Shown here in pieces: positions 1 to 42,105 of a stretch of 42,105 nt of DNA. The stretch is from an uncultured Prochlorococcus sp. (lineage in GTDB: Bacteria > Cyanobacteriota > Cyanobacteriia > PCC-6307 > Cyanobiaceae), in contig CACAST010000006.1 of assembly GCA_902535185.1 (NCBI GenBank), positions 1-42,105 of the forward strand, given 5' to 3'. The notes under the pieces are model-generated. The model saw only the letters and a program-made list of their open reading frames with translations. It did not search any database and had not been told where the DNA came from. Positions within the stretch are counted from its first letter, which is position 1. Each line of letters begins with the position of its first letter. Position numbers and translations under genes: made by a program.

Positions 1-1058
1 TTATATATCCATCCTGTATAAAGTTGAATTAATGATGCTCCAGAACAAATTCTTTCCCAAGCTGACTCTGGACTATCGATTCCTCCAACGCCAATTAAAA
101 TAATCTTTTTATCAATATTATGAATATGTTTTAATATTTTGTTTGCTTTTTTTTGTAGAGGCTTTCCACTTAATCCTCCATTTTCTTCAGAAAGTAATAA
201 TCCTGTTTGCCTGATCTTCCTATTTTCAAGACCTAATCTATCTATGCTGGTGTTAGTAGCAATTATCCCATCGATATTTTCCTCAATTATTAACTGGCAA
301 ATATCTTCAATATCTTTAAGGCTTAAATCTGGCGCAATTTTTACAAATAATGGTGGACAATTAGGTAAGTTTTTAATTTCTCTAAGAAGTTCTTTTAGAA
401 GAATCGGATCTTGCAACTTTCTTAGTCCTTCAGTATTTGGAGAACTTACGTTTATTGCTGCATAATCACAATATGGAATTAATAATTTTAGAGAAGTTAA
501 ATAATCATCTTTTGCTTGAGATAAATCTGTAATTTTAGACTTGCCAAAATTTATCCCTAAACAAATATTCTTTCTATTTTTTTTAAACTCAATTCCTTGT
601 TCTACAAAGTTTTTAACTAGATTTTCAGCACCATTGTTATTAAAACCCATTCTATTTAATGCTGCTTCTTCCTCCGCTAATCTAAACAACCTTGGTTTGG
701 GATTCCCATTCTGAGCAAATTTGGTTACTGTACCAAGTTCGGCAAATCCAAAACCAAAATCTTTCCAGACATTTGCAGCATCTCCATTTTTGTCAAAACC
801 CGCAGCTAAACCAATTGGATTACAAAAATTTATACCACATATGCTCTGAGTTAATCTTTTGTCAATTATAGAAAATTCTTCATTTAGATTTTTTAAGATA
901 GATGAAACTACAGGCCAATTATATTTTCTTGAACTGAATGATAAAAGGCTAAGAGATAAATTAGTTAAGTATTCTGCATCAATTCCAGAGTCTCTTTTTA
1001 ATACAGGGGTAATCAAGTTTTTATAAAGATTTTTAAATACCCCTTTCTGTTCATTCAT
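1..1058 (-). CDS. pyrD: Dihydroorotate dehydrogenase (quinone), 3' end cut by window edge
   Basis: Oxidises dihydroorotate to orotate in de novo pyrimidine synthesis, using FMN and passing electrons to quinone; class 2 enzymes are membrane-associated. About 352 codons are visible from the ATG at 1056-1058; the last residues and the stop lie outside the window. Seen: an N-terminal helical extension of about 50 residues typical of class 2; the substrate-side stretch INFCNPIGLAAGFDKNG; the NVSSPNTEGLR loop carrying the class 2 catalytic serine; ATNTSIDR; and the FMN-phosphate stretch IGVGGIDS. A second ATG lies at 1052-1054 in another frame and is not used. It follows rnhA on the same strand with a 5-base gap, so the two are probably co-transcribed. 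The identification is secure. Confidence 0.96.
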   Translation of the reverse strand, partial: MNEQKGVFKNLYKNLITPVLKRDSGIDAEYLTNLSLSLLSFSSRKYNWPVVSSILKNLNEEFSIIDKRLTQSICGINFCNPIGLAAGFDKNGDAANVWKDFGFGFAELGTVTKFAQNGNPKPRLFRLAEEEAALNRMGFNNNGAENLVKNFVEQGIEFKKNRKNICLGINFGKSKITDLSQAKDDYLTSLKLLIPYCDYAAINVSSPNTEGLRKLQDPILLKELLREIKNLPNCPPLFVKIAPDLSLKDIEDICQLIIEENIDGIIATNTSIDRLGLENRKIRQTGLLLSEENGGLSGKPLQKKANKILKHIHNIDKKIILIGVGGIDSPESAWERICSGASLIQLYTGWIY

Positions 1059-1063
1059 AAAAA

Positions 1064-1783
1064 TTAGGCTTCTTTTTTTTCTATTATCCAATATTTTTTA
1101 TCTTTAGGAATCAATCTCCAATTACGCCATTCAAAAAGTGAATATAGTTTGATCTTGAGGTGGTTTTCTTCACCTAATAAGGTGCTTAGTTCTGGTGAAC
1201 TTAACAAATACTTTTTATCGGCAAATTTTTGAATTAATTCATTCCTTGAAAATAATTCCTGAATTTCTGAAGGGGCATTTTTTTCAAAAAAATCAGCTGA
1301 AGATTCTGACTCCTTTAATTTACTTTTTAAAGATATACCTTTGCTATAGTTGGTTGCGATTTTATCAACTCTATCATTTTGTTTGTCACCACTATGACCC
1401 TTAACATATTCCATTACGAGGCCATTAATTCTTAATTGATCAATTTTTTGCCATAAATCAAGATTTTGAACTGATTTCCCTGAGCTTGTTTTCCATCCAT
1501 TTTTCTTCCAATTAGTAATCCATTTTGTATAGCCTTCTATGACATATTTACTATCAGTCCTTAATTTAAAGTTCTCCTTTAATTTATAGGTTTTTAATTT
1601 CTCAAGTGTTTTTATAGCCGCAGTGAGTTCCATTCTATTATTGGTAGTATCTTGCTCGGAACCACCTATTTCTAATTCACTTTTGTCGTCAAAAATTATT
1701 AGTCCACCCCAACCACCTGGACCTGGATTACCACTGCAGGCTCCATCTGTTGCAGCTTCAATTGCAATACTATCAATATTCAT
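1064..1783 (-). CDS. rnhA: Ribonuclease HI with C-terminal extension
   Basis: Cleaves the RNA strand of RNA-DNA hybrids, removing primers and R-loops. The RNase H fold fills roughly residues 5-150. The acidic catalytic set is visible: Asp13 in TDGACSGNPGPGGWGG, Glu52 in NNRMELTA, Asp77 in RTDSKYV, His130 in GHSGD and Asp140 in NDRVDK. The protein is 239 residues against about 155 for the E. coli enzyme; the last ~85 residues are an extra charged segment ending in a Trp- and Lys-rich tail (EWRNWRLIPKDKKYW). I infer this tail is lineage-specific; its role is unknown. It lies 47 bases after rplL, with a 9-bp hairpin in that gap, and directly before pyrD. No Shine-Dalgarno is visible before the ATG. 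Confidence 0.95.
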   Translation of the reverse strand: MNIDSIAIEAATDGACSGNPGPGGWGGLIIFDDKSELEIGGSEQDTTNNRMELTAAIKTLEKLKTYKLKENFKLRTDSKYVIEGYTKWITNWKKNGWKTSSGKSVQNLDLWQKIDQLRINGLVMEYVKGHSGDKQNDRVDKIATNYSKGISLKSKLKESESSADFFEKNAPSEIQELFSRNELIQKFADKKYLLSSPELSTLLGEENHLKIKLYSLFEWRNWRLIPKDKKYWIIEKKEA

Positions 1784-1791
1784 AATTTTTG

Positions 1792-1816
1792 AAGCCGATA
1801 TAAAGTCTATCGGCTT
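1792..1816 (-). other. Perfect 9-bp hairpin between rplL and rnhA
   Basis: AAGCCGATA at 1792-1800 is the exact reverse complement of TATCGGCTT at 1808-1816, with a 7-base loop. On the minus strand it follows the rplL stop and ends 8 bases before the rnhA ATG. It has no T-run in the direction of transcription, so it is a poor intrinsic terminator. It may instead stabilise the rplL 3' end, mark a processing site, or limit rnhA translation. The structure is directly visible; the role is inference. Confidence 0.6.
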
Positions 1817-1830
1817 GAAAAAATATTCTC

Positions 1831-2226
1831 TTACTTAAGTGTAACTTTACCGCCAGCTTCTTCAATCTCTTTCTTTAAAGATTCGGCATCTGCTTTAGCA
1901 ATTCCTTCTTTTACTGTTTTTGGTGCAGATTCAACAAGTGCTTTTGCATCGCCAAGACCTAGACCAGTTGCATTTCTTACAACCTTAAGTACTTTGATTT
2001 TTGCAGCTGCATCAAAGCTTTCGAGAACTACATCAAATTCAGTTTTTTCTTCAGCAGCGCCACCATCTGCGTCACCGCCAGCTGCTCCTGGAGCTGCCAT
2101 AACTACACCTGCAGAAGCTGCAGCAGATACACCAAAAGCCTCTTCAATTTGCTTTACAAGCTCAGATGCTTCTAAAAGTGATAGAGATTTTAATGATTCA
2201 AGAATTTCTTCAGTTTTTGCGGACAT
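1831..2226 (-). CDS. rplL: 50S ribosomal protein L7/L12
   Basis: Forms the mobile stalk of the large subunit that recruits translational GTPases. At 131 residues it is of ordinary length. The order is canonical: an N-terminal dimerisation helix (about residues 1-35), an Ala/Gly-rich hinge (about 36-60, containing MAAPGAAGG), and the C-terminal factor-binding domain with [20 protein letters not shown] and AGGKVTLK at the end. It follows rplJ by 28 bases, the usual rplJL pair, and should share control by the leader upstream of rplJ. Secure. Confidence 0.98.
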
Positions 2227-2254
2227 TTTCTTAAAAGTTAATTAGGTTTTGAAT

Positions 2255-2782
2255 TTAGGATTCTGATTTTTCAGAATATTGTTTAAGTGATCTAGCAAGT
2301 CCAGAAGGTACTTCATTAATAGAGATCGCAATTTTTGTTGCAACGCCATTAAGAGCGCCAGCAATTTTTGCCATCAATACTTCTTTAGATGGAAGACTTG
2401 CAATTTCTTTTATTTCAGAATCGCTAAGAAGTCTGCCTTCAAATAAAGCTCCTTTGGTCTCGGATTTTTTGGTGTCTTTTTGAAAAGATTGGATTGCTTT
2501 TACAGCACCACCAACATCTTCTTTAATTAAGACAAAAGCATTTGTTCCGGTCAGTAAAGATTCAAGATCGTTCCAATTACTATCTCCATCAATAGCTTTG
2601 CGCATTAATGAATTTTTAGTAACTTTGCAGATGCCGTTAGTTGTTTGCAATCTAGATCGCAAATCTGACATCTCTTTGATAGTTAAACCTTTATAGTCAA
2701 GAACTACAGCCATTTCCGAGTCGTCTAAAAGAGATTTAATCTCAGTAACGATTTTTTGCTTATTCTCTAGTGTTCGGCCCAT
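2255..2782 (-). CDS. rplJ: 50S ribosomal protein L10
   Basis: Anchors L7/L12 dimers to 23S rRNA to build the stalk. The 175 residues show the family N-terminus (MGRTLENKQ, then [14 protein letters not shown]) and the C-terminal helix that binds L7/L12. The start ATG at 2780-2782 fits the family length. A 190-base gap separates it from rplA and holds an L10-type leader RNA, which implies feedback control of rplJL by L10 or the L10-L12 complex. Secure. Confidence 0.98.
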
Positions 2783-2805
2783 TGATGTTTTTTGGATCGT
2801 AATTT

Positions 2806-2940
2806 AGGGAGAGCAGGAAATGCGGCAAAGTTCTTTTAAAGAGGCCGCTTTTATTAGATCCAAAAAGAAATAATTTAAGACGAATCCTCGGTAGGAATTA
2901 AGAATTTAGAGTAACTAAATCAACCTACTTTCTTTGGCCG
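2806..2940 (-). ncRNA. Ribosomal protein L10 leader (cis-regulatory RNA)
   Basis: The 190-base gap upstream of rplJ contains, on the minus strand, GGCCAAAGAAAGTAGG, a matching CCTACCGAGG arm (pairing of 2924-2928 with 2891-2895), a GCGGC...GCCGC hairpin (2844-2848 with 2822-2826) and then ATTTCCTGCTCTCCC. These blocks and their order match my memory of the bacterial L10 leader family (the Rfam type), which binds L10(L12)4 and lowers rplJL expression. Limits are approximate. A covariance-model search was not possible here. Confidence 0.8.
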
Positions 2941-2972
2941 TATTATTGCAATTAAAATTATACTACAAAGCG

Positions 2973-3680
2973 TTAACCTTCAGGTTGGTAATCTTGTACA
3001 GCATTTATGTCAACTTGAACTGAAGGCCCCATTGTTGAGGTTAAATAAAAAGTTTTCCAATACTTTCCTTTAGCTCCACTTGGTTTATTTTTATCAATTG
3101 ATTCTTGTAAAGTTTTTAAGTTATCAAATAGAGCCTCTTTAGTGAAACTTGCTTTTCCAAAGCGGACATGAACGATTCCGGCCTTATCTGCTCTAAATTC
3201 GAGCTTACCAGCTTTAAATTCTTTTATTGCATTAGCAATGTCATTAGTTACTGTCCCTGCTTTAGGATTAGGCATTAAACCTCTAGGTCCTAAAACTCTT
3301 CCTAATTTTGCAACCTTTGGCATCATATCTGGAGTTGCAATAAGTAGATCAAACTCCATATTTCCTTTGTTGATGCTTTCTACAAGATCTTCTTCGCCAA
3401 ATAAATCTGCACCAGCAGTTTTAGCTTTCGATACATTCTCACCGCTTGTAATTACTGCAATTTTGATGCTTTGGCCAGTACCATGTGGTAATGCAACAGT
3501 GGTCCTTAATTGTTGATCAGTATATTTTGGATCAATACCTAGACGTATATGTGCTTCAATAGTTTCATCAAATTTTGCATTAGCATTTTCCTTAATAATA
3601 CTAAGAGCTTCAAGTGGTGAGTAAATACGATCTTCTATCTTTGTTGATAGAGCCGCCATTCTTTTAGATAGTTTTTTCAT
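2973..3680 (-). CDS. rplA: 50S ribosomal protein L1
   Basis: Builds the L1 stalk that guides deacylated tRNA out of the E site. It is 235 residues, normal length. The family signature [20 protein letters not shown] is complete, as are the N-terminal MKKLSKRM and the C-terminal [10 protein letters not shown]. In many bacteria L1 also represses its own operon; a short GGTTA/TAACC hairpin lies 20-34 bases upstream of the start (3700-3714), but I cannot say it is an L1 site. It follows rplK by 66 bases on the same strand. Confidence 0.98.
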
Positions 3681-3746
3681 AATAATATTGGGTTCAAACG
3701 GTTATTAACTAACCTCCCCTAAATAGTGAGAAATTGTTTATTGAAC

Positions 3747-4172
3747 TCAATCAGTGATAGAGACGCCCATATTACGAGCAGTACCCTCAATTACTTTCAT
3801 TGCTGATTCAACACTAGAACAGTTTAGATCAGGAAGCTTAGTTTTGGCTATTTCTTCTAATTGAGCTTTACTTATATTCCCCACAGAGCCTTTTGCGGAT
3901 TCACCTGAACCTTTCTCTATACCAGCTGCTTTTGTTATTAAGACGGAAGCAGGAGGTGTTTTTGTGATAAAAGTAAAGCTTCTATCTTCAAAAACAGAAA
4001 TCTCGACTGGAATTACAAAACCTGCTTTATCTTGTGTCCTTGCGTTGTATTCTTTGCAAAATGCCATGATATTGACACCATGTTGTCCTAAAGCTGGCCC
4101 TACAGGAGGAGCAGGATTTGCTTTGCCTGCTTGAAGAGCAAGCTTGATAACTGCAACAATTTTTTTTGCCAT
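3747..4172 (-). CDS. rplK: 50S ribosomal protein L11
   Basis: Binds the GTPase-associated region of 23S rRNA with the L7/L12 stalk. The 141 residues are full length, with the N-terminal [20 protein letters not shown] and the C-terminal RNA-binding domain ending in [12 protein letters not shown]. It lies between nusG (67-base gap) and rplA in the conserved secE-nusG-rplK-rplA-rplJ-rplL order. Secure. Confidence 0.98.
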
Positions 4173-4239
4173 TAGATTAGATAATTTAAGCTGGAGTAGA
4201 AAATCATAATTTTACTCGATAAACAAGAACAATTAGAAA

Positions 4240-4851
4240 TTAATTTTGTTTATTGATTTGGGAGAATTCTAATTCTACAGGAGTCTCGCGCCCAAATATT
4301 GAAAGTAATGCTTTTAATTTATTTCTTTCTCCGGAAACTTCTATAACTTCTCCCTGGAAATCCTTGAATGGACCGCTAGTTACAATGATTCTATCTTTTT
4401 CTTCAATATCTAACTTGATTACAGCTTTTTTCTCTGATGTGCGCTTAAAGATTCTATTAACTTCTTGTCTTGATAATGGTCGAGGTTTGATATGACCTCG
4501 TGATCTTCCGCTGCCTCTACCGTCTTCAGCACCTACAAAGTTAATTACATTTGGAGTACTTTTAACAGCCATCATTGTATCTTCATCCAAAATCATTCTT
4601 ACGAGGACATAACCTGGGAAAACTTTTTCTTCAGTAGTTTGTCTGCTTCCATCTTTTTTTAATTTAATTCCTGGAGTTTGGGGAATTTCAATTTCAATGA
4701 TTCTATTATTAACACCTAAAGTTACTGATCTCTGCTCAAGAGTAGCTTTTACTTTTTTTTCACAGCTTGATGCTACTTGAACTGCATACCATCTTGCGAT
4801 GCTTGTATTTGCTTTTGAAGAAGCAAGGTTTGTAGTTAATTCATTACTCAT
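4240..4851 (-). CDS. nusG: Transcription antitermination/elongation factor NusG
   Basis: Binds the RNA polymerase clamp and modulates elongation, pausing and coupling to ribosomes. The 203 residues contain the NGN domain (ARWYAVQVASSCEKKV from about residue 20, then VFPGYVLVRM) and the C-terminal KOW domain (VTSGPFKDFQGEVIEV, about residues 150-165). A short disordered N-terminal extension precedes the NGN domain. It follows secE by 51 bases, the standard arrangement. Secure. Confidence 0.97.
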   Translation of the reverse strand: MSNELTTNLASSKANTSIARWYAVQVASSCEKKVKATLEQRSVTLGVNNRIIEIEIPQTPGIKLKKDGSRQTTEEKVFPGYVLVRMILDEDTMMAVKSTPNVINFVGAEDGRGSGRSRGHIKPRPLSRQEVNRIFKRTSEKKAVIKLDIEEKDRIIVTSGPFKDFQGEVIEVSGERNKLKALLSIFGRETPVELEFSQINKQN

Positions 4852-4902
4852 TTTTCTGGAAGCTTAATTAAGATCTTTATTAATGGATATTAGGGAGATA
4901 AT

Positions 4903-5145
4903 TCAACCAAAAATTTGCGAGGCTGCCCATCCATAGAATCTGCTAACAGAAGCAATGGCTGCAGCAGAAAAAGATACCATAATTATAACTGCTACTGATT
5001 CGCTAAAAAGTTGTTGTTTGTTAGGCCACACGACAAGTTTAAGCTCATCGTAGGTAGATCTAAAAAAATTATTCTTTTTTTTAGGCTCTTCAATTTCAGG
5101 AGAATCCTTTTTAAGAGGTTCTTTATTAGTAGTAGGACTTGTCAC
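4903..5145 (-). CDS. secE: Preprotein translocase subunit SecE
   Basis: Small essential part of the SecYEG channel. The 80-residue protein has a charged N-terminus (Lys/Glu/Pro-rich, residues 1-25), the amphipathic stretch STYDELKLVVWPNKQQL and one membrane segment (about residues 50-70, AVIIMVSFSAAAIA). The single-membrane-span form is usual in cyanobacteria. It comes directly before nusG, which supports the call despite its short length. Confidence 0.95.
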   Translation of the reverse strand: MTSPTTNKEPLKKDSPEIEEPKKKNNFFRSTYDELKLVVWPNKQQLFSESVAVIIMVSFSAAAIASVSRFYGWAASQIFG

Positions 5146-5206
5146 AAAATTTTTTTTTAATTAAGCTTTATGCTTTAGTTTTTATTTTAGCTTATTGATT
5201 TACTTC

Positions 5207-7963
5207 TCAGCTAGGTTTGAAAACGATCTCATCTTTTTTAGCAGGGTTAAGTTTAATTGTTATATTTTTTTTATTTTTGAAGTTATCCTCTAAAAGTTTT
5301 GCAGCCAAGGGATTTTCTATTTGTCTTCTAAGTTCCCTGCTAAGTGGCCTAGCACCATATTGAGGTTCGTAAGAATCGTTTGCAATTTTGTGGATAACTT
5401 TTTTGTCTATAGCGATATTTATTTTCTGCTCTAGTAGCAGGTTCTTTAAATCTTCTGTTTGTAGAATGATTATTTTTTGAAGTTCATCAATAGATAGTGG
5501 ATTAAACTTTACCACTTCGTCAATTCTATTTAAAAATTCAGGTCTAAAAATTGAAGACAATGCATTGCTTATTGAATCATCTAGAGTTTGTTGATCTTTT
5601 TCTAACTTTCCTTCACTTTTAGAAATCTTTTGTGAATACTCCAATATAGATTTACCAGCTAGGTTACTTGTCATAATGATTACCGTATTTTTGAAATCTA
5701 CGGTCCTTCCTTGAGAGTCCGTTAATCTTCCTTCATCTAAGACTTGCAAAAGGATATTAAATACTTCTGCATGTGCTTTTTCTATCTCATCAAGAAGTAT
5801 TACTGAATAGGGTTTACGTCTTACAGCTTCAGTTAATTGACCTCCCTCTTCATAACCAACATAACCTGGGGGAGCTCCTACAAGTCTTGCTACAGCATTT
5901 TTCTCCATATATTCACTCATGTCTAATCTTAAAAGTGCGTCTTCTTCATCAAATAAAGCTGTTGCAAGAGATTTTGCTAATTCTGTTTTACCAACACCAG
6001 TAGGACCCATAAATAAAAAAGATCCAATAGGTCTTTTAGGACTTTTCATACCAACTCGAGCTCTTCTAATTGCAGCAGAAACAGCTTCTATGGCTTTTTC
6101 TTGTCCAATAACTTTTTCACTTAGTTCTGTTTCTAGATTTACTAATTTCTTACGTTCATTTGAAACTACTTTAGAAATTGGAATACCTGTGATTTTTGAT
6201 ATAACATCTGCAATATCATCAGGTTCAACTTGAGATTTAAAAGGGAAATTTCTATTTTTCTTTATTTTATTAAAGTTTTCTTCAATTTTTTTTATGTCAT
6301 TCTTTATTTCACTTAACTCTTCTTCAAGCTTTTCTATATAGTCTAGATCATTTTCAATTTCGAGATTTGATTTATCTTTAATTTGTTTGGTGAGCTTATC
6401 TTCTTCTTTCATTAAAATAGATAATTCCTCCATTTCTTCACGTAAATTGTTCCAATTTTCCAAAAGAACATTCAATTTTGCCTCTGATTGTTGTCTATTA
6501 TTCAATAGTTTTTCTTGAGCTTCGATATTTTCTCCTTGCAAATTATTCAACTTTTCATCAATAGTATTAAGTTTGTTTTCTTGTTGGAGAATGATTTGAG
6601 GCATATTATTAGACTCGATTTTCAACTGTGCAGCTGCTTCATCAATTAAATCTATTGCACTATCAGGGAGACATTTATCGCTGATGTATCTATCGGCCAA
6701 TTTTGCAGAATAGTTTACAGCCTCTTCAGAAATTTTTATGCCATGATGTAATTCATATTTCTTTTTGATCCCTTGTAATATTTTTGCGCTTAATTCTACT
6801 GAAGGTTCATTAACAGCTATCTTTTGAAAGCAATTATTTAATGCCTGATCTTTTTCAATAGTTTCACGAAATTTCTCAGGGGTTGTTGTACCGATACATC
6901 TAAGTTCTCCTTCTGCTAGTAAAGGTTTTAAGATATTACTGATGTCGGTAGAAGATCTGTCAGAACTTAATATTGAGTGAATTTCATCAATAAATAGAAT
7001 CATTCCTTGGTTTGGATTATTTAGTTCCTGCATTATTAAGCTTAGTCTTTCCTCTAGTTGACCTCTAAATTTGGTCCCAGAAACTAATGCACCTAAGTCA
7101 AGTGAAATAATTTTAAGGTCCTTTAAAGTATCAGGAACTTTTTTGTCTACAATTAATTGAGCAAGTAATTTTGCAATTGAGGTTTTACCAACTCCAGGAT
7201 TGCCAATAAGTATAGGGTTATTTTTGTTTCTTCTGCAGAGTACCCTCATTAAGTTATTGATCTCATTTTCTCTTCCTAAAACCGGATCCAGTAAGCCTTT
7301 TTTAGCTGATTCTGTTAAATCTTTTCCATAAATTGAAAGAGCATTTTCATTTTTTCCAACTTGTTTTTTGGTTTCAATTTGAAGTTCACTTTTCGGTAAT
7401 GGAACAATAGCTTTTTTCAATTTTTCTTCTTTAACTAAAGTTTCTTTGTCTGATTCAAAATTAGATTGATTATTTATTTCAATTACATTCCCATAATTAA
7501 AATAATCTTTTGATTGATTAATATTTGGGTAAAACTTTAATTCTTCCTCTAATTTTTCCATTGAAAGGTTTCCTTCTTCAAAAACATAATTTCCAATTCT
7601 TAAATCTCTCCCAAGAGCAATTAGTAAATGAGGGATTTCTATTAATCTCGATCCCCATTGAGTTTTAATCTGATTCGCGTTATCTAATAAAATTTCTAAA
7701 TCTTCTCCGATAGTAAAAATATCTGACTCATTTGTTGGTGTCTCTTCTAAAAAATCTTCTGTTATGTCTAGAACTGTATCTTGGTCAATTGATAATTTTT
7801 CAATGAAGGAAAAGAATTCACTTGATGAGAACAATGTATGAATTATGTGTTCAATATTAAATTCGCTATGATCCCATTTTTTTGCGGTTTCTTCCCCTAA
7901 TAAAAGAAGATTCCAACTAATATCGCTAAATAGTTCAGGACTGGATGTAAGTGTTTCTCTCAT
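5207..7963 (-). CDS. clpB2: ClpB-type Hsp100 ATPase (ClpB2-like)
   Basis: AAA+ unfoldase with two ATPase rings. In 918 residues: an N-terminal Clp-N-like domain; linker; first ATPase module with GNPGVGKTS (~254), pore loop GTKFRGQLEERL and ILFIDEIH; a coiled-coil middle region rich in Lys/Glu (~455-600); second module with GPTGVGKTE (~651), pore loop GYVGYEEGGQL and VILLDEIEKAH (~719); and a C-terminal D2-small domain. I see no ClpP-binding loop of the ClpA/ClpC type, so it is probably a disaggregase-like protein rather than a protease partner. It differs from classical ClpB in its divergent N-domain and middle domain, as expected for the cyanobacterial ClpB2 branch. It lies upstream of secE on the same strand with a 61-base gap. 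The ClpB2 name is inference from architecture and context. Confidence 0.88.
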   Translation of the reverse strand: MRETLTSSPELFSDISWNLLLLGEETAKKWDHSEFNIEHIIHTLFSSSEFFSFIEKLSIDQDTVLDITEDFLEETPTNESDIFTIGEDLEILLDNANQIKTQWGSRLIEIPHLLIALGRDLRIGNYVFEEGNLSMEKLEEELKFYPNINQSKDYFNYGNVIEINNQSNFESDKETLVKEEKLKKAIVPLPKSELQIETKKQVGKNENALSIYGKDLTESAKKGLLDPVLGRENEINNLMRVLCRRNKNNPILIGNPGVGKTSIAKLLAQLIVDKKVPDTLKDLKIISLDLGALVSGTKFRGQLEERLSLIMQELNNPNQGMILFIDEIHSILSSDRSSTDISNILKPLLAEGELRCIGTTTPEKFRETIEKDQALNNCFQKIAVNEPSVELSAKILQGIKKKYELHHGIKISEEAVNYSAKLADRYISDKCLPDSAIDLIDEAAAQLKIESNNMPQIILQQENKLNTIDEKLNNLQGENIEAQEKLLNNRQQSEAKLNVLLENWNNLREEMEELSILMKEEDKLTKQIKDKSNLEIENDLDYIEKLEEELSEIKNDIKKIEENFNKIKKNRNFPFKSQVEPDDIADVISKITGIPISKVVSNERKKLVNLETELSEKVIGQEKAIEAVSAAIRRARVGMKSPKRPIGSFLFMGPTGVGKTELAKSLATALFDEEDALLRLDMSEYMEKNAVARLVGAPPGYVGYEEGGQLTEAVRRKPYSVILLDEIEKAHAEVFNILLQVLDEGRLTDSQGRTVDFKNTVIIMTSNLAGKSILEYSQKISKSEGKLEKDQQTLDDSISNALSSIFRPEFLNRIDEVVKFNPLSIDELQKIIILQTEDLKNLLLEQKINIAIDKKVIHKIANDSYEPQYGARPLSRELRRQIENPLAAKLLEDNFKNKKNITIKLNPAKKDEIVFKPS

Positions 7964-8029
7964 AAACTATAAAAACTATAGTTGATTATTAATTAATATT
8001 CTAAATAGGATCTGCATTAATAATCATCC

Positions 8030-8067
8030 AATAATTTTCAAATTGTAAGATGAATTTGAAAATTATT
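8030..8067. repeat. Perfect 15-bp inverted repeat between clpB2 and eno
   Basis: AATAATTTTCAAATT at 8030-8044 is exactly repeated in reverse complement at 8053-8067, with an 8-base spacer. It sits in the 262-base region between the divergent clpB2 and eno starts, 66 bases from clpB2 and 158 bases from eno. It has no T-run on either side. It could be an operator, an RNA hairpin in the clpB2 leader, or chance in AT-rich DNA. A separate 10-bp palindrome (AACTATAGTT, 7974-7983) lies just upstream of the clpB2 start. Nothing else is recognisable in this gap. Confidence 0.6.
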
Positions 8068-8201
8068 TAGATAAGAGGATTTGCGAGGACTTTAGAATGA
8101 AAAAAAACCTTAAATAATATCTAAGCTCTTATAAAATTAAAAATTATAGTTGGTTAACAAATATATTTCAGATATTAGCCAAATAGTTCAGCTATTAATA
8201 G

Positions 8202-9518
<1,317 letters not shown>

Positions 9519-9524
9519 TTTTTC

Positions 9525-11192
9525 TTAGCGCTTAAGTTTTTCTAAACGTGAGCCTTTTCTCATACTTAATTGGCACTTTATCCAATCAATACTTATTGGT
9601 AGTGCAAAAAAAAGTGGCAACAATGCAAAATTATTTTGTTTATTGGTTACAAGTAAAGCAGATGCGATTGATAAGCTTCCTATGAGAATTGAATGGCCTA
9701 AAGTTTTTTGAGCCGTGAACATTTTTTTGAATTGCCTATCAGACTCTCCCATTCTTATTTGCAATTGTAAATCGCCCTGTTCTAATCTTTCTAAACTTTC
9801 ATCTATTCTTTTGGGAATCCCCACAGCTTTCGATCCTAGTTCACCTACTTGCCTTCCAAATTGGTTAATTAAATCGTTGGGACTTTGATTATTTGAAGTC
9901 ATAAGTTCTATTAAATAAGGCTTGGTAACTGATACAAGGTTAAACCCTGGATCAAGCATTCTACCAACTCCTTCAAAAGTTGATAAAGCTCTCATCACAA
10001 AAATTAAATCTACTGGCAGTTGAAATGGCGTTTCATAAACCAGTTCGTACAAATCTCCAGATAATTTTTCAATAATATTAGGACTAAATGGCGGAGTTAA
10101 GGCTTCTTTAAGCATCAATCTGACTAATCTTCTGACTGGTCCTACATCAATATCTTTTGAAATTAGCCCAGCTTGTTGTAATTGACTAACAAGTGATGCG
10201 GCGTCTCTAAGAGCAGCAGCCTTAACCATCCCCCCTAATCTTGTTTGAAGATTATTTGAGATGTTCCCCATCATTCCAAAATCATAAAAAATCAATTTAC
10301 CTTCACTTGAAACTGCTAGATTCCCTGGATGAGGATCTGCATGAAAAAAACCGTAATTTACTAATTGTTTTAAGTAGCTGATTGCACCTATCTCTGCAAT
10401 TTTAGATAAATCAATTTCTTGTGATTTTAATTTTTCTAAATCGCTTATTTTTATTCCTTCTACATAACTTAAACAAAGCACTTTTTCACTGCTCATATCC
10501 CAAATTACTTCAGGAACTTCAACATTTTCATCATCAAGAAATTGCTGCCTAAATCTTGCTGCATATTGCGCTTCGGAATTAAAATCAAGTTCTTTCATCA
10601 GAACTTTCCTACACTCTTTAGCAATCTCAACCCAGTTTCTACCTCGACTCCAATTTTTATTTTTCTGCAATAATCCTGCTATCTGCTGCATTATGCCCAA
10701 ATCGATAATAAACAATTTTTTTAAATTGGGTCTTTGAACTTTAAAAACTACTTTCTTACCATCTTTTAAAGTCGCCTTATGAACCTGAGCTAATGATGCT
10801 GATCCAACCGGATCACATATTATTTGATCTATTTCATTAAACTTAGACCCTAGTTCATTTCTTATAGTCTCTTCAACTTGCGTAAATGAAAAATTAGGAA
10901 CTTGATCCTGCAATTTAGACAATTCCTGTATCCAGGTATTAGGAATTAAATCAGGTCTCGCTGATAATAATTGTCCAATTTTAATAAATGCTGATCCAAG
11001 CTCTATTAATTGGTTGGTAAACCACCTAGCTCTTTTAATTTGGACTCTACTTTTTTCATCGTTCTTAGTTTGGAAAATTGTAAATCTAATATTATCTATC
11101 CATAAATTTATTAAAAGCGAAATCAGAGTTATCCAAATAAAAAAGGCCCTCTTCATTTTTTTTAAACGATAATGAAGAATGTTATAACTCAT
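9525..11192 (-). CDS. ABC1/UbiB-family atypical kinase
   Basis: Member of the ABC1/ADCK/UbiB family of kinase-like proteins tied to isoprenoid quinone metabolism; cyanobacterial members are also linked to plastoquinone or tocopherol pathways and stress. The 555 residues show the family KxGQ-type motif in FIKIGQLLSARPDLIP (about residue 71), the Ala-rich nucleotide loop GSASLAQVHKA, the catalytic-loop-like HADPHPGN (~284), and DFGMMG (~303). Two hydrophobic stretches occur, one near the N-terminus (AFFIWITLISLLINLW) and one near the C-terminus (about residues 500-535). It overlaps the upstream small gene by 4 bases (ATGA), which implies translational coupling. The exact substrate is unknown. 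Confidence 0.93.
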   Translation of the reverse strand: MSYNILHYRLKKMKRAFFIWITLISLLINLWIDNIRFTIFQTKNDEKSRVQIKRARWFTNQLIELGSAFIKIGQLLSARPDLIPNTWIQELSKLQDQVPNFSFTQVEETIRNELGSKFNEIDQIICDPVGSASLAQVHKATLKDGKKVVFKVQRPNLKKLFIIDLGIMQQIAGLLQKNKNWSRGRNWVEIAKECRKVLMKELDFNSEAQYAARFRQQFLDDENVEVPEVIWDMSSEKVLCLSYVEGIKISDLEKLKSQEIDLSKIAEIGAISYLKQLVNYGFFHADPHPGNLAVSSEGKLIFYDFGMMGNISNNLQTRLGGMVKAAALRDAASLVSQLQQAGLISKDIDVGPVRRLVRLMLKEALTPPFSPNIIEKLSGDLYELVYETPFQLPVDLIFVMRALSTFEGVGRMLDPGFNLVSVTKPYLIELMTSNNQSPNDLINQFGRQVGELGSKAVGIPKRIDESLERLEQGDLQLQIRMGESDRQFKKMFTAQKTLGHSILIGSLSIASALLVTNKQNNFALLPLFFALPISIDWIKCQLSMRKGSRLEKLKR

Positions 11193-11506
11193 TTAATTTG
11201 ATTATTCATCGTTTCATTAAAGAAATCAATTTGCTTATTGATACCTTCAATTTCATTCAAAGCTTTTTTTATTTTGGAATCTTGATAAGTATTTCTAGAC
11301 TCCTTTTCTTGAATATTTTCGGCTTTTTCCAGCTTTGATGCTTCTTCGATTATGGATTCTTTTAAACTATCAAATTCTTTTTTGAGAATTTCTGGAGCAT
11401 CCTGAGCAATATTTGTTGCTTCTTCAATTTTTTCAACCAATAATTCATTTAATTTTTCGGTTACTTTCTTTATGGCAGCTTTTAAAAGGTAATCAGAGTT
11501 GGTCAT
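11189..11506 (-). CDS. Small charged coiled-coil protein upstream of ubiB-like gene
   Basis: I do not recognise a named family. The 105 residues are rich in Glu, Lys and Ile with almost no Gly or Pro, and read as one or two long amphipathic helices, probably a coiled coil. No signal peptide or membrane span is visible. Its stop overlaps the start of the ABC1-type kinase by 4 bases, so the two are very likely translated together and may interact. That partnership is inference from overlap only. Confidence 0.8.
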   Translation of the reverse strand: MTNSDYLLKAAIKKVTEKLNELLVEKIEEATNIAQDAPEILKKEFDSLKESIIEEASKLEKAENIQEKESRNTYQDSKIKKALNEIEGINKQIDFFNETMNNQIK

Positions 11507-11760
11507 GAAAAATATAATGTTTCAACGGCAATTGATTTTTCGATATGACCTAATAATAGATCAATACAGAACATTTCACGTAACTGATCATTTTGATAAT
11601 TAATTATTTATGTTTTTCCTATGTAAGTTTGTTTCTATATTAAGCTTTTTTCTCTTTTTTCTTTTAACTTATATCTATATAAAGGTTCAGGTATTTACTT
11701 TGAAAATATCTTCTAACCAAGAACTCATCTAATTAACTACTAAAAAAGGAGTTTTTTAAA

Positions 11761-12717
11761 TTGGAAATCATTGAGTCAGATGTAGTTATTATCGGAGGAG
11801 GCCCGGCCGGTTGTACTTGCGCACTTTATACATCTCGTTCAAACTTAAAGACAGTAATTTTAGATAAAAATCCATCTGTTGGCGCCCTAGCAATAACTCA
11901 TCAAATAGCTAATTATCCAGGTGTTCCGGTTGATATAAGTGGAGATAAATTACTTACTCTAATGAGAGAACAGGCTGTGCAATACGGCACAGATTATAGA
12001 AGAGCGCAAGTGTTTGGAATAGACGCTAGTGGAGAATGGAAAATGGTTTATACGCCCGAAGGCACTTTCAAAGCTAAAGCACTTGTACTTGCAAGTGGGG
12101 CCATGGGTAGGCCTGCATCATTTAAGGGCGAAGCGGATTTTCTTGGCAAAGGAGTAAGTTATTGTGCTACATGTGATGGGGCTTTTTATAAAAATAGAGA
12201 AGTTGCCGTTGTTGGAGTGAACAAGGAGGCAATTGAAGAGGCAACTGTTTTAACTAAATTTGCATCAACTGTGCATTGGATTACATCAAGTGATCCTAAA
12301 CCAGATAATGAAGAAGCTATGGAATTGATGGATAATTCAAATATAAAACATTGGAGTAGAACAAGATTATTGGAAATATTGGGTGATGATATGGGTGTTA
12401 ATGGGGTGGTTGTAAAAAATAAACAAGAAGAAAATCCAATCAATTTAAATTTAGATGGGGTCTTTGTCTACATGAGTGGTTCAAAGCCGATTACTGATTT
12501 TTTAGGGGATCAAATTGCTTTAAAAGAAGACGGAGGAGTTGTTGTTGATGACTTCATGTCTACAAACTCTGATGGAGTATGGGCTATTGGAGATATAAGA
12601 AATACACCATTTAAGCAAGCAGTTGTTGCGGCTTCTGATGGATGTATTGCTGCAATGTCAATTGATAGATACTTAAATAGTCGAAAAAATATAAGAGTAG
12701 ATTGGATTCATTCTTAA
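11761..12717 (+). CDS. Thioredoxin-reductase-like flavoprotein lacking the NADPH motif
   Basis: FAD-dependent disulfide oxidoreductase of the thioredoxin reductase fold. Seen in 318 residues: FAD-binding GGGPAG (12-17), the redox pair Cys135-Ala-Thr-Cys138 in CATCDGAFY, and the C-terminal FAD motif WAIGDIRNTPFKQAVVAA. The second Rossmann motif, normally GGGxSAxEEA with a downstream HRR for NADPH phosphate, is VVGVNKEAIEEA (about 149-160) followed by VHWITSS, so NADPH binding is doubtful. Cyanobacteria are known to carry pyridine-nucleotide-independent relatives (the DTR and diflavin DDOR types), and I infer this belongs there. Start TTG 11761 has AGGAG 8 bases upstream (11748-11752). It converges with sbtB. 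Confidence 0.87.
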   Translation: MEIIESDVVIIGGGPAGCTCALYTSRSNLKTVILDKNPSVGALAITHQIANYPGVPVDISGDKLLTLMREQAVQYGTDYRRAQVFGIDASGEWKMVYTPEGTFKAKALVLASGAMGRPASFKGEADFLGKGVSYCATCDGAFYKNREVAVVGVNKEAIEEATVLTKFASTVHWITSSDPKPDNEEAMELMDNSNIKHWSRTRLLEILGDDMGVNGVVVKNKQEENPINLNLDGVFVYMSGSKPITDFLGDQIALKEDGGVVVDDFMSTNSDGVWAIGDIRNTPFKQAVVAASDGCIAAMSIDRYLNSRKNIRVDWIHS

Positions 12718-12739
12718 AAATAAATATTTCTTCTTTAAT

Positions 12740-13021
12740 TTAAAGGGGTGTTGCTTCAGAAATATAAGCGACTCCTCCGTAGTAACTTAAATCGTCCCTG
12801 ATGTTATCTCTCATTTTATCTATTAATTCTTGCTCACAAAAAACAATTACATGAGCATTTGATCCATATCCAGTAAATTCCATATCTTCAGTAACAACTC
12901 TTTCAGGGCCTCTGCCTGTGGCGTGTTTCATAACTGTATATCCAGGAACATTAGCTTTTTCTAATGTTTTAATGATTGCATCTAGTTCTCTTTCACTAAA
13001 TATCAAGTCTAATCTTTTCAT
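12740..13021 (-). CDS. sbtB: PII-like regulator SbtB, short form
   Basis: Trimeric PII-like protein that binds adenine nucleotides and controls the bicarbonate transporter SbtA. In 93 residues it shows the ferredoxin-like PII fold, with a T-loop region around GRGPERVVTEDMEFTGYG and the strand NAHVIVFCEQE. Many characterised SbtB proteins carry a C-terminal Cys-containing redox loop (CGPxGC); here the chain ends at SEATPL and has no such loop. Only 2 bases separate it from sbtA, with which it must be co-transcribed, and this pairing is the main support for the name. Confidence 0.87.
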   Translation of the reverse strand: MKRLDLIFSERELDAIIKTLEKANVPGYTVMKHATGRGPERVVTEDMEFTGYGSNAHVIVFCEQELIDKMRDNIRDDLSYYGGVAYISEATPL

Positions 13022-13023
13022 TT

Positions 13024-14022
13024 TTATAGAGGGGACAATGGGATAATGGTATTTACTAAACTCATATATATGGGAATGCCAAGAACTATATTGAATGGGA
13101 AAGTTAGACCTAGTGTAGTTGAAATATAATAACTAGATTTAGCTTCTGGTACCGTCATCCTCATCGCTGCAGGAACTGCTAAATAAGAGGCGCTAGCACA
13201 TAAAACCACAAATAAAAGTGCGTTGCCAGGTCCTAATGATAAAAATCTTGCAACGAAAACACCAATAAATGCGTTAAATAAAGGCATAAAAATGGCAAAG
13301 CCAATCAAGAACGAACCGGCATTCTTCAGTCTCGGTAATCTTTGAGCAGCGACTATTCCCATATCTAACAAGAAGAAGCATTCTGCTCCATAGAATAATT
13401 GTCCAGTAAAAGGCTCCATTTTTGCAATCCCCGAGGGATTACTGGAAGCAGTAAGAAATCCTACAATTAAGCTTGAGAGCAGTAAATAAACTGATCCATT
13501 CAAAAGTGATTCGTGTAATATTGCGCTTAGATGCATTTTTCTCGATTTTGGCCTATTTTTGGGAGCTGCAAATTTCACAAGTAATAATCCAACAATTATT
13601 GCAGGAGACTCCATTAAAGCTAAGGCTCCAACCATAAACCCATCAAAAGCTATTTTTTGACTTTCCAAAAAACTTTCTGCGGAAATAAATGTAACAGCAC
13701 TAATTGAACCATATGCTGCTGCTATTGCAGCGGAATTAAAGACATCAAACTTAAATCTTAAAATTAAAAATCCAATCAGGGGAATTACTAATGACATAAG
13801 AATTGCAGCACTTAAAGTAGGCAATACTTGATCTGTAAAACCACTTTTCTGTATCTCTATACCTCCTTTAAAACCAATTGCTAGTAGCAGATATAAGGAG
13901 AAAAGTTTAGGTAATGGAGCTGGTATTTCTAAATCAGATTTAAAGAGTACTGATATTGCTCCAATCAAAAAGAAAAGAACTGGCGGGGCTAATACATTTT
14001 GCAGAATTGGATTTATTTCCAT
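13024..14022 (-). CDS. sbtA: SbtA-family sodium-dependent bicarbonate transporter
   Basis: Inner-membrane transporter expected to import bicarbonate with sodium as part of the CO2-concentrating mechanism. The 332 residues are mostly hydrophobic with about ten membrane segments in two inverted halves (two repeats of five helices). Recognisable stretches are LLLAIGFKGGIEI, AAAYGSISAVTFISAE in the first half and VLCASASYLAVPAAMRM in the second; the two Ser-rich parts match the substrate-site halves of SbtA. It lies between sulP (6-base gap) and sbtB (2-base gap). Transport by the Prochlorococcus branch is less well shown than for Synechocystis SbtA, so substrate is partly inference. Confidence 0.9.
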   Translation of the reverse strand: MEINPILQNVLAPPVLFFLIGAISVLFKSDLEIPAPLPKLFSLYLLLAIGFKGGIEIQKSGFTDQVLPTLSAAILMSLVIPLIGFLILRFKFDVFNSAAIAAAYGSISAVTFISAESFLESQKIAFDGFMVGALALMESPAIIVGLLLVKFAAPKNRPKSRKMHLSAILHESLLNGSVYLLLSSLIVGFLTASSNPSGIAKMEPFTGQLFYGAECFFLLDMGIVAAQRLPRLKNAGSFLIGFAIFMPLFNAFIGVFVARFLSLGPGNALLFVVLCASASYLAVPAAMRMTVPEAKSSYYISTTLGLTFPFNIVLGIPIYMSLVNTIIPLSPL

Positions 14023-14028
14023 AAATTA

Positions 14029-15681
14029 TTAGGCTATTTCATTTAGAGCGGTTTCTAAAGCTTCTTTTCTTGTTTCGATAATGCCTTCAACTCCAAACTT
14101 AGCTAATCTATCTTTTACTTTTTCATTTGCCCCAGCAACAAATGCTTTTCTGGAATTATTTTTTGCTTCCTGCATCATGTCCTCTATTGCGAGTGTCGCC
14201 GTCACTCCAAGTCTTGGTACGTCAGTGATATCTAGTATTAAAACCTTGTAGTTTCTTACCAGCATCATTCTCTCAGATATACCTTTAGCTGCTCCGAAAC
14301 TAAGTGGTCCTTTAAGTCTAAATAACATTACTTCTCCTGAGCATCTATCTAGTAATGCTTTTTCATCAGCAGGTAATGCATTTTTGGCTTGATCATCATT
14401 TGATAAAGGATTATCCTCGTCCATACCTTCTAGTTGAGTTTCGGTTATTGAATCGATAGTGAGCATATTTGCTATGAATACACCTACTAAAACTGCCCAA
14501 ATTAAATCCCAAAAAACAGTCATTAGGAGTACTCCATACATTACAACTGAAGTTTTTAAAGATAATTTGTGAGCCCTCCTCAAGAATCCCCAATCAATAA
14601 TATCTAGACCAACTTTTATAAGAATTCCTGCAAGCAACGCAGTTGGTATTTGCTCAGCTAAAGGTCCTGCGCCAACTAAAACTATCAACAACACAAGGGA
14701 GTGAACCATTCCTGAAATGGGAGTTGATCCTCCAGATTTAACATTTATAACTGTTCTCATCGTTGCTCCTGCTCCAGGTAAACCTGAAAACAGACCTGCA
14801 ACAGCATTTCCTATTCCTTGACCAATAAGTTCTCTATCAGAATTATGTTTTGTTTGAGAGATATTGTCTGCTACTAGAGATGTCAGTAATGAGTCAATTG
14901 CACCAAGTACTGCTAGAACTAAGCCTGCTTTGAAAATAATTGGGAAATATTGATTAAAACTTGGGAAATTTAAAGATGGAACTCCCCTCGGGATTTCTCC
15001 GATTCTATCAATAGCTCCATCTCCAAAAATCAATATTGATATTGGAGTAACTATCAATAGGGCCAAGAGAGGAGAAGGAACCCACTGACTTATTTTTCTA
15101 GGAGTAAGAAATACTATACCTAGTGTCATTATTGCTACTCCAATAGCAGCACCATTGGGCTGGAAATTTGAAAATACAGTAGTTAAAGATTCGACTACTC
15201 CACCTCGAGTGCTAATTCCAAGCAAAGGTCCAATCTGAAGCGCAATGATTATTACTCCAATACCAGACATAAATCCTGAAACAACAGAATATGGAACTAA
15301 AGTAATGTATTTACCTAATTTTAAAATGCCGAATAATATTTGCAGTAAGCCTCCAATGACTACCGCTGCCATAACTAAAGGTAAAATTTGTCCTGCAGAA
15401 AGATCTCTTGGAACCCCTACTGCTGCTAAGCCTGCTACTACCCCTGCGACAGTGACACTCATGGGACCGGTAGGTCCACTAACTTGAGCAGGTGTTCCGC
15501 CGAATAATGCTGCTAAAAAACCAACTACTACTGCTCCATATAGTCCATAAATTGCTCCGCCAGGTCCTAACGCAGCATTACCAAAAGCAAGAGCGAGAGG
15601 CAAAGCCACCACTGCGGCTGTAATCCCTCCTAAAATATCGCCTCTTACATTCTTTAGATGAAATCCATTAATTATTTTCAA
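14029..15681 (-). CDS. SulP/BicA-type anion transporter with STAS domain
   Basis: SLC26/SulP transporter; in cyanobacteria BicA is a sodium-dependent bicarbonate importer. The 550 residues comprise a membrane domain (about 15-425) with GGITAAVVALPLALAFG at helix 1 and SGPTGPMSVTVAGVVAGL at helix 3, which form the usual substrate site, and a cytoplasmic STAS domain (about 440-550; VLILDITDVPRLGVTATLAIEDM). It starts at TTG 15681 with AAGGAG at 15689-15694, a strong Shine-Dalgarno that decides the start. It is first in a cluster with sbtA and sbtB, which favours bicarbonate over sulfate as substrate. The bicA name is plausible but not proven, so none is given. Confidence 0.9.
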   Translation of the reverse strand: MKIINGFHLKNVRGDILGGITAAVVALPLALAFGNAALGPGGAIYGLYGAVVVGFLAALFGGTPAQVSGPTGPMSVTVAGVVAGLAAVGVPRDLSAGQILPLVMAAVVIGGLLQILFGILKLGKYITLVPYSVVSGFMSGIGVIIIALQIGPLLGISTRGGVVESLTTVFSNFQPNGAAIGVAIMTLGIVFLTPRKISQWVPSPLLALLIVTPISILIFGDGAIDRIGEIPRGVPSLNFPSFNQYFPIIFKAGLVLAVLGAIDSLLTSLVADNISQTKHNSDRELIGQGIGNAVAGLFSGLPGAGATMRTVINVKSGGSTPISGMVHSLVLLIVLVGAGPLAEQIPTALLAGILIKVGLDIIDWGFLRRAHKLSLKTSVVMYGVLLMTVFWDLIWAVLVGVFIANMLTIDSITETQLEGMDEDNPLSNDDQAKNALPADEKALLDRCSGEVMLFRLKGPLSFGAAKGISERMMLVRNYKVLILDITDVPRLGVTATLAIEDMMQEAKNNSRKAFVAGANEKVKDRLAKFGVEGIIETRKEALETALNEIA

Positions 15682-15904
15682 AGATACTCTCCTTAAAATA
15701 AATACTTAACTAGAAGATATTATCTCTTAATGACGTAAATTTGTGAAAAATGAAGAATGTGCAAAATACTTTTGTAACTTTTTTTGCTCGTATTAAATAA
15801 ATTTAAGTTAATTTTCCTGAACAAAATTAGTCTCTGATTGATTTATGTGCGAGGCAAGCGATTAATCTATTAGATAAATATTTTTCAATTTAAATAATAT
15901 TCAA

Positions 15905-16906
15905 ATGAATTCGATTATTCGTCCTAGAAGGTTAAGAAGAACTGAGGCAATTAGAGAAATGGTTAGGGAAAACCATCTAACGGCATCGGACTTTATTTAT
16001 CCATTATTTATTCATGAAAAAGATTTTAAAGAGGAAATTTCAGCAATGCCAGGAACCTATAGATGGGATATTAATGGCTTAATAAAGGAGGTTACTAGGG
16101 CATGGGAATTGGGAATAAGGTGTGTGGTTCTTTTTCCGAAAATTAACGATAGCTTAAAGACTGAAGATGGTGCAGAATGTTTCAATGAAGACGGTTTAAT
16201 ACCTAAAGCTATAAGAATATTAAAAAAAGAGATTCCAGAAATGGCAATAATGACAGATGTTGCCTTGGACCCATACTCTTGTGATGGTCATGATGGATTA
16301 GTTGATGAAACTGGAAAAATATTGAACGACGAAACAATCGAAATTTTAAAAAAACAAGCTTTAACACAAGCAAGAGCTGGAGCAGATTTTATTGGTCCTA
16401 GTGACATGATGGATGGGAGAGTTGGAGAAATCAGAGCTTCTCTTGATACCCAAGGATTTTGTGATGTAGGTATTATTAGTTACACAGCAAAATATTCATC
16501 TGCTTATTACGGTCCATTTAGAACTGCTTTAGATTCGGCTCCTAGAGAAAATAGTAAGAAAATAATTCCAGACAATAAGTCTACATATCAAATGGACCCT
16601 GCCAATTCAAAAGAGGCTTTAATTGAATCAGCATTGGATCAGTATGAAGGAGCTGATATTTTGATGGTAAAACCAGGAATTTCATACTTGGATATAGTTT
16701 ATAGATTAAGCACTTTTTCAAATAAACCTATAGCTGCATACAACGTTAGTGGGGAGTATTCTATGGTAAAGTCTGCTGCTATGAAGAACTGGATTAACGA
16801 AAAAGATATTGTTTTAGAGACATTGCTTAGTTTTAAAAGAGCAGGAGCAAAATTAATACTCACTTATCATGCTTGTGATGCATCTCAATGGTTGCAGGAT
16901 ACTTAA
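15905..16906 (+). CDS. hemB: Delta-aminolevulinic acid dehydratase (porphobilinogen synthase)
   Basis: Condenses two 5-aminolevulinates to porphobilinogen on the way to chlorophyll and haem. The 333 residues start with RPRRLRR and FIYPLFIHE as usual. The two Schiff-base lysines are Lys196 (SYTAKYSSAYYGPFR) and Lys256 (MVKPGISYLD). The metal-site region reads VALDPYSCDGHDG: it has Asp residues and only one of the three Cys used by zinc-type enzymes, so it is the magnesium type common in photosynthetic organisms. It is divergent from sulP with a 223-base gap in which I see no clear signal. Secure. Confidence 0.97.
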   Translation: MNSIIRPRRLRRTEAIREMVRENHLTASDFIYPLFIHEKDFKEEISAMPGTYRWDINGLIKEVTRAWELGIRCVVLFPKINDSLKTEDGAECFNEDGLIPKAIRILKKEIPEMAIMTDVALDPYSCDGHDGLVDETGKILNDETIEILKKQALTQARAGADFIGPSDMMDGRVGEIRASLDTQGFCDVGIISYTAKYSSAYYGPFRTALDSAPRENSKKIIPDNKSTYQMDPANSKEALIESALDQYEGADILMVKPGISYLDIVYRLSTFSNKPIAAYNVSGEYSMVKSAAMKNWINEKDIVLETLLSFKRAGAKLILTYHACDASQWLQDT

Positions 16907-16968
16907 AAACTCATTATTGACAAGAATTTGGTTTATTCTTAGATAGGTAATAAATTAACTGCTTTGTT

Positions 16969-17355
16969 TTGAAGTTTTCACAAGGAGTAAATAGGATTGG
17001 TCACATTGCACTTAGAGTGGAGAATCTCGAAAGGGCGAAATCTTTTTATATTAAGCTGGGTATGAATTTGATTTGGGATGATAAAGATTGGTCTTATTTA
17101 GAGGCTGGTAAAGGGAAAGATGGACTTGCGTTGTTAGGCCCTAGCTACAAAGCTGCGGGACCTCACTTTGCTTTTCATTTTGAAAATAAAAAAGAAGTGG
17201 AAAATATTCAAAATGATTTAAAAAATTCTGGTGTAAAAGTTGGTCCTTTACATGAGCATAGAGATGGAACAGCATCTTTTTATATGAAGGATACTGAAGG
17301 AAACTGGCTCGAGATGCTTTATGTTCCTCCTGAAGGGATTCAATCGAATGTTTGA
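16969..17355 (+). CDS. VOC-superfamily (glyoxalase-like) protein
   Basis: A 128-residue protein with the paired beta-alpha-beta-beta-beta fold of the vicinal oxygen chelate superfamily. Seen: NRIGHIALRVENLERAKSFY at the N-terminus with a likely metal His, a central His in GPHFAFHFE, and the C-terminal DTEGNWLEMLY with the usual Glu ligand. It may be a glyoxalase I-type lyase or a related dioxygenase-fold protein; sequence alone does not settle the substrate. The start is TTG at 16969, which gives a standard N-terminus. It lies 12 bases before mutS2 and probably shares its transcript. Confidence 0.85.
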   Translation: MKFSQGVNRIGHIALRVENLERAKSFYIKLGMNLIWDDKDWSYLEAGKGKDGLALLGPSYKAAGPHFAFHFENKKEVENIQNDLKNSGVKVGPLHEHRDGTASFYMKDTEGNWLEMLYVPPEGIQSNV

Positions 17356-17367
17356 TTCTTTTTTTGT

Positions 17368-19776
17368 ATGCAAGAGAAAAGTTATTCTAAAAAATTATAT
17401 TCAGATAACACCTTAGAAGAAGAATCTATAAACCTTTTAGAGTGGGATTCATTAAAAACGCATTTATCTTCATTCGCCTCAACGGAAATGGGTAAACGAT
17501 CAATTTTAAGTTTTGTTATTCCTTCAGAATATGAGTCATCTAAAAGACTTTTGAATGAAACTGTTGAAATTAATGAGCTAGAAAAAAATTTAGATAAATC
17601 AATTAGTTTTTCTGGTGTTTTTGATATTAGTAGAAATATTGAAATTTGTTCCAAGGGAGGTGTAATTTCATCTTCTGAATTGTTAGAAATAGCGAAAACA
17701 ATTGCTGCAGCAAGAAATTTAAAAAAAATATTATTAGATTTTGAACAAAGACCTTATATTTCATCGTTTACAAAAAATTTAATTGACCATCAGAATATTG
17801 AAACGATTTTTAAAAAAGGTATTGAATCTAATGGAAGGATTTCAGATAATGCTAGTAATGAACTATCTATTCTTAGAAAAGAATTTTTATCTAAGAAACT
17901 TGAAAGAAAAATATTAGTTGAGAAATTTATTCAAAAGAATTTAGCTTATTTGCAAGATACTACTATTGGAGATCGATATGGAAGGCCTGTTTTAGCAGTG
18001 AAAGTTAATTATGTAGATAAATTTAAAGGCATAATTCATGACTCTTCATCTTCAGGAAATACAGTATATTTTGAACCTGAAAGTGTAGTAACTAAAGGTA
18101 ATAAGATTGCTTCTTTAGAGGCTAGGATCACAGCAGAAGAATTTAAATTACTTAAAAAATGGTCCCTGGTTGTTTGTGATAATTCAGACAATCTTATTGA
18201 AATGGCATCCATTTTATTGAGATTAGAAAATGCCCTAACTCGTTCAAGATATTCGAAATGGATTGGAGGCAAAACACCTACGTTTGAGAAAAGTCCTATT
18301 ATTTCATTAATTGGTTTTTCTCATCCGTTATTGATTTGGGAACATAAAAAAAAAGGAGCCCCTCCACCAGTAGCTGTCGATTTTTATATAAATAGAAATA
18401 TTAAGGTTGTAGCTATTACAGGTCCAAATACTGGAGGTAAAACAGCAGCTTTAAAAGGTTTGGGCTTGTCTTTACTTATGGCTAGAGCAGGATTATTGAT
18501 ACCTTCAACTAATAATCCTATTATCCCTTTTTGTCCAAATATATATGTGGATATTGGAGATAATCAATCATTAGAAGAAAATTTATCTACCTTCAGTGGG
18601 CATATATCCCGTATAAAAGAGATATTAGATTCACTTGATCATAAGAAAGGATTATCAGTTGTTTTGCTAGATGAGATTGGATCTGGCACAGATCCTCTTG
18701 AAGGAAGTGCTCTTGCTATGGCTTTATTAAAAGAATTTGCAAATAAATCTGATATCACTTTTGCAACTACACATTATGGAGATATTAAGGCTTTAAAATA
18801 TAACGACTCAAGATTTGAAAACGTATCAGTTGCCTTTGATGAGGATTCTTTGAAGCCAAAATATATACTCAACTGGGGTATTCCCGGGAGAAGTAATGCT
18901 TTGTCAATTTCAAAGAGAATTGGTCTCGATGAAAGCATACTCAATGAAGCTGCAAATTATCTAAAGCCAAAAGAAGTTGACAACATTAACAGTATTATTA
19001 AAGGACTTGAGGAAGAGAAGATTAAACAACAAAATTCTGCAGAAGCTGCTGCAGAATTGATTGCAAGGACTGAAATATTACATGATGAACTGAAGAGAAA
19101 TTATGAATATCAAAAACTAAATGCTGAAAAAATCCAAGAAATTGAAAGGTCAAAATTATCAAAACACATTGTAACTGCTAAAAAAGAGGTGATAGATTTG
19201 ATTAAAAAATTAAGAGATAAAAATGTTAATGGAGAAGATACGAGAATTATTGGAAAAAGATTAAAGGAAATTGAGACGGAACATTTAACCCAAAAAAAAT
19301 CTGAAAAGTCAATATCATGGAATCCTCAGGTAGGTGATTTTGTAAAGATTAAAAGTCTAAATAGTACGGGACAAATTGTAGATTTAGATAAAAAAGGTGG
19401 TTTTGAAATTAAATGTGGTTCATTTAGAAGTACATTATCTTTAAATGACTTTGAAGGTATTAATGGAGAAAAGCCTAATTTCAAAAGGTCAAAAATTGAG
19501 ATCAACTCTACAAGAGAAGACTTTTCTTTTTCTAAAATTAGAACTAGTAAAAATACAATTGATGTAAGAGGGTTAAGAGTTCATGAAGCCGAAATAATTA
19601 TTGAGGAGAAAATTAGAAAATTTCATGGACCGCTATGGATTGTTCATGGAATTGGCACAGGAAAATTAAAAAAAGGACTAAGAAAATGGTTATCAGGTTT
19701 AAATTATGTTGATAAGATTGAAGATGCAGCCAATAACGAGGGTGGCCCTGGTTGCAGTATTGCGTGGATAAAATAA
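17368..19776 (+). CDS. mutS2: MutS2 family ATPase/endonuclease
   Basis: MutS homologue without the mismatch-recognition domain; known roles are suppression of recombination and rescue of collided ribosomes. The 802 residues contain the core/lever helices, the MutS ATPase with Walker A GPNTGGKTAALKG, VLLDEIGSGTDPLEG and ATTHYGDIKALKY, a long charged coiled coil, a KOW-like insert and a C-terminal Smr nuclease domain (DVRGLRVHEAE ... IVHGIGTGKLKKGL). All expected parts are present, so it is full length. It is followed after 40 bases by obgE. Confidence 0.96.
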   Translation: MQEKSYSKKLYSDNTLEEESINLLEWDSLKTHLSSFASTEMGKRSILSFVIPSEYESSKRLLNETVEINELEKNLDKSISFSGVFDISRNIEICSKGGVISSSELLEIAKTIAAARNLKKILLDFEQRPYISSFTKNLIDHQNIETIFKKGIESNGRISDNASNELSILRKEFLSKKLERKILVEKFIQKNLAYLQDTTIGDRYGRPVLAVKVNYVDKFKGIIHDSSSSGNTVYFEPESVVTKGNKIASLEARITAEEFKLLKKWSLVVCDNSDNLIEMASILLRLENALTRSRYSKWIGGKTPTFEKSPIISLIGFSHPLLIWEHKKKGAPPPVAVDFYINRNIKVVAITGPNTGGKTAALKGLGLSLLMARAGLLIPSTNNPIIPFCPNIYVDIGDNQSLEENLSTFSGHISRIKEILDSLDHKKGLSVVLLDEIGSGTDPLEGSALAMALLKEFANKSDITFATTHYGDIKALKYNDSRFENVSVAFDEDSLKPKYILNWGIPGRSNALSISKRIGLDESILNEAANYLKPKEVDNINSIIKGLEEEKIKQQNSAEAAAELIARTEILHDELKRNYEYQKLNAEKIQEIERSKLSKHIVTAKKEVIDLIKKLRDKNVNGEDTRIIGKRLKEIETEHLTQKKSEKSISWNPQVGDFVKIKSLNSTGQIVDLDKKGGFEIKCGSFRSTLSLNDFEGINGEKPNFKRSKIEINSTREDFSFSKIRTSKNTIDVRGLRVHEAEIIIEEKIRKFHGPLWIVHGIGTGKLKKGLRKWLSGLNYVDKIEDAANNEGGPGCSIAWIK

Positions 19777-19816
19777 AATTTAATATACCTAGAAAAAAAT
19801 CTAATAAGCGTATTAA

Positions 19817-20800
19817 GTGCAATTTATTGATCAAGCCAACATTATTCTTAAAGCTGGAAAAGGTGGAAATGGAATAGTTTCATTTAGAAGAGAAAAATTC
19901 GTTCCTGCTGGAGGACCTTCGGGGGGAAATGGTGGAAGAGGGGGTTCAGTTATTTTGATGGCTGATAATAATCTACAAACATTATTAGATTTTAAATTCA
20001 AACGTGAAATAATTGCTGAAGATGGATGCAAAGGAGGTCCTAATAAGAGATCAGGTGCTTCAGGTCAGGATACAATCCTTAAAGTACCCTGCGGTACAGA
20101 AATAAGGGATATTCAAACCGGCATTATTTTAGGAGACTTAACTAAAGATAAACAAAGTTTAACTATTGCAATTGGAGGAAAAGGTGGACATGGTAATGCT
20201 TACTATTTAAGTAATCAAAATAGAGCCCCAGAATCATTCACTGAAGGAAAAGATGGTGAGATATGGGAGATTCAATTAGAACTAAAACTTCTTGCAGAGG
20301 TTGGGATTATAGGTCTTCCAAATGCTGGGAAAAGTACCTTGATTTCTGTTGTATCATCTGCCAGTCCAAAAATCGCAAATTATCCTTTCACAACTTTAAT
20401 ACCTAACTTAGGTGTAGTAAGAAAAATTGATGGGAATGGTTGCCTTTTTGCGGATATTCCTGGATTAATATCAGGGGCAGCTGATGGAGTGGGTTTAGGT
20501 CATGATTTTTTAAGGCACATCCAAAGAACGAAGATACTTGTTCACTTAATTGATGCAATTGCAGAAAATCCTTTACATGATTTTGAGATAATTGAGCAAG
20601 AATTAAAAAAATATGGAAAAGGTCTTTTAGATAAAGAGAGGATAATAGTATTGAATAAAATGGAGCTGGTAGATGATGATTATTTGAAAATAATTTCAAA
20701 AAAGTTAGAAGATTTATCCAAAAAGAAAGTTTTAGTTATTTCTTCATCTTTAAAAAAAGGTTTATCTTCACTGCTTTCTGAAGTATGGAAAAGGATCTAA
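19817..20800 (+). CDS. obgE: GTPase Obg, without C-terminal OCT domain
   Basis: Ribosome-associated GTPase involved in large-subunit assembly and stress control. The N-terminal glycine-rich Obg fold (about residues 1-158; [16 protein letters not shown] and [10 protein letters not shown]) precedes a G domain with [10 protein letters not shown] (G1), FTTLIPNLG (G2), DIPGLISGA (G3), NKMELVD (G4) and an SSSLKKGL segment (G5). It is 327 residues, so it lacks the extra C-terminal OCT domain found in some Gram-positive proteins. The start is GTG 19817, giving the usual MQFIDQANI beginning. Confidence 0.96.
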
Positions 20801-20886
20801 CTTGAATTTAAAATTTTTTTGTAAAAAAAAACACTTGATTTAATAATGAAAATTAGTCATAAATAAGATACTTCTTTAAACAGAAT

Positions 20887-21069
20887 ATGAATTTCTATAC
20901 TTGCTTTGATCAACAAGGAAAAATAATAGCTAGATGTCAAACCATTCAAGATATTGAGGTTTTGAAGAAAATGGGAAGACCGATTGTAGAAGTCAAGGAA
21001 ATGAAAAATGAGGAATCAGTTGTATGTTCTCTTACAGGGAGTCCATCCGACTTTAATAGAGATTATTAA
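20887..21069 (+). CDS. Small conserved-type hypothetical protein, 60 aa
   Basis: I cannot name a family. The 60-residue protein begins MNFYTCFDQQGKIIARC, has three Cys spread along its length, and is soluble, without membrane segments. It reads as a short beta-alpha-beta unit: a strand, a helix (IQDIEVLKKMG), then a second strand (PIVEVKEM). It starts 86 bases after obgE and ends 23 bases before a strong hairpin-T-run terminator, which supports a true expressed gene. It might be related to short cyanobacterial regulator-like proteins, but this is unproven. Confidence 0.7.
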   Translation: MNFYTCFDQQGKIIARCQTIQDIEVLKKMGRPIVEVKEMKNEESVVCSLTGSPSDFNRDY

Positions 21070-21085
21070 TAGAATTTAATAAATA

Positions 21086-21113
21086 AAAAAAAGGGCTATG
21101 AGAGCCCTTTTTT
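21086..21113. terminator. Bidirectional intrinsic terminator
   Basis: GGGCT (21093-21097) pairs with AGCCC (21103-21107) around a 5-base loop, flanked by an A-run before and a T-run after. The arrangement works on both strands, serving the small plus-strand gene and the minus-strand cp12 gene, whose ends it separates. Confidence 0.9.
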
Positions 21114-21140
21114 ATTGTGCAATATCAATCAAAAGAAAAC

Positions 21141-21359
21141 TTAATCATCATAAACAAGACATTCTGGTTCATCCGGGTTGGCATCGCAGAATAATTCTAA
21201 AGCATTAGGGTCATGTTTATCATCTGGATGATGATCCTTATACTCTTCGAGTTCTTTTAGCTCTTCAGTTAAATGTCTGACCTTTGGAAGATTGCCCTCT
21301 GCTTTTGCAGATTCGATTTCCGATTGATCTTTTTGGATGTGTTCGTCAATGGATTTCAT
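21141..21359 (-). CDS. cp12: CP12, form without the N-terminal cysteine pair
   Basis: Small, largely disordered protein that binds GAPDH and phosphoribulokinase to switch off the Calvin cycle in the dark. Of 72 residues, the C-terminal signature is clear: ALELFCDANPDEPECLVYDD, with the Cys pair that binds GAPDH. The N-terminal part is helical and charged and contains no Cys, so the pair that normally contacts phosphoribulokinase is absent; the AWD-VEEL core motif is also not recognisable. Such shortened forms are known in marine picocyanobacteria. The start ATG is the only good candidate. Confidence 0.93.
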   Translation of the reverse strand: MKSIDEHIQKDQSEIESAKAEGNLPKVRHLTEELKELEEYKDHHPDDKHDPNALELFCDANPDEPECLVYDD

Positions 21360-21486
21360 TTTAAGCTTTTCGTACTTTAGTAGACATACATAACATAGTT
21401 AATTTCTAATGAAATTGCATTATCTATGAACTAAATAAGTGTTCATTACAACATCATTTTTTTTTGAAATTGATTTATTTATTTTT

Positions 21487-22431
21487 TTAGGTCTCTACTT
21501 TAATTATTTCCTTTAGCGATGGCAAAACTGGGGTTATTTGATTTGGGTTTAAAGGGAATAAAGCTTTGTAGTAATCTTTTTTCCATTCATTGTCGAAGCA
21601 TGTCCTTTTTACGTTAGATAATTTAAAGAATTTTAATCTCCATTCAATAATCTTTTCAAAACTTGATAGTTCTTGTTCAGTACATTTGAAAAGTTTGCTA
21701 TATACCAACTCCCATCTTATAAGCGTTGGAAAAAGGTAAATATCTGCGTAGGTTAACTCTTCTCCAAATATCCAGTCCCCTTCATTTTTCTGTAGTAAAT
21801 TTTCAATTTCATTTATAGCTGCGAAAAGATTTTTACTTGCTTTTTCGTAAGCTGACTGGTTTCTGGCGAAACCACATTTATATACGCCATCATTAATGCT
21901 GTTACTAATTAAGTCTAAAAATTTTTGATTACCATCTTTAATACTTAATGCCTGATATTTCGATTCACTTTTTATTGAATTGAGTATTCTTATAATCTGT
22001 GAACTTTCATTAGACAGAATATTTACTTCATCTTTTACAAAGCTAATTAAAATAGGTAATGTCGCTCTAAAAATAATTTTTTTATTAGCTTTTTTGTAAA
22101 GGTCTGAAAGTCTTATACATCCCTTAATCTTTGTATTGAAAATCCATTCGCCATGCTCAACATCTGCCTTTAAAAAAATTACTTTAACTTTTTTAGATAA
22201 ATCTTTTATTTCGTGTACGAGTAAAGTTCTTTGACACCATGGACAAGAATGACCTACTAATAAATAAATTTGTCCATTCATATTATTAATATCGTATTCA
22301 CTATTAATGGTTATACCTTTAGGCCTTTTATAATTACCATGTAAATCTGATGGCGCGAAGCCATTCATTAATTGGGTCCAAAACCAAAACCAGAATTTTC
22401 TGGAGGCCTTTATAAGGTATTTATTTTGCAT
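21487..22431 (-). CDS. Xi-class glutathione S-transferase / glutathionyl-hydroquinone reductase-like
   Basis: Glutathione-dependent reductase family of the ECM4/YqjG type. The 314 residues have a thioredoxin-like N-terminal half with the catalytic Cys in GHSCPWCQRTLLVHE, then family-specific stretches: NILSNESSQIIRILNS, NDGVYKCGFARNQSAYEKA and DWIFGEELTYADIYLFPTLIRW in the helical C-terminal half. Family members reduce glutathionyl-hydroquinones or dehydroascorbate; the substrate here is not known. A second Cys occurs three residues after the first (CPWC), so a dithiol mechanism is possible. It is divergent from the aspartoacylase-like gene with only 23 bases between start codons. Confidence 0.86.
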   Translation of the reverse strand: MQNKYLIKASRKFWFWFWTQLMNGFAPSDLHGNYKRPKGITINSEYDINNMNGQIYLLVGHSCPWCQRTLLVHEIKDLSKKVKVIFLKADVEHGEWIFNTKIKGCIRLSDLYKKANKKIIFRATLPILISFVKDEVNILSNESSQIIRILNSIKSESKYQALSIKDGNQKFLDLISNSINDGVYKCGFARNQSAYEKASKNLFAAINEIENLLQKNEGDWIFGEELTYADIYLFPTLIRWELVYSKLFKCTEQELSSFEKIIEWRLKFFKLSNVKRTCFDNEWKKDYYKALFPLNPNQITPVLPSLKEIIKVET

Positions 22432-22454
22432 AAAATTTTAATTTTAAAGAAAAA

Positions 22455-23360
22455 ATGACTGTTCAAAGAATACTTATCGTTTCAGGCACTCATGGTAATG
22501 AAATTAATCCTGTTTGGGCTGTTAAGCAATTTAATAGAGAGGAAAATAGTTTAAATAATGGTATTGAGTATGAGTACATCATAGGTAATCCTGCTGCCTA
22601 TGAAAAAGGTTGCAGATATGTAGATGTAGATTTAAATAGATCTTTTAAAGAAAGTGAGAATTTTGATCAACACAAGAATAGCTTTTATGAAACTAATAGA
22701 GCCAATTTTTTAGTAGATGAATTTGGAATTGACGGATCTAAACCCTGTCAAATTGCAATTGATTTGCACACTACTAATGCAAATATGGGAACAAGCATTG
22801 TTATGTATGGGAGGAGATCCAAAGATTTTTGTTTAGCTGCACTACTACAGAACAAATTTGGATTACCTATTTATTTACACGAAAAAGATAAAGCCCAAAC
22901 TGGCTTTCTTGTAGAAGCTTGGCCATGTGGTTTAGTTATTGAAATAGGAGCTGTCGCACAAAATTTTTATGATCAAAATATCATAAATAGATTTTCTCTA
23001 ATAATTAGCTCCCTAAGGGAAGAGATAGATAAATTAAAAAATAAACTTATAGAACTTCCAAAGGAATTAGTGGTTCACGTTCATCAGGGTAGTATAGATT
23101 ATCCAAGAGATGAAAAGGGAGATATTGATGGCATAATTCATCCTGAGAGAATAAACCAAGATTGGAAAATGATTAAAAAAGGAGATCCATTATTTCTGGA
23201 TAGCCAAGGAATAATCCACAAATATGAACAGGATCAATTGATTTGGCCTGTTTTTATTGGAGAAGTTGCTTATAAGGAAAAAAAAATTGCCATGAGCTAT
23301 ACAAAAAAAGAAGTGATTTGTTCCAAAAAACAATGGGTTCAAGAGTTTGAAAGTTTCTAA
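22455..23360 (+). CDS. Aspartoacylase / succinylglutamate desuccinylase family deacylase
   Basis: Zinc-dependent deacylase of the AspA/AstE family. In 301 residues: the zinc ligands His and Glu in SGTHGNEINPVW (residues about 11-20), RYVDVDLNRSF with the substrate-binding Arg/Asn, the third ligand His in IDLHTTNANMG, and the catalytic Glu in VIEIGAVAQ. These fit true aspartoacylase well, and cyanobacterial copies are usually annotated that way, but whether N-acetylaspartate is the physiological substrate is uncertain. Its start is 23 bases from the divergent GST gene. Confidence 0.88.
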   Translation: MTVQRILIVSGTHGNEINPVWAVKQFNREENSLNNGIEYEYIIGNPAAYEKGCRYVDVDLNRSFKESENFDQHKNSFYETNRANFLVDEFGIDGSKPCQIAIDLHTTNANMGTSIVMYGRRSKDFCLAALLQNKFGLPIYLHEKDKAQTGFLVEAWPCGLVIEIGAVAQNFYDQNIINRFSLIISSLREEIDKLKNKLIELPKELVVHVHQGSIDYPRDEKGDIDGIIHPERINQDWKMIKKGDPLFLDSQGIIHKYEQDQLIWPVFIGEVAYKEKKIAMSYTKKEVICSKKQWVQEFESF

Positions 23361-23477
23361 ATTAAGAAACCAGAGCAATAAATCGTTGAAAACTAATAAG
23401 GATTTTTTATGCTATAGATAAGTTTATTTAATATTTAGTACTTTTATTTTTTTTTCTAATTTTTAAACCTTAAAAAC

Positions 23478-23606
23478 CTAAATTCTTTCACTCCAATAAA
23501 TAACAGCTCCAAAAGCCTCTAATTGCAGTCTTCTATGCTTAGCCTCTCTTATGGAAACTACCTCTCTAGATCTTTTTCCGTTAAGAAGCCATTCGATTAT
23601 TACCAA
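23478..23606 (-). CDS. Putative very small protein, 42 aa, upstream of psbA
   Basis: A short open frame between the aspartoacylase-like gene and psbA. It starts at TTG 23604-23606 with GAGG seven bases upstream (23614-23617) and an in-frame stop just before that. It encodes 42 residues: a hydrophobic start (VIIEWLL), a basic middle (NGKRSREVV and AKHRRLQLEA) and a tail FGAVIYWSERI. All Arg codons are AGA, as expected for this genome. I do not recognise a named family; the balanced composition and Shine-Dalgarno argue for a real gene. The same stretch read on the plus strand gives a 46-codon frame (23535-23675), which I consider less likely. The remaining DNA of this 435-base gap holds the psbA promoter and leader. 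Confidence 0.55.
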   Translation of the reverse strand: MVIIEWLLNGKRSREVVSIREAKHRRLQLEAFGAVIYWSERI

Positions 23607-23695
23607 GTTGAATCCTCAATAACAAAGAAAATCTTAAGACATGGAAGTTCTTTTCTCCTGTTTTCCAAAAAATAAGTTTACTTAAAGAAAAAATA

Positions 23696-23727
23696 TTTAC
23701 ACATTTTTAGCGATTTTGGTCTAAAAT
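23696..23727 (+). promoter_or_regulatory. Probable psbA promoter
   Basis: TTTACA at 23696-23701 is a good -35 element, and TCTAAAAT at 23720-23727 gives a -10 about 18 bases downstream. This would place the transcript start near 23733 and give a leader of about 60 bases. The match is by eye to the standard sigma-70 pattern. Confidence 0.55.
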
Positions 23728-23732
23728 CTTCG

Positions 23733-23760
23733 AAGCGGAATCTTTTTTCCGTTTTTATTT
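23733..23760 (+). other. Terminator-like hairpin in the psbA leader
   Basis: AAGCGGAA (23733-23740) can pair with TTCCGTTT (23747-23754; one G-U pair) around a 6-base loop, followed by TTATTT. It sits at the predicted 5' end of the psbA transcript. It could protect the mRNA or act as an attenuator. Pairing is visible; function is inference. Confidence 0.5.
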
Positions 23761-23764
23761 ACAC

Positions 23765-23780
23765 GTCTCACTTTAGAGAC
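23765..23780 (+). other. Hairpin just upstream of the psbA start codon
   Basis: GTCTC (23765-23769) is complementary to GAGAC (23776-23780) with a 6-base loop; it ends 15 bases before the ATG. There is no Shine-Dalgarno between hairpin and start. Its place suggests control of translation initiation or message stability, as known for psbA leaders in other cyanobacteria, but here it is untested. Confidence 0.45.
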
Positions 23781-23795
23781 ATACTTTACGAACTC

Positions 23796-24878
23796 ATGAC
23801 AACTATTCAGCAGCAGCGTTCTTCGCTGTTAAAAGGTTGGCCACAGTTTTGTGAGTGGGTAACATCAACTAACAACAGAATTTATGTTGGTTGGTTCGGC
23901 GTCTTAATGATTCCATGCCTACTTACAGCAGCGGCTTGCTTCATCGTTGCATTCATCGCAGCACCACCAGTAGACATCGACGGAATTAGAGAGCCAGTTG
24001 CTGGTTCATTCCTATATGGAAACAACATCATCTCAGGTGCAGTTGTTCCTTCTTCTAACGCTATTGGTCTACACTTCTACCCAATTTGGGAAGCAGCTAC
24101 TGTAGATGAGTGGTTATACAACGGTGGTCCTTACCAGCTTGTAATTTTCCACTTCCTAATTGGTATCTCAGCATACATGGGAAGACAGTGGGAGCTTTCA
24201 TATCGTTTAGGTATGCGTCCTTGGATCTGTGTTGCATACTCTGCACCAGTTTCAGCAGCTTTCGCAGTATTTCTTGTATACCCATTCGGTCAAGGTTCAT
24301 TCTCTGACGGAATGCCTCTAGGTATCTCTGGAACATTCAACTTCATGTTTGTTTTCCAAGCAGAGCACAACATTCTTATGCACCCATTCCATATGGCTGG
24401 TGTTGCTGGTATGTTCGGAGGATCTTTATTCTCAGCTATGCATGGTTCACTTGTTACTTCATCTCTAATCAGAGAAACAACTGAGACAGAATCTCAGAAC
24501 TATGGTTACAAGTTTGGACAAGAAGAAGAAACATACAACATCGTTGCAGCTCATGGCTACTTCGGTCGTTTGATCTTCCAATATGCAAGTTTCAACAACA
24601 GCAGAAGTCTTCACTTCTTCCTAGCTGTATTCCCAGTTGTTTGTGTATGGTTAACTTCAATGGGTATCTGCACAATGGCATTCAACCTTAACGGTTTCAA
24701 CTTCAACCAGTCAGTTGTTGATGCAAACGGTAAGATTGTTCCTACATGGGGTGACGTTCTTAACAGAGCAAACCTAGGTATGGAAGTAATGCACGAGCGT
24801 AACGCTCACAACTTCCCACTTGATCTAGCAGCAGCTGAGTCTACAACAGTAGCTCTTTCAGCTCCAGCTATCGGTTAA
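23796..24878 (+). CDS. psbA: Photosystem II D1 protein
   Basis: Core reaction-centre subunit that carries P680, pheophytin, QB and most ligands of the Mn4CaO5 cluster in the thylakoid membrane. At 360 residues it is one residue longer at the N-terminus than the standard numbering. All key residues are present (own numbering): TyrZ 162, Asp171, Glu190, His191, His199, His216, Ser265, His273, His333, Glu334, His338, Asp343 and Ala345, after which CtpA cleaves. Position 131 (standard 130) is Gln, the low-light D1:1 state, in [10 protein letters not shown]. Codons are clearly richer in C at third positions than neighbours, a sign of very high expression. It has its own promoter, structured leader and terminator, so it is monocistronic. 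Confidence 0.99.
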
Positions 24879-24899
24879 GCTTAAAGTTCTTAAACTAAC

Positions 24900-24926
24900 A
24901 AGCCTCCTTTTTGGAGGCTTTTTTTT
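24900..24926 (+). terminator. Intrinsic terminator of psbA
   Basis: AAGCCTCC (24900-24907) pairs fully with GGAGGCTT (24913-24920) around a T5 loop and is followed by a run of T. It is 22 bases after the psbA stop and gives a textbook strong terminator. Confidence 0.95.
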
Positions 24927-24986
24927 GTTTAATTTTCAATTGGTTTCATATAATGTTTATATATAGATAAAACATTTGATATTTCT

Positions 24987-26084
24987 ATGAGTAGTAGTTT
25001 TGGAAAAATTTTTCGCGTTAGTACTTTTGGAGAATCACATGGTGGTGCAGTAGGAGTTATCCTTGATGGATGTCCACCTAAGTTAAAAATAGATATAAAT
25101 CTGGTACAAAATGAATTAGATAGGCGCAGACCTGGCCAAAGTGACATTACAACACCCAGAAATGAAGAAGATAAAATTGAAATATTAAGTGGGATAAAGG
25201 AAGGGTTAACACTTGGAACTCCTATAGCAATGTTGGTAAGAAATAAGGATCAAAGACCAGGAGATTATAATAATTTGGAGCAGGTATTTAGACCTTCCCA
25301 TGCAGATGGTACATATCATCTGAAATATGGAATTCAGGCAAGTTCTGGCGGTGGAAGAGCTTCTGCTAGAGAAACAATTGGGAGAGTAGCTGCTGGTGCT
25401 GTAGCAAAACAATTATTAAAAACCTTCTGTAACACTGAAATACTATCTTGGGTAAAGCGTATACATGATATTGATTCTGATATAAATAAAGAGAAGATTT
25501 CTCTTGAAAAAATAGATTCTAATATTGTTAGATGTCCTGATGAAAAGGTATCAACAGAAATGATCGAGAGAATTAAGGAATTAAAGCGTCAAGGAGACTC
25601 TTGCGGCGGTGTTATTGAGTGTCTAGTAAGAAATGTTCCCTCTGGTCTTGGAATGCCTGTTTTTGATAAATTAGAAGCTGATTTAGCAAAGGCTTTGATG
25701 TCTTTGCCTGCCACGAAAGGCTTTGAAATAGGTTCAGGTTTCTCTGGTACTTATTTAAAAGGAAGCGAACATAATGATGCCTTCATCAAGTCTGAAGATA
25801 TTAGTAAGTTAAGAACAACATCAAACAATTCAGGAGGTATACAGGGCGGAATAAGTAATGGTGAAAATATCGAGATGAAGATAGCTTTTAAACCTACAGC
25901 AACCATCGGAAAAGAACAGAAAACAGTAAATGCTGAAGGTAAAGAAGTACTTATGAAAGCAAAAGGGAGACACGATCCATGCGTTCTACCAAGAGCAGTT
26001 CCCATGGTTGATGCAATGGTAGCTTTAGTACTTGCTGATCATTTGCTTCTAAATCATGCTCAATGTGAATTAATAAATAAGTAG
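24987..26084 (+). CDS. aroC: Chorismate synthase
   Basis: Last step of the shikimate pathway: converts EPSP to chorismate with reduced FMN. The 365 residues contain all three family signatures: [17 protein letters not shown] at the start, the central [20 protein letters not shown], and the C-terminal [20 protein letters not shown]. The catalytic His residues lie in the first and third. It begins 61 bases after the psbA terminator and converges on the eda-like gene. Secure. Confidence 0.98.
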
Positions 26085-26118
26085 TAGTTTTGTTGAATAA
26101 ATTATATTTATCCTTAAC

Positions 26119-26745
26119 TTAATTATTTTTGAGCCATTCATATATTTTTGGATCAAATTTTTTATTTTTGATAGCTTTATCTCCAATTACAACTGCTTTA
26201 TATCCTAAAGATTTATAAGTTTTCAAATCATTGATTGATAGTCCTCCAGCAGCAATAAAATCAACATTTTTATAGTTGAGTATATTTATCGAACTATCTT
26301 TACTTTTTATTGGGTAAATTTTGATAATGTTGCAATTTAAATCTATCGCTTCCTTAAGATCTTTTAAGTTATTAATTCCAGGAATTAATAAATAATTTTT
26401 TGACAGCGCAAAATTGAAAAGATCTTTATCCCAAAATTTCATCATCGAAAAATTTAATCCAATTTTTAAAGAATCTTCTATTGATTGCTTATTAACTATG
26501 GAGGCGGAGCCTAAATTAATTCTTGGATATTTAATTTTGATATCGGATACAAAATCGAACCAATTTTCGTTGTTAGACCAACTTATTTCAATATTCTTTA
26601 ATCCTAATTTTACTAAGTTTTCTAATTCTTCAAAAAATGAATTTCTTATAGAGGTATTTGAGTAAATATTATCTTCAGGTTTTATAAGTAAAAAAAAAGA
26701 ATTAATTTTCAGAGACACCGAAAAAGAATCCTCTTTATTATTCAT
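26119..26745 (-). CDS. eda: KDPG/KHG aldolase-like protein
   Basis: Class I aldolase fold of the Eda family, which splits 2-keto-3-deoxy-6-phosphogluconate to pyruvate and glyceraldehyde-3-phosphate (Entner-Doudoroff) or acts on 4-hydroxy-2-oxoglutarate. In 208 residues the motifs are present in order but diverged: LGLKNIEISWS (the Glu kept, the usual following Arg replaced), LGSASIV for the GAGTV loop, IPGIN, the Schiff-base Lys in IIKIYPI and the phosphate-binding AAGGLSINDL. Because one substrate-binding Arg is missing, the natural substrate is uncertain. It is convergent with aroC and lies 20 bases downstream of ftsH on the same strand. Confidence 0.8.
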   Translation of the reverse strand: MNNKEDSFSVSLKINSFFLLIKPEDNIYSNTSIRNSFFEELENLVKLGLKNIEISWSNNENWFDFVSDIKIKYPRINLGSASIVNKQSIEDSLKIGLNFSMMKFWDKDLFNFALSKNYLLIPGINNLKDLKEAIDLNCNIIKIYPIKSKDSSINILNYKNVDFIAAGGLSINDLKTYKSLGYKAVVIGDKAIKNKKFDPKIYEWLKNN

Positions 26746-26765
26746 TAAAAATTTAAAATTCCGCG

Positions 26766-28619
26766 TTAAATATAGTTTGCGACTTTTACTTCTGAGCGGT
26801 TGAGCAAGTCTTGGATATCTTCGGTATCTATAGTTTCTCTTTCAATTAGCATTTGAGCCATTTCGTCAAGAACAGTTCTATTGTCTGTTAAAACTTTTGT
26901 AGCTCTCTTATAGGCAACATCAACAAGTTCTGAAACCTCTACATCAATTGTTGCAGCTGTGTCTTCAGAGAAGTCTCTTGTAGAACTCATATCTCTTCCG
27001 AGAAACATTCCACCTTGAGATTGACCTAGAGCGACTGGACCAATTTTGTCACTCATACCGAATTTAGTGATCATTTGTCTTGCTACATTGGCAACTTGTT
27101 GTAGATCATTTGAAGCTCCGGTTGTTACCTCTTCTTCGCCATAGACTATTTCTTCAGCAACTCTTCCACCAAGAGCTACAGCCATTTGATTTTGAAGGTA
27201 AGAACGAGAGTAAAGACCAGATTCCATTCTTTCTTCACTTGGAGTAAAGAAGGTTAGACCCCCAGCTTGACCTCTTGGAATAATAGAGACTTTTGCTACT
27301 GGATCATAATCAGGCATTAATGCTCCGACGAGTGCATGACCAGCTTCATGGTAAGCAACTAGTTCTTTTTTCTTATCACTGATGACTCTATCTTTCTTTT
27401 CTGGGCCAGCCATAACTCTTTCAATGGCATCACCGACTTCATCGTTACTTACTTTATCTAAATCTTTTCTAGCTGCTAGTATTGCTGCTTCATTTAAAAG
27501 ATTAGCTAAATCTGCACCAGTAAATCCTGGTGTTCTTCTGGCAACTTTGTCTAAATCAACGTCTTTTGAAAGAGTTTTATCTTTTGCATGAACATTTAAT
27601 ATCTGCAATCTTCCAGCATAATCTGGCCGATCTACTGTTACCTGCCTATCGAATCTTCCAGGACGCATTAACGCTGAATCTAAGACATCTGGTCTGTTGG
27701 TTGCAGCAACTATTATTATTCCTGAATTACCTTCAAAACCATCCATTTCGGTTAAGAGTTGATTTAATGTTTGCTCTCTTTCATCATTTCCTCCGCCCAT
27801 ACCAGCTCCTCTTTGTCTACCAACTGCATCTATTTCATCAATAAACACAATACAAGGAGCGTTCTTTTTAGCTTGTTCAAAAAGATCTCTAACTCTACTA
27901 GCTCCAACCCCAACAAACATCTCTACAAATTCTGAACCAGATATTGAGAAAAAAGGTACACCTGCTTCTCCAGCTACTGCTTTTGCTAGTAATGTTTTTC
28001 CTGTACCAGGAGGGCCAACAAGAAGAACTCCTTTTGGAATTTTTGCTCCGACTGCGGTAAATCTATCTGGACTCTTAAGAAAATCTACTACTTCTGTGAG
28101 TTCTAATTTTGCACCTTCAACACCAGCAACATCTGAAAAAGTTACTTGTGTAGAGGGTTCCATTTGCAATCTAGCTTTGCTTTTACCAAAACTCATGGCA
28201 GGGTTGCCACCCCCAGCATTACCACTTTGGGATCTTCTGAAAAGAAAAAATAGGCCTCCAATCAAAAGAATTGGGAAAATTAAGCTACTTATAGCCTGCT
28301 GCCATGGGTTGGCTAATTTTGTAGGAGTTACAGCTATATCTACATTATTCTCAGTCAGTATTTTTAATAAATCTTTGTCAGGGGCTAAATTAACCTCAGA
28401 TCTGCTCCCATCATTTTCAACAACTTGAGCTGTAGCATTATCTGGAGATATTAGAACTCTACTTATTTCTTTATCTTGTACTGCCTCTATAAAATCACTA
28501 TATCTCAAGGTCTTTGTAGAGCTTTCAGTACTAGGTTTATCAAAAACTGAAGTACCAATAAAAATTACAGTAATAACAGCTAGGACATAAAGTCCTACGT
28601 TTCTCCAACGTTTGTTCAC
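26766..28619 (-). CDS. ftsH: ATP-dependent zinc metalloprotease FtsH
   Basis: Membrane AAA+ protease; cyanobacterial FtsH complexes remove damaged D1 during PSII repair. The 617 residues show two N-terminal membrane segments (about 8-25 and 108-127) flanking a lumenal or periplasmic part, the AAA module with GPPGTGKT (~200), the pore motif [14 protein letters not shown] and the second-region ATNRPDVLD, and the protease domain with zinc site HEAGH (~422). It starts at GTG 28619; this start gives the usual N-terminus and there is no clear Shine-Dalgarno. Which of the several FtsH paralogues it is cannot be fixed here. It sits between psbA and psbO, which makes a PSII role attractive but unproven. 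Confidence 0.95.
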
Positions 28620-28665
28620 GATAAAAAATCTTTATTAAATCTATAATACTAATAATAAAACAATA

Positions 28666-29841
28666 TTAAGAGCTTCTTAGAACATCTACTACACTTTTGA
28701 ATGCAAACCATTCAGGAATTGGTTCGCCATTCCTTAATTTCTTTCTAAATTCAGTACCACTAAGTTTCATAATTTCATAATTAAATTCTTTAGCTTCTTC
28801 AGCTGTTATGTATCCTTTTTCCTTGGTATAAACTAAATTTTTTGAAGGAACAGTTTGCATCATCAATTCATCTGCACACTTATTCGCAAAATTCTGGGCG
28901 TCATATGGACCATAAAAATCTTCACCAGTTGATGAAGACTTACAGCCAGCCATATCTCTACCAATAATAAAGTGGGTGCAGCCATAATTTCTTCTGATAA
29001 TCATATGTTGAAGAGCTTCTCTTGGCCCTGCCATATGCATTGAATAAGGTAAAAAAGCCCATTTTATTCTTTCATCAGATATTTCCTCTTCTAATTCTTT
29101 ATAGGTCAAATATCTAACTTTTCCAGGGATATCATCTTGTTGAGTTGGTCCACAAGTTGGATGAACTAAAACAACTGAGTTAGAGGAGACGTTATCTGAA
29201 AGTAAGGCAGTAGTAAATAATTCATAATGTGCTCTATGAATAGGATTTCTGCATTGAAATGCAACTACATCGTGATTGGAGGGCAGTGAAGATCTAACTT
29301 CTTCTGGGGTTTTGCAGGGGAATTCTCTAATTGGAAGTTCGAAACCATAAACTCTTCCTCCTATATAAAATCTCCCTCTCTCGTTAAAAATCATCTTAAC
29401 AGCAGGATGATCTAAAGAATTAGTACCATAACAAAGTTTAGCTTCTGAGGATTTGTCTGGCTCCCATTTAGAGCTAACTTCTAAAACTGCTATTTTTTGT
29501 TTTTTATAAGTAAGTAATATTGTCTCTCCAGCTTTTACTTTTTCATTATTTGAATCAAATACAATGGGCAAGCCAAAAAGCAACCCGTTTGCATTTCTAT
29601 TTTTTTTAATTACCGAATTATAGTTACTTTCATCCATAAAACCTTCCAATGGAGAAAAAGCTCCAACCATCAAAAGTTCTACATCGCATGCATTTCTCTC
29701 ACTACATTCAAACTCATAAGTAGCTTGAGAGATGAGATCATTTTTAAGGTTTTTATCTTTGATAATTAAATTTTTTAGTTGCCCTCCATATGGCGGTATT
29801 AGTCCATTAGTATCTTTTTTGGTTTTTTGTTGTAATTCCAT
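28666..29841 (-). CDS. sat: ATP sulfurylase (sulfate adenylyltransferase)
   Basis: Makes APS from ATP and sulfate, the first step of sulfate assimilation. The 391 residues show the Sat N-terminal PUA-like domain and the catalytic domain with FQCRNPIHRAHYEL (holding the QxRN and HxxH ATP motifs), LVHPTCGPTQQDD and the IIGRDMAGCKSS loop, where many families have GRDHAG. The C-terminus has ISGTEFRK-like LSGTEFRKKLRNGEPIPEWF. There is no fused APS-kinase domain. It is 71 bases downstream of psbO, separated by a terminator. Confidence 0.96.
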   Translation of the reverse strand: MELQQKTKKDTNGLIPPYGGQLKNLIIKDKNLKNDLISQATYEFECSERNACDVELLMVGAFSPLEGFMDESNYNSVIKKNRNANGLLFGLPIVFDSNNEKVKAGETILLTYKKQKIAVLEVSSKWEPDKSSEAKLCYGTNSLDHPAVKMIFNERGRFYIGGRVYGFELPIREFPCKTPEEVRSSLPSNHDVVAFQCRNPIHRAHYELFTTALLSDNVSSNSVVLVHPTCGPTQQDDIPGKVRYLTYKELEEEISDERIKWAFLPYSMHMAGPREALQHMIIRRNYGCTHFIIGRDMAGCKSSSTGEDFYGPYDAQNFANKCADELMMQTVPSKNLVYTKEKGYITAEEAKEFNYEIMKLSGTEFRKKLRNGEPIPEWFAFKSVVDVLRSS

Positions 29842-29871
29842 TTTTTAAATTGATAAAGAAAAATTTTGAAA

Positions 29872-29900
29872 AAAAAAGAGGGGTTTTACCCCCTTTTTCT
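29872..29900 (-). terminator. Intrinsic terminator of psbO
   Basis: GGGG (29880-29883) pairs with CCCC on the other side of a short TTTTA loop; on the minus strand a run of T follows. It lies 13-41 bases beyond the psbO stop and before the sat start. The A-run/T-run flanks make it work mainly for psbO. Confidence 0.85.
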
Positions 29901-29912
29901 CTTAAGTATGAT

Positions 29913-30707
29913 TTATGCTTTTCTTCCGTAAAGCTCCCCAATTATTTTTACATCAAGTGGATCCTTTGAACCCATATCTGTATCTGAAGGTTGGATAGCT
30001 TCAAAAGTGCCAGCAAATTCGTCTGTGTCAGGATCTACATTGTTGATTGAAAGAGTAATAACGCCAGTACCGTTTACATCAACTTTAATATTTTCTTTTG
30101 CAAGTTCTTCGTCATCTCCTCCTAATGCAACTAAACCTTGAGCATATTCAACACCAGTATTTTTAGCTCTTGCCTTAGGATCTAGAAAATCACCTGTTCT
30201 GTAATTAGGCGTGAATGTTGAACCACTAACCTCAGTGCCTGGCTCAATAGATGAAGGTAAATCAGCTGTAAGATCTTTTGCTGAAAATGCAAATGGCACC
30301 TCTAAACCACCAGGAGTTAATACAGTAATAAGTTGAAAATCAATACCACCTTTTTCGGTGAAAGTTCCTGAATCTATATCTCCATAAACTTCTGTCACTG
30401 TGGTGTTATTTCTAGGACTAATAATTTTTGTTGAAACAAATTCTGCAGCTTTTCGTTTTGTCCCTGGCACTTTTACATAAACTTCTGTTGGATGCATGCA
30501 TATTCCTTTAAGGCTATCTCCATTCCCTAGAGATATTGATCCAACAAGAGATGAGTCTAATGTAGGGCAATCATTAGCTTTTCCTGTGTTAACAACATCG
30601 GTGAATTGTGCATTTCCTCTTTCAGAAAAAGCAAATGTTTTAACAGGCACGAAAGCAAAAGTTATACAAATTGAAATAACAAAAGCTAAGAAAGAACGAA
30701 TTCTCAT
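29913..30707 (-). CDS. psbO: Photosystem II manganese-stabilising protein PsbO
   Basis: Lumenal extrinsic subunit that shields the oxygen-evolving cluster. With the ATG at 30705-30707 it is 264 residues with a typical signal peptide (MRIRSFLAFVISICITFAF, then a VKTFAF cleavage region). An upstream ATG at 30750-30752 would add 15 residues before the signal peptide, so I prefer the inner start. The mature part has the disulfide pair (Cys in NDCPTLD and Cys in KGICMHPTEVYVK), GGIDFQLITVLTPGG and KIIGELYGRKA-type end. It is divergent from nothing nearby; a 217-base gap on its 5' side should hold its promoter, but I could not define it. Confidence 0.96.
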   Translation of the reverse strand: MRIRSFLAFVISICITFAFVPVKTFAFSERGNAQFTDVVNTGKANDCPTLDSSLVGSISLGNGDSLKGICMHPTEVYVKVPGTKRKAAEFVSTKIISPRNNTTVTEVYGDIDSGTFTEKGGIDFQLITVLTPGGLEVPFAFSAKDLTADLPSSIEPGTEVSGSTFTPNYRTGDFLDPKARAKNTGVEYAQGLVALGGDDEELAKENIKVDVNGTGVITLSINNVDPDTDEFAGTFEAIQPSDTDMGSKDPLDVKIIGELYGRKA

Positions 30708-30924
30708 AATTAAAGTTGCAGTAAAGTTCTGTGACGATAGATTAAAGGTCATCTAATAAGTTCAGTACGGATATTACAAGGGAAAGGACCATAAAAGATG
30801 GGACTATTAAATCCTCGAAACAACCCGTAGCTTTTTAGATTTTAAAAAACTGGAATTATTTTAAGCTATAACATTATTTTTAATGATTAAGATTACAAAA
30901 AAATACAAATTAAAAAATTTTTTT

Positions 30925-32181
30925 TTATTTTTTTAATGAAATAATTTGGGTTATTAATTTATTTGCTAAATCAATTTTTGATGTTTTTTTAATGTAGTGT
31001 TCCATATTTTTAGTATCGAATAACCAACCTTCATTTTCTGCCAAAAAGCCAAATCCTTGGCCTTCAAGATCAATTGGATTTGCGAATAGATAATCACAAC
31101 CCTTTTCGATAATCTTTTCTTTAATTGTCATTCGTGCTTCTTCAATAGATCCTGTAAAAGCACAAAAGCCTACAAAAACTTGGTTATCTTTTTTTGATTT
31201 ACTAATTGTTTTTAAAATATCTGGGACAAGCTCAAAGTTTTGATTCAAATGAGCATTAATTTGATTTTTTGGAATTTTAGCTGATGTATCAGAAGTTACT
31301 TTGAAATCAGATACTGCTGCATTCATGAAAAAATAATCGCAATTTGATATTTCATTATTAAGTGCCCTAATTAAATCAACACTATTTTCAATTTCATATC
31401 TTTTTATTCCATCAGTAAGATTCTTATCTATTTTCAGAGGCCCATGAACATATTTTACTTGTGCTCCTCTGAACCTCGCTACTTGAGAAAGAAGTAGGCC
31501 CATAGCTCCAGAACTTTTGTTAGTAATGTGTCTTGCGGCGTCAATTTTCTCTGAGGTACACCCTCCGGTTATTAAAATTTCTTTATTAATTAAATCTTTG
31601 CGATATTCATTGTGTTTGTGTGAAGCTATAAATTCAAGAGCTAATTGGATTAGATCATTTGGAGGTATCTTACCGATGCCAATAGCATCACATGCTAAGA
31701 GGCCTTCACTAGGTTGCAAAGACAAAACATTTTCGTAATTTTGTAAATTCTCATAATTTTTTTGGACAGCTTTATTTAGCCACATTTGTGTATTCATTGC
31801 TGGTGCAACAATAATTGGCTTTATATTTGCTATTAAGATGGTTGGGATCAATCCATCTGCATTTCCAGTTACCCATTTTGCTAACGTTGTCGCTGTTAAA
31901 GGCGCAATGATTAAAATATCAGCCCAATTACTTAGTTCTATGTGAAGAGGAGTTGATTGACTATTTGACCATTGATCATCTTCTAAAATGCACGGGTTTC
32001 TACTTAGAGTAGAAAGAGAAAGAGGCTTTATTAATTTTTCTGCATTTTTTGATAAAACGCATCTTATTTCATAATTTTCTTTCGTTAATTGGCTAACTAA
32101 TAATGGAATTCGTACAGCTGCGATACTTCCAGTTATTAATAAAAGAACCTTTATTTTGGAGTCCTTACTTTTAGTTTTCAT
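30925..32181 (-). CDS. coaBC: Bifunctional phosphopantothenoylcysteine decarboxylase / phosphopantothenate-cysteine ligase
   Basis: Two steps of coenzyme A synthesis in one chain. In 418 residues: the N-terminal CoaC flavoprotein domain (about 1-190) with GSIAAVRIPLL, the active-site His in LHIELSNWADILIIAP, the MNTQMW flavin/substrate motif and the ACDAIG Cys loop; and the C-terminal CoaB domain (about 200-418) with ITGGCTSEKIDAARHITNKSSG for CTP and a late NPIDLEGQGFG region. Both domains are full length. Its start overlaps the end of the small upstream gene by 11 bases, suggesting coupled translation. Confidence 0.96.
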   Translation of the reverse strand: MKTKSKDSKIKVLLLITGSIAAVRIPLLVSQLTKENYEIRCVLSKNAEKLIKPLSLSTLSRNPCILEDDQWSNSQSTPLHIELSNWADILIIAPLTATTLAKWVTGNADGLIPTILIANIKPIIVAPAMNTQMWLNKAVQKNYENLQNYENVLSLQPSEGLLACDAIGIGKIPPNDLIQLALEFIASHKHNEYRKDLINKEILITGGCTSEKIDAARHITNKSSGAMGLLLSQVARFRGAQVKYVHGPLKIDKNLTDGIKRYEIENSVDLIRALNNEISNCDYFFMNAAVSDFKVTSDTSAKIPKNQINAHLNQNFELVPDILKTISKSKKDNQVFVGFCAFTGSIEEARMTIKEKIIEKGCDYLFANPIDLEGQGFGFLAENEGWLFDTKNMEHYIKKTSKIDLANKLITQIISLKK

Positions 32182-32392
32182 CGAAAGGTTCCTGATCGAG
32201 GAGATGGGTATAATTAGTTGTTAATTCGGGTCTATTTATTGCAAGAGCCCTTAGTAAGTGCCAGTCTTTTAAACCATCAAATGGTGTATTATAATTATCT
32301 TCCTCAAGTCTTTTTGCGAGCTCATGGGTCATCTCTTCATCAAAAGAATTTAATAGTTCCTCACTTATTTTATTTTCAGAAATAAATTTCAT
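32171..32392 (-). CDS. DUF2555-type small cyanobacterial protein
   Basis: A small acidic helical protein found widely in cyanobacteria with no known role. From the ATG at 32390-32392 it has 73 residues; a TTG 15 bases further upstream (32407) would add five. The family-like part is AKRLEEDNYNTPFDGLKDWHLLRALA followed by RPELTTNYTHLLDQEPFDEN, split here as two short blocks in the description. It overlaps coaBC by 11 bases on the same strand, so a link to CoA synthesis is possible but unproven. The family assignment is from memory of this motif. Confidence 0.82.
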   Translation of the reverse strand: MKFISENKISEELLNSFDEEMTHELAKRLEEDNYNTPFDGLKDWHLLRALAINRPELTTNYTHLLDQEPFDEN

Positions 32393-32610
32393 ATTGAGTA
32401 AAGTCAATATATTCTAATAATAAAGCCTCAAGTAATTATTTAAAATTGAAATAAGAATTAAGTGCATATTTTCGAGGATATGATAATTTTCAATTTTCAT
32501 AATCTTTTTAAATTGTTGTTAGGTCATTTATCTTCATTCTCAATCATAAATATGTAAAATCTTCTTTTAAAAAATATTCTTTTTTAAAATATTTTAAATT
32601 AATTCATATC

Positions 32611-32811
32611 ATGTCGCAAACAAAAAGAGAGCAAGTCATTAGTCACATACGATATTTAAGGCAAGAGCTCAGAGAAATGCATTTAGGAATAATAGAAGAT
32701 GACCTTTTCCCTGAACCAGGTGAATTAAGAGGATTAATGGCTCAGTTAGAAGCATTACTTGAATTAACAGAAGGAAATACTAAAATTCAATCAAACTCTG
32801 AAGCGGCTTAA
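32611..32811 (+). CDS. Small hypothetical protein, 66 aa
   Basis: No named family recognised. The 66 residues are helical and charged: SQTKREQVISHIRYLRQELR, then MHLGIIEDDLFPEPGELRGL and a second helix AQLEALLELTEG. No membrane span or signal peptide. The pattern of helix, acidic turn, helix suggests a small helical hairpin. It starts 203 bases from the divergent DUF2555-type gene and ends 11 bases before the Ycf20-like gene, with which it probably forms one transcript. Length, clean start and operon context support a real gene. Confidence 0.75.
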   Translation: MSQTKREQVISHIRYLRQELREMHLGIIEDDLFPEPGELRGLMAQLEALLELTEGNTKIQSNSEAA

Positions 32812-32822
32812 TTTAATGCAAA

Positions 32823-33164
32823 ATGGTTGTTAAACCTCAAAAGACAAAATTTCAACTAAAAATTGTGGAAAATATTCAGACAGTAAGTATTTGGGCTAAT
32901 AATCCATGGAGAAGATATTCAATATCATTGATTACACTTCTAATCGGCTACTTTTTTGGAAGTTCTCTTGGTATGGTAAGTGCCGTTGTGGAACTCATGG
33001 ATCCTGTAGCCGCTTTCTTATCAGTAGTTTTTATTGAGTTTTTAATAGTTTTAAGAAGAAATTTTAGATTTGAAAGAAAAAAGAAATTTTTACTACTTTT
33101 ATTAGATTCTTTAAGATTGGGATTATTTTATGGTTTCTTTACTGAAAGTCTTAAGTTGCTATAA
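32823..33164 (+). CDS. ycf20: Ycf20-like (DUF565) membrane protein
   Basis: Membrane protein conserved in cyanobacteria and plastids; plant relatives are linked to non-photochemical quenching or photoprotection. In 113 residues: NNPWRRYSISLITLLIGYF near residue 30, which is the family mark, the GSSLGMVSAV turn, and two or three hydrophobic segments (about 36-55, 60-80 and 90-110). It lies directly after a small helical gene and converges with pyrB, with just 2 bases between the stops. Family call from the NPWRR-plus-membrane pattern; role in this organism unknown. Confidence 0.82.
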   Translation: MVVKPQKTKFQLKIVENIQTVSIWANNPWRRYSISLITLLIGYFFGSSLGMVSAVVELMDPVAAFLSVVFIEFLIVLRRNFRFERKKKFLLLLLDSLRLGLFYGFFTESLKLL

Positions 33165-33166
33165 AT

Positions 33167-34183
33167 TTACTTTTTGTGTTTTTGTAATAGATAAAGCAAA
33201 GCCATTCTTATAGGGATACCATTTGCAACTTGATTATTAATTAAGCAATTAGGATATCGATCTACAACTTTGCTACTGATTTCAATATCTCTGTTAATGG
33301 GACCAGGATGTAGAATTGGAATTTCTTTATTATTTAAAGATAATTTCTCTGGAGTTAAGCCATAATCCAAACTATATGTATCTATGCTACTTAGTAAATT
33401 TTCCATCATTCTCTCTTTCTGGAGTCTTAAAACAATAATCGCATCTGCAATTTTTATTGATTCTTCCAATGATCTAGAAATTGTTATGGAACCTCTCGAT
33501 TTAACAGGATCTTCTGTTTGATTTGGCCCGGGGTTTTTTAAAAAATTGATAAATTCATCAGGTATTAATGTCTTAGGACCACATAAGATTATATCTGCGC
33601 CGAATGCACTCAGAGCCCAGAGATTTGACCTAGCAACCCTTGAATGATTAACGTCTCCAATTATTAAAATTCTTTTGGAATTTAAAACCTTTGGATTCAG
33701 TTTTTTTTGGGAAAAGAATTTTATTAATGTATAAATGTCAAGCAATCCTTGGCTTGGATGACTATGTAATCCATCTCCCGCATTAAGAACCGAAGTCTTG
33801 GAATTTATTGCATCAAGTTTTTTTGCGATCTCAAAGGTTATGTAACTTGATGAATGTCTGATAACTAATGTATCCGCCCCCATAGCAGAATAAGTTATGG
33901 CTGTATCAATTATTGTTTCGCCTTTTGTTAAAGAGCTGGAGGATGGCGCAAACGTTTGGACATCAGCAGAAAGTCTTTTTGCTGCAAGCTCAAAACTATT
34001 TTTTGTTCTTGTACTAGCTTCAAAAAATAAAGACGTTACCAAAGTCCCTTGTAAGGCCGGAATCTTTTTTGTTCCTGCATTCTTTAGTGCATCAAATCTA
34101 TTAGCTAATTCAAATACTGACTCATAATCCTTAATTGAAAAATTAGCTAGTGTGTGGATATGTTTATGAGGCCAAATTTGCAT
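33167..34183 (-). CDS. pyrB: Aspartate carbamoyltransferase catalytic subunit
   Basis: Joins carbamoyl phosphate and aspartate, the committed step of pyrimidine synthesis. I take the ATG at 34181-34183 ([12 protein letters not shown]), which gives 338 residues; an upstream ATG at 34231 would overlap mpg and add 16 unlikely residues. Seen: the carbamoyl-phosphate site [15 protein letters not shown], the 80s-loop Ser-Lys [18 protein letters not shown]-like [29 protein letters not shown] and [11 protein letters not shown] near the C-terminus. PyrD is also in this window. No regulatory subunit gene is near. Confidence 0.96.
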
Positions 34184-34205
34184 TATGCTTAAAAAAGATA
34201 AATGA

Positions 34206-34790
34206 TTATTGTAATTTAGGTGTTCGGTCACCTTTTAATCTTTTACTTACACTCCTACTATTTTTGAGATACCATCGCCATTTTATATTTTTTGCCTTTG
34301 ATATGCCAATTCTCGTAGTTTGAATAAGATCTTTTTCATCAATAATAGAGTCTCTTGGAGAAATCCATAAAGATTTATTTTTAAGAACTTCAAGTGAGTT
34401 AAATGAAATGTCTACACTGAATGTTCTAGTTACTAGACCAGGTCCAGAAGCTAATCTTTCATTCTTATTAGAGATAGAAACTGATCTTATCAAAACACCA
34501 CTAGCAAAATTTTCTTTATCAGTAACTATGTTTAAACAATGATGAATGCCATAAGATTTGTAAATATAAAATGTGCCAGGTTTACCAAATAATGATTTGT
34601 TTGATTCAGTCATTTTGCGGTAGCCATGACAAGCCTCTTCTTCCTGTGAATAAGCTTCAGTTTCAACAATAACCCCTTTAACTTGATCTATCTCATTATT
34701 TTTTTTTATGAGGTGACAGCCTATTAAATCAGGAGCAACAAGTTTAGAGTGCCGATAAAAAAAATTTTTTGGAAATAATTCTTCTTCTAT
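34206..34790 (-). CDS. mpg: 3-methyladenine DNA glycosylase (AAG/MPG family), no standard start codon
   Basis: Excises alkylated and deaminated purines for base-excision repair. The reading frame is open from 34793 to the stop at 34206, after a TGA at 34794-34796. It holds the full family pattern: [12 protein letters not shown], the catalytic Glu in [45 protein letters not shown] and [12 protein letters not shown]. There is no ATG, GTG or TTG in frame before the internal ATG at 34611-34613, which lies after the catalytic Glu and would give a dead 135-residue piece. ATA at 34788-34790 is where a start gives the normal 194 residues. It may initiate at ATA, or the start has been lost and the gene is newly damaged. 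Confidence 0.85.
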
Positions 34791-34961
34791 TTTTCAATAT
34801 CTATCTAATAACATATTTAGCTGAGAAAAATAATTAAGGCTATTAATTATTATTGATTTTCAAAAAGATGTGATGATTTTTTTAAATTATTTAAAATTCA
34901 AAGGATATCTAAATAAGTTGTTCTTAATAAACTATTATTTAATAAGAAAGATATTAAAGGT

Positions 34962-35255
34962 ATGACAAAAATAACTAAAGAAGAAGTAAAAAAAGTTGCT
35001 CATTTAGCGAGATTAGAACTTAACGAGAATGAAATTAATAATCATGCAGAACAATTAGAAAAGATATTGGATTATATAAGACAACTTGAAAAAATTGATA
35101 CAGATGCTGTCCCCTGTACAACGAGAGCTATAGAGGTTGTAAATGTATTTAGAAAAGACGAAAAGAAAAATTCTGATTGCAATGAAGAACTTTTAGAATT
35201 GGGTCCATCGAAAGAAAATAAATATTTTAAAGTACCAAAAATTATTAATGAATGA
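34962..35255 (+). CDS. gatC: Asp/Glu-tRNA amidotransferase subunit C
   Basis: Small subunit that stabilises GatAB, which turns misacylated Glu-tRNA(Gln) into Gln-tRNA(Gln). The 97 residues match the family: ITKEEVKKVAHLARLELNEN at the start, ILDYIRQLEKIDTD in the middle, VFRKDE, and the C-terminal KYFKVPKIINE. gatA and gatB are not in the window. It converges on crtR with 5 bases between the ends. Confidence 0.95.
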   Translation: MTKITKEEVKKVAHLARLELNENEINNHAEQLEKILDYIRQLEKIDTDAVPCTTRAIEVVNVFRKDEKKNSDCNEELLELGPSKENKYFKVPKIINE

Positions 35256-35260
35256 GTAAG

Positions 35261-36292
35261 TTAGTTGCTTCCAATAAATGTTTTGTTGACTATCTTTAAT
35301 AAAAATTTTTTTATTTTAAAACCTGGATATAAATTTATGATTTTTCTTATTTTCCCCCTCTTTTTGCTATGACTCCTTACACCTATTAATAAATCATAAA
35401 TAAAGTTAAAAATGTCTTCTTTACTTTCAAATATCCCAACCCTTTGAGGGGAACCTTTTTTATCCAATAAAGGCTTAGTTTTTTCATAAGCTATTTTGTA
35501 TTCAAACCAAGGAATCGAAGGCCAAAGATGATGAATGAGATGGTAATTTTGTCCCATTATTAATAAATTCATAAATTTGCTTGGATAAACTCGAGAATTT
35601 ATCCATTTATTTCTTGATCGAAATGGTCTATGTGGTAAATAATCAAAAAATATTCCTAAAGTGACTCCCACCATTAATGCTGGGCCGAACCATAAATTAT
35701 AAATTAAATTCATAAAGTCAAATTTCAAACCTGCCAAAATAATTGTTATGAAAATGGATCTTTCAATTCCCCATTGAAGTAATTCATATTTTCGCCAAAG
35801 TTTTCTTTGAAAGAAAAACACCTCATGATAAAAAAATCTTGGAGCAATTAGCCAAATTGGACCAAAAGTACTGACAATATGATCTGGATCATTTTTGGGG
35901 TGATTTACGTGAATATGATGTTGTAAATGAACTCTCGTAAAAACTGGAAAGCTAAACCCCAATAAAATTGCTGAGCCATGACCCATTGCTTGATTTATCC
36001 AAGGAACTGGATGAGCAGCTTTATGACAGGCATCATGAATAACAGTACCTTCAATATGTAAAGCTAAAAAAGCAGTAGCTACCAGTATAGGTAGAGGCCA
36101 AACACCTCTATACCATTGCCATATGCTTAGAAAAGCAAGAAAATAACCACCAAAAAATAGACCTAATGTTGGATTCCAAAAACTTGGCGGATCTACATAA
36201 TTTTTAATCTCTTTTTGCCAATTAAATGTTTTGGAAGAATTAGTATTTTTCGTTGTATTTTTACTGGTTAAGTTTGAAATCGTTTCTTTTAT
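35261..36292 (-). CDS. crtR: Beta-carotene hydroxylase (CrtR type), no standard start codon
   Basis: Membrane di-iron hydroxylase that adds 3-hydroxyl groups to beta-carotene to make zeaxanthin. The frame is open from 36295 to the stop at 35261 and contains all His boxes: HDACHKAAH, HLQHHIHVNHP and the late NYHLIHHLWPS, plus several membrane helices and DYLPHRPFRSRNKW. The first ATG in frame is at 35984-35986, after the first His box, so it cannot be the true start. Upstream to the in-frame TAA (36296-36298) no ATG, GTG or TTG occurs; ATA at 36290-36292 (followed by AAA GAA ACG) would give 343 residues, the usual length. The N-terminal ~30 residues are a polar Thr/Asn/Lys tail. Identity is secure; the start is not. 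Confidence 0.9.
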   Translation of the reverse strand: MKETISNLTSKNTTKNTNSSKTFNWQKEIKNYVDPPSFWNPTLGLFFGGYFLAFLSIWQWYRGVWPLPILVATAFLALHIEGTVIHDACHKAAHPVPWINQAMGHGSAILLGFSFPVFTRVHLQHHIHVNHPKNDPDHIVSTFGPIWLIAPRFFYHEVFFFQRKLWRKYELLQWGIERSIFITIILAGLKFDFMNLIYNLWFGPALMVGVTLGIFFDYLPHRPFRSRNKWINSRVYPSKFMNLLIMGQNYHLIHHLWPSIPWFEYKIAYEKTKPLLDKKGSPQRVGIFESKEDIFNFIYDLLIGVRSHSKKRGKIRKIINLYPGFKIKKFLLKIVNKTFIGSN

Positions 36293-36449
36293 TCTTTAAA
36301 TAATATAACTAATTTTCACAGATGATTGCTTGTTCAAACATAAAAAATTTCTTTTAAGAGATTTTTAATTTTATTTTAATGTGTCAAATTAATCATCTTG
36401 AGAAAAAAAATTTTTAAAATATACCTCCTTCAATTATTATTTTATTTGA

Positions 36450-36531
36450 GCGGTCGTGGCGGAATTGGTAGACGCGCGAGTTTTAGGTACTCGTATCTTC
36501 GGGTGTGGGAGTTCAAGTCTCCCCGACCGCA
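36450..36531 (+). tRNA. tRNA-Leu (anticodon TAG)
   Basis: The 7-bp acceptor stem is GCGGTCG (36450-36456) with CGACCGC (36524-36530), then discriminator A at 36531. The anticodon stem CGAGT/ACTCG encloses a 7-base loop with TAG at 36484-36486, which reads CUA and other CUN codons. A long variable arm (TATCTTCGGGTGTG region) and the T-arm GTTCAAGTC fit a class II leucine tRNA. CCA is not encoded. Confidence 0.97.
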
Positions 36532-36602
36532 CTTAAGGGAATTCTGATAGATAGTTTGCTTATCCATATCTACTCTTATAATTTAATTAAGTAGCTAATT
36601 TA

Positions 36603-37037
36603 ATGAGTACTTTAATATTTTATTTGGGAGCTTTTTATATTGTAATTGGGACCATTTTTCTAACTGTACCGATTATTTATCTTGAGCTCGGCAAACCAAA
36701 AGACTTAATAAAAGCTTTTTTAAATTTATTAATAGGTTTGATATTAGTGGTTAAAAATAAAACATTAGATGAATCGTTTTTTGTAATTTTCCTTTTTTTA
36801 ACTGTACTAGTTATTTTTTATTTAGTGGAGCTTTTTTTATCTAGATGGTACCAATTGACAGATAAAGAAAAGAAAAAATTAACTACCTTTTTGGAGTTTA
36901 AAAATAACTTTTCGAAAATATTAGAATCTATTAATCTGGTATTTGGTGATTTCATGAAACCTTCAAATTTTCTTAATTTTGGTAGCAATAATAAAAATAC
37001 AACCCAAAAAAAGTGGGTAAGAAATGATAAAAAATGA
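36603..37037 (+). CDS. Ycf66-like membrane protein
   Basis: A 144-residue protein with three or four hydrophobic segments in the first 80 residues (GAFYIVIGTIFLTVPIIYL, LLIGLILVV and a long stretch FFVIFLFLTVLVIFYLVEL), then a basic soluble tail rich in Lys, Asn and Phe. The order helix, short loop, helix, helix ending in VELFLSRW resembles the Ycf66 N-terminal family, which is found in cyanobacteria and some plastids and has no clear role. The likeness is weak, so the name is tentative. It lies between tRNA-Leu and ileS. Confidence 0.7.
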   Translation: MSTLIFYLGAFYIVIGTIFLTVPIIYLELGKPKDLIKAFLNLLIGLILVVKNKTLDESFFVIFLFLTVLVIFYLVELFLSRWYQLTDKEKKKLTTFLEFKNNFSKILESINLVFGDFMKPSNFLNFGSNNKNTTQKKWVRNDKK

Positions 37038-37172
37038 TAATATAAAAGTCTAAATTCAAATAAATTGGTTATTTAAACATCCCAAAAAACTACAGGTCAA
37101 TTAAGAAAGAATATAATGAACTAGATTTATTTAAATAATTCTTTTGATCACCAATATTTCTTATATCGTCGT

Positions 37173-40079
37173 ATGAAATCTCAAAATAGCAAAGAACAAA
37201 AATCAGACTTTTCTTATAAAGAAACTTTAAATTTATTAAAAACTGACTTCTCAATGCGTGCTAACTCAGTTGTAAGGGAACCCGAGATTCAGAATTTTTG
37301 GGCTAACAATGATATTGATTTCAAATTAGGTTCCAGCAATTCAGGCGAAATATTTACATTACATGATGGCCCTCCTTATGCAAATGGATCACTTCATATG
37401 GGTCATGCCCTTAATAAAGTTTTAAAAGACATAATAAATAAGTACAAAACCTTAAGAGGGTTTAGGGTTCATTTCGTACCCGGTTGGGACTGTCATGGAT
37501 TACCTATTGAATTAAAAGTTCTTCAGAATTTAAAATCTGATGAAAGAAAGAATCTTGACACTCTAAATTTAAGAAAAAAAGCAACAGATTATGCCCATAT
37601 CCAAATTAATAATCAGAAGGAGGGTTTCAAAAGGTGGGGCATATGGGGAGATTGGAATAACCCTTACTTAACTCTTAAGAAAAGTTACGAATCTGCTCAG
37701 ATTGGAGTATTTGGGAAAATGTTTTTAAATGGATACATATACCGAGGACTTAAACCTGTGCATTGGAGTCCAAGTTCAAGGACTGCTCTTGCAGAAGCGG
37801 AATTAGAATACCCTGATGAACATTATTCAAAAAGTATTTATGTTTCATTAAAAATCACTAAAATAACTGAGGAAATCCTATTAAATTTCATCCAAGAAAA
37901 CCTTGATATAAAAAAAGATTTTTTTCAAAATAATTCTTTCATAACTATTTGGACTACTACTCCTTGGACTATACCTGCAAATGAAGCAGTTGCAGTAAAT
38001 CCTAAAATAAAGTACGTTTTTGCTATCGACGAAGAGAAGAAAATTTACCTTTTTGCTGAGGATTTATCTTCTGAAATAAGTAAGAAATTTAATAAAGATT
38101 TCAAGGTGCTTTTAGAGGTTAAAGGCTCCAAATTGGAAAATATTGAATATCAACATCCCTCTAAGAATAAAAATTGCAGAATTGTAATTGGGGGAGATTA
38201 TATCACTACAGAATCAGGGACTGGAATTGTTCATACTGCGCCTGGTCATGGGATAGATGATTTTAATGTTGGTCAAAAATATGATTTACCAATAACATGT
38301 GTTGTTGATGAAAAAGGTAACTTAAATGAATATTCTGGTCAGTTCAAAGGATCAAATGTCCTGAAAGATGCCAATGATTTAATTATTGAAAATTTAAAAG
38401 AAAATAATTTGCTTCTATTACAAGAAAATTATAAGCATAGATATCCATATGATTGGAGAACCAAAAAACCAACTATTTTTAGGGCAACAGAACAATGGTT
38501 TGCATCTGTAAATGGCTTTAGATCATCTGCATTAAAGGCAATCGAAGATGTTGAATGGATGCCAGAGACTGGAAAGAAAAGAATTTATTCTATGGTTGTA
38601 GGTAGAGGAGATTGGTGTATTTCTAGACAAAGGTCATGGGGAGTACCTATTCCAGTTTTTTATAGAAAAAATGGTAATGAGATTCTTCTTAACAAAGAGA
38701 TAATTAATCATATTCAAGAACTTTTTAGTGAACATGGAGCAGATATTTGGTGGGATTGGGATGTTAAGAATCTTTTGCCAGAAAATTATGCAAAAGAATC
38801 GGATCTATGGAAAAAAGGAACAGATACAATGGACGTCTGGTTCGATTCGGGATCTAGCTGGGCCGCAGTATGTGAACTAAGAACTGAATTAAAGTATCCA
38901 GCAGATCTTTATTTAGAGGGTTCAGATCAACATCGAGGATGGTTTCAGTCTTCTTTGCTAACATCTGTTGCAGTCAATAATAAACCTCCATATAAGAAAG
39001 TTCTAACTCATGGTTTTGCGCTTGATGAAAATGGAAGAAAAATGAGCAAATCTTTAGGAAATGTTGTTGATCCAAATATAATTATTAATGGAGGTAATAA
39101 TAAAAAAACTGATCCTGCCTATGGTGCTGATGTTTTAAGACTATGGGTAAGCTCTGTAGATTATTCGGTAGATGTTCCAATTGGTTCAAATATACTCAAG
39201 CAACTTTCGGACGTTTATAGAAAAGTTCGTAATACTGCAAGATATCTTCTAGGAAATATTCATGATTATGATCCTAAGATTGATAGTTTTGAAATTGATC
39301 AATTGCCTCTCTTAGATCAATGGATGTTAGGCAGATTAGTTGAGGTTACAGATCAAATATCAAACGCTTATGAAAATTATGAATTTTCAAAATTCTTCCA
39401 AATTTTGCAAAGTTTTTGTGTTGTAGATCTATCAAATTTTTACTTGGATATTGCGAAGGATAGGTTATACGTAAGTTCTAAATCACAATTTAGGAGAAGA
39501 TCTTGTCAGTTCGTTATGTCAAAAGTTGTTGAAAATTTAGCGGTACTTATTTCTCCAGTGCTTTGTCATATGGCTGAAGATATTTGGCAAAATATTCCAT
39601 ATTCAACTAAAGAAAAATCAGTCTTTCAAAGAGGATGGCCAATTTTTTCGCAGTCATGGAAGAATCAAATACTTGATGAGCACGTTTCAAATTTAAGAAA
39701 TTTGAGAGTTGAAATTAATAAGGCTATAGAAGGATGTAGGAACAAACAAATAATTGGAGCAGCTTTGGAAACTGAAGTTAATTATTTGCCTGAAGATAAA
39801 GCTTTAAAAGATTCACTTTCTTGGCTAAAAGAATTTGGAAATCAAGATGTAGATTTATTTAGGGATTGGCTTATAGTTTCTAACTTCCAAGTGGTATCCA
39901 ATTTGGTGGATAATTCTCTGATTATTGATAACAATGCACTTGGTAAAATTCAAATTAATAAAGCTCAAGGTCAAAAATGTGATAGATGTTGGCATTATCA
40001 AAAAGAAACTTTTAATGGAATCCAAAATACAAAATTATGCAAAAGATGTTCAAATATTATTAATTTAGAATTTATTTAA
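37173..40079 (+). CDS. ileS: Isoleucyl-tRNA synthetase
   Basis: Charges tRNA-Ile. The 968-residue class I enzyme has [20 protein letters not shown] with the HIGH-type motif HMGH at 75-78, the CP1 editing domain (about 200-400, [17 protein letters not shown] and [10 protein letters not shown]), the KMSKS motif at 623-627, the anticodon-binding domain and a C-terminal zinc finger ([10 protein letters not shown] and CKRCSN). It is of the bacterial IleS1 type. Upstream 135 bases hold no clear signal. Secure. Confidence 0.98.
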
Positions 40080-40411
40080 GTCCAGTTTTTTTGATTCAAA
40101 AAGAAAAATCGGTTTTGATTTTCTCTTATAAAATTTTCTTCTGATCCTGTGAACGGTGCTTTATAAAGTTTAAAGTTTGTAATTATATAAGTAAGTGTTA
40201 TTACTTTTTTTTCTGAATCTATTTCAATTGGATGAGTTGTTGAGCTACTGTAACCTCTGAAAATAATTATTTCTAATTGTTCTTTTTGATTTTCTTTTAG
40301 AAGGAATCCCTCTAGTTTAAGTATCCTATTAGGTATCTCCGAACTTATTTTTTCAAGACTATTTATTAAATCAATTTTTGCCATTTTCTGAGAAGCAAGA
40401 GTTTCTTCCAT
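40076..40411 (-). CDS. Conserved cyanobacterial hypothetical protein, 111 aa
   Basis: Soluble 111-residue protein with the distinctive stretch [17 protein letters not shown], which I associate with a small family present in cyanobacteria and chloroplasts (DUF7734-like); this is from memory and low certainty. The rest is a strand-rich middle and a polar tail ending in [10 protein letters not shown]. It overlaps the upstream membrane-protein gene by 41 bases, or 14 bases if the ATG at 40384 is used. Its stop overlaps the ileS stop by 4 bases. Function unknown. Confidence 0.75.
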
Positions 40412-40994
40412 TTTTAGGTAATTTGATTATTGACCATTGAATAAGGCCTAAAATATAGATTAATAATGAAAATAATCCTAAGAATTTTGATATCGTCTGG
40501 GTAAAGTTGGCTCCAAAGAAAAAATTAAATAAATTTTTTATAACAGTATATAAATTTGAAGAAGGCTGAAGCCATATTGCACACGTATCCGAATTAATAA
40601 AAGACAAGCAATTGAAGTTTTGTAAACTCTGAATAAAGAAATTGAGAGATATAAAAGTTATCGTCCATCTCCATATTTTTGTGATTGTGGTAAGGGAGTA
40701 AGAAAAATCATATTCTCTTAATTCATCATTAATGTCGTTCCAAAACCAAACCGAACCTGTCATTAATAATGTTGAAATATTTGTTATCAAAAGAGCATAA
40801 TTATACTTTCCTATTAAAAGTAGAAGGCTTATGAAAAATAAAATGGATACTTTCCAATAAATTGATAGAAGTTTAATAACTGCTTTATTTCTTTTTTTAA
40901 TTGACCAGAAGGATAAAGTAACAGGAATACCAAGAAGGAAAATTATTGAAAGTTGAAAGGAGAGCCAAATAGAAAGTTGATTAAAAACGTTCAA
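40371..40994 (-). CDS. DUF3177-type cyanobacterial membrane protein
   Basis: A 207-residue integral membrane protein with about five hydrophobic segments: near the N-terminus (FQLSIIFLLGIPVTLSFW), around 47-62 and 66-85, one at about 110-120 and one near 170-190. The parts LLSIYWKVSILFFISLLLLIG and TGSVWFWNDINDEL match my memory of the cyanobacteria-only DUF3177 family. No enzymatic motif is visible. Its 3' end overlaps the next gene by 14-41 bases, so the two are coupled. It is divergent from trmB. Confidence 0.82.
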   Translation of the reverse strand: MNVFNQLSIWLSFQLSIIFLLGIPVTLSFWSIKKRNKAVIKLLSIYWKVSILFFISLLLLIGKYNYALLITNISTLLMTGSVWFWNDINDELREYDFSYSLTTITKIWRWTITFISLNFFIQSLQNFNCLSFINSDTCAIWLQPSSNLYTVIKNLFNFFFGANFTQTISKFLGLFSLLIYILGLIQWSIIKLPKNGRNSCFSENGKN

Positions 40995-41116
40995 AACTTT
41001 TTCTTTTTAAACACATAATAATTAAACATCAAACTGTTAGTTTTGAAATTACTATTGTCATAGTTATGAATATTATGCATCCTTATATTATTGCCTAGGA
41101 ATATATTGATAATTGT

Positions 41117-41746
41117 ATGAGACAGCATGTTAATCCCCTTAGTAGTAATTTCAATCAAATTGAGAAAATACCTTCTTTGAGCGAAATGTTTGGTGATTCT
41201 GAATCGAATCTTCATTTGGATATAGGTTGTGCTGCTGGTGAGTTTCTATTTGATTTAGCTTTAGTTAATACCAGTTGGAATTATTTAGGAATTGAAATCC
41301 GTGAGAAATTAGTCAAAAATGCTAAATTAAAAGTGATTGAAAGAGAAATCAAAAATCTATATTTTATATTTGGTAACGCTAATAATATTTTGAATGATGT
41401 CCAAAATAAATTTATTATCAAAAATCTAAAAAGTATATCTTTTTATTTCCCTGATCCCTGGTTTAAAAAGAGGCATTATAAAAGGCGTGTAATTCAGCCT
41501 GGATTTATTAATATGCTCTCAAATTCATTGCAAAAAGGGACCCTAATTTTTATAAAAACAGATGTAAAGGATTTATTCAACTATATGGATTGCACCATAT
41601 CAAGTAATTTTCAATTTAAAACAATAGATAAAAAAGAGTTTAATTATTCCGAAAGTTTTAATCCAATTAAATTTAAAACTGATCGGGAAAGGTATGTTAT
41701 TATTAACCAACTTGATATTTATGAAAAAATTTACATAAAAATTTAA
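41117..41746 (+). CDS. trmB: tRNA (guanine-N7-)-methyltransferase
   Basis: Makes m7G46 in the variable loop of tRNAs, with S-adenosylmethionine. The 209 residues contain the cofactor site [29 protein letters not shown], and the family mark [17 protein letters not shown] with the catalytic Asp. The C-terminus TDRERYVI is typical. It converges on glmM, the stops overlapping by 4 bases. Secure. Confidence 0.96.
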
Positions 41747-42105
41747 TTCATTATTTTATCAATTTCTAAAATGAGTTTTTTTGTTATTTCGCTTGATAAA
41801 GAATTAACTTTATTATGATTTTTGGCCTCCACTAGAACTCTCATTACAGGTTCTGTACCGCTAGGTCTTATATAAACTCTACAATTGTCCGAATATATTT
41901 CCTGAAAATTTTTTATAGATTCATCAATTAAGATTTTGTTTTCTGGATTTAATTTATTAATATTAAAATCTAATTTAATATTAGTTAGTTTTTGAGGAAA
42001 AGGTTCGAAACTACTTTTAAGCCAATCATTTAAATTAATTTTGTTCTTTTTACAATATTTAGAAATTTGAAGTGCAGTCAATATCCCATCACCAGAAAAG
42101 TTGTT
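41743..42105 (-). CDS. glmM: Phosphoglucosamine mutase, C-terminal part, cut by window edge
   Basis: Interconverts glucosamine-6- and -1-phosphate for peptidoglycan and LPS precursors. About 120 codons are visible; the N-terminal part lies beyond 42105, so no start is given. Seen are the sugar-binding [12 protein letters not shown] stretch and, near the end, the phosphate-binding loop [15 protein letters not shown]. Both fit GlmM better than phosphomannomutase, but the partial sequence does not fully exclude ManB. The frame continues without a stop to the window edge. Confidence 0.85.

Follow-up and report, generated by a model that had tools for sequence, protein, structure and literature searches.

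In Escherichia coli, infC starts with AUU, and an AUH start (AUA, AUU or AUC) lowers initiation. The fMet-tRNA anticodon, CAU, meets a third-position mismatch on AUA, and this pairing is disfavoured by initiation factor 3. In contrast to the AUU of E. coli, infC of the Cyanobiaceae starts with ATG in nine of the ten loci read (L261-L270; L263 was unparsed). Work with Staphylococcus aureus, as excerpted for this comparison, describes AUA or AUU starts for infC, ccpN, cvfC1 and citZ, the three that were tested yielding, in poor medium, about 10% as much reporter as with AUG (PMC13009471). According to the same excerpts, the AUH starts of ccpN and cvfC1 are conserved among relatives, the AUA of citZ is conserved in one S. 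aureus lineage only, and infC, ccpN and cvfC1 carry extended Shine-Dalgarno motifs (PMC13009471).

Starts of this kind have also been described in a cyanobacterium. Proteogenomics of Nostoc sp. PCC 7120 assigned ATA or ATT to eight revised genes and ATA to two novel genes on the strength of peptide data, in the sections of that report used here (PMC8557916). Chloroplasts, likewise of a photosynthetic lineage, have GUG and UUG starts that are weak, are said to be conserved across species and have been proposed as a regulatory layer, as far as the excerpted source goes (PMC9845219). Part of a survey of 36 genome groups gives 202 switches from ancestral GUG to AUG among 5,080 (0.0398), against 363 from AUG to GUG among 61,358 (0.0059), and makes AUG-to-AUU switches very rare, at one in 61,358 (PMC5622118). 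For Prochlorococcus itself, excerpts of one paper describe a lineage with very few regulatory proteins (PMC2518516), and the transcript starts of MED4 have been mapped in another, whose main text does not contain the term "start codon" (PMC5607370). The open-licence literature, covered mostly by titles and the beginnings of abstracts, gave nothing on AUA or AUU starts for Prochlorococcus.

The sequence described here, referred to as the window, is a 42,105-nucleotide stretch from an incomplete Prochlorococcus assembly (62 contigs, 64.7% complete). It carries mpg, with the following features at and upstream of the gene.

34206..34790, minus strand: mpg, 3-methyladenine DNA glycosylase, 194 aa when read from ATA (Pfam PF02245, E 9.4e-50, and translation)
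34788..34790, minus strand: putative AUA start codon of mpg, the ATA being kept among relatives
34794..34796, minus strand: in-frame TGA immediately upstream of the mpg start, with TAA, TTA, CGA and others in relatives
34794..34814, minus strand: mini-ORF ATG TTA TTA GAT AGA TAT TGA, its ATG at the exact offset in 80 of 120 distinct sequences
34805..34842, minus strand: conserved block TAGCCT - 17 nt - TAAATA ... TTAG, from column conservation in 38 representatives

On the minus strand, the 5′ edge of the gene reads TGA (34796-34794), AAA (34793-34791) and ATA (34790-34788), and from there the frame stays open to the stop ending at 34206. The sequence-only reading had claimed as much, including an intact catalytic Glu, a 194-residue product from the ATA and the lack of any ATG, GTG or TTG ahead of the catalytic region. 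All of this held up on translation: the frame is continuous, and its first in-frame ATG, GTG or TTG comes at codon 61 counted from stop to stop, an ATG that lies past a VETEAY motif. The match to PF02245 scores 168.9 bits, against a gathering score of 27, and spans model positions 2-180 of 181. VETEAY aligns with the VETEAY of human AAG 1f4r, the human AAG chains having been matched by sequence, and a Glu within the ETEAY motif is what we take to be the catalytic residue. By its full-length domain and this motif, the product is a methylpurine-DNA glycosylase (MPG/AAG, PF02245) of predicted activity. The gene was found in 220 of 266 genomes of the genus, and in 83 of the 87 that are at least 90% complete with at most 5% contamination. 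From the FF motif onwards, dN/dS is 0.10-0.20 when the window is compared with eight loci from its genus, and 0.35 (at a dS of 1.7) with one locus of another genus. The Mpg protein is under purifying selection.

A search among named relatives found orthologues with the same start. The best 80 of 195 relatives were taken, 78 of them titled Prochlorococcus and two (L021 and L025) uncultured Synechococcaceae, and ATA stands at the mpg start in every one: in register in 78, and with one codon lost alongside it in two (L024 and L057). Among these loci are MIT 9401 (L030) and MIT 9314 (L048), presumably cultured strains, most of the other named relatives presumably belonging to single-cell series; some are titled MAG. 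A local G-to-A mutation pattern and an assembly artefact, both put forward earlier for this site, are excluded by the 80 other loci that share the ATA, MIT 9401 and MIT 9314 included. The triplet at the position of the window's TGA varies among the 80 (TAA, TTA, CGA), with single-base length changes there in some. Seventy-three of these loci have no ATG, GTG or TTG from the upstream stop as far as the first FF; the other seven have one.

Widened to further genomes of the same genus code, the comparison had 143 rows and 120 distinct sequences, with named loci placed in the genus by 92-97% identity. The start site reads ATA in 113 of them, ATT in four, ATC in three and ATG in none, so that all 120 are ATH; in five rows the FF anchor had hit an earlier FF, and their ATA, four codons before the anchor, was scored as ATA. 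In 108 of the 120, the stretch from the upstream stop to the conserved FF motif holds no canonical codon, and in 109 an in-frame stop lies no more than 25 codons upstream of the site. The 12 exceptions have a canonical codon 5 to 51 codons ahead of FF. In seven of them (MIT 9314, L048, included) it is the mini-ORF ATG, brought into frame by loss of the stop, and in the remaining five it is TTG or GTG, one of these also having a distant ATG. The codons downstream are more variable than the ATA site, where nearly all rows have Ile, and the preceding AAA codon is almost as invariant (103 of 115).

How much of this constancy is peculiar to the start can be judged from the rest of the gene. The third base of the site is no more constant than that of internal Ile columns (one of which, for example, holds 107 ATA, 8 ATT and 5 ATC among the 120), and Met is rare in well-conserved internal Ile columns too, at zero to one row per column. 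At synonymous third positions of K, E and Q codons, G replaces A in 133 of 3,224 cells over 30 columns, from which about five ATG would be expected in 120, a figure uncorrected for the relatedness of these closely related sequences. What is unusual about mpg, on this comparison, is that it has no canonical start and, at the same time, keeps an Ile codon at the margin of its coding region. The conserved ATH points to a real, weak start rather than to sequencing error.

Beyond the genus, 36 mpg loci were fetched out of 107 genomes with a match, mostly the better-scoring and smaller genomes, and L146, which has no N-terminus, was omitted from the mpg counts. In fifteen of the 36, from nine genus codes, a canonical start is absent ahead of FF, and ATA, ATC or ATT stands at the site or close to it. 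The other 21 have a canonical start, a number that includes three ambiguous loci (L245, L249 and L115). A single-gene mpg tree of 76 rows (55 ATH, 18 canonical, three unlabelled) requires at least eight changes of start type, with 39 of its 73 inner branches unresolved.

The region immediately ahead of the ATA has features of its own. In relatives, the upstream block takes the form TAG[AC]CT, about 17 nt, a GCTAAAAATA-like element and then TTAG (38 representatives), and by eye it is read as a putative promoter or operator. Were it a promoter, the 5′ end of the mpg mRNA would fall about 20 nt ahead of the ATA. The block also holds a partial CTAA...TTAG dyad and could be a promoter with an operator. 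A generic promoter scan did not flag it, giving two sites elsewhere against a shuffle mean of 3.9, and an Rfam scan of window positions 34700-36500 gave no match. The leader RNA from 34812 to 34760 has a minimum free energy of 0 (z +2.0), and the RNA around the crtR start likewise (0, z +1.5); as 0 is the ceiling value, the accompanying shuffle count carries no information. By eye, no Shine-Dalgarno sequence precedes the mpg ATA or the crtR ATT in the window; in this, both genes differ from infC, ccpN and cvfC1 of S. aureus with their extended motifs, according to the excerpts of that work (PMC13009471).

The neighbouring gene crtR had been proposed to share the same odd start, an ATA. Its features are given below.

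35261..36280, minus strand: crtR, beta-carotene hydroxylase, 339 aa when read from ATT (NCBIfam NF045688, 471 bits, just below the cut-off of 475, and translation)
36278..36280, minus strand: putative AUU start codon of crtR, from 101 distinct rows of the genus
36290..36292, minus strand: ATA earlier proposed as the crtR start, not conserved among the relatives compared

The proposal did not survive comparison. Some relatives have ATT, ATC, GTA or ATG at ATA 36292-36290, and in five named loci (L010, L017, L030, L061 and L067) TAA follows it directly. The conserved codon is instead the ATT at 36280-36278, four codons past the non-conserved ATA. Over the 101 distinct rows of the genus in which the N-terminus could be read, this site holds ATT 97 times, ATC once, ATA three times and ATG never. 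These rows exclude 17 cut by locus ends, those without the anchor motif (nine of the genus and 18 of other genera) and duplicates, and the set may hold one genome twice, L001 and L082 probably being one genome. In 94 of the 101, the open frame ahead of the anchor Trp lacks a canonical codon; of the seven that have one, four (L001, L082, L034 and L049) have an ATG adjoining the ATT and three a TTG or ATG farther up. In L001, L034 and L049 the sequence reads GAA ATG ATT TCA, and this ATG abutting the conserved ATT amounts to a natural test of a weak start.

In other genera, the anchor was found in 14 of 32 crtR rows. An ATG stands 21 or 22 codons ahead of the anchor in 13 of the 14 (for example, GCA ATG ACC CAG), L120 being unclear. 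The ATT of the window stands 20 codons before the anchor Trp. From its position where other genera have ATG, ATT 36280-36278 is likely to be the crtR start. The two genes thus differ in codon and in place, and the kind of start is the same. AUA initiation, as originally suggested, is supported by sequence comparison for mpg and unsupported for the crtR ATA.

A genome-wide count of such cases was carried part of the way, over 783 ortholog groups: 389 from the first 400 kb of four genomes (349 present in all four) and 394 pairs from the next 400 kb of two genomes. The first rule asked for conservation, in two or more genomes, over the 6 aa that precede the first canonical codon; it flagged at least 87 of the 389, far too many, because leaders are conserved. 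With 20 aa and at least three genomes, nine of the 389 were left: mpg, crtR, six ORFs opposite the rRNA operon and one antisense ORF. The six were discarded for lying on the opposite strand of the rRNA operon (Rfam), as was the one antisense to a gene read as rplL. A looser rule based on MAFFT left 24 of the 389, eight over the rRNA operon and most of the others with ATGs in differing places. With the rRNA and antisense ORFs removed, only mpg and crtR among the 389 lack, in all the genomes compared, a canonical start close to the conserved core.

Among the 394 pairs, 15 lacked a shared canonical start, and nine of the 15 were read closely; several of the nine were set aside as conserved leaders ahead of an ATG or TTG. 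An STAS anti-sigma antagonist (L310:5507-5869, plus strand) has no ATG, GTG or TTG near its start and, in both genomes, an ATA that GGAGG precedes by 9 nt; one of the two has an ATC ahead of the ATA. For comB, encoding 2-phosphosulfolactate phosphatase (G117 579820-580582, plus strand, across L299/L300), a putative ATT start aligns with residue 1 of NCBIfam PRK00886.1-2 and has AAGGA 7 nt upstream in both genomes. Two further genes, from the 389 groups, are cobS-like (L194:405-1181, minus strand) and scpA-like (L188:9074-9946, plus strand); they share no canonical start among the four genomes, such a start being absent in some of these. Another group, G117_284 (G117 27293-27881), whose gene looks like EF-P, has a conserved in-frame stretch ahead of its ATG in four genomes, perhaps a conserved leader. 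By these alignments, mpg, crtR, the STAS antagonist and comB appear to be good cases, and the ScpA-like gene, pgeF, the TIGR04168 phosphoesterase and cobS are tentative ATH-start candidates. Four good and four tentative cases in 783 groups are a lower bound, as a chance ATG, GTG or TTG near a start hides a gene, and the cases are not independent of relatedness. The earlier argument that two neighbours with the same odd start are unlikely by chance is weaker than claimed, a few more such genes being likely elsewhere.

Taken together with the systems outlined above, the start of mpg is a real and conserved one of an already known kind, AUA and AUU starts being known in other bacteria, Nostoc included. 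In conservation among relatives, it resembles the AUH starts of ccpN and cvfC1 and differs from the AUA of citZ in S. aureus, as excerpted (PMC13009471). The starts in Nostoc are known from peptides, according to the consulted part of that report (PMC8557916), whereas that of mpg comes from sequence comparison; those of chloroplasts differ from it in both codons (GUG and UUG) and genes, as described in the sections used (PMC9845219).

We consider it very probable that AUA is the start codon of Prochlorococcus mpg and that the gene is translated from it. A short, A/U-rich, unfolded leader would let the ribosome bind without a Shine-Dalgarno sequence. Initiation would be weak, and Mpg scarce, because fMet-tRNA pairs with AUA through a mismatch disfavoured by initiation factor 3; that the start does keep Mpg low, whatever maintains it, is likely. 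Low Mpg dosage would then be what selection keeps, and on the point that the weakness is selected we are evenly divided. The same AUA start could also be real with its weakness unselected, an ancestral ATG having been lost, the A/U-rich leader having sufficed and drift having kept the AUA. The counts given above do not prove avoidance of ATG, start type has changed at least eight times over a family whose tree is poorly resolved, and the leader is unfolded, all of which would suit drift. However, were the AUA simply tolerated, reversion might be expected here and there among the 120 sequences, and not one has reverted. Excerpts of the survey of start switches also make GUG to AUG commoner than AUG to GUG, although they carry no figure for AUA (PMC5622118). 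Drift of this kind, which is not exclusive of AUA initiation, seems to us possible but on balance unlikely.

Other proposals would move the start away from the ATA altogether. If translation began at the mini-ORF ATG (34814-34812), mpg could be reached either by readthrough of the TGA or by ribosomes that reinitiate at the AUA, 3 nt past the stop; this ATG is in frame, the mini-ORF stop does lie 3 nt ahead of the ATA, and the seven sequences that have lost the stop join the ATG to mpg. The mini-ORF ATG nevertheless appears not to be essential, since it is present at that offset in just 80 of the 120 distinct sequences and missing there from 40. Deeper rows (L143-L151, for example) have ATA or another codon in place of the ATG and no stop adjoining the start, and the ATG overlaps the promoter-like block, so it may be outside the mRNA. 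Such a route to mpg is improbable. More improbable still is initiation in another frame (for instance, at TTG 34797-34795) and a later shift into the mpg frame, through a frameshift or transcript slippage in the A6T8 run just inside the gene, even though the window's version of the run, AAAAAATTTTTTTT, is slippery. The frame is continuous, the peptide EELFPKN ahead of the run is largely kept in frame 0, the TTG is TTT, TTA or TCG in relatives, and by eye no canonical start is kept in another frame. Moreover, L153-L155, in which the run is broken (AAG AAA AAT TTC TTT), still have ATH at the start site. The incomplete source genome could suggest a sequencing or assembly error, or a decayed mpg, but the agreement of all 80 other named loci and the low dN/dS within the genus already refute this, and its chance is negligible. 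Initiation at the AUA stays the preferred reading.

For annotation, gene callers limited to ATG, GTG and TTG are expected to truncate or miss such genes, and the annotated N-termini of mpg and crtR in Prochlorococcus, a very abundant phototroph, are suspect for that reason. Selection for the weak start, if it exists, would mean that two unrelated enzymes, one of DNA repair and one of carotenoid synthesis, are held down at initiation. It is conceivable, if doubtful, that a small class of Prochlorococcus genes, very roughly 0.5-1% of conserved genes and including mpg, crtR, the STAS anti-sigma antagonist, comB and perhaps cobS and others, is kept under AUA, AUU and AUC starts that act as a shared brake on translation, set by the IF3-to-ribosome ratio. 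ATA, ATT and ATC would then interchange because only "not AUG" matters. If true, such a brake would be a cheap form of global control in a cell with few regulators.
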